Shown here one piece after another: positions 1 to 64,000 of a DNA stretch of 64,000 bases (position 1 is its first letter; every line of letters begins with the position of its first letter). This DNA comes from Bacteroidota bacterium (GTDB lineage Bacteria > Bacteroidota > Bacteroidia > Flavobacteriales_D > Crocinitomicaceae). The DNA lies in the NCBI GenBank assembly GCA_016192075.1, contig JACPUU010000001.1, positions 186,001 through 250,000 on the forward strand, given 5' to 3'. The position numbers were made by a program, and so were the translations under genes. A model generated the notes under the pieces. It was given only the letters and a program-made list of their open reading frames with translations. It was not told the DNA's origin and searched no databases.

Positions 1-279
1 AATTGAATTGGATGATTTGATGGGTACACCAATAACCGGCAGGGCTGTTAGTGAGGCGGTCATACCGGGTAAATGAGCTGCTCCGCCGGCGCCGGCAATA
101 ATAACTTTCAGGCCCCGTGATGCAGCTGACTTTGCATATTCAACCATGTGTTCCGGTGTCCGGTGAGCTGATACCACGTTAATTTCGTAGGAAATTCCAA
201 ACAGTTTAAGCATTTCGGCAGCTTCCTGCATAACAGGTAAGTCTGATTTGCTCCCCATAATAATTCCAACTTCCGGCAT
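1..279 (-). CDS. purE: N5-carboxyaminoimidazole ribonucleotide mutase, 3' part missing
   Basis: The first 93 codons are in the window; the gene runs off the left edge. PurE converts N5-CAIR to CAIR in de novo purine synthesis. The translation opens [18 protein letters not shown] and contains SAHRTPEHM and the glycine-rich [11 protein letters not shown] segment, all typical of the PurE active site. It lies 41 bp downstream of purK on the same strand, so the two consecutive enzymes are very likely cotranscribed in the order purK-purE. The ATG is the only sensible start, because the conserved GSKSD motif begins at residue 9. Confidence 0.96.
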
Positions 280-320
280 AGGATCTTTTTTACAAAATTA
301 ATGAATTGTTTGACGCAACA

Positions 321-1472
321 CTAGCTTTGACTTTGAACCCGAATCAGTTCTTTGACGCGCTGCGCTGTTTTTTTAGCCTCGTCCAGGGATGGGTTCATTA
401 CGGTAACATGCCCCATTTTACGAAACGGTTTGGTGGTTGATTTGCCATAGATATGCGGATAAACACCAGCTATTTCCAGACTTTCGGTAAGTCCGTTGTA
501 AGTAACCGGCCCGGCATAACCGTTTTCACCCAGCAGGTTAAGCATAACAGATGGCATAATGATAGCGGTAGCACCAAGCGGAAGTCCCAAAATGGCTCTC
601 AGGTGCTGCTCGTATTGAGATGTAAAACTGGCTTCAATGGTCTGATGTCCGCTGTTGTGAGGCCGGGGTGCAATTTCATTAACCAGCACGGTGCCATCTT
701 TGGTGAGAAAAAGTTCTACCGCAAGTACCCCAACCAGTTGCATTCTTTCAATAATATCCCGCGCAATTTTCTGAGCTTTTTCTTCTGTTTCGGCTGAAAT
801 ATTTGCAGGTGAAAAAAGAAATTCCACCAGGTTTGCTTCCGGGTTAAATTCCAGTTCTACCGCCGGGAATGATTTTACTTCGCCGGTTGAACTGCGTGCT
901 ACAATAACCGCCAGCTCTTTTTCAAAATCAACAAATTTTTCAAGGACACTGGGTGCATCAAATCCTTTTTCAAAATCAGTTTCTGTTTTGATAACCTGAA
1001 CGCCTTTGCCATCATAACCACCTTTGCGCAGTTTTTGAACAAAGGGCATAAAAGTCTGGTTTTCGTTCAACCCGTCTTTTGATTCAATTAACCTGAACGG
1101 AGAGGTTGGAATGCCGTGTTTGGCGTAAAATTCTTTTTGAAGCCCCTTGTCTTGCACCATGCGTATCAGCCGCGGCTGAGGATAAACGTGTACGCCAATT
1201 TCCTCCAGTTTTTCAAGAGCATCAACGTTTACGTGTTCAATTTCAATGGTCAGTACATCCATGTCTTTTCCAAAGAACCAGACCGTGTCAAAATCAGTAA
1301 TATCACCCTGCTGAAAATGATGGGCTACTTTAGCTGAGGGGGCATTTGCATCGGGGTCAAGTATGTGAACAGAAACATCCAGGTTAATGGCCTCCTGAAT
1401 AAACATGCGTCCCAACTGGCCGCCTCCCAGGATGCCCAGTTTGAAATCAGCCGAATAAAAGGATTTTGTCAT
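321..1472 (-). CDS. purK: 5-(carboxyamino)imidazole ribonucleotide synthase
   Basis: 383 residues with an ATP-grasp fold. PurK carboxylates AIR to N5-CAIR using ATP and bicarbonate, making the substrate of PurE, which follows on the same strand. Visible signatures are the N-terminal LGILGGGQLGRM nucleotide-binding loop (about residues 12-23), the KLRKGGYDGKG ATP-grasp loop and the C-terminal VNEIAPRPHNSGH metal-binding segment. Length fits the family. A few residues precede the usual start of the family; the first ATG is kept because no nearer start is visible. Confidence 0.97.
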   Translation of the reverse strand: MTKSFYSADFKLGILGGGQLGRMFIQEAINLDVSVHILDPDANAPSAKVAHHFQQGDITDFDTVWFFGKDMDVLTIEIEHVNVDALEKLEEIGVHVYPQPRLIRMVQDKGLQKEFYAKHGIPTSPFRLIESKDGLNENQTFMPFVQKLRKGGYDGKGVQVIKTETDFEKGFDAPSVLEKFVDFEKELAVIVARSSTGEVKSFPAVELEFNPEANLVEFLFSPANISAETEEKAQKIARDIIERMQLVGVLAVELFLTKDGTVLVNEIAPRPHNSGHQTIEASFTSQYEQHLRAILGLPLGATAIIMPSVMLNLLGENGYAGPVTYNGLTESLEIAGVYPHIYGKSTTKPFRKMGHVTVMNPSLDEAKKTAQRVKELIRVQSQS

Positions 1473-1807
1473 GAACCGTTTTTTAATGAAAATCAGGTTA
1501 ACCGGGTTTTAACAGGAAAACACCTTGAATTCCCGGTTTGCTGATCTGGTGATACAGGGGACCAAAGTTAAATTCTCCCTGCTGAATGTTTGCCTGTGGT
1601 CTAAAATAAATTTTTTGCCCGGGGTTGTGGATAAGCTGAGACAAGCGGGTTTGTGTCTTATTCTGCAGCTCAAAAGCTACCTTTGATTGATTTTAAACGT
1701 ATTAATAGCAAACTGTTGGTTCCGTATAATCCAGATCATGAAATGGTGTTGTATTTCTGGCTAATTAGCTTATATTTGTAAAGTAACTTCTTAACCCTAA
1801 AATTACG
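1473..1807. other. Intergenic region between divergent purK and surface gene
   Basis: 335 bp without a gene. It holds a possible minus-strand promoter box for purK (TAACTTTG read leftward, 1570-1563, no clear -33 element) and a good plus-strand promoter at 1749-1778. The rest shows no ORF, RNA gene or repeat that I can recognise. Confidence 0.5.
1749..1778 (+). promoter_or_regulatory. Bacteroidetes-type promoter for the T9SS cargo gene
   Basis: TTG at 1749-1751, a 19-nt spacer, then TATATTTG at 1771-1778, which matches the known Bacteroidetes pattern of -33 TTG and -7 TAnnTTTG. It lies 29 bp upstream of the GTG start at 1808 and could drive the genes to the terminator at 11656. Confidence 0.6.
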
Positions 1808-3502
1808 GTGAAAAAAATACTAAGTGGATTTTTGGTCGGGTGCCTGCCGCTGCTTGCGTCAGCGCAGTTTGATCTTACAATTAGTCCTGCCCTGGTTGCG
1901 CCAGCTGACGGGTGCCAGTTGTCTACTACAGAAACAATAACCATCGTTGTGGTGAATGCACAATCTTCACCCTATGCCGGTACATTTGATATCAGTTATA
2001 TTCTGGACGGTGGAACACCTGTGGTTGAAACAGTAACAACATTTTTGCCTGCCAGCGGAACCTACATTTATTCGTTCATAATGAAAGCTGATCTTTCTGC
2101 TTGTGGCATACATACGCTTGATTTTGAAGTGAATGACCCAACAGATATTAACGGCGTCAATGATTACATGTCAACCTCTGTCATTTCTGATTGCCCGGCC
2201 GTTGCCGGATCAATTACCGCACCTGATACACTTTGTGCCGGATTGAACTCCGGTAACCTGGTTGTCTGGGGATATACCGGCAATGTTGAAAACTGGATTT
2301 ATTCTACCGATGCCGGTGCAACCTGGACCTGGACCGGCAATACACTGGATACGCAACCCTATTCAAACATCAATACACAAATGAAATGGTGGGTGCTGAT
2401 GGGCAGTCCGTACGGATTTTGTGCAGATGATTCAACCGCTCAGATAACCATCGAAGTGGTACCGCAGACCAACCCGGGTGTGCTGCCCATTGATTTTGAC
2501 ATTTGCGATAACGGTAATGGCGGCACTGTTAACTTAACAGGCTATTTGGGTACTATTTTGGGCTGGGAATACTCTGATGACGGAGGCGCCAGCTGGAATC
2601 CCCTTTCCAATACAACAGATTCACTGGTTTATTTAAACCTGATGGATACCATCAGTTATCACGTTGAAGTTCAGAATGACATTTGTCCAGCTGTGTTTTC
2701 AGCACCGGTTACACTTACGCTTATACCCGGGTCTGACGCTGGTTCAATTGTAGGAGAACTCCTGGTCTGTAACTTTGAAAATGATTCATCGCTTGAGATA
2801 AATCCGGTTGTAGGTAGTGTGGTAGACTGGAATATTTCTACAGATAATGGAACCACCTGGGTGGGTACAGGTGTAAGTGATACGCTTTATCCGTATTCTG
2901 GACTCTTGGGATATACCGTTTTTGCTGCATTGGTGCAAGAAGGCAATTGCCCTTATGATACCGCCTTTCACTCTATTGTGGTCTTACCGTTGGCCGTTAC
3001 CGCAGGCCCCGATGTCAGTATTTTTGAAGAAGACTCGACCCAATTAAATGCAAGCGGAGGATCCTTTTTTACCTGGTCACCTGATTATAACATGAGTGAT
3101 CCCGGGATATACAACCCTGTTGTATGGCCTATGACCACCACCACGTATTACGTGTCAATTACAGATATCAATGGATGTACTGATACAGCAGCGGTGACAA
3201 TTACTGTTTTACCAAACCTCACTGAAATTGTTATACCCAATTTACTGACCCCAAATTCTGATTCGTTTAATGACATTCTGGTTATCCCGAATCTGGATAC
3301 GTATCCAAACAATGAAATAGTCATCTTTAATGGGTATGGCCAGGTCATTTACCAGGCAAGTCCTTATTACAATGATTGGGATGCCACCTACGGCGGTAGC
3401 CTGGTACCGGATGGTACGTATTATTATGTTTTGGATCTGCATGATCCGGTTCTGGCTCCGGAACCGTTTCAGGGCGTAATTACTATCATAGGCAATGACT
3501 AA
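1808..3502 (+). CDS. Secreted T9SS type-B cargo protein (gliding-associated C-terminal domain)
   Basis: 564 residues with a GTG start, chosen because it gives a clean signal peptide (MKKILSGFLVGCLPLLASAQ). The middle is a series of Ig-like or beta-sandwich segments rich in Thr, Ser, Asp and Gly. The last 90 or so residues are a CHU_C/type-B sorting domain: IPNLLTPNSDSFND, then IVIFNGYGQVIY, then DGTYYYVLDL. In characterised Bacteroidetes such domains direct export through the type IX secretion system. The stop overlaps the start of the PorP/SprF gene by 8 nt, which suggests coupled translation of a cargo and its partner. The ligand or function is not recognisable. Confidence 0.85.
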   Translation: MKKILSGFLVGCLPLLASAQFDLTISPALVAPADGCQLSTTETITIVVVNAQSSPYAGTFDISYILDGGTPVVETVTTFLPASGTYIYSFIMKADLSACGIHTLDFEVNDPTDINGVNDYMSTSVISDCPAVAGSITAPDTLCAGLNSGNLVVWGYTGNVENWIYSTDAGATWTWTGNTLDTQPYSNINTQMKWWVLMGSPYGFCADDSTAQITIEVVPQTNPGVLPIDFDICDNGNGGTVNLTGYLGTILGWEYSDDGGASWNPLSNTTDSLVYLNLMDTISYHVEVQNDICPAVFSAPVTLTLIPGSDAGSIVGELLVCNFENDSSLEINPVVGSVVDWNISTDNGTTWVGTGVSDTLYPYSGLLGYTVFAALVQEGNCPYDTAFHSIVVLPLAVTAGPDVSIFEEDSTQLNASGGSFFTWSPDYNMSDPGIYNPVVWPMTTTTYYVSITDINGCTDTAAVTITVLPNLTEIVIPNLLTPNSDSFNDILVIPNLDTYPNNEIVIFNGYGQVIYQASPYYNDWDATYGGSLVPDGTYYYVLDLHDPVLAPEPFQGVITIIGND

Positions 3503-4916
3503 ATATATTCTGTACGCCCTTACGCTTTTGTACATTATTCCGTCAAAAGCGCAGCAAGCGCCTTTATACAATCAATACCATGTTGCCCCGCTTATCTATA
3601 ATCCATCGTATGTCGGGTTTAATGATGGCGTTGATGTAACCCTTATCCGCAATCAGAAGTGGGGTAATTATGGGGAAGGCTTTAACGCAAACAGCCTGAG
3701 TGTCGGAACCTTGCTGAAAGACAATAAATCCGGACTTGGTATCAGTCTTTACAGTGATTATGTGGGTATAACCAGTAAGCTGAATGCACATCTTTTATAC
3801 GCATACCGCATTCAACTTGGTGAAAAAGCCAATTTGCGTGCGGGTGTAGCAGCCGGTGTGGTTGACAACCGCATTGATTTCAGTAATGTCGTCGTAACAG
3901 ACCCCAATGATCCGGTTGTTGTGAATGCCGTTGGTGACCGCAAAACCATGTTTGACATGAACGTGGGGCTGAATTTCAGTTATGCTGACTTGCGGGTAGG
4001 GGTGAGCATGCCGCAGGTGCTTGGCAGTAAATTACTTTATGCGGGGAATAATTTATCGTATTATACCCTGGAAAGACAGTTGGTTTCCAACATAGGATAT
4101 TCCTGGTACCTGAACCGTGAAAAGGGGTTGATTCTGAATCCTGAAGCAATGGTTATTTATTCATTTCCCGGGGCGCCTCTTCAGTATAGCGCTAACCTGA
4201 TGTTTGAAATGCAAAAAATTGCCTGGGTTGGAGTGGGCTATAAAAGCAATTACGCAATGTCCTTTAACGTAGGGGTGAACCTGGTAAAAAACCTCAAGTT
4301 TGGCCTGGCGTATGATTTTATGATCAATGATGTGGCTACTTACAGCAACAAGCCGAATGCTGAAATTATGTTGAAATATTCCATTCCGCCTAAAGTGCAG
4401 CAGGTTCAGGATAATTCAGAATTTGAGCGAATGCTTGCCGAACAAAAACGGATCATGGACAGTTTGAATAATGTGATTGTAACCAATGATGCCAATGCGC
4501 GCAATCAGATCAATCAGCTGGAAAATGAAAACCAGGTGCTTGAAGACTCGTTGAAAAAATGGCCAAAAAACACGACAACCCAGGTAGTGCCGGTAGATAC
4601 AATTCCGGAAATAACGCCGGAAGACATGACGTCAAACCCGGCTGATTATTTTATTGAATTAAGCGGTAAAGACACTCCCAATGGTTATTATGTAATTACA
4701 GGTGCCTTTGCTCAAAAATCCAATGCAGATGCATTGATTCGAAAAATAAAAGCAAAATATCCGAATGCGCGTATTATTCAAAACAAGCGCAACAATCTTT
4801 ATTATGTGCTTCTGTATCACTCTACTGAGAAGAACGAAGGATTGGGGTATGCCTCGTATAAGGCCAAAACCGATTTAACTGAGGAAACCTGGGTCTTACA
4901 CTATGTTAAGCCGTAA
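3495..4916 (+). CDS. PorP/SprF-family outer-membrane protein with SPOR-like tail
   Basis: 473 residues. After a signal peptide ending near residue 19, the segment QAPLYNQYHVAPLIYNPSYVG is the hallmark start of PorP/SprF proteins, followed by about 280 residues of predicted outer-membrane beta-barrel. SprF is required for export of the type-B cargo SprB in Flavobacterium johnsoniae; adjacency to two type-B cargos fits that role. Residues about 305-350 look like a coiled coil (EFERMLAEQKRIMDSLNN onward). The last 80 residues, beginning GYYVITGAFAQKSNADALI, resemble a SPOR peptidoglycan-binding domain, which is not part of the basic PorP/SprF architecture. The gene overlaps the preceding one by 8 nt. 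Confidence 0.85.
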   Translation: MTKYILYALTLLYIIPSKAQQAPLYNQYHVAPLIYNPSYVGFNDGVDVTLIRNQKWGNYGEGFNANSLSVGTLLKDNKSGLGISLYSDYVGITSKLNAHLLYAYRIQLGEKANLRAGVAAGVVDNRIDFSNVVVTDPNDPVVVNAVGDRKTMFDMNVGLNFSYADLRVGVSMPQVLGSKLLYAGNNLSYYTLERQLVSNIGYSWYLNREKGLILNPEAMVIYSFPGAPLQYSANLMFEMQKIAWVGVGYKSNYAMSFNVGVNLVKNLKFGLAYDFMINDVATYSNKPNAEIMLKYSIPPKVQQVQDNSEFERMLAEQKRIMDSLNNVIVTNDANARNQINQLENENQVLEDSLKKWPKNTTTQVVPVDTIPEITPEDMTSNPADYFIELSGKDTPNGYYVITGAFAQKSNADALIRKIKAKYPNARIIQNKRNNLYYVLLYHSTEKNEGLGYASYKAKTDLTEETWVLHYVKP

Positions 4917-5003
4917 CTAAACTCTGTTTAGATTAGGCTATTTTAAACATTTGAGGACAACCTTTTGAAAACCAATTAGTACGTAAAAAAGTGAAGAATT
5001 GAC

Positions 5004-5031
5004 GCAACCCTTAGGAATGCATAACGTCTTA
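5004..5031 (+). promoter_or_regulatory. Possible ECF-sigma-type promoter
   Basis: GCAACC at 5004-5009 and CGTCTTA at 5025-5031, separated by 15 nt, resemble the AAC-type -35 and CGTC-type -10 elements of ECF sigma factor promoters. It sits 20 bp upstream of the small secreted protein and the SprB-repeat adhesin. A similar arrangement (AACC, TTAGGAA, then CGTATA) lies at 11707-11732, just before the type-A cargo gene. This is inference from motif shape only. Confidence 0.35.
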
Positions 5032-5050
5032 TTCTAACAAAACCCAAACT

Positions 5051-5473
5051 ATGCGCACCCTATTAACCTATTCACTCTGTTTTTTTCTGCCTGGTATATT
5101 TGCCCAACAGACAAATACATGGAATCTATACAGCTCTGTTGAGGGCGTAGAGATCTATTACCAGGAGGTCAGTTGTACTACTGACCAAGCCCCTGCACAG
5201 GTTGCCTATATTTTAAAAGTTGTCAATACAACCGGCAGTGCCTGTCGCGTTTCATGGGATATGGAAATCTGGTATAACAATGAAAAGCTGGCCCACGATG
5301 TTGCTGATGGTGAAAACCACATGACCGTTGATTTGGAGGCTAAAGGCCAGGTCGCAGGTACCTGCGACGCACCCTACGGAGCCCTTTATATCTTTAAGGA
5401 TTTTATTACCTATGTTAGCCCTACAAAGCTTACCAGATTTGAGTTAGAGAATATCCGGATTGCAAAAATTTAA
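5051..5473 (+). CDS. Small secreted protein of unknown function
   Basis: 140 residues. A signal peptide (MRTLLTYSLCFFLPGIFAQ) is followed by a compact domain with four cysteines and alternating hydrophobic strands, suggesting a small extracytoplasmic beta-sandwich. I do not recognise the family. It ends one base before the TTG codon that opens the adhesin reading frame, and 21 bp before the adhesin's likely ATG, so it is almost certainly cotranscribed with the adhesin and may be an export or assembly partner. A possible ECF-type promoter lies directly upstream. Confidence 0.8.
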   Translation: MRTLLTYSLCFFLPGIFAQQTNTWNLYSSVEGVEIYYQEVSCTTDQAPAQVAYILKVVNTTGSACRVSWDMEIWYNNEKLAHDVADGENHMTVDLEAKGQVAGTCDAPYGALYIFKDFITYVSPTKLTRFELENIRIAKI

Positions 5474-5494
5474 TTGACTAAAAGCCCAAAAGTC

Positions 5495-8400
5495 ATGAAA
5501 AAGTCTAGCGTTATTGCCCTGATTGGTTTGCTGATAGGGAGCTATCAGTTGACCGCACAAACTATAGTAGTTGGCGGTTCACCCCTAAACCTCCCGTGCG
5601 GAGGTGGAACCGTTAACCTAACCGCCCTTGGAAATTCAACAACACCGGTTTTTGGTGACAATTTCAATACAGGTACTGTTTCTCCCGGTTGGCTTGCCTC
5701 ACCGGCAGCACAGTTTAACAACCCATGCGGTGCGTCTATGGACGGAACCACCTATCTTTGGATGGGACCCGGAACAGCCGCCCCCCGCACCATGCAAACT
5801 GCTGCAGTAGATGTATCCTGCGGCGGTCAGGTGTGTTTCAATTTTAAATTTACCTGCGAGTCCTGCGGTGATAGTTCACCCTGCGAAGGAGCCGATTTGT
5901 ACAACGAAGGAGTTAGTTTACAATGGTCAACCAACGCCGGTGCCACCTGGACCGATATGGCCTATTTTGCACCAAACGGAAACCTGCTTGGTGCTTATCC
6001 GGGAGCAGTAACTTCACCTATAGCATCTGGTGCAACTGCTTTTACAACCTGGCAGAATTACTGTTTTACCATTCCGGCAGCAGCTTACAGTGCATCAACC
6101 ATGTTCCGTATGCGTCAATGGGGTTCTTCAGGTAGTTCGTATGACCACTGGGGAATTGACAATTTTTACGTTTATGCTACCCCTTGCGTTCCTTATTATT
6201 ACGATTGGGCGCATATTCCAGGAGCTCCTGATGCCGCAAACGTATCTACAACTATAACCACCACCACCACATTTACATGCTGTTATACCAATGGTATCAA
6301 CTCAGCCTGTGGGAGTGTTACGGTAAACGTGGCTACAATACCACAACCTACGGTTACAGTAACGCATGAAACATGTGCCGGACTAAATGACGGAAGTGTT
6401 ATTATTGACAATCCCGGTGGGTCAGGTCCTTACCAGATTGTTGTAACAGGCCCGGTCAACAATACTTACACGGAGGGTAATGGTGCTCCCGATAATTTGA
6501 ACATCAGTAATTTACCAGACGGAACCTATACCTATGTGGTCACATCCAATTCGGGCTGCACCGTTACCGGAACATTTACCATCAACCCCGGTATTGTCTG
6601 TTGTACAACAACCGCCAGTTCAACCCCGGCGCTTTGTTTTGGTCAGTCTACCGGTACTGCAACAGCAAACCCTTCGGGCGGAGTTGGCCCGTATACCTAT
6701 CAGTGGTTTAATGCAGGCATGACACCAATTGGTCAGACTACCCAAACAGCCAATAACCTGGCAGCAGGCACCTATAACGTAACAATTACAGATGCTACCG
6801 GATGTCAGGCTTCTGCTGCAGTTGTTGTCGGCCAGCCGGCAGCAGCACTGAGTGCAACGGCCACTCCAACTGCACCATCGTGTTTTGGCGGGTGTAATGG
6901 ATCAATTACTGTAAGCGCACCTACGGGGGGGACGCCAACGTACCAGTATTCATTGAATGGCGGAGCTTACCAGGCAGGTAACACATTTAGTGCATTATGC
7001 GCCGGTTCCTATACGGTCACTGTAAGAGACCTCAATAACTGTACATTTAACATTCCGGTTACGATAACACAGCCTACTGATCTGACATTGGTACAAACTG
7101 CTATTGCGCCTGCAACATGCGGGCTTAATAACGGATCTGTTACTGTAACCGCCGGAGGTGGTACAGTCACTTATTCATACACCCTTGGTTCTACCACAAA
7201 TGGTACCGGAGTTTTTACAAGTCTGGCACCGGGATCATATACTGTCACCGTGACTGATTTGCAGGGCTGTACAGAGACATTGCCGGTTACCATCGGTTCT
7301 GCTCCGGGTCCGGTTCCCTTTGTTGACGTTTTAACGAACGTAGCGTGTGCCGGAGCGTTAACCGGTTCTGTAACAATTGGTGTAACAGGCGGTACTGCGC
7401 CATTGCTGTATAAGCTGGATGCGGGTGCATTTCAGGCAAGTAATACCTTCAACGGCGTGGCGGCAGGTGCACACATAGTTACTGTTCAGGACGGCAATGG
7501 CTGCCAGGGTACGGTCAACTTTACCATTACGCAGCCAACGGCACTTACATTTACTTCAGTACCTGTAAACGCAAGTTGTAACGGCGTTTGTGACGGGCAA
7601 ATCACGGTCAACGCTTCCAATGCAACACCACCGTATCAATACAGTTCAAACAACGGGCTCACTTTCCAGGCTTCCAACGTACTCACCGGTCTTTGCGCCG
7701 GTAATATTAACGTGGTGGTTAAGGATAATAACGGCTGCCTGGCAAATGCGGTAGTTGCAATTACGCAGCCACCTGTTCTGACTTCTACCTACGGCTTTGT
7801 GAATCCGCAATGTTATCAAACCCCTACCGGGCAAATTTCATTTACACCGGCTGGCGGTACTCCCGGGTATACCTATAGTGTAGATAACGGAGTGACATTC
7901 TCAGGATCTACTCCTGTGACCGGCCTGATGGCAGGTGTGTATGATGTGGTGGTGGAAGATAACAATGGTTGCCAGGTAACCTCACAGGTAACACTGACTG
8001 ATCCACCGCCGTTTACATTCAATTTTATTGCAAACAACCCTTCTAACTGCGGTGCAAATGACGGAAGTTTTGAAATTGTTGCAACCAATGGTGTGGCACC
8101 TTATTTCTATTCTATTGATGGTGGTGTTACAGTGCAGGTAAATAACGGTTTCTTCCTCAATCTTTACTCAGGGCTTTATAACCTGGTAGTTGAAGATGCC
8201 AATGGTTGTGTTGACTCTATTTATTCAGCTCTTTCGGATAATATTATGGTAACCCAGGTTGATCTGGTTGTTGACGCCACTTGTTATGGCAGTGCTGACG
8301 GATTGGGAATTGTTTCACAGCAATTTGGTGCGCCACCGTTTACCTATACCATTACACCAGGCGGTACCACCAATTTCTCAGGCGTTTTCCCTGGTCTGAC

Positions 8401-11400
8401 AGCAGATACCTATTATGTCACCATTCAGGATAACGGTCTCTGTATAGGAATTCAGCAGTTTATCGTTAACGAGCCAGACACCATAACCATGACACTTACA
8501 CCAACCGACGTAACCTGTAATGCAGGTGCCGATGGTCAGATTGTTGTGAGCGCACCAGCCGGTGGACAGGGAGCACCCTATACGTATTCGATTGATGGGG
8601 GAGTTACATTCCAGGCCGGTACAACATTCAGTGGACTTACTGCAGGAACCTATACCATTATTGCCCAGGATGGCACCGGTTGTATGGGGGCAGAACAAGT
8701 GGTTATAGATGAACCAGTACCTTTTAACGTGGTTATTAATGCAACGAATCTGACCTGTAATGGCAATAACTCCGGCTTTGTGCAGATTGTAGCCGCAGGA
8801 TCAAATCCCGGAGCATATACCTATACCTTTGGGGCAACGACCAATGGAACCGGAATCTTTGCATCGCTTGCAGCCAATACATACAATGTGGTTGTTACCG
8901 ATGTTTTAGGCTGTACTTACAATACAACCCAGCTGATCACAGAACCGGCAGCTCTTTCTGCAACCTATGTGGTTGTTGATGCCCTTTGCAATGGTTCATG
9001 TGACGGACAGGTAGTGGTCACCGCGGCAGGCGGAACACCAGGTTACCTGTACAGCAGTGATGGAGGAACAACGCTACAGTCAAGCGCTACGCTTACGGGC
9101 CTTTGTGCCGGTAGCCACAACATCTTTGTTAAAGATGTCAATAACTGCAATATTACAGCTCCTCAGCTGGTTAATGAGCCAACCCTTATTACCATGGCTT
9201 TTGTTACCAACCCTGCTACCTGTGGGTTAAACAATGGTGACTTAACTATTAATGCAAACAATGGTACGCCAGGTTATACGTATTCTACTGACAATGGCGT
9301 TTCTTTTCAGCCCTCAAACTTCTTCAGCCCGTTGGCTGCCGGAAATTACTTTGTGGTTGTAGAAGACAACAACGGATGCCAGCTGTCAGACATTGCTGTA
9401 ATTACAGCAGATGCACTTCCTGTAATTGACAACATTGTTGCTGTTGACCCGCTTTGTAATGGCAGCAGTGACGGATCCATCACCATAACCTCAAGTGCCG
9501 GTGTTGGTACACATCAATATAGCGTTGATAATGGAGTTACCTATCAGGCGTCAAACGTGTTTAATGGATTGCCGGCAGGCGTTTATAACGTTGTGGTACA
9601 GGATCAGAACCTTTGTACCGCAACAACTTCTGTAACACTTACTGATCCGCCTGTTTTAGGATATGCCGCCGTAATTACTGATCTTGAGTGTAATAATGAT
9701 TTCTCAGGAGCGTTGGTGCTGACCGGCAATGGCGGAACTGGTTTATATTCTTACAGCATTGATAACGGTGCAACATTCCAGGGTGGAGGAACCTTTGGTT
9801 TTATAGCTGCCGGAAACTACAATGTGGTTGTTGAAGATGAAAACGGTTGCCAGGCCACCGGTGTTGAAACGGTTAATGAACCTGCTGCGCTTGCCTTTTC
9901 AGCATTTACGATTCAAAACCCATCGTGTTACAATGTTTGTGATGGTATTGTAACTACTACCGTTACGGGCGGAACGTTGCCTTATTTTTACATCTGGATG
10001 GGTGGAATAAGCCCTTCTACCAATATGGCAGACAGCATTTGTGATGGTACCTACTCAATGATTGTCACTGATGATAACGGGTGTCAGATAGATTCACTGA
10101 ACTTTGTACTTACTGAACCAGCCCAGGTGCCGCTTACAGGTGTTGTGGTTACAGATGTTTTATGTTATGGAGGCAGTACCGGTACTATTACCATTAACGC
10201 ACCAACCGCTTTTCAGTATAGTATAGATGGGGGTGCTACCTTCCAGGCAAGCAATGTGTTTACAGGTTTGCCTATTGGTAACTATGATATTGTGGCGCAG
10301 GATCCGAATGGATGCGAGTCAATTTCAAACACTACCATTTACGAGCCTGATTCACTTTACTCAATTGCCCCTTCTGACTGGTTTGGTTGCTTTGGAGCCG
10401 ATGTTGTGGTACAGGCATTCACCAACGGAGGTGTTCCACCATACAACTATTCATGGACCAATAACCAGGATGCAACCGTGATAACCACAGACATGTTTAA
10501 CTATACTATTCTGTTACCGTCACCCGGTATTGATTTTACACTTGCAGTTACAGATAACAACGGATGTCCGGCTGTGCCTGTAACGTACAATGTATCTTCA
10601 TCTCCACCTCTGACGGCAGTTGCCGGAAATGATACCACCATCTGCCTGGACGGAACAGCCACCCTGAATGTGGTTGCCAACGGTGGATCACTGATCGACT
10701 TTGGAACCTACCAGGGATATTCTTACTCCTGGAATACAGGTGTACCGGCTGATACACTTCCAACTGTAACGGTAAGTCCTGCAACACAAACCATGTATAC
10801 CGTAACCGTAACCGATTTCTGCAATCAGGTTGTTCAGGATTCAATGCTGGTTAGTTTATATGCTGATCCTATCCCAACTGTCGTTGGTGGAGGAAATGGC
10901 TGTTTACCTGAGCTGATGGTATTTGAAAATCCGGATTATTTATCAGGTTCATGTTTCTGGGATTTTGGTGACGGATCCACTTCAATTGATTGTGATTCAA
11001 CCAGTCACTTGTATACCCAAACCGGATGTTTTGACGTAACACTGACTCTTACATCGGCAGATGGTTGTGTAGAATCTATGACTTATACAGATCTGGTATG
11101 TATTAATCCGCTGCCGGTCCCTGGATTCTATTGGAATCCAGATGCACCATCGGTACTGGACCCAACCATTCAGATTATGAACACAGCTGAAAATACCGAG
11201 TTTTACACTTATAACTTTGGTGGAATGGGTACCTCGTTTGAAGAAGAACCAAGCTTTACATTCCCTGAAACAGGGGAAGAGGCGACCTATGAAATTTGCC
11301 AGTATGTGGTTTCGCCGGATGGTTGTATGGACACCCTTTGCCAGGATATCCTGATTCAGGAAGAGATTATTTTCTATGTTCCAAATGTCTTTACACCTGA

Positions 11401-11653
11401 TGGAGATCCTAACAATCAAACATTTAAACCTGTGGTTACTTCAGGGGTAGATATGTATAACTACCATTTAACCATCTTTAACCGTTGGGGTGAGGTGGTG
11501 TTTGAGTCATTCAACTATGATTTCGGCTGGTCGGGCACTTATGGTGACCAGGGACTGGTTGAAGATGGTGTTTATATCTGGCAGATTGAATTTGGTGAAA
11601 AATACACCGATAAACGTCAGACTCACAGAGGACACGTTACTGTCTTAAAATAG
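5495..11653 (+). CDS. Giant SprB-repeat adhesin with T9SS type-B sorting domain
   Basis: About 2052 residues. The frame is open from a TTG at 5474, but the ATG at 5495 gives the proper signal peptide (MKKSSVIALIGLLIGSYQLTAQ). Residues about 45-220 look like a reelin-type jelly roll (SLQWSTNAGATW, then DHWGIDNFYVYA). About 17 SprB-type repeats of 65-90 residues follow, each opening with a cysteine motif such as CNGSCDGQ, CGLNNGS or CYGGSTG, containing a YxYSxDxGxTFQ-like strand and closing near AGxYxVxVxDxxGC. A degenerate 18th copy, a PKD-like domain (CFWDFGDGS, about residue 1825) and a CHU_C domain (VPNVFTPDGDPNNQ onward) complete the protein. SprB of F. johnsoniae is a mobile gliding adhesin, so a surface adhesin role is likely. 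A strong terminator follows. Confidence 0.9.
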   Translation: MKKSSVIALIGLLIGSYQLTAQTIVVGGSPLNLPCGGGTVNLTALGNSTTPVFGDNFNTGTVSPGWLASPAAQFNNPCGASMDGTTYLWMGPGTAAPRTMQTAAVDVSCGGQVCFNFKFTCESCGDSSPCEGADLYNEGVSLQWSTNAGATWTDMAYFAPNGNLLGAYPGAVTSPIASGATAFTTWQNYCFTIPAAAYSASTMFRMRQWGSSGSSYDHWGIDNFYVYATPCVPYYYDWAHIPGAPDAANVSTTITTTTTFTCCYTNGINSACGSVTVNVATIPQPTVTVTHETCAGLNDGSVIIDNPGGSGPYQIVVTGPVNNTYTEGNGAPDNLNISNLPDGTYTYVVTSNSGCTVTGTFTINPGIVCCTTTASSTPALCFGQSTGTATANPSGGVGPYTYQWFNAGMTPIGQTTQTANNLAAGTYNVTITDATGCQASAAVVVGQPAAALSATATPTAPSCFGGCNGSITVSAPTGGTPTYQYSLNGGAYQAGNTFSALCAGSYTVTVRDLNNCTFNIPVTITQPTDLTLVQTAIAPATCGLNNGSVTVTAGGGTVTYSYTLGSTTNGTGVFTSLAPGSYTVTVTDLQGCTETLPVTIGSAPGPVPFVDVLTNVACAGALTGSVTIGVTGGTAPLLYKLDAGAFQASNTFNGVAAGAHIVTVQDGNGCQGTVNFTITQPTALTFTSVPVNASCNGVCDGQITVNASNATPPYQYSSNNGLTFQASNVLTGLCAGNINVVVKDNNGCLANAVVAITQPPVLTSTYGFVNPQCYQTPTGQISFTPAGGTPGYTYSVDNGVTFSGSTPVTGLMAGVYDVVVEDNNGCQVTSQVTLTDPPPFTFNFIANNPSNCGANDGSFEIVATNGVAPYFYSIDGGVTVQVNNGFFLNLYSGLYNLVVEDANGCVDSIYSALSDNIMVTQVDLVVDATCYGSADGLGIVSQQFGAPPFTYTITPGGTTNFSGVFPGLTADTYYVTIQDNGLCIGIQQFIVNEPDTITMTLTPTDVTCNAGADGQIVVSAPAGGQGAPYTYSIDGGVTFQAGTTFSGLTAGTYTIIAQDGTGCMGAEQVVIDEPVPFNVVINATNLTCNGNNSGFVQIVAAGSNPGAYTYTFGATTNGTGIFASLAANTYNVVVTDVLGCTYNTTQLITEPAALSATYVVVDALCNGSCDGQVVVTAAGGTPGYLYSSDGGTTLQSSATLTGLCAGSHNIFVKDVNNCNITAPQLVNEPTLITMAFVTNPATCGLNNGDLTINANNGTPGYTYSTDNGVSFQPSNFFSPLAAGNYFVVVEDNNGCQLSDIAVITADALPVIDNIVAVDPLCNGSSDGSITITSSAGVGTHQYSVDNGVTYQASNVFNGLPAGVYNVVVQDQNLCTATTSVTLTDPPVLGYAAVITDLECNNDFSGALVLTGNGGTGLYSYSIDNGATFQGGGTFGFIAAGNYNVVVEDENGCQATGVETVNEPAALAFSAFTIQNPSCYNVCDGIVTTTVTGGTLPYFYIWMGGISPSTNMADSICDGTYSMIVTDDNGCQIDSLNFVLTEPAQVPLTGVVVTDVLCYGGSTGTITINAPTAFQYSIDGGATFQASNVFTGLPIGNYDIVAQDPNGCESISNTTIYEPDSLYSIAPSDWFGCFGADVVVQAFTNGGVPPYNYSWTNNQDATVITTDMFNYTILLPSPGIDFTLAVTDNNGCPAVPVTYNVSSSPPLTAVAGNDTTICLDGTATLNVVANGGSLIDFGTYQGYSYSWNTGVPADTLPTVTVSPATQTMYTVTVTDFCNQVVQDSMLVSLYADPIPTVVGGGNGCLPELMVFENPDYLSGSCFWDFGDGSTSIDCDSTSHLYTQTGCFDVTLTLTSADGCVESMTYTDLVCINPLPVPGFYWNPDAPSVLDPTIQIMNTAENTEFYTYNFGGMGTSFEEEPSFTFPETGEEATYEICQYVVSPDGCMDTLCQDILIQEEIIFYVPNVFTPDGDPNNQTFKPVVTSGVDMYNYHLTIFNRWGEVVFESFNYDFGWSGTYGDQGLVEDGVYIWQIEFGEKYTDKRQTHRGHVTVLK

Positions 11654-11655
11654 CC

Positions 11656-11684
11656 AAAAGCCCGGTCTCTGACCGGGCTTTTTT
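11656..11684 (+). terminator. Rho-independent terminator after the adhesin gene
   Basis: A perfect 12-bp stem (11656-11667 with 11671-11682) with a TCT loop, running into a T tract. It begins two bases after the stop codon. Confidence 0.93.
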
Positions 11685-11739
11685 AACTTTACAACTATAA
11701 AAATCAAACCTTTTAGGAAAAACCAACGTATATTCGAGC

Positions 11740-12207
11740 ATGAAACAGAAAATACTGACTTTTATCATGTTCATAATAGCGGTTCCTTCGGCAATCGTTT
11801 ATGGACAGAGTTTAAACGTAGTTGCATCTGCGGGTACCTATACCGAAGGGCCGGGCGGGAGCGTGAGCTGGACGCTGGGTGAAATGGTTATCACCACGCT
11901 AAGCGGATCGTCGAATGATGTAACACAAGGCTTTCATCAGGGCAACATTTATGTTTCCGGGCTTGATGATTTGCGCGCTATTGAAGTAAACATTTATCCG
12001 AATCCAACCAGTGAGTTTGTGACTATTCAAAGTCCTGAACCGGTGCGTGTGAAAATTTTTGATGTTTCAGGGCGCCTGGTCTCTGTTCATGACCTTTCCA
12101 ATGAAATAAACCAGTTAAATGTATCAGACTTTGCCAGGGGAACCTACAACCTGGTATTTGAATCAGCGGGCCGTGAAACCCGCACGGCTCAACTTGTTGT
12201 AATGTAA
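11740..12207 (+). CDS. Secreted protein with T9SS type-A sorting domain
   Basis: 155 residues. After a signal peptide (to about residue 22), the segment VVASAGTYTEGPGGSVSWTLGE is a short beta-rich stretch commonly found in Bacteroidetes secreted proteins. Residues about 80-155 form a type-A sorting domain: VNIYPNPTSEFVTI, then VKIFDVSGRLV and RGTYNLVF. This domain marks the protein for T9SS export and usually for covalent surface anchoring. Almost nothing besides the sorting domain is present, so it may be a small surface or matrix component. An AACC-N16-CGTATA motif ends only 7 bp before the ATG, so if it is a promoter the mRNA is nearly leaderless. Confidence 0.85.
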   Translation: MKQKILTFIMFIIAVPSAIVYGQSLNVVASAGTYTEGPGGSVSWTLGEMVITTLSGSSNDVTQGFHQGNIYVSGLDDLRAIEVNIYPNPTSEFVTIQSPEPVRVKIFDVSGRLVSVHDLSNEINQLNVSDFARGTYNLVFESAGRETRTAQLVVM

Positions 12208-12244
12208 ATTAATTAAAACCCAAAAAGAAAAACTTACAAATTCA

Positions 12245-14503
12245 ATGCTTATGAAATCTTTTTTATCCACTCTTCTTGCAATCTTTGCTTTTGCAGCAAT
12301 ATCTTCAGCGCAGGCTCCGGAGATGTTCAATTACCAGGCGGTTGTCAGAAATACAACCGGTGCTGTGGTCCAGAACCAGGCGGTTGGTGTAAAAATTACA
12401 ATCCTTCAGGGCTCATCTTCAGGTCCTGCTGTTTTCAGTGAGACGCATTTGCCCACCACAAACAATTATGGATTGATAAACCTTCAGATTGGCACGGGAA
12501 CCAATTTTGGACCTCAGTTGAATACCATTGACTGGGCTGCTGATCTTTATTTTATGACGGTTCAGTTTGACCCTGCCGGAGGCTCTTCTTACACCATTAC
12601 GTCAACTACCCAGTTAATATCTGTACCGTATGCGTTACACGCTAAAACGGTTGAGCAAAATGATGATGCCGATGCTGATCCTACCAATGAATACAACACC
12701 GGTGGAACCTTAAGCGGCACTGATTTACAGCTTACAGATGGTGGCGGAACAGTTACCGTTGACCTGAGTTCATTGGAAGATGATGCCGATGCTGATCCAA
12801 CCAACGAGATTCAAACCATTTCAAAAGTAGGAAATATCATTACCCTTTCTAACGGAGGCGGTGCTGTTACAGATGATGTCAACGATGCAGATGCAAGCCC
12901 TACAAACGAATTAAACACAGGTGCCACACTGGTTGGTACGACATTGAATATTACCGATGCCGGTGGCACATTGGCTGTAAACCTTTCGTCACTTGGAAAC
13001 GATGCTGATGCCAGCACAACCAATGAGTTAAATACAAGTGCTGCATTGGTTGGTACAACATTGAATATTACCGACGCCGGTGGTACACTGGCTGTAAACC
13101 TTTCATCCTTGGGCAATGATGCTGATGCCAGCACAACCAATGAGTTGAATACAAGTGCTACACTGGTTGGTACGACACTGAACATTACCGATGCCGGCGG
13201 TACACTGGCTGTAAACCTTTCGTCACTTGGAAACGATGCTGATGCCAGCACAACCAATGAGCTGAATACAAGTGCCACACTGGTTGGTACTACCTTGAAT
13301 ATTACCGATGCCGGCGGAACATTGGCTGTAAACCTGTCATCGTTGAATGATGCTGACGGCAGCACAACCAATGAGTTGAACACCAGTGCTAACCTTACAG
13401 GTACTACGCTGAACATTATTGATGCCGGCGGAACATTGGCTGTTGACCTTTCAGCATTGGGTGATGATGCAGATGCGGACCCTGCCAACGAGATTCAGGC
13501 ACTTTCCCTGGTGGGTACAACACTTAGCATTTCTGGTGGTAACTCGGTTACTTTGGGTAGCGGAACCGATAGCCAGGTGCTTTCAATTGTTGGTGCAGAT
13601 TTGACCATTTCCAACGGAAATACAGTTACCCTGCCGGGTGGAACAGATAGCCAGACACTCTCAATTGTAGGACAGGATTTGACTATTGCCGGCGGAAATA
13701 CAGTTACCCTGCCAGGCGGAACAGATAGCCAGACACTCTCAATTGTAGGCCAGAATATTTCAATTGCTAATGGAAATACGATTACCATACCTGCTGATAC
13801 CGATACGGATGACCAAACACTTTCCATTGTAGGGCAAAACATTACCATTGCTGACGGAAATACCATTACAATTCCTGCTGATACGGATGATCAAACACTC
13901 TCTATTGTGGGACAAAACGTTACCATAGCTGGTGGAAATACAATCACCATTCCCGATACCGATGATCAGACACTTTCATTGGTTGGTGCAGATTTGACCA
14001 TTGCTGACGGAAACACTGTTACCCTGCCTTTACAAACCCATTTTATTGGTGAACATTTTGAAGGCGGAATTGTTGTTTGGGTAGATTCTACCGGCCAACA
14101 CGGCTTAATTGCAGCAACAGCAGATCTTGCAGGAACTTATGTATTTGAGGTAACACCAAATGACCTGGTTGTGCTTGCCACCAGTTTAACAGATGGTCAG
14201 GCTAATACAATTGCTTTAATAGCCGTTGTAGGACAATACACAGCAGCAGAAGCCTGTGATACGTATGCAGGTGGTGGTTTTACAGATTGGTATCTGCCGT
14301 CAGCGTATGAACTTGAATTGTTAGGTATGAGTAACTATGTAATGGGCTCATCAGCCCTGACACACTCAACCTATTATTGGTCTTCTACACAAGATGCTAC
14401 TTCAGCAGGTTTCAGCACTTACCGCGTTCGTAACGTTACCTTTGATATTAGTGTAACATCTGAATTAAATGCGCTGAAAGTTCGTCCAATGAGAGAATTC
14501 TAA
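12245..14503 (+). CDS. Repetitive fibre-like secreted protein with DUF1566-type C-terminus
   Basis: 752 residues; a second ATG at 12251 is an equally good start. The signal peptide ends near AISSAQ. Residues about 22-130 (PEMFNYQAVVRN onward) form the beta-sandwich head common in Bacteroidetes surface proteins. Residues about 138-415 hold eight repeats of about 36-39 residues starting DADADPTNE or DADASTTNELNT. Residues about 416-598 hold seven shorter repeats of the form LSIVGxxxTIxxGNTxTxP. The last 150 residues resemble the DUF1566/Lcl C-terminal domain (GGIVVWVD, WYLPSAYELELL, YYWSST, KVRPMREF). The build recalls a tail-fibre stalk with a carbohydrate- or ligand-binding head. No sorting domain is visible. 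Confidence 0.82.
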   Translation: MLMKSFLSTLLAIFAFAAISSAQAPEMFNYQAVVRNTTGAVVQNQAVGVKITILQGSSSGPAVFSETHLPTTNNYGLINLQIGTGTNFGPQLNTIDWAADLYFMTVQFDPAGGSSYTITSTTQLISVPYALHAKTVEQNDDADADPTNEYNTGGTLSGTDLQLTDGGGTVTVDLSSLEDDADADPTNEIQTISKVGNIITLSNGGGAVTDDVNDADASPTNELNTGATLVGTTLNITDAGGTLAVNLSSLGNDADASTTNELNTSAALVGTTLNITDAGGTLAVNLSSLGNDADASTTNELNTSATLVGTTLNITDAGGTLAVNLSSLGNDADASTTNELNTSATLVGTTLNITDAGGTLAVNLSSLNDADGSTTNELNTSANLTGTTLNIIDAGGTLAVDLSALGDDADADPANEIQALSLVGTTLSISGGNSVTLGSGTDSQVLSIVGADLTISNGNTVTLPGGTDSQTLSIVGQDLTIAGGNTVTLPGGTDSQTLSIVGQNISIANGNTITIPADTDTDDQTLSIVGQNITIADGNTITIPADTDDQTLSIVGQNVTIAGGNTITIPDTDDQTLSLVGADLTIADGNTVTLPLQTHFIGEHFEGGIVVWVDSTGQHGLIAATADLAGTYVFEVTPNDLVVLATSLTDGQANTIALIAVVGQYTAAEACDTYAGGGFTDWYLPSAYELELLGMSNYVMGSSALTHSTYYWSSTQDATSAGFSTYRVRNVTFDISVTSELNALKVRPMREF
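12661..13488 (+). repeat. In-gene tandem repeats, DADAxxTNE type
   Basis: About eight in-frame repeats of roughly 105-120 bp; the four central copies are nearly identical in DNA as well as protein, which points to recent expansion or homogenisation. A second, shorter in-frame repeat set (about 75-80 bp per unit) follows from about 13490 to 14030. Confidence 0.85.
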
Positions 14504-14525
14504 GCAACAACGAAATTTAATTGAA

Positions 14526-14558
14526 AGAAGCTGCCTCAAAAGGGCGGCTTCTTTTTTT
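14526..14558 (+). terminator. Rho-independent terminator of the fibre-like gene
   Basis: A 10-bp stem (14526-14535 with 14543-14552, one T-G pair) followed by seven Ts. It begins 22 bp after the stop. Confidence 0.9.
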
Positions 14559-14843
14559 GTCTTCAACTGAAATGTTGCTGCCGGGCTTAGCTGGTTTTAA
14601 AAGAGCTTATCGGTCTCTCCCTGTTTCAGCATTAAAATAGGGGAAACGTTATTGGATTATCCTGTCTATTAAAAAGAGGTGAGGCAATGCAGAAAAGCCT
14701 ATCTGCCTGCAACAGGTTGCGAAACACAAAGAAAAAACGTAATGCTGGAGTTTCTTTGCTCCGTTACACTTTGCTCAGAAAACCCTTCTAAGTCAACATC
14801 CGGCGTGATCTTTTTAAACACCTGAAACAGCTATAGGTAAAAC
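14559..14843. other. Intergenic stretch without recognisable content
   Basis: 285 bp between two terminators. I see no ORF with coding character, no RNA gene and no clear repeat. Confidence 0.4.
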
Positions 14844-14873
14844 AAAAAAACCTTCCGCAAAGGGAAGGTTTTT
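14844..14873 (-). terminator. Terminator of rpmH
   Basis: On the minus strand AAAAACCTTCC and GGAAGGTTTTT form an 11-bp stem around a six-base loop, followed by a T run (the A tract at 14844-14850). It lies 25 bp past the rpmH stop. Confidence 0.85.
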
Positions 14874-14897
14874 CAAACCATAGTATGCTATAGTCTC

Positions 14898-15059
14898 TTA
14901 TTTTTTAGCCAGTTTCTCGTCAGAAACAGTCAGTCTTTTTCTACCTTTTTTTCTGCGGGCAGCCAATACACGTCTTCCATTTTTAGTTGCCATGCGGCTT
15001 CTGAATCCATGTTTATTTTTTCTTTTTCTGACAGATGGCTGAAACGTTCTTTTGCTCAT
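14898..15059 (-). CDS. rpmH: 50S ribosomal protein L34
   Basis: 53 residues. The translation opens [19 protein letters not shown] and continues with [16 protein letters not shown], the invariant L34 signature. The protein is strongly basic and is a component of the large ribosomal subunit. It has its own promoter (TTTG-N18-TATCTTTG) and terminator, so it looks monocistronic here; rnpA and the dnaA region that often accompany rpmH are absent. Confidence 0.98.
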
Positions 15060-15114
15060 TTCTATTCGTATTAGCTGTTCGTATTAGGCTTACTTTTCCA
15101 AAAATATTGGAGTG

Positions 15115-15144
15115 CAAAGATACAACAAATACGAATAATTCAAA
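15115..15144 (-). promoter_or_regulatory. Promoter of rpmH
   Basis: Read on the minus strand: TTTG at 15144-15141, an 18-nt spacer, then TATCTTTG at 15122-15115. This is one of the best matches in the window to the Bacteroidetes housekeeping consensus. Confidence 0.8.
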
Positions 15145-15206
15145 GTTTTCGGGAATATTTTTAATAATTATGGATTTTCTGTGACAATTGAGGCATTCAA
15201 AGCCAA

Positions 15207-15214
15207 TAAATTTG
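15207..15214 (+). promoter_or_regulatory. -7 promoter box of the ABC exporter gene
   Basis: TAAATTTG at 15207-15214, seven bases before the ATG at 15222. Transcription would start at or next to the start codon, giving a nearly leaderless mRNA. A weak TTG lies 16 bp upstream. Confidence 0.55.
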
Positions 15215-15221
15215 CGACCTC

Positions 15222-17024
15222 ATGACAGAAACCAACAAAAACGTAAAGTTATCCAAAAATGCCCTGAAAAGGGCCCGCCGCATTTTTGATTTTATAAAAC
15301 CATACCGGGGAATTTACCTTTTCGGGTGGATTTTCCTGGTGCTTTCCAGCATTACGGCAATGTTTTTTCCGGCACTTATGGGGCAGCTGCTTGGGGCAAA
15401 TGAAGCTGAAAAGTCATTGATCAACCTGGGCGACTATGATTTTAATAACATCAACATTGTGCTGCTCTTTATGCTTTTTGTTTTTGGGGCACAGGCTCTT
15501 TTTTCATTTATACGGATTGTGGTTTTTAACCGGGTAACAGAAAATGTACTGCGTGACATTAAGAAAGAAACCTTTGAGAAATTTATGTTTTTACCCATGA
15601 ATTTCTACAACAAAAATAAAGTGGGTGAACTTACCTCACGCATTGCAACAGATATTCAGCTGCTGCAGGAAACCTTTAACACCACCATTGCAGAATTTTT
15701 CAGGCAAATCATAACCATAGCTGCAGCACTGACCTTTATTTTTTACCTGTCATGGCAACTGGCACTCTGGATGCTGGCGGTTGTACCCGTGTTGGCTATT
15801 ATAGCCATTGTTTTTGGCCGTTACATCCGCAGCCTTTCGAGAAAAGCCCAGCATGAATCAGCGGCATCCAACGCTATTCTGGAAGAAGTACTGACGGGTA
15901 TTTTTAATGTAAAAGCCTTTACCAACGAGCGGTTTGAATCAAACCGGTATTTAACAAAAATCAACGGTGTACTCAAACACAATATCAAAAGCGGTATTAT
16001 GCGGGGGCTTTTTGTATCGTTCATTATCTTTTGTTTGTTTGGTGGTGTGGCATTTGTTATCTGGAAAGCAAAAGAAATGCAGAGTGAGGGCTTAATAACA
16101 GGCGCAGCATTTAATGCATTTATCCTGTATACCATTTTTCTTGGCGCCAGTTTTGGCTCTATTCCTGATTTATACGCCAAAATTCAAAAAGCCATTGGCT
16201 CAACAGAACATCTCATGAATATTCTGGATGAGGTGCCGGAATCAGGTGTTCAGGGAAATGTACTGACCCATTTTTCAGGCCGGGTAAAATTTGAAAACGT
16301 TGAATTTTCATACCCGCAGCGGCATGAAATAGAAGTGCTCAAAAGCATTTCGTTTGATTGTAAACCAGGCGGACTGACAGCATTGGTGGGCAGTTCAGGT
16401 TCAGGTAAATCAACCATTGCAGCACTGATTCTGAAATTCTATAAACCGCAGGCAGGAACCATTTATTTTGATGATCAGGATATTGAAACCGTTTCAAATG
16501 AAAGTCTTCGAAGCCTTATTGCCGTTGTACCGCAAGAGGTTATTTTATTTGGCGGTACAATACGTGAAAACATTTTGTACGGCAGAACAACTGCTACCGA
16601 TGAAGAAGTAATAGATGCTGCGCGCAAAGCCAATGCCTATGATTTTATCATGAGCTTCCCCGATAAATTTGAAACCCTGGTAGGTGATAGGGGTATTCAG
16701 CTCTCAGGCGGTCAGCGGCAGCGTATAGCCATTGCACGTGCGGTATTGAAAAATCCAAAGGTTCTGATTCTTGATGAAGCAACCAGTGCGCTGGATTCTG
16801 AATCTGAAAAAGTGGTACAGGATGCCCTGGATAAACTCATGAAAGGGTGCACCTCTTTTGTTATTGCGCACCGGCTTTCAACCATTCTGCATGCAGATAA
16901 TATACTGGTTATGGAGCATGGTCTTATAGTCGAACAGGGCAGACATGCAGAATTAATAACCCGTAATGGTGTTTATGCAAAACTGCACAACATGCAGAAA
17001 AATCAAGCAGAAAGTTTAGCCTAA
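15222..17024 (+). CDS. MsbA-like ABC exporter (fused membrane and ATPase domains)
   Basis: 600 residues: six predicted membrane helices in about residues 30-330 (ABC transporter type 1 domain), then a nucleotide-binding domain with Walker [10 protein letters not shown] (about 388-397), signature LSGGQRQR (about 492), Walker [13 protein letters not shown] (about 515) and the switch histidine in IAHRLS. It works as a homodimer exporting a lipid, peptide or drug-like substrate across the inner membrane; the sequence alone does not fix the substrate, although lipid A flipping (MsbA) is a common role for such Bacteroidetes proteins. The 3' end overlaps the convergent rpoD by 9 bp. Confidence 0.93.
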
Positions 17025-17885
17025 ATAAGCTTTCAGAATACGGCTGCGCGATGCGTTTTTCAGTTTCCGAATGCCTTTTTCTTTGATTTGACGAACCCGT
17101 TCACGGGTCAGGTCAAAACGTTCTCCTATTTCAGCAAGTGTCATAGGTGCAGAACCATCCAGTCCGTAATACAACCTGATAACATCTGCTTCACGGTGTT
17201 TAAGTGTATTTAAAGAACGCAGAATTTCACCGCGCAGTGATTCAAGAATCAGTTCACGTTCAGGGTTGTTATTTTCCGGATTTTGAAGAATGTCATAAAG
17301 TGTTGAAGAGCCTTCTTCATCTTCTTTCAGCGGAGCATCCATACTTACATGACGGGTTGAACCAGCCATGGATTGTTTGACATCAGCATCTGAAATATCA
17401 AGGGCATCAGCCAGCTCATCAATTGTTGGTGTACGGCCCAGTTCCTGCTCTAATTCAGAAAAAGCCTTGTTTACTTTATTGATCAGCCCGATTTTATTGA
17501 GCGGCAAACGCACAATACGAGCCTGTTCTGCCAAAGCCTGCAGAATGGATTGGCGAATCCACCATACGGCGTAGGATATAAATTTAAATCCACGGGTTTC
17601 ATCAAAACGTTGTGCTGCTTTTATAAGTCCCAGGTTTCCTTCGTTGATAAGATCAGGGAGTGATAATCCCTGGTTTTGATATTGTTTTGACACAGACACC
17701 ACAAAGCGCAGGTTAGCCTTTGTAAGCCGCTCCAGGGCTTTCATGTCTCCCTGCTTTATTTTACGGGCAAGTTCTACTTCCTCTTCCGCAGTAATCAAAT
17801 CAACCCTTCCAATTTCCTGTAAATATTTATCAAGTGATGCTGTTTCTCTGTTCGTAACCTGTTTGGTAATTTTAAGTTGTCTCAT
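17016..17885 (-). CDS. rpoD: Housekeeping RNA polymerase sigma factor (sigma-70, group 1, short Bacteroidetes form)
   Basis: 289 residues from the ATG at 17885. The frame stays open further upstream, but Bacteroidetes primary sigma factors begin [14 protein letters not shown] exactly here. Region 1.2 ([20 protein letters not shown]), region 2 ([12 protein letters not shown], then [10 protein letters not shown] of 2.3-2.4), region 3 (about residues 125-200) and region 4.2 ([18 protein letters not shown]) are all present; the long non-conserved N-terminus of proteobacterial RpoD is absent, as usual for the phylum. It would read the TAnnTTTG promoters seen throughout the window. Confidence 0.96.
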
Positions 17886-18046
17886 GTCTGTCGGTATTAA
17901 AAAGGTTCGTACTCTTTTCTTTAAGACGCTTTGCCAATCGCGTTGGTTGGCTTTAAATCCTGCTTTAATAAGCACTGAAGTCGTATAAGTTTAGGTATTT
18001 TTTTTTGAATTGAACCAAACGATGGGAAAATAAGTTGTTAAATAAG

Positions 18047-18054
18047 TAAGTTTG
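18047..18054 (+). promoter_or_regulatory. -7 promoter box of the acetyltransferase gene
   Basis: TAAGTTTG at 18047-18054, 17 bp upstream of the ATG at 18071. No convincing -33 element at the right distance. Confidence 0.45.
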
Positions 18055-18070
18055 AAACGTCAAAATCACT

Positions 18071-18499
18071 ATGAACACACTAAAATTCGACTTTATACCA
18101 CCGGCAGAAATAGGGCAGATTATGCCACTGCTAACGCAGGTTAATCTAAAAACACCACCGGCTGTGCTGGAGGCCCGGCTGCAGGAAATGGTACAGCAGA
18201 ATTATAAATGCCTGGGTATTTATGATAACGGCAAGCTGATTGGAATCTGCGGGTTGTGGTTTATGACGCGTCATTATTGCGGAAAAAGTATTGAACCGGA
18301 TCATGTAATGATTGACCCCGCTTACCAGGGAAAAGGGGTTGGCAAAAAATTGTTTGAGTGGATTTTTGCGTATGCCAAAGCAAACGGAATTGAAGCAACA
18401 GAGCTAAACACCTACGTGAATAATTCAGGATCACACAAGTTTTATTTTAACCTCGGCTATGTCATAAAAGGATTTCATTTTGTAAAGTTCTTTGAATAA
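18071..18499 (+). CDS. GNAT-family N-acetyltransferase
   Basis: 142 residues with one GNAT fold. The acetyl-CoA pyrophosphate-binding loop is IDPAYQGKGVGKKLFEWI (about residues 79-97, motif A), preceded by the LIGICGLWFMTRHYCGKSIEPDHVM strands. The C-terminal NNSGSHKFYFNLGY is the usual family ending. The acceptor substrate cannot be told from sequence. The Rrf2 gene follows after 17 bp but has its own promoter inside the 3' end of this gene. Confidence 0.88.
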   Translation: MNTLKFDFIPPAEIGQIMPLLTQVNLKTPPAVLEARLQEMVQQNYKCLGIYDNGKLIGICGLWFMTRHYCGKSIEPDHVMIDPAYQGKGVGKKLFEWIFAYAKANGIEATELNTYVNNSGSHKFYFNLGYVIKGFHFVKFFE

Positions 18500-18509
18500 T
18501 CTACCTTTG
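18478..18509 (+). promoter_or_regulatory. Promoter of the Rrf2 regulator gene
   Basis: TTTTG at 18478-18482, a 19-nt spacer, then TACCTTTG at 18502-18509, with the ATG at 18517. It overlaps the stop codon of the acetyltransferase gene. The short leader leaves little room for a ribosome-binding site. Confidence 0.65.
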
Positions 18510-18516
18510 GAATAGA

Positions 18517-18936
18517 ATGCTCAACAAAAAAACCAAATATGCTTTTCATGCACTGACTTACCTGGGTAAGCAGGAAAATGGCCAGCCGGTGCTGATCAGT
18601 GAAATAGCTGAAAACACCCATGTGCCCAAAAAATTTCTGGAGAGCATTTTGCTGGATATGAAAAAAGCAGGCATTCTCACCAGCCGCATGGGTAAAGGTG
18701 GGGGCTATTACCTGCTAAAAGATCCGAAAGAAATAAAACTGGCCGATGTGATACGGATGTTCAGCGGAGCCATTGCTCTGTTACCCTGCGTGAGTCTGAA
18801 TTACTACGAGGCCTGTGTGGAATGTAAGGATGAGGCTAAGTGCGGGCTGAATAAAATTATGAAACAGGTTCGGGTAGAAACCCTCAAAATTCTGGCGAAC
18901 AAAACGCTGAAAGATATTCTGAAAGCAGAGGGATAA
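18517..18936 (+). CDS. Rrf2-family transcriptional regulator
   Basis: 139 residues. An N-terminal winged helix (YAFHALTYLGKQ, then ISEIAENTHVPKKFLESIL and SRMGKGGGYYL) is followed by a cysteine-containing segment, residues about 91-112, with Cys in PCVSLNYYEACVECKDEAKC. IscR and NsrR use such cysteines for an Fe-S cluster; CymR-type members control sulfur metabolism without one. Position directly upstream of cysH-cysD-cysN suggests that it regulates sulfate assimilation, perhaps by binding the cysH promoter at 18978. That role is inference from context. Confidence 0.9.
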   Translation: MLNKKTKYAFHALTYLGKQENGQPVLISEIAENTHVPKKFLESILLDMKKAGILTSRMGKGGGYYLLKDPKEIKLADVIRMFSGAIALLPCVSLNYYEACVECKDEAKCGLNKIMKQVRVETLKILANKTLKDILKAEG

Positions 18937-18977
18937 AAAATTTTTTCGTCAGTAATCTACTATTTCGATAGAATATG

Positions 18978-18985
18978 TATATTTG
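18978..18985 (+). promoter_or_regulatory. -7 promoter box of the cys genes
   Basis: TATATTTG at 18978-18985. Its last base is the first base of the GTG that opens the longest cysH reading frame, which shows that the GTG cannot be the start if this promoter is used; the ATG at 18997 or 19012 must be. No good -33 element is present, as expected for an activator-dependent or regulated promoter. Confidence 0.5.
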
Positions 18986-19011
18986 TGCCGGAAAAAATGG
19001 ACAAATCCGGT

Positions 19012-19704
19012 ATGAAAAACAAAACAGACCAATTGTTGAAAGACTTGCAGGGAAAGGATCTGAACGGTATTTTGAATGCCCTTACTCAAACCGGTGAACC
19101 GGTTGTTTTTTCAACTTCTTTTGGTAAAGAAGACCAGGTTATTACGCATGCCATTTCAGCTTCAAATGCGCAAATCGGCATTTTTACCCTGGACACTGGC
19201 CGGCTTTTTGAAGAAACGTACGAAGTGTTTAACCGCACCGTTCTTAAATACAAGCTCCGTATTGAAACCTATTATCCGGACACGGCTGCGGTTCAGAAAC
19301 TGGTTACTGAAAAAGGTCCCTATTCATTCTATGACTCTGTTGAAAACAGAAAAGAATGCTGTTACGTGCGTAAAATAGAATCGTTGAAGCGGGCGTTGAA
19401 AGGACAGTCAATCTGGATTACCGGCTTGCGCAAAGAACAGTCAGAAAATCGGGCAGACATGCAAATGGTGGAGTGGGATGAGAGTAATCAGATTATTAAA
19501 GTGCATCCCATTTTTTACTGGACAGAAAAAGAAGTAGATGCTTATGTAGATACACACACCATTCCGGTAAATGCATTGCACAAAAAAGGATTCCCAAGCA
19601 TTGGCTGTTCACCCTGTACACGGGCCATTCAACCGGGAGAAGATTTCAGGGCCGGACGCTGGTGGTGGGAATCATCCAAAAAAGAATGTGGGTTACATAC
19701 TTAG
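19012..19704 (+). CDS. cysH: Phosphoadenylyl/adenylyl-sulfate reductase, Fe-S type
   Basis: 230 residues from the ATG at 19012 (ATG 18997 is possible; the GTG at 18985 lies in the promoter). The enzyme reduces activated sulfate to sulfite with thioredoxin. PP-loop-like SFGKEDQVI, the pair ECCYVRKIESLKRAL and the second pair GCSPCTRAI are present, followed by RWWWESSKKECGLH with the redox cysteine. The CC...CxxC set is diagnostic of the [4Fe-4S] form, which normally uses APS rather than PAPS. This agrees with the absence of an APS kinase domain on the neighbouring CysN. Confidence 0.93.
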   Translation: MKNKTDQLLKDLQGKDLNGILNALTQTGEPVVFSTSFGKEDQVITHAISASNAQIGIFTLDTGRLFEETYEVFNRTVLKYKLRIETYYPDTAAVQKLVTEKGPYSFYDSVENRKECCYVRKIESLKRALKGQSIWITGLRKEQSENRADMQMVEWDESNQIIKVHPIFYWTEKEVDAYVDTHTIPVNALHKKGFPSIGCSPCTRAIQPGEDFRAGRWWWESSKKECGLHT

Positions 19705-19780
19705 GATATAGGATTTAGGATATAGTAGTTTGAGAGAATTAATTGCACTAAATCCTAACTTCTAAAAGCTATATCCTTAA
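19701..19780. repeat. Short inverted-repeat element between cysH and cysD
   Basis: The left arm 19701-19725 carries GGATATAG twice and GATTTAG once; the right arm holds CTAAATCCTAA (19748-19758) and CTATATCC (19769-19776). The arms are roughly complementary and fill almost the whole 87-bp spacer. The words GGATTTAG and CCTAACT are shared with the larger element in the next spacer. Confidence 0.6.
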
Positions 19781-19791
19781 AAAAGAAAAGA

Positions 19792-20682
19792 ATGAACTAC
19801 TTAAACAAACTAGAAGACGAGGCCGTTTACATTATTCGTGAAGTGGCGGCACAATTTGAAAAACCGGTTCTCCTGTTCTCAGGCGGCAAAGATTCCATTA
19901 CGCTGGTACACCTGGCTATTAAAGCATTTTACCCGGCACCGGTTCCGTTTCCGCTGCTGCATATTGACACGGGGCACAATTTTCCTGAAACCATTGAATA
20001 CCGTGACTGGCTGGTAAAAGAATTCAACCTGAATTTAATTGTACGTTATGTGCAGGATTCGATTGATGCCAAAAAAGTAAAAGAAGAAACAGGACGTTAC
20101 GCCAGTCGTAATAACCTGCAGACAGTAACCTTGCTGGATGCTATTGACGAATACAAATTTGATGCCTGCATTGGCGGTGCCCGTCGGGATGAAGAAAAAG
20201 CAAGAGCAAAAGAACGCGTATTTTCAGTGCGTGATGATTTTGGGCAATGGAATGCGCGCAATCAGCGCCCTGAATTGTTTGATATCCTTAACGGACGCAT
20301 TCACAAAGGTGAAAATGTGCGTGCATTTCCAATTTCTAACTGGACCGAACTGGATGTGTGGAACTATATTAAAGAAGAAAAAATAGCATTGCCATCGGTT
20401 TATTTTGCACACAAACGCCGCGTTTTTTTGCGTGATGGTTTGATCTGGTCTGACTCACCTTACATTAACCGTGATGCTGACGAAGAAGTGTTTGAAATGA
20501 TTGTTCGTTTCAGAACGGTGGGTGATATGACCTGTACCGCAGCCGTTGACTCGAAAGCATTTGAACTGGATGATGTGATTGGAGAAATTAAAGCAGCTGA
20601 GATTTCTGAACGCGGCGCGCGCATTGATGATAAACGGTCAGAAGCGGCAATGGAAAAACGGAAATCAGTCGGGTATTTTTAA
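19792..20682 (+). CDS. cysD: Sulfate adenylyltransferase, subunit 2
   Basis: 296 residues, the usual length. CysD carries the ATP pyrophosphatase active site (PP-loop FSGGKDS, about residues 25-31) and, with the GTPase CysN, makes adenylyl sulfate from ATP and sulfate. The family landmarks HIDTGHNFPETIEYRD, GGARRDEEKARAKERVFS and the C-terminal RSEAAMEKRKSVGYF are intact. It lies in the order cysH-cysD-cysN; both flanking spacers contain inverted repeats rather than the tight spacing usual in such operons. Confidence 0.96.
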   Translation: MNYLNKLEDEAVYIIREVAAQFEKPVLLFSGGKDSITLVHLAIKAFYPAPVPFPLLHIDTGHNFPETIEYRDWLVKEFNLNLIVRYVQDSIDAKKVKEETGRYASRNNLQTVTLLDAIDEYKFDACIGGARRDEEKARAKERVFSVRDDFGQWNARNQRPELFDILNGRIHKGENVRAFPISNWTELDVWNYIKEEKIALPSVYFAHKRRVFLRDGLIWSDSPYINRDADEEVFEMIVRFRTVGDMTCTAAVDSKAFELDDVIGEIKAAEISERGARIDDKRSEAAMEKRKSVGYF

Positions 20683-20697
20683 AGAGGATTTAGCTCT

Positions 20698-20859
20698 CAG
20701 GAGTTAGGATTTAGTAGTGTTTTTTAATGAAGTGACAAAAATACCCAAGCCATAGTTTTTTAGTGCAGAAATAAAGGAGACATTCAAAAAAGGGATTAAT
20801 TAATAAATAGAAATCAAGAGTTGAAGGCGAAAATAGTTGTTACTAACTCCTAACTCCTG
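20698..20859. repeat. MITE-like inverted repeat between cysD and cysN
   Basis: Left arm 20698-20716 starts CAGGAGTTAGGA; right arm 20841-20859 is its reverse complement with one mismatch in 19 bp. The 124 bp between them have no coding potential. The element occupies most of the 191-bp spacer, so it may be a small non-autonomous mobile element or an RNA hairpin that lowers or decouples cysN expression. Confidence 0.65.
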
Positions 20860-20873
20860 AAAAAAGAAAAACT

Positions 20874-22139
20874 ATGAACATAATAAGACTCTCAACCGCA
20901 GGCAGTGTAGACGATGGAAAAAGTACACTCATTGGCAGGCTTTTGTATGACACCCATTCATTGTCGAAAGACCGCCTGGAGAATATCCGGGCCATCTCGG
21001 CACAGCGCGGGTTAAGTGAAATGGATTTGTCTTTAATCACAGATGGTTTAACGGCAGAACGTGAACAGGGTATCACCATTGATGTGGCACATATTTATTT
21101 TGCTACAGAAAAACGCAAATACATTATTGCCGATACACCGGGGCATGTGGAGTATACCCGCAACATGATTACCGGATCATCCAACTCACAGGTATTTGTC
21201 ATTCTGATTGATGCCCGCCAGGGAATTATTGAACAAACCAAAAGACACTTGTTTATTGCATCATTGATGGAGATTAATGAAATCATCATTGTTGTCAATA
21301 AAATTGACCTGGTGAATTTTGATCAAAAAATCTATGATTCCATCCTCGCTGAAATTGAGAAACTGAAATCGAATTTTAACCTGTCTGATAAAAAACTGAC
21401 CTTCATTCCAATCTCAGCCAAATTGGGTGATAATGTTGTGAATAAATCGGCGAACACACCCTGGTATTCAGGTCCAACCCTGCTGGAGTATCTTGAATCA
21501 GTAGAAATTTCAGCGGAAGAAAATATGCCTGTGCGTTTCAACGTTCAGTATGTGATCAGGCCACAGTCTGATGAATTTCACGATTACCGCGGCTATGCCG
21601 GAAAATTGAAAAGCGGTTCGCTTGCTGTAGGTGATGAAGTGATGGTACTCGCCAGTGGTCAGTCAGCAAAAATCAAACGCATTCATAAGTATAAAACGGA
21701 TTTGCTGAAAGCCGGTGCCGGAGAATCAATCACGCTGGAACTGGAAAAAGACATTGATATTTCACGCGGAGATAATTTAACCACGGTTGCTGAGAAATTT
21801 GACACTGGCCTGGCCGGCGGGCAGGGATTCAAAAACATCCAGTCCAAACTCTGCTGGCTGGATAAAGAGGAACTGGTGGTCAACAAAAAATACTTGCTGC
21901 AATATGGCGCTACAGTTGTTCCGGTAAAAATAAGTGCCGTAGAAAGTCAGCTTGATTTTTCAACCCTGCAGTTTGAACCAAATCCAGGTAAAGTTGGTGC
22001 CAATTCCATTAACCAGGTTGAACTGAAAGCCGCATCACCGTTATTTTTGGATACGTACACTGATAATACGCAAAACGGTTATTTTATCTTAATTGATGAG
22101 GGCACTAACGGAACTGTAGCCGTTGGGTTCAAAAACTGA
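20874..22139 (+). CDS. cysN: Sulfate adenylyltransferase, subunit 1 (GTPase)
   Basis: 421 residues, an EF-Tu-like GTPase. G1 AGSVDDGKSTLIGRLLYD (residues about 8-25), G3 DTPGHVEY and G4 NKIDL are intact, followed by two beta-barrel domains. GTP hydrolysis by CysN drives formation of adenylyl sulfate by CysD. The protein stops after the EF-Tu-like part and has no fused CysC kinase, consistent with an APS-reducing CysH. It ends 6 bp before the convergent DUF5686 gene, with no hairpin between them. Confidence 0.95.
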   Translation: MNIIRLSTAGSVDDGKSTLIGRLLYDTHSLSKDRLENIRAISAQRGLSEMDLSLITDGLTAEREQGITIDVAHIYFATEKRKYIIADTPGHVEYTRNMITGSSNSQVFVILIDARQGIIEQTKRHLFIASLMEINEIIIVVNKIDLVNFDQKIYDSILAEIEKLKSNFNLSDKKLTFIPISAKLGDNVVNKSANTPWYSGPTLLEYLESVEISAEENMPVRFNVQYVIRPQSDEFHDYRGYAGKLKSGSLAVGDEVMVLASGQSAKIKRIHKYKTDLLKAGAGESITLELEKDIDISRGDNLTTVAEKFDTGLAGGQGFKNIQSKLCWLDKEELVVNKKYLLQYGATVVPVKISAVESQLDFSTLQFEPNPGKVGANSINQVELKAASPLFLDTYTDNTQNGYFILIDEGTNGTVAVGFKN

Positions 22140-22145
22140 TTCCGG

Positions 22146-24674
22146 TTAATACGACCATTTATTGGTAAACGTATTCAGGTAGTCAAAACCTATTTTGAGT
22201 TTGAAATAGGAATTGTTTAAATCATCAAATTGACCGGAATAATAGAACCCGTATTTGAGGTACTGATTAAAAAGTTTGAATTTTCGTTCAACACCAACAA
22301 AAAACTCAGTATGTATGAGGTTGAATTCGTCTATGTAAAGCAGGCTGACACCGGCAATGGTTTCAAATTTGGTTTTGTTCAGTATTGGAATTTTGTTGAT
22401 CAGAACCCCGTTAAAATGATGCAGGTAAAAAGCCTGAACGTAAGCGCCGGTGGTGCTGTAGGTAGTATCCAGCAATTGATGCGTGTTCAGCGGGTTTGAA
22501 AAAAGCCCCATGTCAGATTGTTTGACATATTTATACTCAATCACGCGTACGTCTTTGGTATTGAGAAAAGAGCCGCCGATTACTTTCCATTTGGACACCC
22601 CAAAATTACCAAAACTGATTTCGTCTGAAACTTTAAATTCAATGACATTGAAACTCACTTCGCTGTCAAACAGTGCCGGAATGCCTTGCTTAAAGGTCAT
22701 TTCCAGTTCCGGGTATTCGGTACCAATAATCAGTTTTTCATTTTTTTTGATGATGTACTGCTGTTTAAACCGGTACTGAAATTTCAGTTCCAGCAGGGCT
22801 ACTTTATACTCCTGAAACTGGATAGGTTCATTTATAAAGTTGATTACTGTATCAATTGACTGTATGTAATCGACAATCGGCCCCATGTCTGCGCCATTAA
22901 CAGATTGCCGGTCTGAATAACTGAACTTGATTCGTCCGTAAAGACCGTTAACCAGTTCACGCCGGTGTGCAATGCTTACATACCGGTTGCGTACAGAATT
23001 GGTTCCGCTTAGCAGCCAGTTTACCATGCTGAGCTGGTTGGTGAGTAATTGATACACATCGCCGCCCTCAAGTTCAATGCTGCCAAATTTGAGTGGCAGA
23101 AAAGTATAATCCAGTTCCAGGCTTGGTTTTAAGTCCAGCTTGTGAATGCCAAAATTGATGGCCGGCTTTACTTTAATTTTCTGGCTGTTTTCAAACTTTT
23201 TGGAATACGAACCAGAAAAACCGTAACGGAAACCACCTACGCCCAAAAGCTCAAGGTTACTGAACAACGGAGAGATATAAATTTCCTGCTGCTTGAAACG
23301 GTTTCTGAGTCCAACGCCGTTAAGTGTAACATCAAAAAAAGTAATCCGGTTAAAGTCGGCATCCAGGCTGTCCAGGTAATACTCACTTTGTTTAATGGAA
23401 TCAATCCGGTTTTGTTCTGCAATAAAATCCAGTTCCTCCTGCTTCAGTAACAATGGCCGGTTTTGGGCCCAAAAGGCAGAATCTTTTGAAAAAGCATCGT
23501 CGGTATAATGTGATGCTTCATTCTTAAAATCATTAATGGTTGTTGTTTGGTTGAACTGATAGCTGGAATGATTTACCCGGGTGTTGGCCGTTATGATATA
23601 GCCCTCTTCACGTATGGAATAAATAAATTCACGCCGCACCGGAACCCAAAAGCCATCAATCTGCTCATAATCGTGAATCACTGTAAATTCTTTAAAAAAT
23701 ACCATGGTGCCAGGATTTACAGACAGGTTAAACGACTTTATCACCCACAAACTGTCAATGATATAGAGAGACCCTTCCAGCAAAGCAGCTCCACTGAAAC
23801 GCGGTGTCACCTGTATTTCATAAATTTTCTGTTCACTTTCTGTGAAAACATTCGTCAGTTTGAATTTGTAATTGGTAAAGGCCTGTAAACCGATGGGAGA
23901 GGTAATCGGATATTCTGAAATTTTTGGCAGGTTCAGCATGTTCTGATACAGGTTGAAATCACCGTCTTGTATTTTTTCAAAAAAGAGGTACGGGTCAACT
24001 TCAATGTTCTGCACGGGAACAATGATATCATCCATAAAATAATCCACAACGCTGGATGTTGAACTTGCTTCTTTATCTGAATAATCATGATGTGCCAGAA
24101 TTGTCTCATGATAGGTATCTGTGGCTATAAACGTAGATTTTGACAGGGATTCAATAAGACTCATCTTGACAGGGCCTTTTTCAAGTGAATCTTCATCATC
24201 GGGCCTTATTTTTTCTTTCTGCAGGCTTGTTTTCAGATAGGTGTTGCAGGTGTAGTTATCAAACTGCAGCGCAAAATTTTTGCGGTTGTCCTGCACATGG
24301 CGAATAATACCGTTGGCCACATTTTCTTTTTTTGTAACAACTTCTACAGAACCCAATTCGTGTACATTTTCAACCAGCACAATATTCAATTCGGTGATTT
24401 TGCCGGTGACTAAAACTTCAGCCAGGGTATCTTTCATCCCCAGCATTTTAAAATGAATCAGGTAGGTACCGGCATCTTTGAGTTCCAGAAAATAACCACC
24501 GTTGTAATCGGTGATCATACCGTAGGTGGTGTTTTCCACATACACACGTACACCAGGTATTGCCTGGCCCTGCGTGTCGGTTACGGTTCCCTTAAGGATT
24601 CGTTGGGCAAACAGGTTTTGTCCGCAGAGAGTCAGAAGTAATATGCCAAGGGCTGCAACCAGCTTTTTTTTCAT
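22146..24674 (-). CDS. DUF5686 outer-membrane protein with carboxypeptidase-like regulatory domain
   Basis: 842 residues. The signal peptide ends near QNLFAQ. Residues about 27-105 form a carboxypeptidase D regulatory-like beta-sandwich (LKGTVTDTQGQAIPGVRVYV). The remainder matches the layout of DUF5686 proteins: a soluble middle part (about 115-460) and a C-terminal beta-barrel rich in alternating aromatic residues, ending FDYLNTFTNKWSY. These proteins are common in the Bacteroidetes outer membrane; the function is unknown. It lies downstream of the TonB receptor on the same strand with a 98-bp gap, so cotranscription is possible. Confidence 0.85.
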   Translation of the reverse strand: MKKKLVAALGILLLTLCGQNLFAQRILKGTVTDTQGQAIPGVRVYVENTTYGMITDYNGGYFLELKDAGTYLIHFKMLGMKDTLAEVLVTGKITELNIVLVENVHELGSVEVVTKKENVANGIIRHVQDNRKNFALQFDNYTCNTYLKTSLQKEKIRPDDEDSLEKGPVKMSLIESLSKSTFIATDTYHETILAHHDYSDKEASSTSSVVDYFMDDIIVPVQNIEVDPYLFFEKIQDGDFNLYQNMLNLPKISEYPITSPIGLQAFTNYKFKLTNVFTESEQKIYEIQVTPRFSGAALLEGSLYIIDSLWVIKSFNLSVNPGTMVFFKEFTVIHDYEQIDGFWVPVRREFIYSIREEGYIITANTRVNHSSYQFNQTTTINDFKNEASHYTDDAFSKDSAFWAQNRPLLLKQEELDFIAEQNRIDSIKQSEYYLDSLDADFNRITFFDVTLNGVGLRNRFKQQEIYISPLFSNLELLGVGGFRYGFSGSYSKKFENSQKIKVKPAINFGIHKLDLKPSLELDYTFLPLKFGSIELEGGDVYQLLTNQLSMVNWLLSGTNSVRNRYVSIAHRRELVNGLYGRIKFSYSDRQSVNGADMGPIVDYIQSIDTVINFINEPIQFQEYKVALLELKFQYRFKQQYIIKKNEKLIIGTEYPELEMTFKQGIPALFDSEVSFNVIEFKVSDEISFGNFGVSKWKVIGGSFLNTKDVRVIEYKYVKQSDMGLFSNPLNTHQLLDTTYSTTGAYVQAFYLHHFNGVLINKIPILNKTKFETIAGVSLLYIDEFNLIHTEFFVGVERKFKLFNQYLKYGFYYSGQFDDLNNSYFKLKIGFDYLNTFTNKWSY

Positions 24675-24772
24675 ACCGCGTAATGCGAATTTGGGGTCCG
24701 GTTATGCATCAAAAAAATAGCCATAACGGATATCAGACGTTTGGTGCTGCAGATTTGTTACAAACTAAAGAA

Positions 24773-26977
24773 TTACAATTTAATTTTTACTCCGCCATTG
24801 AAAAAACGGCCGTCGAGCGGCGCCCAGATTTCGGTTTGCTGCGGGGTGTTATTAGGGGCTGAAATCAAGTTTTGATAACGTGTCTGGCGCACATCGGTAT
24901 AATTTTCAGCATTGAAAAACAGTACGAAATTACCCAGCGTTCGTTCAATTACCAGGCCTGATGTAAAAAGGGCGGGTGTAGAAAGACCGGTAGATAACCA
25001 CTGCTTGGATTTGTATTCATAATCCAGCCCAATGCGCCATTTATTTTCAGATACAAAAAGAAAATCACCTTTGATACTGTGTTGTGGGGTAAGTGTCAGC
25101 CAGGCGTTGTATGCATCTGTTTCCAGAAATGCTTCGTTGAAGGTATACCCCAAAAACCAGGTAATTTTCCAGAATGTAAATTTCAATTGTGTTTCAAAAC
25201 CGCGGCTGTGAACGCGTTTTCCAAAGTTTTGATAGGCCAGTTCACCGGTGCCGTTTTGCACCAGGAAAATGGGGTTGTCAATCACATTGTAAAAAAACAT
25301 TTGGTTAACGGAAAGCAATAAATTTTCCGTTCCAAAATTGGTGGTGTATTTGATGTCAAAATTCCCCCCCATGGATTGCTCGGCTTTGGTAGCTGCAAAA
25401 TCAATGGGCCTGATATTTTTGTAGGCAATGGGTTCAGCCTCTTCATTAAAAATGGTGGGCATGCGGTAGCCCATGCCGCCGCCAAGTCTGAGCGCCAGTC
25501 CTTTTGTTACTTTAAACAGCGAGCTGATGCGGGGCAGCAGAAAAAATTGTCCGCCGGAGGTATTTTGTTTGGAACCCGCCAACACGTAATCAGCACGTAA
25601 ACCGCTTTCAAGTGAAATTTTTTCGGTGATGTCAAAAACATGATTGGCAAATCCGCCCAGGGTTTGATACCATTGGCTACGCGCTGTATCAGTGGTGAAA
25701 GGGCTTTCTGTAAATTGGTCTGTCACAAAATTAGCTCCGGTCACCAGCGTGTGCTTTTTTGATTTGAACATATAGTTCAGTTCTGAGAATGTGTTTAATT
25801 GCTCTCCTTTAAAACGCGTATTTTCAGCCAGGTTTTCCTGGATAGAAATATAACGGCTGAATAAACTGATACTGTTCCGCAGTGTCAGTTTTGATTTTTC
25901 AGTAAAGCTGAACGACGTTTTGAATTGAGAAGAATAACGCTGACTTTCCTGTTCATCCAGGTAAAAATCAACGTATGAAACCGGCTCGTGGTTGATGCGG
26001 TTCATATCACCGCCCACGCGGGTATCTTTTGAAATATTGACACCAAAATAAAATTCAAGTTTCTTAGAGGGGGTATAAAAAAGTCGTGGATTAAAGTTGA
26101 ATTTAGTTACCTGGGCCAAATCAGAAAAGCCATCTCCATCAGGGTCATAGGCCAGGTGAGCATGAAACGATGCCAGGTTGGTAAACCCAAATTTTCCAGG
26201 GTTGCGTGAAACGTACGCGTTAAAATCACGGGCGCCAATAGTTGAGTAATTTATGTGCAGCAGCGTTTCTTCGGTTGCAGGGGTTTTGGAGATGAGGTTT
26301 ACAATACCGGCAATGGCGCCGCCGCCGTAGAGCGTAGAGGCAGGCCCTTTAACAAATTCTACTTGTTTCAGATCCAGCGGCGGAATCTGCATAATATCAA
26401 GACTTCCTGAAAAACCACCGTACATTGGAAAACCGTCTTTCAGGAGTTGGGTATAACGTCCGTTTAATCCCTGTACCCGAATCACCGAACCATTTGAACC
26501 GGCTGAGGTAGTCTGAACCTGGATACCGGTTGTATGCGTTAACAGGTGACTCACTTTGCCGGGTTCCATGGAGGCGGCTTCGTCAATTTCGTCGGTTAAT
26601 ACTTCGGTGCGGGTGGGTGAGTCAGAAATGGATTTATTGCTGCGCGTTCCTTCTACAATAATTTCATCCAGTTCAGTATTTGCTGTTAGTTCAATAAGGC
26701 GCGGTTCCTGCTGCCGGGTAGGGAATAACATAACCAGTTGCAAATCATCGTAACCAATGGATTGTATGGTAATGCGGTGTTCACCCATTGGAATGGCTTT
26801 TATAACGGCAATTCCGCCTGCATCAGCAATAGCACCAATTTTGAGACTGTCAATAGAAATGCGGGCACCAGGTATGGGCTCACCGGTAGCGTGATCTACA
26901 ATTTTAAACGAAAAGGTTTGTTGTGCAAAATGGGTAGTAGAAATGCAAATCAGTAAAAATAAAACCAGGTATCTCAT
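24773..26977 (-). CDS. TonB-dependent receptor with carboxypeptidase-like regulatory domain
   Basis: 734 residues. Signal peptide (to THFAQ), regulatory beta-sandwich at about 20-100 (FKIVDHATGEPIPGARISID), plug domain at about 110-225 (DSPTRTEVLTDEIDEAASM, then VEFVKGPASTLYGGGAIAG), and a 22-strand-type barrel to the end (FFNGGVKIKL). It takes up a ligand, typically a siderophore, vitamin or metal complex, using energy from TonB-ExbBD. The substrate is not evident. Plug wording (VIRVQGLNGRYTQLLKDGFPM) resembles metal-chelate receptors more than SusC-type sugar receptors, and no SusD partner is adjacent. Confidence 0.92.
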   Translation of the reverse strand: MRYLVLFLLICISTTHFAQQTFSFKIVDHATGEPIPGARISIDSLKIGAIADAGGIAVIKAIPMGEHRITIQSIGYDDLQLVMLFPTRQQEPRLIELTANTELDEIIVEGTRSNKSISDSPTRTEVLTDEIDEAASMEPGKVSHLLTHTTGIQVQTTSAGSNGSVIRVQGLNGRYTQLLKDGFPMYGGFSGSLDIMQIPPLDLKQVEFVKGPASTLYGGGAIAGIVNLISKTPATEETLLHINYSTIGARDFNAYVSRNPGKFGFTNLASFHAHLAYDPDGDGFSDLAQVTKFNFNPRLFYTPSKKLEFYFGVNISKDTRVGGDMNRINHEPVSYVDFYLDEQESQRYSSQFKTSFSFTEKSKLTLRNSISLFSRYISIQENLAENTRFKGEQLNTFSELNYMFKSKKHTLVTGANFVTDQFTESPFTTDTARSQWYQTLGGFANHVFDITEKISLESGLRADYVLAGSKQNTSGGQFFLLPRISSLFKVTKGLALRLGGGMGYRMPTIFNEEAEPIAYKNIRPIDFAATKAEQSMGGNFDIKYTTNFGTENLLLSVNQMFFYNVIDNPIFLVQNGTGELAYQNFGKRVHSRGFETQLKFTFWKITWFLGYTFNEAFLETDAYNAWLTLTPQHSIKGDFLFVSENKWRIGLDYEYKSKQWLSTGLSTPALFTSGLVIERTLGNFVLFFNAENYTDVRQTRYQNLISAPNNTPQQTEIWAPLDGRFFNGGVKIKL

Positions 26978-26994
26978 GAGTTATATCTATACCT

Positions 26995-27002
26995 CAAAGA
27001 TA
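26995..27002 (-). promoter_or_regulatory. -7 promoter box of the TonB receptor gene
   Basis: TATCTTTG read leftward at 27002-26995, 18 bp upstream of the ATG. No -33 element at the usual distance. Confidence 0.45.
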
Positions 27003-27043
27003 CCTGAAAATTCAAAAGTTTAAACGAAACACCGGTTCAGTTG

Positions 27044-28222
27044 TTATTCCAGCTTCAGTTCAATTTCTTTTTCGTCCTTTCCGCGCTGAATTTTCAGGGA
27101 AACCTTATCTCCCGGGTTAAACATTACCAGCATGCCCTGAAATTCGGCCACAGAGGTAATTGATTTGCCGTTGAGCGCCAGAATCACGTCGTTGGTCTGC
27201 AGGTCTGCATTGGCGGCGTTGCTTTTTTCTGAAATAGTGGTAACTACAATTCCACGGTCTATTCCAAGTGCATTTTTTTTGGCTATTTCTGAATTGTTGT
27301 TTACCAGGCCGGCACCTAGCTGGACACGGTTCACAGCACCGTACTGAATCAGATCAAGGGCAACTTTTTTCACAATATTGGATGGAATGGCAAATGAATA
27401 GCCGGTGTAAAAACCGTTGCCCGATGCAATGGCAGTATTGATACCAACCAGTTCACCTTTGGTATTGACAAGTGCTCCGCCGCTGTTTCCTGAATTTACA
27501 GCAGCATCGGTTTGAATGAATGATTCAATGGGAAAGACATTTTCTTCAGGGTTGTATTTAGATGCCAGCAAATCAATGTTGCGGTTTTTTGCACTGACTA
27601 TTCCGGCAGTAACGGTTGATTGCAGGTTCATGGGATTGCCAACAGCCAGTACCCATTCTCCCAGTCTGAGTTTATCTGAGTCTCCGAATTCAGAAAAAGG
27701 CAGGTTTTTTCCCACAATTTTTACTACGGCCAGGTCGGTTGAAGGGTCTGTGCCAATCAGCTTTCCTTCGTATTTGACATTGTCAAGCACTACGCTGATT
27801 TCTTTGGCATCCTGCACCACGTGGTTATTCGTTACAATGTAACCATCGGCTGAAATAACAACTCCCGAACCGGAAGAATTTCCATGGCGTTCTCTGATTT
27901 TATAAGCGTTTTCACCGTAAAAGAAATGCATGAACGGGTCATAATAAACCTCTTCCCGCACAAAATGCGTTTGAATGTGTACAACAGTTTGTACTGTTTT
28001 TTCAGAAGCAAAAGTTAAATCAGGCAAACCCGTTTGAGGTGCCGGTGCCGGCTTTTCGGTCGTAAAATTCGAAAAAGGATTGAACCCAAACTGCGCGTCA
28101 GCAGTTGTCAGATCAGCTGTTGAAAAAGATTGCTCTGCACCCGAAGCGGCCGCTTTAAAACCAATGTACCCACCGGCAGTTGCTGCCAGAAAAATGAATA
28201 AAATAAGAATGAACCTGCTCAT
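27044..28222 (-). CDS. HtrA/DegP-type periplasmic serine protease
   Basis: 392 residues. An uncleaved or signal-anchor N-terminus (about 4-24) is followed by a trypsin-like domain with the catalytic triad His134 (TNNHVV), Asp163 (DPSTDLAVVK) and Ser247 (GNSGGALV), and one PDZ domain at about 295-390 (RGIVVTTISEKSNAANADL, then NDVILALNGKSI). Such S1C proteases degrade or refold damaged envelope proteins. A single PDZ makes it closer to DegS/HhoB types than to two-PDZ DegP. Its promoter faces the foreign SIR2-like island. Confidence 0.93.
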   Translation of the reverse strand: MSRFILILFIFLAATAGGYIGFKAAASGAEQSFSTADLTTADAQFGFNPFSNFTTEKPAPAPQTGLPDLTFASEKTVQTVVHIQTHFVREEVYYDPFMHFFYGENAYKIRERHGNSSGSGVVISADGYIVTNNHVVQDAKEISVVLDNVKYEGKLIGTDPSTDLAVVKIVGKNLPFSEFGDSDKLRLGEWVLAVGNPMNLQSTVTAGIVSAKNRNIDLLASKYNPEENVFPIESFIQTDAAVNSGNSGGALVNTKGELVGINTAIASGNGFYTGYSFAIPSNIVKKVALDLIQYGAVNRVQLGAGLVNNNSEIAKKNALGIDRGIVVTTISEKSNAANADLQTNDVILALNGKSITSVAEFQGMLVMFNPGDKVSLKIQRGKDEKEIELKLE

Positions 28223-28251
28223 AAATCACGTTTGAAATTTGAACCATAACG

Positions 28252-28259
28252 CAAATTTA
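28252..28259 (-). promoter_or_regulatory. -7 promoter box of the htrA-like gene
   Basis: TAAATTTG read leftward at 28259-28252, 30 bp upstream of the ATG at 28222. Confidence 0.5.
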
Positions 28260-28416
28260 CAGCAGAATTTTTTCCATGAATTTTAAAAAATGTTAAGCAG
28301 GTGAATCTTACAAGGGTTTAACAAATTCAGGTTTTAAGACGTTAGGAAGAAATTCGAGATTGTGTCGTAGTTAGTATTTGACAATGAATATATTTAAACC
28401 TTTTTTATTGATAGGC

Positions 28417-29442
28417 ATGACAAAAAAACTTGTTATAATATTAGGGAATGGTTTCACTATTGATTTTATAAATAGGTTGAAGAAAAATGAACTTATTGAT
28501 GTAAGAAACTTATTCTGCAAAGGTGATAAAGTTCCTTGGGTTGCTGATAATGAGCCGGGTTTTTTGTCATATAAGAGATGTCCAAACTTGTGGAGCCTTG
28601 GGGCTAGAAGTAGCAATTCTCAGGAAGAATGTATTTCGTTAATTGAAGATATAATAACTTGTGCGCATTTATATAGTAATAGAAAAAAAGGATCTAAGTT
28701 ACCCACTGAAGATCCAAACATATATATAAAGGCATACAATGAGTTGACATTGTATCTGAGATACCTGTTTTCATACTACAATTCATTAATTGGAGATAGA
28801 GACTTCCAAAAAAAGGACATTAGAGAATGGGGATGGACTACGTTATTCAAAAATCTTAATAACGACTCGAAATATGATAAAGTATTTATAATTTGCTATA
28901 ATTATGATATTATTCTGGAAAGGCTTTTGATGAGTTTGGAAATTGATTATACAGTGAAGGGATTACAAGACACAGATCATAAATTTGAACTAATTAAGCC
29001 TCATGGCTCAATTAGCTTTAGGCACTCAAGAGATGTGGACAATTCCTTATTTAATATTAGACATGATCAGATTTCTTCAGATGGCGATTTGAAAGATATA
29101 AAAATAGATTATGAAGCAACCGATAAACATACAATAATTAACCCAATGATTCCTCCAGCTGGAGATTCTAGCAGATTCGATTTTGGCTGGTCAGGTAAAC
29201 TAAGGGATTTAGCCAAACAGAGTGCACAGCAGTTAATAGCCCATGATGAATGTATCATTTGCGGGCTGTCTTATTGGCATGTTGATAGGAATGAAATTGA
29301 CGAACTCTTTTTATCTATGGATAATGATATCAATGTAAAATTAGTAAATCCAAGACCTAATCAAACTCTAAATGCTGTCATTTCAAGTGTTTTTAAAAAC
29401 TACATTAATTATTCTGATGCATCTCAAATTCACAAAATTTGA
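28417..29442 (+). CDS. SIR2-like/AbiH-like putative phage-defence protein
   Basis: 341 residues from ATG 28417; the frame is open from a TTG at 28378, but the conserved strand KLVIILGNGF begins only at residue 4 from this ATG. The LGNGFTIDF loop (9-17) recalls AbiH proteins. The rest follows the SIR2-like pattern: IICYNYDIILERLL with Asn162, IKPHGSISF with His196 (the positions used for NAD binding and hydrolysis in defence sirtuins), NPMIPPAGDS (about 242-251), then an AD-like helix and strand ending IICGLSYWHVDRNEI and VKLVNPRPN. If active it would be an NADase that kills infected cells. All 16 Arg codons are AGA/AGG, unlike the neighbours, a strong sign of transfer. A DUF262 gene follows after 5 bp. 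Confidence 0.72.
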   Translation: MTKKLVIILGNGFTIDFINRLKKNELIDVRNLFCKGDKVPWVADNEPGFLSYKRCPNLWSLGARSSNSQEECISLIEDIITCAHLYSNRKKGSKLPTEDPNIYIKAYNELTLYLRYLFSYYNSLIGDRDFQKKDIREWGWTTLFKNLNNDSKYDKVFIICYNYDIILERLLMSLEIDYTVKGLQDTDHKFELIKPHGSISFRHSRDVDNSLFNIRHDQISSDGDLKDIKIDYEATDKHTIINPMIPPAGDSSRFDFGWSGKLRDLAKQSAQQLIAHDECIICGLSYWHVDRNEIDELFLSMDNDINVKLVNPRPNQTLNAVISSVFKNYINYSDASQIHKI

Positions 29443-29447
29443 TAATT

Positions 29448-30527
29448 ATGGAAAAGCAATTAAAAGTATCATATTCAGATTTGACAATCTCGGAGTTTTA
29501 TGAAAACTATTTATTAAAAAAATACGATTTTGATCCAGAATATCAACGAGATAGTGTTTGGAGTGAGGATAAGAAGCAGTTTTTAATCGATTCAATTCTT
29601 AAGAATTTTCCCATACCTCCAATCTTTCTAAAGATGAATCTAAATCCTACTAGTGGCAAGACAATATATGATGTTATTGACGGTAAGCAAAGATTACAGT
29701 CCATAATTGGTTTTATTGAGGGCAGAGTTTATCTCCCGGACAACTTTAGTGATGGTCCATTTGGTAACGAAGAATTAAATGGACTATCTTTTAACGAGCT
29801 GGATCAAGTTGCTAATTATAAAAAAAATTTTTGGAGTTATAAAATACCAATCGCCTACATTGATACCGATAGCGAAGAAGCTATAGATGGTATTTTTGAT
29901 CGTCTAAATAGAAATGGTTCTCCGTTAACACCTCAGGAGTTAAGAAATGCGCTATATAAGGGTACTGAATTATTGAAGTTGATTAAGAGTTTGGCAGAGT
30001 TAGATTTTTGGCGAGTAAGATTAGAAGTGGTAAAGACTGAAAGGTTAGAACATCATGAGTTTATATCAGAGTTATTATTTATGCAGATAACTGAATCAAT
30101 TTTTAATTCAACTAATTCAGAAATTGATGATTTATATGAAAAGTGGTCTCATCAATTGAGGGATGACAGTGCAAAGGTTAGGACTTTCAAAGCAAGATTT
30201 AAATCTGTGACGGAATATCTTTCTAAAATCAATCTCGACTATGAAAGGTATAGGTTTGAAGGAGTTAGCCACATATATGGTATATGGGTGTTCGCGAATC
30301 ATTGCGAAAAATTATCTATTGATCCTAAGAAATTGGCTAAACCATTGATTAAACTAATGCAAAATTACCGTGATAGGAATTTTGACAGCCCGTCAATTAA
30401 AGAGTATAAACGTAGCATGATTGCAAGTACTAGGCAGAAAAGTAGGCGATTATCAAGGGTTAATTCAATAATCGACTTTGTAAATCAAGAGGACAAAAAG
30501 TTGAAGATACCCAAGATACCTAAATAG
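29448..30527 (+). CDS. DUF262 (GmrSD N-terminal, ParB/Srx-fold) protein
   Basis: 359 residues from ATG 29448. Landmarks of DUF262 are present: PEYQRDSVWS (30-39), IDSILKNFPIPPIFL (about 47-61), the nucleotide-binding DGKQRLQS (79-86) and the FDRLNRNGSPLTPQELRNA block (150-168). In GmrSD and SspE this domain binds and hydrolyses NTPs and gates a DUF1524 HNH nuclease, but no HNH signature is visible in the remaining 180 residues. It sits 5 bp behind the SIR2-like gene and has the same AT-rich composition with mostly AGA/AGG arginines, so the two form one transferred unit. The likely role is sensor or regulator of the SIR2-like effector; this is inference. Confidence 0.88.
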   Translation: MEKQLKVSYSDLTISEFYENYLLKKYDFDPEYQRDSVWSEDKKQFLIDSILKNFPIPPIFLKMNLNPTSGKTIYDVIDGKQRLQSIIGFIEGRVYLPDNFSDGPFGNEELNGLSFNELDQVANYKKNFWSYKIPIAYIDTDSEEAIDGIFDRLNRNGSPLTPQELRNALYKGTELLKLIKSLAELDFWRVRLEVVKTERLEHHEFISELLFMQITESIFNSTNSEIDDLYEKWSHQLRDDSAKVRTFKARFKSVTEYLSKINLDYERYRFEGVSHIYGIWVFANHCEKLSIDPKKLAKPLIKLMQNYRDRNFDSPSIKEYKRSMIASTRQKSRRLSRVNSIIDFVNQEDKKLKIPKIPK

Positions 30528-30530
30528 GTA

Positions 30531-30563
30531 AAAAAAACGCAGCCCATTGCTGAACTGCGTTTT
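30531..30563 (-). terminator. Terminator between the DUF262 gene and pnp
   Basis: AAAACGCAG (30534-30542) pairs with CTGCGTTTT (30555-30563). On the minus strand the stem is followed by a run of Ts (A tract 30531-30537), so it mainly terminates pnp; it may also stop transcription from the island, which ends 3 bp away. Confidence 0.85.
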
Positions 30564-30598
30564 CAAATTAATTGTATTAACCGAAGCGTTTGCGAAGG

Positions 30599-32737
30599 TT
30601 AATTCTCTGCCTTCTCAGGTTTTGGCAACAAAACCTTGCGTGACAGTTTGTATTTTTTGGTTTTTTCGTCTTGTCCGATGACTTTGAATTTCACAATATC
30701 ACCTTCTTTTACTACTTCTTCACATTTTTCCAGTCTCCGGTGTTCAAGTTCAGAGATGTGAATCAAACCATCGGTGCCCGGCAGTATTTCTACAAAGCAT
30801 CCATACGACTGAATGGATTTTACTTTTCCTTCATATTCCTGGCCAATTTCAACGGTAGGAGGGAAAGCAATCAAACGAATCTTACGAACGGCTTCTTTCA
30901 TATCATCACCATTTGTAGCAAGAATCTGAACACTTCCTTCACCGGTGCCCGGTATTTCTTCAATCGTAATAGTGGTGTTGGTATCTTTCTGCAATTGCTG
31001 AATGATTTTACCACCCGGTCCAATAATGGCGCCAATGTATTCATTTGGTACCAGGAATCCTTCAATGCGCGGAGCATGTGATTTCATTTCAGGGCGCGGT
31101 GCTGGCAGCGTTTTCAGAATTTCTCCCAGGATGTGCATACGTCCGGCTTTGGCTTGTTCCAACGCTTTGGTCAGTACTTCAAATGAAAGGCCGTCCACTT
31201 TGATATCCATTTGACAAGCGGTGATACCATCTCTGGTACCGCACACTTTAAAGTCCATGTCACCCAAATGATCTTCATCTCCAAGAATATCAGAAAGAAT
31301 GGCAAATTTACCGGTTCCGTCTGTGATCAATCCCATGGCAATACCTGATACTGGTTTTTTGATCTGAACGCCACCGTCCATCAACGCCAATGTTCCGGCG
31401 CAAACCGTTGCCATTGATGATGAACCGTTTGATTCAAGAATATCAGAAACAATACGAACGGTATAAACGTTGTCAGCAGGCAGCATGTTTTTCAGTGCTC
31501 TTAAAGCCAGGTTTCCGTGACCAATTTCACGGCGTGAAACGCCACGGCTTGGTTTTGCTTCACCGGTTGAAAATGGCGGAAAGTTGTAGTGCAGCATGAA
31601 TTTTTCAAAACGCTTTTCAGAAGCGCTGTCAATCATTTGCTCATCTAATTTTCCACCTAATGTCAATGTGGTTAATGATTGCGTTTCACCGCGGGTGAAG
31701 ATTGCAGAACCATGCGCTGCAGGAATGTAATCTACCTCAGACCAGATCGGTCTGATTTCAGTCATCTTGCGTCCGTCAAGGCGAATTTGTTCGTCAAGCA
31801 TTACACGGCGAACCGCTTCTTTTTTTGTTTTTCCGAAATATTCACCAATGAATTTTTCTTCTGCTTCTAATTGTTCAGGTGTTAAAGAAGCTTTGTATTC
31901 ATCTTTAATAGCGTTGAACAATTCGCTTCTTTTTTCTTTGGAAGCAAGCCCCATACGAGCTACGCCTTTACATTTTTCAAATGTGGCGGCGTGAATTTTT
32001 GCTTTTACAGCCTCATCGTGTGTTTCGTGCGAGTACTCACGTTTTACTTTTGCTTTTTCAACCGAAGCCGCAAGTTCTAACTGGAATGCGCATTGTTTTT
32101 TGATAGACTCGTGTGCAACACGAATAATATCAATCATATCGTTTTCAGAAATTTCGTGCATTTCACCTTCCAGCATAACAATGTTGTCTGCTGTTCCGGC
32201 AATCATAACATCTACGTCTGATTTTGCAAATTCTTCAAGGGTTGGGTTGATGATCCATTTTCCATCAACACGGCCTACACGCACTTCAGACATGGGTCCG
32301 TTGAACGGAATATCTGAAACGGCAATAGCTGCAGAGGCAGCCAGACCGCACATGGAGTCAGGCATGTTAACACCGTCAAATGAAATCAGCTGCATCATTA
32401 ACTGGGTGTCTGCGTGATAATCATCTGGAAATAACGGGCGCAATGCACGGTCAACCAAACGCATAATCAATACTTCGTCGTCTGACGGACGGCCTTCACG
32501 CTTTAAATAACCACCCGGAATTTTTCCGTTGGCAGCAAATTTCTCTTTGTAATCTACGGTGAGTGGTAAAAAATCAACACCTTCTTTTGCTTCTTTAGCT
32601 GAAACAACTGTTGAAAGAATCATGGTTCCACCACATCTTACAACAACGGCTCCATCAGCCAGTTTAGCCAGTTTACCGGTTTCAACAGAGATTTCTCTTC
32701 CATTACCGGCATCAATTGTTTTTGTTACTATGTTCAT
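30599..32737 (-). CDS. pnp: Polyribonucleotide nucleotidyltransferase (PNPase)
   Basis: 712 residues, standard length. Two RNase PH domains (about 1-210 and 315-545, the second with the catalytic aspartates in [16 protein letters not shown]), an alpha-helical linker between them, a KH domain ([19 protein letters not shown], about 570) and an S1 domain ([17 protein letters not shown], about 640-700). PNPase degrades mRNA 3' to 5' using phosphate. It is downstream of rpsO on the same strand, the order seen in most bacteria, but here the 359-bp spacer contains the rpsO terminator and a GC-rich repeat cluster. Confidence 0.98.
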
Positions 32738-32844
32738 ACATCTTGTTTTTTAATCCACCACAGCCAAAGCCAGGGTGGGGTTTTTGCGAAACGGGGGCAT
32801 CTTTTGTCCCGCTTCTATTTTTGGTTATTAGTTACTCTTTGTGT

Positions 32845-32971
32845 CGGTGGCTTCGGCTACGCTCCATCGGCCGCCATGCGCCTATGCTGACCGTGCTATG
32901 CCGTAGCGGCTGCGCGAAGGCAATGAGCTCCGGCGTAAGCATAAGGCTTACCGTCGGCGAAGCAGCCACCG
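32845..32971. repeat. GC-rich inverted-repeat region, decayed hairpin-family copy
   Basis: Ends CGGTGGCT (32845-32852) and AGCCACCG (32964-32971) are exact reverse complements. Just inside the left end is the 12-base word TCGGCTACGCTC (32853-32864) that forms the loop of the hairpin family described at 33004 and 47894. The stretch is much richer in G+C than the neighbouring genes and has no credible coding sequence. Confidence 0.6.
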
Positions 32972-33003
32972 GTTATTGCTACACTAAAATCTTTTCCGGA
33001 GAA

Positions 33004-33033
33004 CCGTTCACTGAGCGTAGCCGAAGTGAACGG
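33004..33033. repeat. REP-like hairpin with the conserved loop
   Basis: Nine-base stem CCGTTCACT (33004-33012) and AGTGAACGG (33025-33033) around the loop GAGCGTAGCCGA, the reverse complement of TCGGCTACGCTC. Same loop and different stem compared with the hairpins at 47894-48495. It lies 4 bp beyond the T tract of the rpsO terminator. Confidence 0.75.
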
Positions 33034-33037
33034 TAAC

Positions 33038-33077
33038 AAAAAAGGCAATTGAAACTGAATTCCAATTGCCCCCTTTT
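33038..33077 (-). terminator. Terminator of rpsO
   Basis: On the minus strand GGCAATTG (33070-33063) pairs with CAATTGCC (33051-33044), followed by six Ts (33043-33038). Confidence 0.88.
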
Positions 33078-33096
33078 TTCATGATCTTATTCAGAA

Positions 33097-33366
33097 TTAT
33101 CTTCTTAAATCAAGTTCTTTCACGATAGCTCTGTAGCGCTCGATGTCTTTACCTTTCAAATAATCCAAAAGGCTTCTTCTTTTACCAACCAGTAATTGAA
33201 GTGAACGTTGTGTTCCAAAGTCTTTTTTATTTGATTTCAAGTGCTCAGTCAGGTGCGAAATGCGGTAAGTGAATAATGCAATTTGTCCTTCTGAACTGCC
33301 GGTATCAGTTGCTCCTTTACCGTGTTTTTTAAAAATTTCAGCTTTTTTCTCTTTCGATAAATACAT
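33097..33366 (-). CDS. rpsO: 30S ribosomal protein S15
   Basis: 89 residues, the usual length. The core GATDTGSSEGQIALFTYRI, HLTEHLKSNKKDFGTQRSL and LLVGKRRSLLDYLKGKD are textbook S15. It binds the central domain of 16S rRNA during small-subunit assembly. A TATCTTTG promoter box lies 60 bp upstream and a terminator follows. Confidence 0.98.
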   Translation of the reverse strand: MYLSKEKKAEIFKKHGKGATDTGSSEGQIALFTYRISHLTEHLKSNKKDFGTQRSLQLLVGKRRSLLDYLKGKDIERYRAIVKELDLRR

Positions 33367-33425
33367 GCCAATATTAATTTAATGATTCTTATGTAATTTA
33401 TACTGCCTTACCTTAAGACAGGGCG

Positions 33426-33433
33426 CAAAGATA
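33426..33433 (-). promoter_or_regulatory. -7 promoter box of rpsO
   Basis: TATCTTTG read leftward at 33433-33426. The 60-nt leader leaves room for an S15 autoregulatory structure, but I cannot identify one. Confidence 0.5.
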
Positions 33434-33474
33434 ATAATAAAATAATTACCTGCACACCTGAACCCCGGGAAAGT

Positions 33475-34320
33475 CTAATTTTTAAACATATAAAGCAGGT
33501 GGCTGAGCTTGGTTTTAAGCTCTTTACGGTTTACAATGAGGTCTAAAAATCCGTGTTCCAGCAAGAATTCAGCGGTCTGGAACCCCTCTGGCAGGTCACG
33601 TCCGATGGTTTCTTTAACCACGCGCGGACCGGCAAAACCAATCAATGCACCCGGTTCTGAGATATTCAAATCACCCAACATGGCAAAAGAGGCTGTAACA
33701 CCGCCCGTTGTAGGGTCTGTCAGTAAAGATATGAAAGGCAGTTTGGCGGCAGAAAGTTGTGTGAGTTTAGCAGATGTTTTAGCCATCTGCATCAGGGATA
33801 AGCCGGCTTCCATCATACGTGCACCGCCTGATTTGGAAATAATCATAAACGGGCACTCCAGTTCAATGGCTTTATCAATAGCGCGGGCAATTTTTTCACC
33901 TACCACAGAGCCCATTGATCCGCCAATAAATTTAAAATCCATGGCAGCAACCACAAAATCCTCACCGTTCATTTTTCCATGCGCAACCCGGATGGCATCA
34001 TCCATACCGGTTTTGGTACGCTCGTTTTTAATACGGTCTACGTACTTTTTGGTGTCTTCAAATTCCAAAGGATCACCTGAATAAATACCTTTGGCAAACT
34101 CAGTATACTTGCCGTTGTCAAAGAGAATCTGAAAATATTCCAGCGACCCGATACGGTCATGGTGTTCACAGGTTTTACAAACAAACATTTCTTTGGCATG
34201 TTCATCTGCCGGAACCACAGATTTGCACTTAGGGCACTTGTACCAAAGGCCTTCCGGTGTCTCTTTTTTTTCTGCTGTTGAAGTTACAATCCCTTCTTTC
34301 TTCCTGGTAAACCAACCCAT
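33475..34320 (-). CDS. accD: Acetyl-CoA carboxylase carboxyltransferase, beta subunit
   Basis: 281 residues. The N-terminal zinc ribbon has Cys29, Cys32, Cys48 and Cys51 (YKCPKCKS and FVCKTCEH). The crotonase-like carboxyltransferase core follows, with [33 protein letters not shown] and [16 protein letters not shown]. With AccA it transfers the carboxyl group from biotin to acetyl-CoA in the first step of fatty acid synthesis. It lies 33 bp after fbaB on the same strand, so the pair may be cotranscribed. accA is not in the window. Confidence 0.97.
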
Positions 34321-34353
34321 AGTAACAAATGTTTTAGTGAATACGTTGTCTTC

Positions 34354-35418
34354 TTAAGCAATGGTAATTGCATTGTCAAGGTAAACATCCTGAATGGCGT
34401 TCAGTAATTGAATACCTTCTTTCATGTCTTTCTGGAATGCTTTTCTGCCTGAAATTAATCCATGACCACCGGCCCGTTTATTGATAACGGCTGTTTTGAT
34501 TGCCTCCTGCATATCTGAAACACCGCTGCCGGTTGAGGCACCGCCTGAGTTAATTAAGCCGTTGCGGCCCATGTAACAGTTGGCAACCTGGTATCTGCAA
34601 AGGTCTATTGGGTTGTCGGTCGTTAATTGCGAGTATACTTTTGGATGTGTTTTTCCAAAATTAATAGCGTTGTAACCGCCGTTGTTTTCAGATAGTTTTT
34701 GTTTGATAATATCAGCCTGTATGGTTACTCCCAGGTGATTGGCCTGACCGGTTAAATCAGCCGCTGTATGGTAATCAACGCCGTCTTTTTTGAAACCGTT
34801 GTTACGCAGGTAACACCAGAGAATGGTAGCCATGCCTAATTCATGGGCACGTTCAAATGCACGTGAAACTTCAATAATCTGCTGTTCAGATTCAGGTGAT
34901 CCAAAATAAATGGTTGCTCCGACAGCAGCGGCACCCATATTCCATGCTTCGTCTACTGAACCAAATTCAATCTGGTTATAGGTATTTGGATAAGACAAAA
35001 ATTCATTGTGATTGATTTTTACAATGAACGGAATTTTGTGTGCGTATTTACGTGAGCAGGATGCCAGTACACCAAATGTTGATGCCACAGCGTTGCAACC
35101 GCCTTCAATAGCAAGTTTTACAATGTTTTCAGGATCAAAGAAAATTGGATTGGGAGCAAAAGAAGCTCCTGCTGAATGCTCAATTCCCTGGTCAACCGGC
35201 AGAATGGAAACATACCCGGTTCCACCCAAACGACCATGGTTATAAATAGCCTCCAGGTTTCTGAGTACCTGCGAACTTCTGTTGGTTTGTGTAAAACAAC
35301 GATCCACAAAATCGGCTCCCGGCAGGTGTATGAGGTTTTTAGAAATGGTTTTACACTCGTGCTTTAAAAGGTCTTCGCCTTCTTTACCTAAAATTTCAAT
35401 TACTTTGCTTGAAGCCAT
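34354..35418 (-). CDS. fbaB: Class I fructose-bisphosphate aldolase (FbaB/DhnA type)
   Basis: 354 residues. The TIM-barrel protein matches archaeal-type class I aldolases: [48 protein letters not shown] and the phosphate-binding [14 protein letters not shown] near the C-terminus. It cleaves fructose-1,6-bisphosphate through a Schiff base with lysine, without metal. A TAATTTTG promoter box lies 27 bp upstream. I have not assigned the Schiff-base lysine by number. Confidence 0.94.
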
Positions 35419-35444
35419 GTTATCGGTTTAAAAAAATCAGGAGG

Positions 35445-35452
35445 CAAAATTA
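35445..35452 (-). promoter_or_regulatory. -7 promoter box of fbaB
   Basis: TAATTTTG read leftward at 35452-35445, 27 bp before the ATG. Confidence 0.45.
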
Positions 35453-35492
35453 ATAAAACTTTCGATTTGAGTAAAGTCTTGCGGCAGCTAAG

Positions 35493-36197
35493 TTATGAAG
35501 TGAACTGAAGTGTTTCAATTCGCTGATGGATAATGGATAAGGCTAATTTTAGCTGTTCATCACGGGTTAATTCAGAATTATCTATTTCAATGGCGTCAAC
35601 GGCTTTTTGCAGCGGACTTATTTCCCGGTGCATATCCTGGTAATCACGCTGAGCAAGGCTTTTTTTCACATCATCCAGGGTAATTTGTTCTCCTTTATCA
35701 TGCAATTCAATAATGCGGCGCTGTGCGCGAATATCATTGCTGGCAGTCATAAACAGTTTTACTTCAGCATTTGGAAAAACAACCGTTCCAATATCGCGCC
35801 CGTCCATCACTACACGCCCCTCAAGGCCCATTTGCTGTTGAATAGCCACCATTTTGGTGCGTACCTCACCAATAGCGCTGATGGGACTTACCTGTCTTGA
35901 AATGGCTGATGAACGGATGTCTTTTTCAACATTTATACCATTCAGGTAGGTTTCAGACTTTTGCGTTTCTGTATTAAACCTGAAACTGATTTCAGCTGAA
36001 TTTAACTCTTCAATAACCTGTGATTTCAGGTAAGCACCGTCTTTTAGAAGACCTTTATTGATTAAGTGAAGCGTAAAGGCCCGGTACATGGCACCGCTGT
36101 CAACATATACATAATTAAGTGCATTGGCAATGTCTTTAGCCAGCGTGCTTTTTCCGCAGGATGAGTATCCGTCTATGGCAATGGTGGGGTATTTCAC
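35493..36197 (-). CDS. cmk: Cytidylate kinase
   Basis: 234 residues. P-loop IDGYSSCGKSTLAKDIA (about 8-24), YVDSGAMYRAFTL (about 31-43), and VVMDGRDIGTVVFPNAEVKLFMTAS, the LID and nucleoside-binding region of bacterial CMP kinases. It phosphorylates CMP and dCMP. It starts 9 bp beyond the stop of the histidine kinase gene on the same strand, suggesting one transcript. Confidence 0.97.
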   Translation of the reverse strand: MKYPTIAIDGYSSCGKSTLAKDIANALNYVYVDSGAMYRAFTLHLINKGLLKDGAYLKSQVIEELNSAEISFRFNTETQKSETYLNGINVEKDIRSSAISRQVSPISAIGEVRTKMVAIQQQMGLEGRVVMDGRDIGTVVFPNAEVKLFMTASNDIRAQRRIIELHDKGEQITLDDVKKSLAQRDYQDMHREISPLQKAVDAIEIDNSELTRDEQLKLALSIIHQRIETLQFTS

Positions 36198-36206
36198 TGG
36201 CTAAAT

Positions 36207-37412
36207 TTACAAATTATCCGGTAGTATGAATTCATAGGACGTGCCTTGTGTAACACTCCGTGTACAGGTGCCGTCCAATTGTTCAGTTAAAGATTCAATG
36301 AGTTCAAGGCCAAACGAGGTGCCTTTTTGTTTTTCACGCCAGGTTCCATTGTCCTGGTAATGAAGAATAATTTTTGCGTTCTGCCGCTCAATGCTTATTT
36401 TAATATAACCCTCAGACAGGCGCGCAAAAGCATGTTTAAGTGAGTTGGAGGTAAGCTCATTAAAAAGCAGGGCAAGCGGTACCAGTGATTTATTGCTGAT
36501 CATTTCAACACGTGATACAATATCTGCCTTGATTGGAATTTCAATGGAGTAGGATTCAATCAGATCATTCAGCAGTGTTCTCAGGTAATCTTCCAGGTTA
36601 ATTTTTGCCAGGTCTTTGGTCTGGTACATTTTTTCATGAATGAGTGCCATGGCCACCACCCGGTTGGTTGAATCTTTAAACAGCTCAATGGTTTCAAGAT
36701 CGCGCGCTTCACGTGACTGAAGCCGGAGAAGGCTGGTAATTACCTGAAGGTTGTTTTTCACCCGGTGATGGATTTCACGCAGCATAACCGTTTTTTCTTC
36801 ATGCTGCAGTTCAACCTCTTTGTTTTTTTGTTGCAGTTCAGAGGTCATGCGCAGGTAATTGCTTTCAGCAAAACGGTTGGTGTTTAAAAACTGGTAAATA
36901 AGATAGGCAATAATAATACTGCAGATACAACTATTGACACAGAGTGAAATTATTTCTCCCTGGTTTAGAAGTTTAACGCTGAATAAATTGTCATTCAACC
37001 GAAAAAGAATAAAATAAACCAGGGCGGCTGTGTTGGCTGCGAGTGCTATATTTCCCCAGGTTTTTCCCAATGTAAAGTAGGCGTAGAGAATAGAAATAAT
37101 CATCCACAACGTATCAACCAGGTGAAATGACGTTTGAAAAAAAATCATGGTTGATGAGCAAAGCGAGACCCCAATCAATGTAAAAAAGATGGAGGCCACG
37201 TAGAACTTTTTGGTAACACGCATAACAATGAGAAGTGTCAGGCAGGTTGACCAGCCAATTAATGTTGTTATGTATGCCTGTTGGCTAAAAACATAAAGTG
37301 CCAGAGCTAAAAATGGAAGAATCAGCGTAAGAAACAGGTTAATATTCCAGTTCAGGTCAAAACGGGCAGCTTCGTAATAATTTTGGAACCCGGTTTCAGG
37401 TTTTAGTTTCAT
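36207..37412 (-). CDS. Membrane sensor histidine kinase (HisKA_2 type)
   Basis: 401 residues from ATG 37412; the open frame extends 27 codons further, but a TATATTCG box at 37427-37420 would start transcription next to this ATG. About six membrane helices occupy residues 20-190, followed by a short coiled coil. The phosphoacceptor box is LREIHHRVKNNLQVITSLLRLQSRE (HisKA_2) and the ATPase domain has NELTSNSLKHAF and KGTSFGLELIESL. It lacks a recognisable periplasmic ligand domain, so it may sense something in the membrane. No response regulator is adjacent. Confidence 0.9.
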   Translation of the reverse strand: MKLKPETGFQNYYEAARFDLNWNINLFLTLILPFLALALYVFSQQAYITTLIGWSTCLTLLIVMRVTKKFYVASIFFTLIGVSLCSSTMIFFQTSFHLVDTLWMIISILYAYFTLGKTWGNIALAANTAALVYFILFRLNDNLFSVKLLNQGEIISLCVNSCICSIIIAYLIYQFLNTNRFAESNYLRMTSELQQKNKEVELQHEEKTVMLREIHHRVKNNLQVITSLLRLQSREARDLETIELFKDSTNRVVAMALIHEKMYQTKDLAKINLEDYLRTLLNDLIESYSIEIPIKADIVSRVEMISNKSLVPLALLFNELTSNSLKHAFARLSEGYIKISIERQNAKIILHYQDNGTWREKQKGTSFGLELIESLTEQLDGTCTRSVTQGTSYEFILPDNL

Positions 37413-37510
37413 AGCTGTGCGAATATAATTCAAAGCATTTAAAAATACCCATTCAAAAATGAGTACATCCGGAATAAAAGTTTTGGTGAACAATGTTTCG
37501 TGTTATTGCC

Positions 37511-37518
37511 TACCTTCG
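37511..37518 (+). promoter_or_regulatory. Possible -7 box of the SDR gene
   Basis: TACCTTCG at 37511-37518 (one base off TAnnTTTG), 22 bp before the ATG at 37541. It supports that ATG rather than the upstream one at 37493. Confidence 0.35.
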
Positions 37519-37540
37519 TGCTTCTGAAATTTCAGTTAAA

Positions 37541-38329
37541 ATGTATCAAAATTCAATTGTTTGGATTACAGGCGCTTCATCGGGAATAGGTGCTGAAACA
37601 GCTATTCAGATGAATGCAGCGGGAGCATTTGTCATTCTTTCAGCCCGAAATAAAGAGGCGCTGCAAAAGGTTCAAAATCAGCTGAAATTCAAAGCCCAAT
37701 CAGCCATTATTTGCCTTGACCTTGAGAAGTCAGAAGGCTTTGCTGAAATTGCCCGTGAAATTCAGGTTACTTATGGCCGCATTGATTACCTCATTAACAA
37801 TGGCGGTTTAAGTCAGCGCGGTGAGGCGGCTGACACGTCGATGGAAGTGAACCGCCGTATTATGGAAATTAATTATTTTGGAAACATAGCGCTGACAAAA
37901 GCTGTGCTGCCGGTAATGCACAGCCAGAAATCGGGTCATATTGTTGTTATTGCATCAATTGCCGGCAAGTTTGGTTTTTTTTTACGCTCAGCCTATTCAG
38001 CATCCAAACATGCGCTGCAGGGATACTATGAAAGCTTGTTGCTGGAGGAAGAAAAAAACAACATTTTTGTAACGCTGGTGTACCCTGGCAAAATCAATAC
38101 TGAAATTTCCAAATCAGCACTCAATGCCAGTGGTAATGCACATGGGGTTATGGATCACAACCAGGAAACAGGTATGCCGGTAAGTGTTTGTGTGCGCAAA
38201 ATGCTTAAAGCAGTTTCAAAAAAGAAAAAGGCGGTGCTGATTGGAAAAAAAGAAATTCTGGCCGTTCATATCAAGCGTTTCTGGCCATGGCTTTTCTGGA
38301 AAATTATTCGCAAACAAAAAGCGGTTTGA
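37541..38329 (+). CDS. SDR-family oxidoreductase
   Basis: 262 residues from ATG 37541. The longer frame from 37493 adds 16 residues that do not belong to the fold. Dinucleotide-binding GASSGIG (about 11-17), NNGGL in place of NNAG, catalytic Ser and YxxxK in SIAGKFGFFLRSAYSASKHAL. The family member most like this is the DHRS7-type short-chain dehydrogenase, which reduces carbonyls with NADPH. The C-terminal KRFWPWLFWKIIRK is basic and hydrophobic and may touch the membrane. The MutS-like gene starts 13 bp downstream. Confidence 0.92.
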   Translation: MYQNSIVWITGASSGIGAETAIQMNAAGAFVILSARNKEALQKVQNQLKFKAQSAIICLDLEKSEGFAEIAREIQVTYGRIDYLINNGGLSQRGEAADTSMEVNRRIMEINYFGNIALTKAVLPVMHSQKSGHIVVIASIAGKFGFFLRSAYSASKHALQGYYESLLLEEEKNNIFVTLVYPGKINTEISKSALNASGNAHGVMDHNQETGMPVSVCVRKMLKAVSKKKKAVLIGKKEILAVHIKRFWPWLFWKIIRKQKAV

Positions 38330-38342
38330 GATACCGGTAAAC

Positions 38343-40124
38343 ATGCAAAAACAAAATCCAACGTCTTTTTTTTCTGAAGAACTGGCGCAGTCAAAAGCAG
38401 CGTCGGCTGTTTTCAAAAAGCGGCTGATTCTTTTCGGGTTTGCCCGGTTGGCTGCTTTCCTGGCTATATGGCTTCCGCTTGTCTTTTTTTCATGGCCCGT
38501 TGGTTTTTTGCTGCTTTGGATGGCTGCATGCGCTGCCGTTTTTTTTCTGTTGATTTCAAAGTACACGGATATTCGCCTGCTGAAAAATAAAGTTGATCAG
38601 CGCTCCCTGCTTTGTGAGGCAGAACTGAAGGCATTACAGGGTGATTCTTCTTTTTTTGGAAACGGAAACAGTCATTCAAATCCATTGCACCCGTTCAGTT
38701 ATGACATGGATTTGTTTGGAAATAAATCATTTTTCCAGGCCGTTAACCGTACCGGAACACCTGAAAGCGAAGCGCTGCTGGCAGCAATTCTCACCGCTAA
38801 CAATACAGATAATGTACTGAAAAAACAACAGGCTATTCGTGAACTTGCGCAAAAACCAGGTTGGTGTCTTGATTTCAGAACGCACCAGCGTCTGCAGACA
38901 GAACCGGTTGACCAGGAACGGGTTGTGCGTACAATGCTTGAGCACAAACGGTTATTGCCCTTGTACGGACCAGTAATTTCACTTTTTTACGGCGTTATTT
39001 CAGTTGCACTGATGGGCCTCGTTGCATTTCAGGTGTTGGCCTGGCAGGTGTTGCTGGTACCTTTTTTTATCGGACTTTTAATCACCGGTATTTTTATTAA
39101 ACACGTTACTAAAATCAGCCAGCAGTCATCAAACCTGGCACATAATTTCAGGCATATTGGTGAAACCCTGCAGCTGATTGAATCACAGCAATGGCAAGCT
39201 GAATACCTGGTTTCTTCGGCTGGTGAAGGGGCCGATCAGTCAACCAAAAATTCAAACGTGCTGCTGGCATTTTCAAAAATTTTGTCAGCACTTGATCAGC
39301 GGAACAACATCTTTTTTGCATTGGTGGCAAATGGTTTTTTTCTTTGGGATTTGAAACACGGCTGCCGGGCAGAGCAGTGGATTATACAAAACTCTCAGCG
39401 CATTCAAACCGTTTTCAGACAGGTAACTAATTTTGACGTCCAGATTTCACTGGCCAATTATGCGTTTACGCATCCTGATTTTTCATACCCGGTAATTTCT
39501 GAAGAAAAAACAAGACTCATTACTGCTTCCGGTATCGGGCATCCGCTGCTGTCAAAATCAAAATGTGTCACCAATAGTTTTAGCATCCGCAATACTGATT
39601 TTTTTATAATCACCGGTGCCAATATGGCCGGTAAAAGTACCTTTCTGCGCACCGTCGGAATTTCACTGGTTATGGCAAATTGCGGCCTGCCGGTATTTGC
39701 TGATTCGTTCACCTATGTGCCGGTAAAACTTATTTCAAGCATGCGCAGTTCTGATTCACTGATAAATGATGAATCGTACTTTTTTGCAGAGCTAAAACGG
39801 CTTAAATTCATTGTAGATGAAATACAGAAACAACCGTATTTTATTATTCTGGATGAAATACTGAAAGGTACCAACAGCAAAGACAAGGAGCAGGGCTCAC
39901 GAAAATTCCTGGAGCGTCTTTCTGTAAGCGGTTCAGGTGGGTTAATAGCAACGCATGATTTGAGTTTGTGTGACCTGGCGGCAGAAAATAATGCCATTCA
40001 CAATTACTATTTTGATGCAGAAATTAAAAATGATGAACTTCATTTTGATTATTGCCTGAAAGCAGGAATCTGCCAGAACATGAATGCCTCATTTTTGTTG
40101 CGTAAAATGAAAATTGTAGAGTAA
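38343..40124 (+). CDS. Membrane-anchored MutS-family ATPase
   Basis: 593 residues from ATG 38343; the open frame extends 34 codons upstream into the SDR gene. Two membrane helices at about 38-80 and two more at about 215-265 precede a clamp-like helical region and a MutS ATPase domain: TGANMAGKSTFLRTVGISL (Walker A), SDSLINDESYFFAELKRL, FIILDEILKGTNSKDKEQ (Walker B) and IATHDLSLCDL. The mismatch-recognition and connector domains of MutS are missing, so it is not the classical repair protein. Proteins of this build are common in Bacteroidetes; the role is unknown. Confidence 0.88.
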   Translation: MQKQNPTSFFSEELAQSKAASAVFKKRLILFGFARLAAFLAIWLPLVFFSWPVGFLLLWMAACAAVFFLLISKYTDIRLLKNKVDQRSLLCEAELKALQGDSSFFGNGNSHSNPLHPFSYDMDLFGNKSFFQAVNRTGTPESEALLAAILTANNTDNVLKKQQAIRELAQKPGWCLDFRTHQRLQTEPVDQERVVRTMLEHKRLLPLYGPVISLFYGVISVALMGLVAFQVLAWQVLLVPFFIGLLITGIFIKHVTKISQQSSNLAHNFRHIGETLQLIESQQWQAEYLVSSAGEGADQSTKNSNVLLAFSKILSALDQRNNIFFALVANGFFLWDLKHGCRAEQWIIQNSQRIQTVFRQVTNFDVQISLANYAFTHPDFSYPVISEEKTRLITASGIGHPLLSKSKCVTNSFSIRNTDFFIITGANMAGKSTFLRTVGISLVMANCGLPVFADSFTYVPVKLISSMRSSDSLINDESYFFAELKRLKFIVDEIQKQPYFIILDEILKGTNSKDKEQGSRKFLERLSVSGSGGLIATHDLSLCDLAAENNAIHNYYFDAEIKNDELHFDYCLKAGICQNMNASFLLRKMKIVE

Positions 40125-40220
40125 ACCTTACGATCAGAAATTAAGGCATTTACGTGCCGTATTCAAATAATCCTTCTAATTTTACCACGACTAACCTGAC
40201 CCACAGACTTAGAGACTACT

Positions 40221-42047
40221 ATGTGCGGAATATTTGCTGCAATTTCGATTGAAAGACCTTTCAATGCGGGAGATCGTTTGCGTTTTGACAACGCTCTGAA
40301 CCGCTTAATTCACCGCGGACCTGATGCAGGCCAGGCACGGGTTTTTTCATTTAACGACCAGGCTGAAAATTTTAACCTTTACCTGGGGCACCGCAGATTG
40401 GCCATTATTGATCTTGATCAAAAATCAAATCAACCGTTTGAGGTAGATGGCCTGCATATTATTTTTAACGGAGAGATCTACAATTATCTTGAACTCAGGC
40501 ATGAGCTTGAAAAAGATTTCAGGTTTGTTTCCAACTCAGATACCGAAGTTATTTTGCGCTACTATCAAAAATTCGGCACCGCCGGATTTGACAAGTTTAA
40601 TGGAATGTGGGCTTTCGTTATCTATGATTCGGTCCGCAAAAAGATTGTTGTTTCACGAGACCGTTTTTCAGTAAAACCACTTTACGTTCATGAAGAAAAC
40701 AACCAGATTTTTTTGTCTTCTGAAATTAAGTTATTGAAAACACTGAATACGACGCTTTCTCCAAATCAAAAAATTATTGAGCGCTTTTTAAATCAAATGC
40801 TCATTGATGTTGGGGGAGAAACTTTTTACAATGAAATTACCATGTTTCCGGCCATGACGGTGCTTGAAATAGATCTCCCGTCCGGAAAACGCAATCAAAA
40901 AAAGTACTGGGATTTTCAGCAGCCAGATATGCCGGCGTCGTATGCTGAACGCAAAGAACTTTTTCGCAGCCTGCTGATTGACTCACTGAAATTAAGGCTG
41001 CGAAGTGATGTGCCGCTGGGTACACTGCTTAGTGGCGGACTTGATTCAAGTGCAATTACGGCACTGATTCACGATCACCTGAATAACCGAGTACAGTCTT
41101 TTTCAGTTGTGGCTGATGAGAAAAAATATTCTGAAGAAAAATTTGTAGACTTACTTATAAGAGAAAAGAAAATCAACAACCACAAACTTTGGTTTAAGAC
41201 AGATCTGGCACTTGAAAATATTCAGCGCGTGCTGGATTGCCAGGACGAGCCCTATGGTTCACTCAGCGTAGTTGCCCAATATCTTTTGTTTGAAAAAGTG
41301 CGCAAAGAGGCTGACATAACGGTGCTTTTGAGCGGGCAGGGGGCAGATGAGGTATTGCTGGGTTACAACAAGTTTTTTTTCTTTCACTTATTGCAGCTTA
41401 AAAAACAAGGCAGCTATTTAAAAATTGCGGGAAAAGTATATTCTTCGTTTGTGAAGGGCACATCGGTTCGTGAATTTTCATGGAAAGATGCAAAACGTTA
41501 TTTGCCCGGGCGCACCAACAAGGGACGTGATTTTTTCAAAAAGCCGCTGTTTGAAGATACCATTTGGGAATTTGAAACAATGACCTCACGGCAGATTCAG
41601 GATATCAGTCTTTATTCCATTCCACAGCTGACCCATTATGAAGATCGTAATTCAATGGCGCATAACATTGAGGTGAGGCTGCCGTTTATGGATTTCAGGC
41701 TGGTAAATTTTTTAATACACAGCCCGGTAGAAGATAAGCTGAAAGGCGGCTGGACCAAGTACCTGCTGCGTGATGCCATTCATGAACTTCCAAACGCCAT
41801 TCGCTGGCGAAAAGACAAAAAAGGATTTGTAACGCCTGAAGAAGAGTGGCTGGCAGGGCCGTTGGGGCAGTATATCATTTCTTATTTTCAGGCTCCGTCC
41901 ATGCTCGAAGAAATGGGAATACTTGACCGTGAAAAATACATTCATACCGTACGTAATTTCAGAAGCCATGCAAAATGGCTGGTATACGGTGATTTGTTTA
42001 CGGTATTTATAACTGAAATGTGGCTGCGTGAAAATTTCAGAAGGTAA
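40221..42047 (+). CDS. asnB: Asparagine synthase (glutamine-hydrolysing)
   Basis: 608 residues. Cys2 (MCGIFAAIS) is the N-terminal nucleophile of the class II glutaminase domain (to about 190, with HRGPD and the NGEIYNYLELR loop). The synthetase domain has the PP-loop LLSGGLDSSAI (about 270). It makes asparagine from aspartate and glutamine, although paralogues of this length, such as exopolysaccharide-linked amidotransferases, use other acids. No surface polysaccharide genes are adjacent, so the primary AsnB role is favoured but not proven. Confidence 0.9.
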   Translation: MCGIFAAISIERPFNAGDRLRFDNALNRLIHRGPDAGQARVFSFNDQAENFNLYLGHRRLAIIDLDQKSNQPFEVDGLHIIFNGEIYNYLELRHELEKDFRFVSNSDTEVILRYYQKFGTAGFDKFNGMWAFVIYDSVRKKIVVSRDRFSVKPLYVHEENNQIFLSSEIKLLKTLNTTLSPNQKIIERFLNQMLIDVGGETFYNEITMFPAMTVLEIDLPSGKRNQKKYWDFQQPDMPASYAERKELFRSLLIDSLKLRLRSDVPLGTLLSGGLDSSAITALIHDHLNNRVQSFSVVADEKKYSEEKFVDLLIREKKINNHKLWFKTDLALENIQRVLDCQDEPYGSLSVVAQYLLFEKVRKEADITVLLSGQGADEVLLGYNKFFFFHLLQLKKQGSYLKIAGKVYSSFVKGTSVREFSWKDAKRYLPGRTNKGRDFFKKPLFEDTIWEFETMTSRQIQDISLYSIPQLTHYEDRNSMAHNIEVRLPFMDFRLVNFLIHSPVEDKLKGGWTKYLLRDAIHELPNAIRWRKDKKGFVTPEEEWLAGPLGQYIISYFQAPSMLEEMGILDREKYIHTVRNFRSHAKWLVYGDLFTVFITEMWLRENFRR

Positions 42048-42101
42048 AACCGTCGCTGTATTTTTTTCAGTCAATTCCGGTCAGATCTCAGGTAGCTAAT
42101 C

Positions 42102-42608
42102 TTAAAGGCTTTCCATCACGTTGGCCGAAATTTCCAGGAAAGATTCAGCCGGAGATGTATTGGCAACAACCGTAATGGTTTTGGTTACGGTTTGCCCAAC
42201 CTGGCCTTCTTTTGGTCTGAAAATAACATCCAGCTCTCCAATTTCACCCGGCATAATTGGTTCTTCAGGTTTGTTTGGTATCGTACATCCGCATGACGCC
42301 GTTGCCTCTTCAATAATCAGTGGTGTGCTGCCGGTATTTTTGAATTTGAACGTGTATTTATTTTCACTGGGGTAAAATACATTTCCAAAATTGTGTTTGG
42401 TTTCAATGTACTCAATGGTGGTTATATCACCTTCTGCCGCCTCAGTGGTTCCAGGGTTATTGCTGGTTGAAGAATTAGTTGTCTGTGGGTTGGTGGTTTC
42501 AATCACAGAACTTTGTTCGCCGGTATTTACCTCGGCTGATTCTCCCGGTGTGGTTTCATTGCAGGCCACCAGGCTCAATGCTGAAACGTAAAAAAAGATT
42601 TTTTTCAT
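42102..42608 (-). CDS. DUF1573 lipoprotein
   Basis: 168 residues. Lipobox at LSLVAC (Cys16), then a Thr/Ser/Glu-rich linker (about 17-62) and a DUF1573 Ig-like domain (HNFGNVFYPSENKYTFKF, then TASCGCTIPNKPEEPIMPGE) with the invariant CGC. Function unknown; usually several per Bacteroidetes genome. It is 33 bp downstream of the ctpA-like gene on the same strand. Confidence 0.93.
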   Translation of the reverse strand: MKKIFFYVSALSLVACNETTPGESAEVNTGEQSSVIETTNPQTTNSSTSNNPGTTEAAEGDITTIEYIETKHNFGNVFYPSENKYTFKFKNTGSTPLIIEEATASCGCTIPNKPEEPIMPGEIGELDVIFRPKEGQVGQTVTKTITVVANTSPAESFLEISANVMESL

Positions 42609-42641
42609 GATCTGAAATTTATGCTGAAAAGTGTATCAAAA

Positions 42642-44264
42642 TTAATAATCCAATCCCAATTCTTCAATTTTTTTGCCCTCTATGAGTTCAAGTCCTTTTA
42701 TGAAAGCTTCGTTTTCATGAATGTTGTAGATTTCATAAAATTTAGCAAAGTCCCACAGGTTTGATGCAATACGGGCTTTAAGCAAAGTGTGAATTAGTTT
42801 TTTTGATGTTTCATAATCGGTTTCATCAAACGTAATTCCGTCCAGTTTTACCTGTTCACGAAATCCGGCCATGACTTCTTTTTCCACATCAAAATCAGTT
42901 TTGAATTTTTCAAAAGTAGGGTAGGCTGCGTGCAGTTTATCACGGTTATTGTCAACATAGCTGAAAGCAAACGTATTGATGGATCCTTTACGGCTAATGT
43001 CACGGTACATTTTGGTAAGCTCCAGGGTGTCAATAGGGACAAAATAATCAGGCATTACGCCGCCTCCGCCGTAAACAGTCCGGTTTAGTTTTAAGGTTTT
43101 ATATTGCAGTGAATCAGGGAATTTAATACTGTCAGCGTGCATCAGTTCACCGCTCAGGTAGCGGTTCAGATCAGCCTGAAAATAAGCATCAACACCATCG
43201 TCGTACGGTGATTGAATAAAGCGCCCTGAAGGGGTATAGTAACGGGCAATGGTAATGCGTACTTCAGATCCGTCACTGAGTTTGTATGGTCGCTGTACCA
43301 GTCCTTTTCCAAAGGTTCTACGCCCTACAATAAGTCCACGGTCCCAGTCCTGAACGGCGCCGGCAACGATTTCAGAGGCTGACGCCGAATTTTCATTGAC
43401 CAGAACCACCAGTTTGCCTTTTTCAAAAAGCCCGTCTTTTTCTTCACTGTAATACTGACCATTGCTGTCTTTGTTATCAGCAACCATGTTCTGGCGCGGT
43501 TGAGCACGTCCTTCAGAGTAAACAATAAGTTTGTCATTGGCCAGGAACATATCTACCATGTATTTTGCAATGTGCAGCAGTCCGCCGGGATTTTCCTGCA
43601 GATCCAGGATCAGGTTTTTCATACCTGCTTTTTTGAGTGCCAGCAGTGCTTCACGAAACTCATCCATGGTGGTGCGTGCAAAGTTTGTTACTTTGATATA
43701 GCCGGTTTTTTCAGTAACCATGTAATGGCTGGCTACGCTGAAAAGCGGTATTTTGTCACGGCGCACATCATAACTCACAATTTCACCTTCACCGCGGCGT
43801 TTAATACCCAGCACTACCAGTGTCCCTTTTTCACCCATCAGTTTGTCACGCACATTGGTTGTTTGTATGCCAATACCGGCAACATTTTCACCGTCAATAA
43901 CCACAATTTTGTCACCGGCTCTTACACCCACTTTTTCACACGGGCCGCCTTCAATGGTATTAACCACGGTTAAGGTGTCATCAATAATGTCAAAACGAAT
44001 ACCCACGCCCACAAAACTGCCGTCAATTTTTTCGTTCGCGCTCTGAACTTCGTCTTTGGTAATCAGGTAACTATGGGGGTCAAGCTCTTTCAGCATAGCC
44101 ACAATAGCCGCATCTGTAACAGCCGCCCCGTCAAACTCATCAACATAGTACATTTTGAGGTAGTTAAAAACCTCTTCAAATTTTCCGGTGGTTTCATTTT
44201 CCTTGAATTGTGAAAAAACCTGGATAGAGCTAAATAGTGTGATGATTAAAATAAGCCTCTTCAT
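42642..44264 (-). CDS. S41-family carboxy-terminal processing protease
   Basis: 540 residues with a signal peptide (to QVFSQ). A PDZ domain (about 85-165, GVGIRFDIIDDTLTVVN) interrupts the fold before the protease core: NLILDLQENPGGLL, NENSASASEIVAG (SASASE at 293-298, nucleophile) and GRRTFGKGLVQ (Lys320, general base). This Ser-Lys protease trims or degrades periplasmic proteins from the C-terminus. A possible promoter box (TAAATTCG read leftward, 44372-44365) lies 100 bp upstream. Confidence 0.93.
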   Translation of the reverse strand: MKRLILIITLFSSIQVFSQFKENETTGKFEEVFNYLKMYYVDEFDGAAVTDAAIVAMLKELDPHSYLITKDEVQSANEKIDGSFVGVGIRFDIIDDTLTVVNTIEGGPCEKVGVRAGDKIVVIDGENVAGIGIQTTNVRDKLMGEKGTLVVLGIKRRGEGEIVSYDVRRDKIPLFSVASHYMVTEKTGYIKVTNFARTTMDEFREALLALKKAGMKNLILDLQENPGGLLHIAKYMVDMFLANDKLIVYSEGRAQPRQNMVADNKDSNGQYYSEEKDGLFEKGKLVVLVNENSASASEIVAGAVQDWDRGLIVGRRTFGKGLVQRPYKLSDGSEVRITIARYYTPSGRFIQSPYDDGVDAYFQADLNRYLSGELMHADSIKFPDSLQYKTLKLNRTVYGGGGVMPDYFVPIDTLELTKMYRDISRKGSINTFAFSYVDNNRDKLHAAYPTFEKFKTDFDVEKEVMAGFREQVKLDGITFDETDYETSKKLIHTLLKARIASNLWDFAKFYEIYNIHENEAFIKGLELIEGKKIEELGLDY

Positions 44265-44809
44265 ATGTTTGTTGTCATTTGGTTTTATTCACCGTAACGT
44301 TGGCGCGGGTGAATTTGTTTTGTAGTCTGAGAATCAGTTTTGTATTGGTGTCTTTTTATTCCGGCGAATTTACTAAAAAAATCAGCGGTCATTTCTTATT
44401 TTTTGTTAACAGCCCCGATACTTATCCGGATCAATAACTGTGCCGCTTTCATTCATACAATGACGATTGGTTTAAGTTCAGTTAGTATGCTCAAAATCGT
44501 CTTTAACAGGCCGGTGTAAACAGTGCTCAAAGTTAGGGTAATTTGCAGGCTTTTGAAATGGCGCCGCAACACAGCGGACAGAATTCAGGGTGTATGGATT
44601 ACCGGCTGGATGAGTGGAGTATGGCAGACCCGGCCCCGGTGTTTTTGTGTATCTGCCGCCAGGCAAATACTTAAGCTTTTTAGCTGATATTAAACGGTTG
44701 AGTAGCTAGTATTACAGTGCGCTGCCGCTGTGCAGCAAGTGATTTATTTCTGCCGGTTTTCGCAAAATTAATGTATATTGGTCTGCTCAAAAAAATAACC
44801 TTCAGGGCC
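44265..44809. other. 545-bp divergent intergenic region
   Basis: Between the ctpA-like gene and the OmpA-family gene. Apart from the candidate promoter boxes at 44372-44365 (minus) and TATATTGG at 44774-44781 (plus, one base off consensus) I see no gene, RNA or repeat. A 62-codon minus-strand frame at 44478-44666 lacks coding character. Confidence 0.45.
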
Positions 44810-46999
44810 ATGTCATTGATTGTCAGAATTACTACAGCCGCTCTTGCGTTTCAATTTCTTTTTTCTGTTTCAATTGCCCAGGTAAATGTGAACGCAGGTC
44901 TTGTTAATGCTGAAAAGCAACGTGCCGCGCACAATTTTTCACAAGCACTGAAACTGTATAAAGAGGTATTGCTGACAGAACCTCAGAATGTTAAAGCCCT
45001 GGAGGGAGTCATTGATGTTTACCTGTATGATTACCAGCTTTATGATTCCGCAATTGTATACATTGATAAGCGCATGCTCATTGCCACGCCTGATACAAAT
45101 TACCTGATTTTTTACAAATATGCTGACTGTCTGCGCCTGCTTGAAAGACATAAAGAAGCCTTGAAAGAATATCATTTTTGCAGGCTTCACATGGATAAAA
45201 GAACCCGTGCCAATGTGCCGCTGATGGATGCCATGAGCACCAATATTGATTATTGCCAGAATGCCCTTAACAACAAAGAACTGATTTATGAGCCTTTTCA
45301 GGTGCACAACATGGGGTATTTTGTAAACTCCATTGAGCGTGAATACACCCCGGTCTTCATTGAGTCTGACAGTATACTGCTCTACAATGCGCGGTATAAA
45401 GATTACGATGCTGAACTCATGTCTGAAGACAATAATTACTTTGAAAACATTTATTATTTTGATTTGACTGAAAGTGTTGCGTCAACATTTAATCCTGAAA
45501 TTGATCAGAAAAATCACGTTGCAGTAGTAAGCCGTACGTATGGTGGAGATACCATTCTGGTGTGTTATAAAAATACGCTCTGGATTTCGTCGTTTGGGGC
45601 AGACCGTCTCAAAAGTCTGATAACACTTCCTGTTCCGCTTAACGGATATTATTTTCAGCCGCATGGTACTTTTTCGGGTGATAACCGCACGTTTATTTTC
45701 AGTGCCAAGGCAGAGAATGATAACCTTGATCTTTACATCAGCCGTTTTAGCAACGGGGTGTGGTCAGTTCCTGAACCGGTTAGTTACCGCGTAAACTCAG
45801 GTTTTGATGAAGACGGGCCGTACCTGAGCCATGACGGACAAACCCTTTATTTTTCGTCCCGGGGACACAACAGTTCCGGCGGGTATGATTTTTTTGTGTC
45901 ACACCTGGTAAACGGTGAATGGTCAACCCCGGTGAATATGGGATATCCAATGAATTCAGCGGCAGATGATATTTACATCAGCTGGACCTCTGATAACCGC
46001 GGCGGATTTTTCTCTTCTAACCGGATGGGTGGTTATGGAGGCATGGATATTTATTCATTCGGGCTGGTACGAAAAACCATTAACGGAACAGTGCATGATA
46101 AAGAGGGAAACATTCTGGCTTCTGTCAACATTGAAATAAAAAAACTGGAGTCGGGTGAATTGATGTACGCTACTACCGATGAGGCAGGCCGCTTTAGCTT
46201 TTTGGTAGATCCTGAAATGAAATTTAAAATTACAGGTACCAAAGAAAAATATTTTGACGGCTCGGTTCAGGTTGAAACGCTGGGTGAGCAGGGCATTTTT
46301 CCGGTTGATGTAATCCTGGAAAAAGATCCGGGACTTTCATTGTATTTGCTTATAACAGATAAAGTGACCGGTGAACCTGTTGACAGCGTTAAGGTTACGG
46401 TGGTAGATAATATGACAGGCGTGATCGATTCTGTTTTGACATCACTGACCGGTGATTACCTGCGGCCTTTGGCAGACAAAAAACTAAACGAACGCGGAAG
46501 CTATAATTTTACCATTGAGAAAAAAGGATACCTCTCCAAAACAGTTACGTTTAATGTATTGTTTGACCGTGAGGGAAAATTCAATGTGCATGAATTTCTG
46601 GATATCACGCTGGATAAAGTAGAAGTAGGACAGGATCTTTCCAAGATCGTAGAACTGAACCCCATTTATTTTGATGTTGGTAAATGGAACATTCGTGCCG
46701 ATGCTGCACTTGAACTTGATAAAATTGTTAAGGTAATGAACGATAATCCCTCCATGATTGTTGAACTGGGGTCACATACTGATTCACGCGGAAATGCCAA
46801 TTCAAACCAGGCCTTGTCTGTTAAGCGCGCAAAATCATCTGCTGATTATATTAAAGCGCGAATCACCAACCCTGAGCGAATTAAGGGAATTGGTTACGGA
46901 GAATCAAAGCTGGTGAATGAATGTAAAGACGGGGTAACCTGCCCTGATACCAAGCACCAGGAAAACCGCCGGACAGAGTTCATCATAATTTCCATGTAG
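44810..46999 (+). CDS. PorE-like OmpA-family protein (TPR, PD40, regulatory and OmpA domains)
   Basis: 729 residues from ATG 44810, which opens a proper signal peptide (MSLIVRITTAALAFQFLFSV); the frame is open 31 codons further up. Domains in order: TPR-like helices at about 25-150 (HNFSQALKLYKEVLLTEPQNVKAL), PD40/WD40-like propeller at about 170-440 (DEDGPYLSHDGQTLYFSSRG and GGFFSSNRMGGYGGMDIYSF), a carboxypeptidase-like regulatory domain at about 445-530, a linker, and an OmpA peptidoglycan-binding domain at about 615-729 (YFDVGKWNIR, then SHTDSRGNANSNQALSVKRA). This order is that of PorE (PG1058), a T9SS component of Porphyromonas gingivalis. Whether this copy serves T9SS is inference. Confidence 0.87.
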   Translation: MSLIVRITTAALAFQFLFSVSIAQVNVNAGLVNAEKQRAAHNFSQALKLYKEVLLTEPQNVKALEGVIDVYLYDYQLYDSAIVYIDKRMLIATPDTNYLIFYKYADCLRLLERHKEALKEYHFCRLHMDKRTRANVPLMDAMSTNIDYCQNALNNKELIYEPFQVHNMGYFVNSIEREYTPVFIESDSILLYNARYKDYDAELMSEDNNYFENIYYFDLTESVASTFNPEIDQKNHVAVVSRTYGGDTILVCYKNTLWISSFGADRLKSLITLPVPLNGYYFQPHGTFSGDNRTFIFSAKAENDNLDLYISRFSNGVWSVPEPVSYRVNSGFDEDGPYLSHDGQTLYFSSRGHNSSGGYDFFVSHLVNGEWSTPVNMGYPMNSAADDIYISWTSDNRGGFFSSNRMGGYGGMDIYSFGLVRKTINGTVHDKEGNILASVNIEIKKLESGELMYATTDEAGRFSFLVDPEMKFKITGTKEKYFDGSVQVETLGEQGIFPVDVILEKDPGLSLYLLITDKVTGEPVDSVKVTVVDNMTGVIDSVLTSLTGDYLRPLADKKLNERGSYNFTIEKKGYLSKTVTFNVLFDREGKFNVHEFLDITLDKVEVGQDLSKIVELNPIYFDVGKWNIRADAALELDKIVKVMNDNPSMIVELGSHTDSRGNANSNQALSVKRAKSSADYIKARITNPERIKGIGYGESKLVNECKDGVTCPDTKHQENRRTEFIIISM

Positions 47000-47035
47000 G
47001 TCTTTCTGAGCTGTAAACAATAATTTTATTAGCCT

Positions 47036-47043
47036 TAACTTTG
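47036..47043 (+). promoter_or_regulatory. -7 promoter box of menB
   Basis: TAACTTTG at 47036-47043, 15 bp before the ATG at 47058. Confidence 0.5.
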
Positions 47044-47057
47044 TTCAAAATCTGCCT

Positions 47058-47897
47058 ATGAAACCTGATTGGAAAACAGCCATCGAATTTGAAGATATTA
47101 CCTATAAAAAAAGCAACGGTGTAGCGCGTATTGCATTTAACCGCCCTGAAGTGCGCAATGCATTCAGGCCCAAAACTACGGCTGAATTGTACCGTGCGTT
47201 TTACGATGCGCAGGAAGATACGTCGATTGGTGTGGTGTTGCTTTCAGCCGAAGGGCCTTCACCCAAAGACGGAATCTGGTCGTTTTGCAGCGGTGGAGAT
47301 CAGCGTGCACGCGGGCATCAGGGATACGTGGGTGAAGATGGAATGCACCGGTTGAATATTCTGGAAGTACAGCGTCTCATTCGCTTTATGCCCAAAGTTG
47401 TGATTGCTGTGGTACCGGGCTGGGCAGTGGGCGGCGGACACAGTTTGCACGTAGTGTGTGACCTGACCCTGGCAAGCAAAGAACACGCTATTTTTAAACA
47501 AACTGATGCCGACGTAACCAGTTTTGATGGCGGCTATGGTTCAGCCTATCTGGCAAAAATGGTGGGGCAGAAAAAGGCACGTGAAATATTTTTTCTGGGT
47601 AGAAATTATTCTGCACAGGACGCGTTTGATATGGGTATGGTGAATGCCGTTATACCACATGCTGAGCTGGAAGATACCGCTTACCAATGGGCGCAGGAAA
47701 TTCTTGAAAAATCACCTACTTCTATAAAAATGCTCAAGTTTGCCATGAATCTGACAGATGATGGAATGGTAGGCCAGCAGGTATTTGCCGGTGAAGCAAC
47801 ACGCCTTGTTTACATGACTGAAGAAGCCATTGAAGGAAGAAATGCTTTTCTGGAAAAACGTAAACCGAATTTCAAAAATATTAAGTGGATACCGTAA
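47058..47897 (+). CDS. menB: 1,4-dihydroxy-2-naphthoyl-CoA synthase
   Basis: 279 residues of the crotonase fold. MenB closes the second ring of menaquinone. Diagnostic segments are NRPEVRNAFRPKTTAEL, FCSGGDQRARG, PGWAVGGGHSLHVVCDLTLAS and DADVTSFDGGYGSAYLAK, and the C-terminal NAFLEKRKPNFKNIKWIP that completes the active site of the neighbouring subunit. No other men genes are nearby. Its stop codon lies inside the left arm of a hairpin (47894-47932) that begins the repeat array. Confidence 0.96.
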   Translation: MKPDWKTAIEFEDITYKKSNGVARIAFNRPEVRNAFRPKTTAELYRAFYDAQEDTSIGVVLLSAEGPSPKDGIWSFCSGGDQRARGHQGYVGEDGMHRLNILEVQRLIRFMPKVVIAVVPGWAVGGGHSLHVVCDLTLASKEHAIFKQTDADVTSFDGGYGSAYLAKMVGQKKAREIFFLGRNYSAQDAFDMGMVNAVIPHAELEDTAYQWAQEILEKSPTSIKMLKFAMNLTDDGMVGQQVFAGEATRLVYMTEEAIEGRNAFLEKRKPNFKNIKWIP

Positions 47898-47932
47898 AAC
47901 GGTACTTCGACTACGCTCAGTATCCGTTTTAC
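47894..47932. repeat. Hairpin over the menB stop codon, REP-like family
   Basis: GTAAAACGG (47894-47902) pairs with CCGTTTTAC (47924-47932), and the inner TACT (47903-47906) with AGTA (47919-47922), around the 12-base loop TCGACTACGCTC. The menB TAA is inside the left arm. It could act as an RNA 3' end stabiliser; there is no T tract. Confidence 0.7.
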
Positions 47933-48486
47933 AGCTGATACTTGAGGTGGAATCTCTTTCCTTTGAAGAAGGATCTAAGGTGGTCGGGCGTAACCGGCAC
48001 TTCGACTCCGCTCAGTGCGCGGTTCTGCTGAATAAATAAATTTAGGTCCGGGTTAAAACCGTTAGTTTGAATGTAGTCGTGAGATTTCTTTCACGATGAG
48101 AAGGATCTAAGATGGTCGGGCGTAACCGGCACTTCGGCTCCGCTCAGTATCCGTTTTACAGCTGATACTTGAGGCGGAATCTCTTCCCTTTGAAGAAGGA
48201 TCTAAGGTGGTCGGGCGTAACCGGCACTTCGACTCCGCTCAGTGCGCGGTTCTGCTGAATAAATAAATTTAAATCCGGATTAAAACCGGTGGTTTGAATG
48301 TAGTCGTGAGATTTCTTTCACCGTGTGAAGGATTTATGGTGGTCGAGCGTAGCCGGCACTTCGACTTCGCTCAGTGCTCGGTTCTGCTGAATAAATAAAT
48401 TTAAATCCGGATTAAAACCGGTGGTTTGAATGTAGTCGTGAGATTTCTTTCACCGTGTGAAGGATTTATGGTGGTCGAGCGTAGCC
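47901..48486. repeat. Composite tandem repeat array, units B-A-B-A-A
   Basis: 586 bp made of five abutting units: 47901-47995 (95 bp, type B), 47996-48127 (132 bp, A), 48128-48222 (95 bp, B), 48223-48354 (132 bp, A) and 48355-48486 (132 bp, A). Every unit opens with GG(C/T)ACTTCG and a hairpin with a 12-base loop, and closes with GGTGGTCGGGCGTAACC, GGTGGTCGAGCGTAGCC or a close variant. The two last A units are nearly identical, pointing to recent duplication. There is no credible coding sequence. Confidence 0.9.
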
Positions 48487-48495
48487 GAGACCACC
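48470..48495. repeat. Hairpin closing the repeat array
   Basis: GGTGGTC (48470-48476) and GACCACC (48489-48495) form a perfect 7-bp stem around GAGCGTAGCCGA, the reverse complement of TCGGCTACGCTC. It is one base from the stop codon of the minus-strand gene that follows. Confidence 0.75.
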
Positions 48496-48496
48496 T

Positions 48497-50332
48497 TCAC
48501 TTAAACCGTATCACTTCAATTTCCTGCGCATTTTTCAGCAGGCGCACCCAAATCACAGAACCATCAGCCATTTTAACCAGGTTGCTGCCATCGCGGTTAA
48601 CCGGGCCATCGGGCATTTTATAATCAGCCCGTTTTTCGTTGTCGTAGAACGAGTTAAATTCTTCCAGAATGCTTTGCCTTCCTCCGCGTTCATCGAGCAA
48701 AAGATACTTGTCAGCAAAGCTATACCGGCTGGTCTGTTTGTCAAACCGCGCCTCTGAATAAATCAGCAGCAGTTCATTCCCAAGATCAACCAGTTTCGGA
48801 TTTACTTCTTCAATTTTGTCGGTTTTGGTAAGTTGTTTGACAATCATTTCTTTGCTGTCGAGTGAACATTTAACCAGGAAAAGGTCATTGTGTCCGCGGT
48901 TGGCTGAAAGCTCATTCGACTCCAGATCAGTTCTGGCGCCCTGTTCTGTTTCAATAATAACGTAAAGAAAATTGTTATACAGCAGCGGTTCACTGAAATG
49001 CGTATCAGCCACATAATTATCACCGGGCGTTCCGTCTATTTCAAAAAGTACATGGTGGTAGAAAGAGGTCGTATCCGTTGAATCTTTTGCAATGGCAATG
49101 TCTACTTTTGAGAGACAAACACCGCGTGGAATACCGTCACTCAGACTTACGAGGTACGCAAATTTAGAGTCGTGCGTGCTGGCCTGCGCAAAACAATGGC
49201 TCAGGTGATAAAGGTCTTCATTGCCTTTTTTCAGAATTCCGTTTTCAAGTGAAAACGTTTTGTATGCGCCCGATTGTAATACTTTTAAATCCTTAAATCG
49301 TTTTTCAGAATTCATGTAGATAATACCAAAGGTATCTGCAATTTCAAGGCAAACGTTATCGCGTGAATAGTAATCAAAAACCTGGTTACCAGGCAGCTTT
49401 ACATCGTTTTGTTTGAATACTACCTGTGATAATTCCACCCCGCCGTTTTGATTGTGTTTGTTGAGATACAGGCTGGGGTAAATACCGTAACTGAGCATGT
49501 TGTAATCTGTCGAGGAAAGTGAAAAAAATCCTTTTTCAGAAATGGCAATGTCGTGTATAATTTTGTCGTGATGGGCTGTTGCCGTTATTTTATTCTCAGC
49601 GTTTAGTTTGAAAATTTCAGACCCTTCAGCGTGTGCAAATACAACTACAAAACCATTGTCCGGGGTTGCCTGCACAACCGGGTTATTAAAATCGGTAGCT
49701 AAATAATAGGGTAGCTTAATGGTTGTATGATGTGTGCGGTTTACCAATTCACCTTTTTGAATCACCGTTTCATGTTGGGGTACCACAGCTTGCGTGTATT
49801 GTGCTGTTACCAGAATAGAGTCCAGGTTGTTTTGTGCTTTCAGAAATGTTTCAGCCGGATATTTGGATTTAATGGATACCAGAAAAAGGCCTGTCTGATT
49901 AATGGTATAAAGCAGTGTCAGTTTTCGCATGCCCTTATCGTATTCAACCACGGCATTGCTGAATGAGCTGCGGAGAAATTCGTTGGATGTAGACTGAAAG
50001 CGGGTGATCTCAAAATTTTTAAGTTCCTTGCTTTTTGCCAGTGACGGTTTAAAATAGGTTTCAAAGGCTTCGTAAATATCAACTTTATGACATTCCCTGA
50101 ATTCAAACAGCACATTGTCCAGTTTAAAGGAGTAGGAGTAGTAATAGGATGAACTGTCTGCCCTGAGCCTGTTCCAGGCATAGGTGCTGATACCGTCAGT
50201 TGTTACAAGTACTTTATTGCCGGCTGCAACGGCATCCGGTACATCAAATGATACAGTCGATAAAGTAACATGTGCCGACCATGCCCGCGGGGCATTTAGC
50301 AAAAGTAAAAAAATGAAAAACCGCATACTCAT
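48497..50332 (-). CDS. Secreted protein of unknown function
   Basis: 611 residues. Signal peptide MSMRFFIFLLLLNAPRAWSA, then no domain I can name. The first 170 residues have alternating strands and helices (DNVLFEFRECHKVDIYEAFE); the remainder looks like a beta-propeller-type series of strands without a clear repeat motif. Only two cysteines fall in the last half, and there is no T9SS sorting domain, so it is probably periplasmic or outer-membrane associated. Its stop codon touches the hairpin of the repeat array. A second ATG two codons in is equally plausible. Confidence 0.75.
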   Translation of the reverse strand: MSMRFFIFLLLLNAPRAWSAHVTLSTVSFDVPDAVAAGNKVLVTTDGISTYAWNRLRADSSSYYYSYSFKLDNVLFEFRECHKVDIYEAFETYFKPSLAKSKELKNFEITRFQSTSNEFLRSSFSNAVVEYDKGMRKLTLLYTINQTGLFLVSIKSKYPAETFLKAQNNLDSILVTAQYTQAVVPQHETVIQKGELVNRTHHTTIKLPYYLATDFNNPVVQATPDNGFVVVFAHAEGSEIFKLNAENKITATAHHDKIIHDIAISEKGFFSLSSTDYNMLSYGIYPSLYLNKHNQNGGVELSQVVFKQNDVKLPGNQVFDYYSRDNVCLEIADTFGIIYMNSEKRFKDLKVLQSGAYKTFSLENGILKKGNEDLYHLSHCFAQASTHDSKFAYLVSLSDGIPRGVCLSKVDIAIAKDSTDTTSFYHHVLFEIDGTPGDNYVADTHFSEPLLYNNFLYVIIETEQGARTDLESNELSANRGHNDLFLVKCSLDSKEMIVKQLTKTDKIEEVNPKLVDLGNELLLIYSEARFDKQTSRYSFADKYLLLDERGGRQSILEEFNSFYDNEKRADYKMPDGPVNRDGSNLVKMADGSVIWVRLLKNAQEIEVIRFK

Positions 50333-50405
50333 TGTACCACGAATATAGCGAATGTATCAGTACAGCAAACGTGTCTGGCAAAAGAAGAAACTGAAAGCAC
50401 AATTG

Positions 50406-50924
50406 TTACAATGAAGTCCTGATCAGGTTTACCAGGTTTTCCAGTTTATGCCGGTCAAAATCGGAGCAGTCTATCGTAATATCTGATTTTTCGTAAACAG
50501 GTAAACGTTCATCCAGTTTTTGCTGAATGTATTTTTCAAGTTGTTCCTGGCTTTGGGTATAGTTTTCAAGCAGGGGGCGCGCATGGTTTGCGTGAAACAG
50601 CCGCTGAGCCAGAATACCGGCATTAACGCGTAGAAAAACCGTTTTGCCTTTGTGCTTCATCAGTTCCAGGTTTCCGTTAAAGCAGGGAGTTCCGCCCCCG
50701 GTTGAAACCACGGCATTTTGGCCTGAATAATTTTTAAGCCAGTCAGATTCCAGGAGCCTGAAATATGCTTCACCGTTTTCTTTAAAGAGATGTGCTATTG
50801 ATTTTTTTTCGGCCGCTTCTATTTCACGATCCATATCCAGAAAGGTATACCCAAGTTTGTTGGCCAGTTTCTTTCCAATAGTTGATTTTCCGCTCCCCAT
50901 GAAGCCGATCAGGAAAATTGTCAT
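50406..50924 (-). CDS. aroK: Shikimate kinase
   Basis: 172 residues from ATG 50924; upstream codons in the open frame lie in a TACTTTTG promoter box (50935-50928). P-loop GFMGSGKST (residues 7-15), the DxD-type FLDMDREIE, the shikimate-binding ESDWLKNYSG region and STGGGTPC are conserved. It phosphorylates shikimate in chorismate synthesis. No other aro gene is in the window. Confidence 0.96.
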   Translation of the reverse strand: MTIFLIGFMGSGKSTIGKKLANKLGYTFLDMDREIEAAEKKSIAHLFKENGEAYFRLLESDWLKNYSGQNAVVSTGGGTPCFNGNLELMKHKGKTVFLRVNAGILAQRLFHANHARPLLENYTQSQEQLEKYIQQKLDERLPVYEKSDITIDCSDFDRHKLENLVNLIRTSL

Positions 50925-50927
50925 GTG

Positions 50928-50935
50928 CAAAAGTA
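50928..50935 (-). promoter_or_regulatory. -7 promoter box of aroK
   Basis: TACTTTTG read leftward at 50935-50928, three bases before the ATG, which implies a nearly leaderless transcript. Confidence 0.45.
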
Positions 50936-50996
50936 AAGACAAGACAACTGAGTTAGAGTATCTTTGATAAAATTTCCCTTTTTTTTCAGAAATATA

Positions 50997-51026
50997 TTGC
51001 AGAATAAAATAAACCATCTATATTTG
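50997..51026 (+). promoter_or_regulatory. Promoter of tRNA-Lys
   Basis: TTG at 50997-50999, a 19-nt spacer, then TATATTTG at 51019-51026, 17 bp before the mature tRNA. Confidence 0.75.
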
Positions 51027-51043
51027 CACCCGCAATCGAGCAA

Positions 51044-51116
51044 GATTCCGTAGCTCAGCTGGTAGAGCATATCCCTTTTAAGGATAGGGTCCTGGGTTCG
51101 AATCCCAGCGGGATCA
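51044..51116 (+). tRNA. tRNA-Lys(UUU)
   Basis: 73 nt. Acceptor GATTCCG pairs with CGGGATC (one T-G pair); anticodon stem TATCC and GGATA encloses CTTTTAA, so the anticodon is UUU. D arm AGCTCAGCTGGTAGAGC and T arm CCTGGGTTCGAATCCCAG are canonical. The discriminator is A and CCA is not fully encoded. Confidence 0.96.
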
Positions 51117-51117
51117 C

Positions 51118-51170
51118 AAAAGACAGAGCGAGAATGAGAGCGAAAGCTATCTTCTCGCTCTGTCTTTTTT
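51118..51170 (+). terminator. Terminator of tRNA-Lys
   Basis: A 17-bp perfect stem (51118-51134 with 51152-51168) ending in a T tract, immediately after the tRNA. Confidence 0.9.
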
Positions 51171-51258
51171 CATCATATTCATTCTGTTTTTTTATTCTGG
51201 AATCAGATCATACCCAAAAATGATGGCGTTGAAAAATTGTAACGTTCAACCTGATTTT

Positions 51259-51291
51259 TTTGATAAAAGTCCGATCAAAGTTTTAACTTTG
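51259..51291 (+). promoter_or_regulatory. Promoter of tRNA-Leu
   Basis: TTTG at 51259-51262, a 21-nt spacer, then TAACTTTG at 51284-51291, 10 bp before the tRNA. Confidence 0.65.
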
Positions 51292-51300
51292 CGGCAAAAT

Positions 51301-51383
51301 GCCCAAGTGCTGAAATTGGTAGACAGGCCATCTTGAGGGGGTGGTGTACTATGTGCGTGCTGGTTCGAGTCCAGTCTTGGGCA
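51301..51383 (+). tRNA. tRNA-Leu(GAG)
   Basis: 83 nt with a long variable arm, as in class II tRNAs. Acceptor GCCCAAG pairs with CTTGGGC; anticodon stem CCATC and GGTGG encloses TTGAGGG, giving GAG. T arm CTGGTTCGAGTCCAG is canonical. The discriminator is A and CCA is not fully encoded. The last 16 bases of the tRNA and the next two reappear 113 bp downstream. Confidence 0.94.
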
Positions 51384-51390
51384 CAGTTTC

Positions 51391-51419
51391 AAATCCTGAC
51401 TTTTTCAGTCAGGATTTTT
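51391..51419 (+). terminator. Terminator of tRNA-Leu
   Basis: An 11-bp stem (51391-51401 with 51407-51417) and a short T tract. Confidence 0.85.
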
Positions 51420-51430
51420 CATTTGGTATC

Positions 51431-51498
51431 GACTGGACGAGAAGTTTATACTGAGATCCCTTTTTTAGGGATCGAATGTAAGTCCAGTCTTGGGCACA
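51431..51498 (+). repeat. tRNA-Leu 3'-end duplicate in a structured segment
   Basis: The 18 bases 51481-51498 repeat exactly 51368-51385 (3' half of the T arm and acceptor end of tRNA-Leu). Part of the copy, GTCCAGTC (51482-51489), pairs with GACTGGAC (51431-51438), and inside lies a second stem GATCCCT (51455-51461) with AGGGATC (51467-51473). It may be a decayed tRNA gene, an old attachment site or a small RNA. Confidence 0.6.
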
Positions 51499-51540
51499 AA
51501 AAGAAAAAGCGAATCGCGTTAGCAGTTCGCTTTTTCTTTT
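51499..51540 (+). terminator. Second strong terminator after the tRNA-Leu duplicate
   Basis: A 15-bp perfect stem (51499-51513 with 51526-51540), A-rich on the left and T-rich on the right. Its presence directly after the duplicated tRNA end suggests that a transcript once ended, or still ends, here. Confidence 0.85.
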
Positions 51541-51878
51541 GCAGAAACGAGTGTGAGTATTGAGTGTAGATAAGTTAGGGATCGGGGCGTTTCTAGATCA
51601 ACTCCAAAACCTGGGGGATTGAAAAAATCACGCCTGAATTTTAGTTAGCCTGTAGAGGAAGAATTTGGTGTTTCTGACTCCGCTGAACTGTAATCTGAAG
51701 CCCTTATCTTTCTGAGCAAAGCGAAGAAACTATTGCTAAAATTTAAATGGTTTCCAGGTTTGCTCTTTATGTTTCTATTCCTGTTTGCAGGTAGACGGGT
51801 TTCAGCCTTAGAGCCCTGATAGCAAAAAAAGAATATCAAAACCTAAAGAAGCCAAAAAAGAATCAGATCTATTCGGTC
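51541..51878. other. Intergenic region without recognisable gene
   Basis: 338 bp. A 64-codon minus-strand frame (51645-51839) has no start context, composition or motif suggesting a gene. I see no RNA gene or repeat. Confidence 0.4.
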
Positions 51879-52445
51879 TTACCTTCGCGCTTTTGTCTGT
51901 TCAGATATTTTGGGATTAAACGGAACATAGTTTTTACCCATTTTCTGAGCCAGATCTCTGGCAAAATTTTCAGCTTCTTTTTTTGAATTACACACTTTCA
52001 TCAAAACTTTTTTTCGGTGATTGGCACTGAGCAGATAAACTTCATTTTTACTGGCGTCAACCTCGGTTCCAATTCCACCTGTATAAGTATTTGCTACACC
52101 CCGGGTTTTTCCCAGTTTTATGACGCACAAATCGGGCAGCATTAGTGTTGATTGCCATTTGCCGCTTCTGATGCCAAAAGCAACCGAATACTCCTTAATG
52201 TAGTTGTTCGACAATGAAATTTCAGTTCCGAATTTTGATGTAAGCGCAAAAAGAGCAGCCAGCAGAATAATGGGACCTAAAAAGAATCCGGCTCCTCCGC
52301 TTAGTAGCGCAAATGCACCCAAAACAACCATTACTCCTGCAACCAAACGTGTTGCAGGACCAAAACTAAATCCATTACTGATCCGGATATCGGCGGTTGA
52401 ATTGGTAATGTGGTCGTTGTCTACCAACTGGTCATTTGTACCCAT
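51879..52445 (-). CDS. Hypothetical membrane protein
   Basis: 188 residues from ATG 52445; ten further codons are open upstream but add nothing. Two adjacent hydrophobic helices at about 34-70 (VAGVMVVLGAFALLSGG and GPIILLAALFALTS), then a soluble C-terminal domain with a strand-rich part (EISLSNNYIKEYSVAFGI) and a helix rich in Lys and Glu (CNSKKEAENFARDLAQKMGK). The layout resembles PH-like membrane proteins, but I cannot assign a family. Confidence 0.72.
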   Translation of the reverse strand: MGTNDQLVDNDHITNSTADIRISNGFSFGPATRLVAGVMVVLGAFALLSGGAGFFLGPIILLAALFALTSKFGTEISLSNNYIKEYSVAFGIRSGKWQSTLMLPDLCVIKLGKTRGVANTYTGGIGTEVDASKNEVYLLSANHRKKVLMKVCNSKKEAENFARDLAQKMGKNYVPFNPKISEQTKARR

Positions 52446-52522
52446 GGTTGTTTTTTGAATAAAGATACAAATCAACCAGAATATAGAATCATCAACTGTT
52501 CATAATTGAACCGTACCGGCAA

Positions 52523-52744
52523 TCAGGCAGATTGGGAAGAATCTGGTTTCGTTTCAGAATCAGTGGTTTCAACAGCGCAGGACGAACCACCGCACCCCAG
52601 GTTAAAAATTACCTGAACCAGAAAATAGCTGGCTATAAAAAGTAAAAACCAGTCACCCTGCCTGGCAAATGCTATTAGAAACCCTATAACTAATATAAGC
52701 CTGAGCCAGCGCATGAATGACCAGTTTTTAAAGTGTAATTTCAT
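52523..52744 (-). CDS. Small membrane protein with cysteine motif
   Basis: 73 residues: two predicted helices (about 12-28 and 31-48), then GCGGSSCAVETTDSE, with two cysteines four residues apart, and a polar tail. It lies 80 bp beyond the rhodanese gene on the same strand. Pairing of a rhodanese domain with two membrane helices recalls YgaP-type sulfurtransferases in which both are one protein, so a functional link is plausible but unproven. Confidence 0.65.
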   Translation of the reverse strand: MKLHFKNWSFMRWLRLILVIGFLIAFARQGDWFLLFIASYFLVQVIFNLGCGGSSCAVETTDSETKPDSSQSA

Positions 52745-52824
52745 GTAGATGGGTTTAGGTTGATTTGCAGATCAGATCCTGTTTTCAGAGTCCTGATTTG
52801 CATTCATTTTTTAAAAGCACTGAG

Positions 52825-53121
52825 TTATAATGACGACCAGCCGCCGCCGTTTTCAACTTCAATACCGTGTCTTTGTAAAATGGATTTTGCCTGGCTGCTG
52901 CGCATGCCACTTGCACAACATACCACAACCGGTTTGTTCAGTGCCTTGATTTTTTTTACTTCTGATTCAATGCGGTCCAGCGGAATGTTTTTTGATCCGC
53001 GGAAATTTCCGTTTTTGAATTCCTGCGGTGATCGAACATCAATCACAACAGCCCCGTTTGCAATCATTTCGCGGACATTTTTTTTACTTCCGCCGCCTAA
53101 AAAATTTGAAAAGAATCCCAT
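52825..53121 (-). CDS. Rhodanese-like sulfurtransferase
   Basis: 98 residues from ATG 53121. One rhodanese domain: GAVVIDVRSPQEFKNGN, GSKNIPLDRIESEV and the active-site loop VVCCASGMRSSQA with the catalytic cysteine just before ASGMRS. Such single-domain proteins carry persulfide sulfur. The N-terminal MGFFSNFLGGGSKKNV is short and not a signal peptide, so it is cytoplasmic. Confidence 0.92.
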   Translation of the reverse strand: MGFFSNFLGGGSKKNVREMIANGAVVIDVRSPQEFKNGNFRGSKNIPLDRIESEVKKIKALNKPVVVCCASGMRSSQAKSILQRHGIEVENGGGWSSL

Positions 53122-53197
53122 ATAATTTGTATTTAATAACACAAAGATCGGGAGGTGAGATTGAAGCGATGGTGACCAATGTTACATGGGACCGATA

Positions 53198-54211
53198 TCA
53201 GAACTCTTCCAGCACATCCATGGCTATTCTGAAGCCCCGTGCAGAGGATGTTTCAGTGGTGGAGTCGTATTTTTCTTCGGATGCATTCTGCAGGTAATAT
53301 CCCGGATCATTCCAGGCGCCGCCTTTGGTTATACCATATTCGGCTACCATTTCTTCTACATTGCCGGCCATGTTGTACAACCCTGTAAGGCCCGGGAGGT
53401 AAGAATAGACAGGTGCAGTCAAATCAGCTGCGTCATTTAATTGTCCGGCAGTACTTTGATAATTGCCCGGCGAACCGATATAAAAGGTATTGGTTATGGT
53501 TTTGCCTTCATAGTTCAGGGTACCATCAATTTTTCGAACTGACGCCTGATTAATAGGGGTAAAATTGGCGAGCCATGCGCCATTCTCATCCTGTAGTGAA
53601 TAGGACGACCACGGAAAAAATGACGAATAGGCATAATAGATTATGTCACCTGCATCTTTTTTCTTCTTTTCACGATATTGCCCGCCCGACAGGGCCGCAT
53701 AACACCATTCTGCTTTCGAAGGCAGCCTGAATTGAACTTTTTTGAATTTACGGTCTTCATAGCTGTTATACATTTCCGTTAGCCATTCACAAAAAAGAAT
53801 TGCCTGCCGGTGAGACACACCAACCATGGGATAATGCCTGTAAGCGGGATGCCTGAAATAATACTCAACATATGGTTCACAATAGACCAGTTTTGTTCGC
53901 CAGACAAGAGTGTCAGGTAAAGCCTCGCTGTATTTTTCAGAATCGGTGCGGTTCAGGTAATAGAGAAATTCCATGTACTGAAAATTGGTTAATTCATAAG
54001 CTGAGAGGTAAAATGAGTTGATTGTTTTGCCATCCAGCCGCCCAAACTCACTGGTGTCAATTTCTGAGTCGCTGCCCTGGGTACGAATGGTACCGCCTTC
54101 AATAAAAACCAGGTGATCTTCAGGTGCCCCTGAGTTAAAGGTTTTCCAGGCATCTTTACCAAATAAATGAACAGTAATCAACAAACAGGGAACAAGAAAA
54201 AGTCGCATCAT
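53198..54211 (-). CDS. SUMF1-domain protein similar to GldJ/GldK
   Basis: 337 residues with a formylglycine-generating-enzyme-like (SUMF1) fold. Landmarks are LVFIEGGTIRTQGSD, FYLSAYELTNFQYMEFL, the stretch from YVEYYFRHPAYRHYPMVGVS to FCEWL, QFRLPSKAEWCYAA and the end NMAGNVEEMVAEYGITKGGAW, then SSARGFRIAM. The wording PDTLVW and HPAYRxYPMVGVS is close to the gliding and T9SS proteins GldJ and GldK/PorK. Unlike those lipoproteins, the N-terminus (MMRLFLVPCLLITVHLFGK) has no convincing lipobox. It lacks the cysteine pair needed for formylglycine formation, so a structural role is likely. Confidence 0.85.
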   Translation of the reverse strand: MMRLFLVPCLLITVHLFGKDAWKTFNSGAPEDHLVFIEGGTIRTQGSDSEIDTSEFGRLDGKTINSFYLSAYELTNFQYMEFLYYLNRTDSEKYSEALPDTLVWRTKLVYCEPYVEYYFRHPAYRHYPMVGVSHRQAILFCEWLTEMYNSYEDRKFKKVQFRLPSKAEWCYAALSGGQYREKKKKDAGDIIYYAYSSFFPWSSYSLQDENGAWLANFTPINQASVRKIDGTLNYEGKTITNTFYIGSPGNYQSTAGQLNDAADLTAPVYSYLPGLTGLYNMAGNVEEMVAEYGITKGGAWNDPGYYLQNASEEKYDSTTETSSARGFRIAMDVLEEF

Positions 54212-54271
54212 CCAAACTAATTTTGGTGATAACGTGCAGAAGCGGAGTTGTTACTGAAAAAGTGAAAAAAA

Positions 54272-54979
54272 TTACTCAGCGCAATTGCAGGTATTGGGTG
54301 AAATATCTGAAATGCGTGAACGGTTTTCACCAATGATATAGGTGATGTAATAAACCGTATTTCGAATGCTGCCCTTCATCACATATTGCGGATTTGGATT
54401 TTGTCTTGGTTTGGAAAATTCTACATTAAACGAAGCCGTTTTATGAAAATTCAAAACCTCCTCTTCTGTAAGCCCCAGGCAGTCCATCTGGCAGGTTGCC
54501 TTGTTCAGTATTCTCAGCTCATGTGATTCAATGATGGCGCGCACATCTGCATCAGGCAGCGGAACAATTTGTTTACGCTTATTGGACAGGATAGAGGTGC
54601 AGTTGGTTTGTCCCTCAAAATTAAAGTTGATTACTTCAGCCAGTGAATCGTACAGGGCGTAGGTAATGCTGAGTGGTTTGTCATTTTTTGATCCTTCAAA
54701 AAGGTATTTTTTAGGATAGGTGTTGGTAATACTTTGAGAAAAATTTACGTCACCGCCTTCATTCAGCAACGCGTAAATATCTGTGTTGGTAACACCGGCA
54801 CAATTCATCACCTCGCTCAGGCTGTCTCCAATCAGAATTTCTTTTTCTGCAATCATGTTTTTAACACGGTTCCCCGGCAGCCATGAACAGCCGCGGTTTC
54901 CAAAAATCATGAACATGATGAGCAGGCCAATGACAAAGCCAACCAGGTAGTATTTGATACGTTGTTTAAAGCGATCCAA
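54272..54979 (-). CDS. Membrane-anchored protein of unknown function, TTG start
   Basis: 235 residues from TTG 54979. The open frame continues 59 codons upstream, but into hisS and across the promoter boxes, so those codons are not translated. One membrane helix at about 10-30 ([18 protein letters not shown]) anchors a C-terminal domain with eight cysteines, including [26 protein letters not shown] and the end CNCAE. Conserved-looking [18 protein letters not shown] is followed by [20 protein letters not shown]. Family not recognised. The minus-strand promoter box TAAATTTG at 55005-54998 supports this start. Confidence 0.72.
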
Positions 54980-54997
54980 GGTAAACAGGTTTGGGCG

Positions 54998-55005
54998 CAA
55001 ATTTA
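54998..55005 (-). promoter_or_regulatory. -7 promoter box of the TTG-start gene
   Basis: TAAATTTG read leftward at 55005-54998, 18 bp before the TTG at 54979. Confidence 0.55.
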
Positions 55006-55062
55006 CGCATAAATTCGAATGCCTGCGTCTGCGGCTTATTCCTGATAGAAACAAAAAAATCC

Positions 55063-55070
55063 TACCTTTG
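55063..55070 (+). promoter_or_regulatory. -7 promoter box of hisS
   Basis: TACCTTTG at 55063-55070, 18 bp before the ATG at 55089. It rules out the earlier in-frame ATG at 54954 as the hisS start. Confidence 0.6.
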
Positions 55071-55088
55071 CCCGCATACACTGAATTC

Positions 55089-56459
55089 ATGAGCTCAAAA
55101 CCCTCAATACCTAAAGGAACGCGTGACTTTTTACCTGAAACCATGGTAAAACGCAATTACATTTTTTCTACCATTAAATCGGTTTTTGAAAAATACGGCT
55201 TTCTGCCTATTGAAACACCTTCGATGGAGAATACAGAAACGTTGATGGGTAAGTATGGAGATGAAGGTGATAAATTGATTTTCCGGATTCTGGATTCGGG
55301 TGACAGTGTTAAGAATGCAGATATTTCAGCTTTGTCCGAGGGTAATTTTGGAAAGTTTTCAAATTCCATTGCCGGCAAGGCCCTGCGTTATGACCTCACC
55401 GTACCCTTTGCGCGCTTTGTGGTGCAGAATCAAAATGACCTGGCTTTCCCTTTCAAACGGTACCAGATTCAACCGGTTTGGCGTGCTGATCGTCCTCAAA
55501 AAGGCCGCTACCGTGAATTTTATCAATGTGATGCCGACGTGGTTGGCAGTGATTCGTTGTTGTATGAAATTGAGCTGGTTCAGATTTTTGATGAGGTACT
55601 TTCCAAATTGGGATTTGATGATTTTTCAATCAAAATAAATAACCGCAAAATTCTGAGTGGTATTGCTGAAGTATGTGGTGAGGCTGATAAACTGGTAGCT
55701 ATTACAGTAGCCATTGACAAGCTTGATAAAATTGGAATAGATGGTGTTGTAAAAGAGTTGCAGGAGCGTGGTGTAAGTGAACAGGCCATCAAAAAAATAA
55801 ACCCGCTTTTTAACCTCAATGGATCCAATGAAGAAAAACTTTCGGGTCTGAAAACGTTCCTGGAATTGTCTGAGGTAGGGTTGAAGGGGATTGAAGAATT
55901 GAGCTACGTGCTGAGTCGCGTCAGCGAACTGGGAATTCAGAAAGCCACCGTTGAATTTGATGTAACACTGGCGCGTGGGTTGAACTATTACACCGGGGCC
56001 ATTTTTGAAGTAAAGGCCAACAATGTTCAAATGGGCAGCATCTGCGGCGGCGGCCGTTACGACGACCTTACCGGCTTATTTGGTTTGAAAGGCCTTTCAG
56101 GGGTTGGAATTTCATTTGGTGCAGATCGTATTTACGATGTCATGAATGAATTGAAATTGTTTCCGGCACATACCCTCACATCCACACAGGTACTCTTTGT
56201 TAATTTTGGTGAGGCAGAGCAAATGCAGTCACTGAAACTGGCAAAACAGCTGCGCCTGAAAAATGTTGCCTGTGAAGTGTATCCCTCAGCTGCTAAAATG
56301 CAGAAACAAATGAAATATGCCAACGACCGCAAAATTCCATTTGTGGTGATGATTGGTTCCAAAGAAATTTCAACCAACCAGGTTACCTTTAAAAATATGG
56401 ACAGCGGTGAACAACAAACCAGTTCACTGGATCATTTTGTACAAACTATTTTATCATGA
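55089..56459 (+). CDS. hisS: Histidyl-tRNA synthetase
   Basis: 456 residues from ATG 55089 ([17 protein letters not shown], the standard opening). Class II motifs: motif 1 near [18 protein letters not shown], motif 2 in [14 protein letters not shown], motif 3 in [14 protein letters not shown], with the histidine-binding [14 protein letters not shown] and a C-terminal anticodon-binding domain (about 365-456). It charges tRNA-His. The last four bases form ATGA, shared with the hutH start, so the two genes are translationally coupled. Confidence 0.97.
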
Positions 56460-57946
56460 AACACGCTATTTCAGCCGATCATTTGAGCCTGCAAAAAGTG
56501 CAGGAAATTATTGAAACCAATACCAAGCTGGAGTTGTCAGAATCGGCCCGTCAGAAAATTCAGCGCTGCCGTGATTACCTGGATCAGAAAATGAGCAAAC
56601 CGGGTGAGGTTCACTACGGTATCAATACCGGTTTTGGATCACTCTGCAACACGGTTATTTCCAATGAAGACCTGAGCAAACTGCAGCGCAACCTGGTTTT
56701 GTCACACGCCTGTGGAACAGGTGCTGAGGTACCTAAAGGAATTGTCCGCTTAATGCTGCTGCTGAAAATACAGGGACTTTCATACGGCCATTCGGGCGTA
56801 CAGGTTGAAACAGTACAACGGCTTATTGATTTTTACAACAACGACATTACACCGGTTATTTATGAGCAGGGATCGCTGGGTGCATCTGGTGACCTGGCGC
56901 CGCTTGCACATTTATCATTACCGTTGTTGGGTGAAGGAGATGTTTATTTTGGAGGAGATCGCATGCGTTCATCTGAAATGCTTTCACTGATGAACTGGAA
57001 AAAAATTGAATTGAAATCCAAAGAAGGTCTCGCCCTTTTGAACGGAACACAGTTTATGAGTTCGTATGGTGTGTGGTGCCTGATTCATGCTAAACGCCTT
57101 TCGTATGCGGCCGATTTAATTGGTGCTGTGTCGCTGGAGGGTTTTGACGGCCGGCTGAATCCGTTTTATCACAATGTCAATGCCATCCGCAACCAGGTGG
57201 GACAATTGGAAACAGCAGAACAGTTCCGCAAAATTCTGGAAGGCAGCGAACTTATTGCCGGTAAAAAAATACATGTGCAGGATCCGTATTCATTCCGCTG
57301 TATACCACAGGTACACGGCGCATCCAAAGATGCAATTGCCCATGTGCGTGCTGTGTTTGAGCGGGAGATCAACGCCGTAACAGATAACCCTACTATTTTT
57401 CCTGAAACCGATGAGATTATTTCTGCCGGTAATTTTCACGGGCAGCCGCTGGCAATATCGTTTGATTTTTTAGGCATAGCGCTGGCTGAACTGGGAAGCA
57501 TTTCAGAACGCAGAACCTATCAGTTGATTGGTGGGAACAGAAATCTGCCGCCATTCCTGGTTTCTAAACCCGGTTTAAATTCAGGCTTCATGATTCCGCA
57601 ATACACCGCCGCATCCATTGCCAGCCAGAACAAACAACTGGCAAGCCCGGCATCAGTTGATTCCATTGAATCATCTAACGGGCAGGAAGATCATGTAAGT
57701 ATGGGAGCCAATGCAGCCACCAAAACATACCGCATTGTTGAAAACCTGGAACGCATTTTGGGAATTGAGCTTTTCAACGCTGCTCAGGCAATTGAATTCA
57801 GAAGGCCCTCCAAATCAAGCCCGCTGATTGAGCGGTTACTGACGGATTACCGGAAACTGGTACCTTCAGTAACGGAAGATAAATACATGCACCCTGAAAT
57901 TGAAAAATCAGTTAACTTTATTAAAAAAATAGAACAATATGTCTGA
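56456..57946 (+). CDS. hutH: Histidine ammonia-lyase
   Basis: 496 residues. The Ala143-Ser144-Gly145 triad in [18 protein letters not shown] self-cyclises to the MIO cofactor. Ser83-His84 in [10 protein letters not shown] is the substrate-selectivity pair of histidine lyases; tyrosine and phenylalanine lyases have HL or FL there. It deaminates histidine to urocanate. The gene overlaps hisS by 4 nt and the next gene by 8 nt. The other hut genes (hutU, hutI, hutG) are not adjacent, so urocanate would need enzymes encoded elsewhere or has another use. Confidence 0.95.
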
Positions 57947-58445
57947 TACACCGGATGATAAAAACCTGGTCAGTGAACGCAGAGGGCAAACACTGAAGGT
58001 GCTGGTTATTTTGTCCTGGATATTTATGGGGCTCAGTGCGCTGGGAATTATATTTTCAACCGTTGACGGGCAGTTATCACCCGATGAACTGGAAGAAGAA
58101 AAAGTAGCGCTGCTGTCAACAATGACACCTGAAGTACTCGAAATTTTAGGTGAATCGTATATTACTGATACCATTCGTGTACTGGAGGTTTCAAACGACT
58201 ATTTTTATACCCTGCAGGGACTTAATGCCGCTAACCTGGTGCTTGGATTCTACGGTGTTATGCTGATGTTTAACCTGAAAAAAAAGGGGTATTATTTTTA
58301 CCTGACCTACAGCATTGTTCCGCTGCTTATTTCATTCGGTTTTTTTGGCACTGGTTTTATCATTGCATTTGGTGCTGTTTTCGGCGGTTTATTTTCGTTG
58401 CTTTTCTGCATCCTTTACGCCGTGCAGTTAAAACGCATGTCCTGA
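57939..58445 (+). CDS. Hypothetical membrane protein
   Basis: 168 residues. Three or four predicted helices: about 19-41 (VLVILSWIFMGLSALGIIF), 96-113 (AANLVLGFYGVMLMF) and 120-160 (LTYSIVPLLISFGFFGTG, FAVFGGLFSLLFCILYA-like end). The first 17 residues are polar and the 45-90 loop is acidic. No family recognised. It overlaps hutH by 8 nt, so it is cotranscribed with hisS-hutH; a transport or regulatory role for histidine is a possibility without direct support. Confidence 0.8.
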   Translation: MSDTPDDKNLVSERRGQTLKVLVILSWIFMGLSALGIIFSTVDGQLSPDELEEEKVALLSTMTPEVLEILGESYITDTIRVLEVSNDYFYTLQGLNAANLVLGFYGVMLMFNLKKKGYYFYLTYSIVPLLISFGFFGTGFIIAFGAVFGGLFSLLFCILYAVQLKRMS

Positions 58446-58481
58446 CCAACGTACATGCGGCCAATTGCGTTAGTACATACA

Positions 58482-59153
58482 ATGAAGATTCTTGCTGCAA
58501 TTGCATTTGTTCTGGTGCTGGTATCCTGTAAAAAAGATAACGGGCCAATTCTTTACGGATACAATGTCTATCCCATGACAGAAGGAAATTATGTGGTGTA
58601 TGATGTGGTGGATATTTTTCACGACGTAGCACTTGCACCCGCACATGATACCAGCTATTACCAGATCAGGGAAGTGATTGGTGAAGAAGAAACCGATGGT
58701 GAAGGGGAGACTTACCGCAAGCTGTACCGGTATTACCGCGCTTCTGATACACTTGCCTGGACGATGCAGGATGTCTGGACAGTCAAACAAACCCCGCAAA
58801 CGCTTGAGACGGTTGAAGAAAATAAGCGGAGAATAAGTCTGGCGTTTTCTATTTCGTACGATCGTATCTGGGATTATAATGCACTCAACAACGATGACGC
58901 ACTGAATGCCCGTTACGAAAATATATATGAATCCTATTCGGTGGGGGGGGAATCTTTCGATTCAACCGTTCAGGTTGAAATTGAAAATGTAAAAACCTTT
59001 ATTGAATACAAGCGGCAGTATGATATTTATGCAGCCAATGTCGGTCGTATTATACGGGTAAAAAAGGATCTTCAGATTCTGAACAATGACACCACTGCAA
59101 TTCAAAAAGGGACCGAACTTTTTTATTCAGTAGTTGATTACGGAGTGGAATAG
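58482..59153 (+). CDS. Lipoprotein of unknown function
   Basis: 223 residues from ATG 58482; nine earlier open codons do not fit a signal peptide. The lipobox is LVLVSC (Cys16), followed by KKDNGP, a typical Bacteroidetes surface or periplasmic lipoprotein opening. The body is a predicted mostly beta domain (YPMTEGNYVVYDVVDI, then YYQIREVIGEEETDGEGE). No family recognised, though similar lipoproteins are common in the phylum. Confidence 0.82.
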   Translation: MKILAAIAFVLVLVSCKKDNGPILYGYNVYPMTEGNYVVYDVVDIFHDVALAPAHDTSYYQIREVIGEEETDGEGETYRKLYRYYRASDTLAWTMQDVWTVKQTPQTLETVEENKRRISLAFSISYDRIWDYNALNNDDALNARYENIYESYSVGGESFDSTVQVEIENVKTFIEYKRQYDIYAANVGRIIRVKKDLQILNNDTTAIQKGTELFYSVVDYGVE

Positions 59154-59188
59154 TTTCCGAAATTCCAGTATATTGCCGTAAAAAAAAT

Positions 59189-59542
59189 ATGCGTATTCCC
59201 CTTTCCAAAGAACTGCTGCTGGATGAACTGAAATCAAATCTTGAACGTGATTTTCCCGGCATAAAATGTACCTGGCGTGGTTCAAAAGTACTTGTTGTAA
59301 GTGAACCGGGTGTATCAAAATCAGCAGCAGCAATGGTGCTTTCCCGCAAAAAAAATGCAATTGTCAATGAAGGGTTTTCAACCATGGGCGGGCAGTTTCT
59401 TTTTGCCATCAGTCTTGTTGGGCTTGGAATTCTGATTCCGGCAATTATTTACCTGATCGCTTTTTTTCCAAAGCAAAAAGCAATCCGTAATAAAATTGGT
59501 GAATACGTCCGCAGCAACTATTCATCGCTGGAGGTGAAATAA
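59189..59542 (+). CDS. Hypothetical protein with C-terminal membrane helix
   Basis: 117 residues. An N-terminal alpha-beta domain (LLLDELKSNLERDFPGIKCTW), then one hydrophobic helix at about 70-93 (FLFAISLVGLGILIPAIIYLIAFF) and a short basic tail (KQKAIRNKIGEYVRSNY). Family not recognised. It follows the lipoprotein gene after 35 bp and may belong to the same transcript. Then 231 bp without a gene lead to the next large surface gene. Confidence 0.72.
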   Translation: MRIPLSKELLLDELKSNLERDFPGIKCTWRGSKVLVVSEPGVSKSAAAMVLSRKKNAIVNEGFSTMGGQFLFAISLVGLGILIPAIIYLIAFFPKQKAIRNKIGEYVRSNYSSLEVK

Positions 59543-59773
59543 AAAAAATCAGCCATAAAACCATAGCTGCCGGCAATTTTTGAGTAGATGGTAATGCAAT
59601 TATCTGCCGGGTTTTTGAGAATTTTTGTCCGTCACCGTTATGGATAATCGGTAACAATCCAAGGCTAAAGGTGTCTTTAAAGTTGTAAGGCTTTATTTTC
59701 TGGGCTTTCAGACAACTTTTTACCCGGTTTATACGTATTCAAATAAAACTACTTTTTTTACGTTCTTATTTAG

Positions 59774-62700
59774 GTGAAACTTAAATACCTCTTCATATTT
59801 TGCCTGTTTCTGGCTTTTGGCCGGAATGGCATGGCTTCGCATATCATGGGAGGGGAAATCACTTGGACTTGCCTGGGGGGAGGTTCATACCAGTTTAACT
59901 TGGTGCTCTACCGTGATTGTAACGGGCTTGACATTGTTGATCCGGCCCTGAATATTGAGGTTTGGGGGCATCCTACGGTTTCTACTATTACCTGCAACCT
60001 GCTTTCTACAACTGATTTGAGCCCGGCATGTACACAGGTAGCCGGTGGCCCCGCTGAGTTAGATTGTGGTGTTGGTACCAGTGGTGGAAATGGTCCCGGA
60101 GCTGTTCAAAAATTCAATTACCAGTCTGCCCCGGTTTTTCTTTCCGGCGTTCCGCCATCAACCGGCTGGGCGTTTACGTATGATTCTTTTTCACGGAACT
60201 GGGGACTGACTAACATGGTAGATCCGTTCAGTTATGGAATTACCCTTTCAGCTATCATGTATGCTGTTGATGGTACCAATGCCAATCCCTGCACAGATTC
60301 GTCACCACAGTTTGCGCAGGACCCATACATGCTGATGTGTGCAGGTACTGATTTTCAGTATAACCCAAGTGCCTATGACCCTGACAATGATTCCTTGGTT
60401 TATTCCTGGGGAATTCCGCTGGATCAGTTGGTATCAGGCTCATTTAACCCACCGGTAAATCCGGCTCCGGTGCCTTTTGTTGCCGGTTATTCCAACACAA
60501 ACCCAACACCCGATGCAAGTTTCGCTCCAGGCAATATTCCCGCAGTGATGGATACTGAAAGCGGGGTTATTTCGTTTTTATCCAATACCATTGGCAATTT
60601 CGGGCTGGTTCAGAAAATTGATTCGTACCGCAACGGTGAGTTGATTTCAACGGTGAATCGTGAAATTCAAATGATTGTTATTCCATGCCCATCTTACAAC
60701 AACACGCCGCCGGTTATTACACCGCCTTTTATGGCCGGTACCAGTTTTGCGGCAGAATTTTTTGCAGGTGACCTGGTTAATTTCAACATTGTAATTTCTG
60801 ACCCTGAGGTTTTGCAGGATGGCACAGCGCAAAACGTCATTCTGAACCCGTCAGGCAATTATTTTGGTACCAATTTTACTGACCCCAATTCAGGCTGTGA
60901 TTATACGCCCTGCGCAACATTGAGCACGGCACCAATCATTCAGGGAATTCAAGGGCTCACAACCAATTTTAACTGGCAGACATCGTGTGATCATTTGCTT
61001 GATGCAAACGGCATTCAGCAGGCTGAAGTAACCTATTATTTTGTGTTGAATGCACAGGATGATTACTGCTCTGTCCCTGGCAGAACATTTGAAACGGTAG
61101 CCATTACCATTAAAAACAAAGAAATGCTGCCACCGGCAGATTTGCAGTGTGTAGATGTACTTGCTAACGGTGATGTGGATTTAACCTGGCAGCCTACCAC
61201 GGATATTTCTGGTACTTCCTTCATTGAATATGAAATTTGGTCTCTCGAAGATGGTTTTATAACAGCCATTCCGGCCATTGCAACAGCAACGTATACGGTA
61301 ACCGGCGCAAATGCTGATTTAGGAGCAAAACATTATTATGTACTTACCGAATTTGGCTGTAACGGCAACAATACGGTAAGTTCTGATACACTTTCAACCA
61401 TTTATCTGAACCTCATTGACCTGGCAGACGGACGGGTTTCACTCAGCTGGAATGACACACACAATCCGGCAAATGGAGGTGATGACCTGGTTTATGAAAT
61501 TTACCGTGAATACCCTGCCGGAACCTGGACACTCAGGGGAACATCACCCTACGGGGCAACCAATTTTTTTATTGATACCGTGGATATTTGCAGCGCTTTT
61601 CAAAGTTATGAAATCAGGGTGCAAAATGCAGCCGGATGTGTATCTACATCCAACAGTCCGGGAATGGTACTTCAGGATATCATTAACCCCATTATTCCAA
61701 TACTGGATTGGGTGAGTGTGGATACCACTACAGGGTATGTTGATATCAGCTGGAATGTCAACGCTTCTGATGATACGTATGGGTATATCATCTATGCTTT
61801 AATCAGTGGATTTTGGGAGCCCATTGATACCGTTTACGGAATCAACAATACGACTTATACCTACCTGCTCACGAACTCAGCCAACCAGGCAGAAACATTC
61901 AGAATTGCAGCATTTGACTCATGCCTTACTTCTACTTTTCCACAGACCTATCAGACTTCAGCACTGAGTTTACCGCATACAACCGTTTACCTGCAAAACA
62001 CATTTGATCCGTGTGAACGCATGATTGATTTAACCTGGTCACCTTACATGGGCTGGCCTGAGGGCGTAAAGCGGTATGAAGTGATTGTAAGCATTGCGGG
62101 CTCACCGTATGAGGTTATTGCATCATTAGGTTCATCAGCTACCTCGTATGTACACAACGACCTGGTTTATGATGCCAATTACTGCTATTACATACGCGCT
62201 GTTTCAAATTACGATTCTATTTCCTATTCCAACGGCAACTGCCGGTTTACACAAAGCCCAAGTCAGGCTGCTTTCCATTACCTGGCAACGGCATCTTACA
62301 ACCTGGCCGATGAAGTAGAACTGGTTTGTTATACTGACGGAAGCGCATCTGTACAGAGTTATGAGGTTGAAGTTAAGGGGCCATTGGATACTGATTTTTC
62401 ATTGCTGACAACGCTTTCACCAAACGGTACTGATTTTATTTATTACAATGACGCGTCTGTTTTACCGGATCATGGTGCTTATCAGTACCGGATCAACCTG
62501 ATTGATTCATGCGGTCACGTGGGCTATGTTACCAATGTAGCACGCACCGTCTTTTTAGAAGTACAGACAGATCATGTAGCCATGCTTAATACGCTGAATT
62601 GGTCAGCTTACAGTGGTTTTGACGGTACTATTGTGGAATACCGCATCTACCGAGGTATTAATGGGGTTTTTGATGCAACGCCGCTGGCGGTTACGTTACC

Positions 62701-63130
62701 GGGTGTGCGTTCGTATGAAGATGATGTTTCGGCATATCTGAATTCTCAGGGACAATTCTGCTATCGTGTAGAGGCTATTGAATCACTCAATTCGTACAAC
62801 CTGTCAGAAACGGCTTTTTCAAATACTGCGTGCGTAACTATTGACCCTATTGTGTACATTCCAAACGCGTTTATTATTAATGGTGAAAATCCGGTGTTTA
62901 TGCCGGTTATTTCCCTCTATGATTTTGATTCATACCTACTGACTATTTATGACCGCTGGGGCGGTGTCATTTTTCAGACGCGCGACCGCAATGAAGGGTG
63001 GAACGGCGAAGCTGATTTCGGAGATTTGAAACCAGAAGGTACCTATGTTTACCATTTGGTGTTCTATGACCGTGAAGGGAAAGAATACAATTACCGCGGT
63101 TTTGTAACCATGCTTATTGATAAGCAATAA
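59774..63130 (+). CDS. Large secreted T9SS type-B cargo protein
   Basis: 1118 residues, GTG start chosen for its signal peptide (MKLKYLFIFCLFLAFGRNGMA). It opens ASHIMGGEITWTCLGGGSYQFNL, a segment shared by many Bacteroidetes surface proteins; a beta-rich head to about 450 is followed by four or five fibronectin-III-like domains (for example PADLQCVDVLANGDVDLTW and DGRVSLSWNDTH) and a CHU_C type-B sorting domain at about 1020-1118 (VYIPNAFIINGENPVFMPV, then LTIYDRWGGVIF and PEGTYVYHLVF). It is expected to be exported by T9SS and held or released at the surface. The binding target is unknown. Confidence 0.9.
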   Translation: MKLKYLFIFCLFLAFGRNGMASHIMGGEITWTCLGGGSYQFNLVLYRDCNGLDIVDPALNIEVWGHPTVSTITCNLLSTTDLSPACTQVAGGPAELDCGVGTSGGNGPGAVQKFNYQSAPVFLSGVPPSTGWAFTYDSFSRNWGLTNMVDPFSYGITLSAIMYAVDGTNANPCTDSSPQFAQDPYMLMCAGTDFQYNPSAYDPDNDSLVYSWGIPLDQLVSGSFNPPVNPAPVPFVAGYSNTNPTPDASFAPGNIPAVMDTESGVISFLSNTIGNFGLVQKIDSYRNGELISTVNREIQMIVIPCPSYNNTPPVITPPFMAGTSFAAEFFAGDLVNFNIVISDPEVLQDGTAQNVILNPSGNYFGTNFTDPNSGCDYTPCATLSTAPIIQGIQGLTTNFNWQTSCDHLLDANGIQQAEVTYYFVLNAQDDYCSVPGRTFETVAITIKNKEMLPPADLQCVDVLANGDVDLTWQPTTDISGTSFIEYEIWSLEDGFITAIPAIATATYTVTGANADLGAKHYYVLTEFGCNGNNTVSSDTLSTIYLNLIDLADGRVSLSWNDTHNPANGGDDLVYEIYREYPAGTWTLRGTSPYGATNFFIDTVDICSAFQSYEIRVQNAAGCVSTSNSPGMVLQDIINPIIPILDWVSVDTTTGYVDISWNVNASDDTYGYIIYALISGFWEPIDTVYGINNTTYTYLLTNSANQAETFRIAAFDSCLTSTFPQTYQTSALSLPHTTVYLQNTFDPCERMIDLTWSPYMGWPEGVKRYEVIVSIAGSPYEVIASLGSSATSYVHNDLVYDANYCYYIRAVSNYDSISYSNGNCRFTQSPSQAAFHYLATASYNLADEVELVCYTDGSASVQSYEVEVKGPLDTDFSLLTTLSPNGTDFIYYNDASVLPDHGAYQYRINLIDSCGHVGYVTNVARTVFLEVQTDHVAMLNTLNWSAYSGFDGTIVEYRIYRGINGVFDATPLAVTLPGVRSYEDDVSAYLNSQGQFCYRVEAIESLNSYNLSETAFSNTACVTIDPIVYIPNAFIINGENPVFMPVISLYDFDSYLLTIYDRWGGVIFQTRDRNEGWNGEADFGDLKPEGTYVYHLVFYDREGKEYNYRGFVTMLIDKQ

Positions 63131-63147
63131 GCAGCAATGTTGCTTAT
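63127..63147. terminator. Hairpin between two convergent genes
   Basis: ATAAGCA (63127-63133) and TGCTTAT (63141-63147) form a 7-bp stem that covers the stop codons of both convergent genes. There is no T tract, so it may only be a weak bidirectional terminator. Confidence 0.35.
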
Positions 63148-63848
63148 AACTGAATAATCTGACTGCGTATAAATTCAATGCGCTCGTCCATTTCCATTTT
63201 TGTATAGGTTTCAGGTGAAACGGGCGCACCAATGGTCACAACTATTTTACCACGTTGCATATTGAGTTTGGCAGAAGACGGCCATACCACGTAAGCACCT
63301 GTTACGTGTACAGGTATAATGTGTGCTTCAGCATCCTGGGCCAGGTGAAAACCACCTTTTTTGAATGCACTCACTTCGCCGTTTTTAGAAGCAGTACCCT
63401 CTGGAAATATAATTACATGTTTGCCATCGTGAATGAGTTTCGCTGCATACGCCAGGCTTGCTTTAGCTGCGGCTCTGTTTTTACGGTCAATAAAAATCAT
63501 GCCGGCAAGCATAATAAACCAACCCAGAAAGGGCATTCGTTTCAGTTCTTTTTTGGCAATAAAATAAAGATAGATGGGAAATGCAATCAGTAATGCAGGA
63601 ATGTCAAGATACGAGCAATGATTTGACATCACTACATAGGAAATACCCGGTTTGATATTTTCAACTCCCTTCACCTCAAGCTTTGCACCCATTATAAACA
63701 AGGCCACCGGTGCCCACAGGTGTTTTGCCAGAAACAGGGTAGGTTTTGTACTGATAGTCAGCAGGCAGCCCAGCATTGCAGCCAGTATACAAAATAACGA
63801 CCATGCTGAAAAAAAGAAAATACGTATGACAGAAATGACTGCTCTCAT
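63144..63848 (-). CDS. plsC: 1-acyl-sn-glycerol-3-phosphate acyltransferase family protein
   Basis: 234 residues. An N-terminal hydrophobic helix (about 7-28) precedes the acyltransferase domain: NHCSYLDIPAL carries the HX4D catalytic motif, FIDRKNRAAA is motif II, and IIFPEGTASKNG is motif III. It makes phosphatidic acid from lysophosphatidic acid, a core membrane-lipid step. A paralogue with a different acceptor cannot be excluded. It begins 6 bp after the priA-like stop codon on the same strand. Confidence 0.9.
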   Translation of the reverse strand: MRAVISVIRIFFFSAWSLFCILAAMLGCLLTISTKPTLFLAKHLWAPVALFIMGAKLEVKGVENIKPGISYVVMSNHCSYLDIPALLIAFPIYLYFIAKKELKRMPFLGWFIMLAGMIFIDRKNRAAAKASLAYAAKLIHDGKHVIIFPEGTASKNGEVSAFKKGGFHLAQDAEAHIIPVHVTGAYVVWPSSAKLNMQRGKIVVTIGAPVSPETYTKMEMDERIEFIRSQIIQL

Positions 63849-63854
63849 AAATTT

Positions 63855-64000
63855 TTACTGTGGATCAACATCAACATCTACCCGAATAGATCTGAAATCA
63901 TGCATTGCCAGAAATTGTTCAATCTTTTCACGAATGACATCTTTCACTTTTTTGGGAGATGCGTCCCGCTCAAATTTAATGGTGATGTTTTTGATAAACA
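63855..64000 (-). CDS. priA: Probable primosomal protein PriA, C-terminal end only
   Basis: The last 48 codons of a minus-strand gene cut by the right edge. The ending FIKNITIKFERDASPKKV and the final RVDVDVDPQ resemble the C-terminus of PriA replication-restart helicases, whose last strand usually reads (I/V)DVDP. Too short for certainty. It lies 6 bp upstream of plsC, so the two may share a transcript. Confidence 0.6.
   Translation of the reverse strand, partial: FIKNITIKFERDASPKKVKDVIREKIEQFLAMHDFRSIRVDVDVDPQ

What the first reader, a model, noticed from the sequence alone, without database searches (positions are those of the whole stretch)
47901..48486. Exact B-A-B-A-A composite tandem array
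Five abutting units of 95, 132, 95, 132 and 132 bp, each starting and ending with half of the hairpin family above. The alternation suggests growth of a two-unit (227-bp) cassette followed by duplication of one A unit. Such BIME-like arrays can change copy number and are useful strain markers; a function in 3' end stability of the convergent menB and 48497 transcripts is possible.
Basis: seen in the sequence. Interest (0 to 1): 0.55.

Follow-up and report, generated by a model that had tools for sequence, protein, structure and literature searches.

The report
Hairpin-element array tied to GIY-YIG nuclease
A five-unit DNA repeat between two genes turns out to be a pile-up of small hairpin-ended elements whose hairpin mark is found, in several bacterial groups, clustered around genes for one kind of tiny DNA-cutting enzyme, which suggests that the enzyme recognises these hairpins and helps them multiply.

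Summary
The array is real: units of 95, 132, 95, 132, 132 bp at 47901-48486, but not exact copies (B pair 90/95; A pairs 117-130/132). Each unit starts with a complete hairpin and, except the last, ends in half of one. The hairpins share a near-invariant 12-nt loop, GAGCGNAGYCGA, on varied but complementary stems. The loop occurs 49 times in this genome (reversed control 1), often in outward-facing pairs. Two syntenic relatives lack the array. The loop is absent from 23 of 23 Y1-transposase loci examined, but clusters around genes for a small single-domain GIY-YIG nuclease: 61 of 80 loci from named genomes. Within that family a C-terminal C-x-N tail predicts the loop (59/61 against 1/19; later non-duplicate loci 8/8 against 3/41). 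This genome has such a gene 176 kb away, with four loops beside it. Best reading: non-autonomous REPIN-like elements of a GIY-YIG system, tandemly amplified, perhaps after cleavage at the loop's 3' edge in single-stranded DNA. The link is positional; binding, cutting and movement are inferred, and 8 of 13 loop-rich genomes showed no such gene. The BIME comparison is right in form; a plain 227-bp cassette history is only partly supported.

The parts
47894..47932 (-). complete head hairpin of B1 (loop 47907-47918); left arm covers the stop codon 47895-47897 of the upstream gene
   Evidence: sequence; arms and loop; DNA fold z -3.57
47901..47995 (+). unit B1, 95 bp
47979..47995 (+). half hairpin at the end of B1: left arm plus decayed loop GGGCGTAACC, no right arm
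47996..48127 (+). unit A1, 132 bp, with a B-type tail; head hairpin loop 48002-48013 (-), half hairpin 48111-48127
48128..48222 (+). unit B2, 95 bp, with an A-type head; head hairpin loop 48134-48145 (-), half hairpin 48206-48222
48223..48354 (+). unit A2, 132 bp; head hairpin loop 48229-48240 (-), half hairpin 48338-48354 with undecayed GAGCGTAGCC
48355..48486 (+). unit A3, 132 bp, 130/132 identical to A2; head hairpin loop 48361-48372 (-)
48470..48495 (+). complete terminal hairpin GGTGGTC-GAGCGTAGCCGA-GACCACC, the only complete plus-strand hairpin of the array
   Evidence: DNA fold with a GC(GTA)GC mini-hairpin inside the loop
   Evidence: PF00378 5e-61
48497..50332 (-). convergent 611-aa gene without a Pfam match at E 0.01, flank; its stop codon follows the terminal hairpin by one base
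32853..33024 (.). second element of the family in the window: outward pair of loops (32853-32864 -, 33013-33024 +)

Best explanation
The array is a tandem pile-up of small non-autonomous elements. Each element is a spacer between two outward-facing hairpins that carry the loop GAGCGNAGYCGA on stems of free sequence. The autonomous form of the family is a gene for a single-domain GIY-YIG nuclease (about 100 aa, UPF0213-like) lying among the same hairpins; this genome has one such gene. Shown: the anatomy, the near-invariant loop and complementary stems, the sites without array in two relatives, and the tight positional link between the loop and nucleases with a C-x-N tail. Inferred: the nuclease recognises the hairpin folded in single-stranded DNA (with a GNA mini-hairpin inside the loop), cuts at or near the 3' edge of the loop, and the freed 3' end (left arm plus loop) primes copying on another copy, giving tandem units that lack the right arm except in the last one.
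For: Loop: 49 copies in this genome, control 1; of 17 neighbouring pairs outside the array 11 face outward. Stems: at least 5 contiguous pairs (G-T allowed) in 62.5% of 368 distinct hairpins, 10.3% with arms swapped between hairpins; N is G169 T104 A84 C11 and Y is C191 T177, as a GCGNAGC mini-hairpin with a GNA loop would allow (PMC4686876, passages); the DNA fold of the terminal hairpin contains it. Enzyme: 61 of 80 loci within 700 bp of the frame (60 of 80 counted from the matched part); C-x-N tail 59/61, other tails 1/19, p 1e-14; later non-duplicate loci 8/8 and 3/41, p 4e-7. In 61 C-x-N loci 5-11 loops per kb within 200 bp of the gene, 0-0.3 beyond 400 bp; outermost loops face outward 27:14 upstream, 38:9 downstream. 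The KK-F/W tail class of the same family has no GAG(4-5 nt)YCGA hairpin in 16 loci; a YRD tail class carries another loop, GAGGYTCTCGA, in 17/17 (C-x-N 3/74). Own gene G000:C2:410258 with loops on both sides. Sites without array: L099, L104. Tandem runs: 34, mean stem 3.2 in non-last and 6.1 in last copies; right arm lost before the last copy in 11 runs, the reverse in 1 (L203, by eye).
Against: No cutting, binding or movement was observed. Of the 13 genomes with 18 or more loops only 5 showed a C-x-N gene with loops beside it, so hairpin populations exist without a detected gene. Two GIY-YIG matches of other types also had a loop nearby (L131; L169, at a contig end). The YRD loop was found and counted on the same loci; of 6 new YRD-type tails only 2 carried it; 2 of 17 YRD and 1 of 3 NYTQ loci also hold the C-x-N loop. 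Three of four 12-nt-loop hairpins given to the fold program stay open in the loop. The loop-edge break is partly built into the scan, which required an exact loop and a lost right arm; in the window the break falls 1-2 nt inside the loop. Head hairpins of the array keep only 4-5 contiguous pairs (B1 has 13 with one bulge). The body tree is poorly resolved: 3 supported independent tail changes, in which the loop followed in 2.9 on average, too few for significance.
Confidence: 0.6

Rival explanations
1. Ordinary REP/BIME array mobilised by a RAYT (TnpA-REP) transposase.
For: Bacteroidetes have TnpA-Y1 subclass 2.6 genes flanked by atypical hairpins (PMC6006769, passages and section 13); this genome has three RAYT-like genes with similar motifs, HVH/HLH and YIHxNP.
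Against: No loop with up to 2 mismatches in the 2.3-2.4 kb around these three genes, which are flanked by other hairpins (by eye); by coordinates none of the six Y1_Tnp matches of this genome lies within 8 kb of a loop; 0 of 23 Y1_Tnp loci from loop-rich genomes hold the loop within at most 1.5 kb; three of those 12 genomes have no PF01797 match.
Confidence: 0.07
2. The hairpins are host-useful sites of a nuclease that acts on single-stranded DNA, for instance incoming DNA (as recalled for Ssn of Neisseria), and the array grew passively.
For: A single-domain GIY-YIG nuclease beside its own repeats fits a site-specific single-strand nuclease (recalled; no paper read).
Against: Explains the sites without array and the outward pairs less well than a mobile element does; not tested here.
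Confidence: 0.2
3. Transcription-end or mRNA-stability elements of two convergent genes.
For: Convergent genes with hairpins directly at both stop codons.
Against: No terminator-like site at the terminal hairpins in the pattern scan; two syntenic relatives do without the array; the nuclease link points to DNA.
Confidence: 0.06
4. Assembly artefact in unit number or order.
For: A2 and A3 are 98.5% identical; no reads available.
Against: The other units differ at many positions; comparable runs occur in other genomes.
Confidence: 0.05

Closest known systems
REPIN / RAYT systems (PMC3116915, abstract and outline)
   Same: Short palindromes in inverted pairs with a spacer, non-autonomous, spread over the genome, with a linked enzyme gene.
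   Different: The linked enzyme here is a GIY-YIG nuclease, not a tyrosine transposase; stems are free and the loop is conserved.
Atypical hairpins of Bacteroidetes TnpA-Y1 subclass 2.6 (PMC6006769, passages and section 13)
   Same: Mostly Bacteroidetes, atypical hairpins with copies elsewhere in the genome.
   Different: This loop is not at the three RAYT-like genes of this genome. Their supplementary table of motifs could not be read.
GTAG- and CGTC-tagged REPs (PMC3733652, passages)
   Same: Single elements, dimers in three orientations, and clusters.
   Different: There a terminal tetranucleotide marks the family; here the mark is the 12-nt loop.
UPF0213 GIY-YIG proteins (PDB 1zg2, 1ywl)
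   Same: The only two PDB sequence matches (E 6e-20 and 1e-14) and the two best folds (Foldseek 1.6e-6 and 7.5e-5).
   Different: The matched range ends before the C-x-N tail (profile 1-85 and 3-80 of 103).
Ssn single-strand-specific GIY-YIG endonucleases of Neisseria (recalled; not found)
   Same: As recalled: single-domain GIY-YIG enzyme whose target is repeated in its genome.
   Different: Other phylum; whether its sites are hairpins of this sort I could not check.

Membership tests
BIME/REPIN | inverted pairs of short palindromes with a spacer, in several copies | tested here: met
   11 of 17 neighbouring pairs outside the array face outward; 49 loops
BIME/REPIN | conserved stem sequence of the palindrome | tested here: not met
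   stems vary but stay complementary; the loop is conserved
BIME/REPIN | linked RAYT gene flanked by the same hairpins | tested here: not met
   0 of 23 Y1_Tnp loci; own RAYT-like genes have other hairpins
GTAG-REP | GTAG at the foot of the stem | tested here: not met
   GTAG occurs inside the loop, and its T is any base
GIY-YIG-linked hairpin family (named here) | loop GAGCGNAGYCGA on a self-complementary stem | tested here: met
   6 intact loops in the array, 4-7 contiguous pairs each
GIY-YIG-linked hairpin family (named here) | a C-x-N-tailed GIY-YIG gene with the same loops in the genome | tested here: met
   L124: tail ARCQNQTN, 4 loops within 480 bp of the gene
Ssn nucleases | sequence-specific cutting of single-stranded DNA | not testable with these tools
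   needs the protein

The most novel reading that the evidence does not exclude
A new class of bacterial mobile hairpin elements driven by GIY-YIG nucleases in place of HUH transposases, with a tail-loop code: the last residues of the nuclease (C-x-N, YRD, NYTQ) select the hairpin loop (GAGCGNAGYCGA, GAGGYTCTCGA, GAGCYTGTCGA), all built on one frame GAG-(4 or 5 nt)-YCGA, and cleavage at the loop's 3' edge drives tandem growth such as B-A-B-A-A.
Probability: 0.38. Interest if true: 0.85.

Novelty: new variant of a known kind. Interest (0 to 1): 0.7.

Why it matters
REP-like repeats are widespread in bacterial genomes and the engine usually named for them is the RAYT family (general knowledge). 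A second, unrelated enzyme linked to its own hairpins would give such orphan repeats an explanation in several phyla, and a small nuclease that reads a DNA loop, perhaps through a short tail, would be a directly testable and possibly retargetable single-strand cutter.

Tried and rejected
Rfam scan of 44000-52000 at E up to 1: two tRNAs above gathering, four sub-threshold matches, none on the array. RAYT link: rejected. Genes between widely spaced loops in L047 (an ATPase-like frame by eye) led nowhere. Literature: searches for the loop and hairpin letters gave 2, 0 and 0 papers (the two listings concern Corynebacterium and C. elegans and were not opened); GIY-YIG with REP, repeat or single-strand terms gave listings in which I saw no paper joining them; RepRanger (PMC12306157, passages) names neither GIY nor RAYT. 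The library lacks most subscription journals, so this is no proof of absence. The first script for the later loci found reading frames in only 12 of 29 and was replaced by tblastn (29 of 29). The tail rule C.N.[ST] came from 7 proteins, before the 80-locus scan; it was loosened to C.N for. L257 = L178 and L287 = L194 and seven re-finds (L286, L288-L291, L308, L312) are left out of the 8/8 and 3/41. The 3 exceptions: L262 (YRD, 1 loop), L278 (broken frame, tail unread), L283 (tail CRNKNH, a C-x-N that the rule missed). No shared loop found for the KK-F/W class.

Full report
What is there. The array at 47901-48486 consists of B1, A1, B2, A2, A3 with 95, 132, 95, 132 and 132 bp. It is tandem but not exact: B1/B2 share 90 of 95, A1/A2 119, A1/A3 117 and A2/A3 130 of 132.

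The unit. Each of the five units begins with a complete hairpin whose loop lies on the minus strand. Units 1-4 end with the left arm and most of the loop of a plus-strand hairpin, then the next unit begins; only the last has its right arm. In three of the four half hairpins the loop has decayed (GGGCGTAACC). A and B have no detectable similarity inside but similar ends. A1 has a B-type tail and B2 an A-type head, so the three older junctions are of one type and exchanges took place in the hairpin ends; a plain doubling of a B-A cassette is not enough.

The family. The 12-nt loop GAGCGNAGYCGA, followed by two purines, occurs 49 times in the 4.65-Mb genome, once in the reversed control. Outside the array 11 of 17 neighbouring pairs within 600 bp face outward, 55-458 bp apart (positions). 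Over 368 distinct hairpins with 40-nt context from the loci held then (many of them fetched because they hold the loop), stems of at least 5 contiguous pairs, G-T allowed, occur in 62.5%, against 10.3% when arms are exchanged between hairpins; all four bases occur at N, C and T about equally at Y. Allowing one or two other changes in the loop on a stem of at least 6 pairs, only 6 further hairpins were seen in loci L124 and later. Within the loop, GCGNAGC can form two pairs closed by a GNA triloop; DNA mini-hairpins with GNA loops and two G-C pairs are extraordinarily stable (PMC4686876, passages). The fold program shows it for the terminal hairpin, leaves the 12-nt loop open in the three others given, gives GAGGCTCTCGA a different inner stem and leaves GAGCCTGTCGA open. 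A free N, and Y opposite G, are what such a fold would permit: this is inference.

Sites without array. Of 30 loci of the upstream gene (1.5-kb flanks at most), three match the convergent neighbour: the window's own, L099 and L104 (47-49% identity of the neighbour). Both relatives have a gap of about 0 and 28 bp and no loop. So about 600 bp were gained here or lost there.

The enzyme. Y1 transposases were the expected partners. Three RAYT-like genes of this genome have no such loop around them and are flanked by other hairpins, and none of 23 Y1_Tnp loci from 9 of 12 loop-rich genomes holds the loop within at most 1.5 kb; the other three genomes have no such gene. A GIY-YIG gene of this genome, however, lies between loops, and so do genes in G065, G046, G079 and G023. 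Of the 39 PF01541 loci scanned, six hold loops: these five and L131, another GIY-YIG match with one loop. A seven-protein alignment showed that the five end in C-x-N-x-S/T and two relatives without loops do not. A scan of named genomes gave the best 80 of 524 confirmed relatives, itself a capped list: 61 of 80 have an exact loop within 700 bp of the frame; by tail, 59 of 61 with C-x-N and 1 of 19 others. By record title the loci with loops come from Bacteroidota and from Ignavibacteria, Acidobacteria, Cloacimonadota, Calditrichota, Spirochaetales, Geobacter and Electronema. Later loci: 29 (8/8 and 3/21) and 29; without re-finds and duplicates the sum is 8/8 and 3/41 (p 4e-7). In 61 C-x-N loci the loop density is 5-11 per kb within 200 bp of the gene and 0-0.3 beyond 400 bp, and the outermost loops tend to face outward, as in the gene-less elements. 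Among 150 genomes of the order, 7 with a C-x-N gene all have 5 or more loops, against 22 of the other 143 (tails were read for 30 of the 38 matches, and weaker relatives count as absent). Against the link: of 13 genomes with 18 or more loops only 5 showed such a gene; in G119 a GIY-YIG frame of another type at a contig end has a loop about 220 bp away.

A second loop. In the 122 loci with a tblastn match (of 152 given), C-x-N loci carry the 12-nt loop on a stem of at least 4 pairs in 68 of 74; the YRD-tail class carries GAGGYTCTCGA hairpins in 17 of 17 loci against 3 of 74 C-x-N loci, and the 12-nt loop in 2 of 17; the KK-F/W class carries no GAG(4-5 nt)YCGA hairpin in 16 loci; NYTQ has GAGCYTGTCGA in 2 of 3 and the 12-nt loop in 1; the 12 others are mixed. 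The YRD loop was found on these same loci; of 6 new YRD-type tails only 2 carried it, so this part of the code is weaker. On the body tree (117 of the 122 rows, 6 of 112 inner branches well supported) tails are interspersed; in the 3 supported independent comparisons the loop followed the tail in 2.9 on average, too few for a test.

How arrays grow. In 34 tandem runs of same-strand loops, non-last copies have 3.2 contiguous pairs on average and last copies 6.1. In 11 runs a non-last copy has lost its right arm while the last has it; one run shows the reverse (L203, by eye; sign test 0.006). In 18 of the 20 copies counted at least 4 bases left of the loop are shared with the last copy. Sharing stops 0-1 nt after the loop in all 20, but the scan selects for that. 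The window array is the same pattern with longer units. A cut at the loop's 3' edge, leaving left arm plus loop as a 3' end that primes on another copy, would give this; plain slippage would be expected to break at the stem foot. This is inference.

The protein. AlphaFold2 gives a confident GIY-YIG fold (mean pLDDT 90, the last two blocks 68 and 56); the nearest solved folds are two UPF0213 proteins, then Slx1 at E 0.003 and above. The residues invariant in 27 members include Tyr, Arg and Glu at the places expected of GIY-YIG enzymes (their role is recalled). The gene of this genome (104 aa) has an unbroken frame.

Limits. Nothing was measured. Literature searches in a partial library found nothing on the loop or the link; a GIY-YIG single-strand nuclease family with genomic repeats in Neisseria is recalled, not read, and would lower the novelty.

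Noticed in passing
window 32853-33024 (L011): Another outward loop pair with a spacer; the context 'gcgcatggcggccgatg' of its minus-strand loop recurs at L016 and L031 and in part at L034.
   Followed up: partly
L026, L027, L028 (G000 C20, C7, C18): Three RAYT-like genes, each flanked by its own, different hairpin family (by eye).
   Followed up: partly
L032 (G000:C17:277069-277565), L033 (C15 start), L018/L020/L040 (C12): Other arrays of the same loop in this genome, some of half hairpins with units of about 28 nt.
   Followed up: partly
L188, L246: The nuclease reading frame runs on to over 570 aa, with an end that looks like a type I restriction specificity subunit (by eye).
   Followed up: no
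L186, L223, L273, L295: Ends of the nuclease frames repeat short peptides, perhaps translated hairpins.
   Followed up: no
KK-F/W tail class, e.g. L261, L299: A GIY-YIG subfamily of the same kind without such hairpins nearby; its partner, if any, is unknown.
   Followed up: no
window 12881-13978: Tandem repeats with periods of 117 and 78 bp, perhaps inside a coding region.
   Followed up: no
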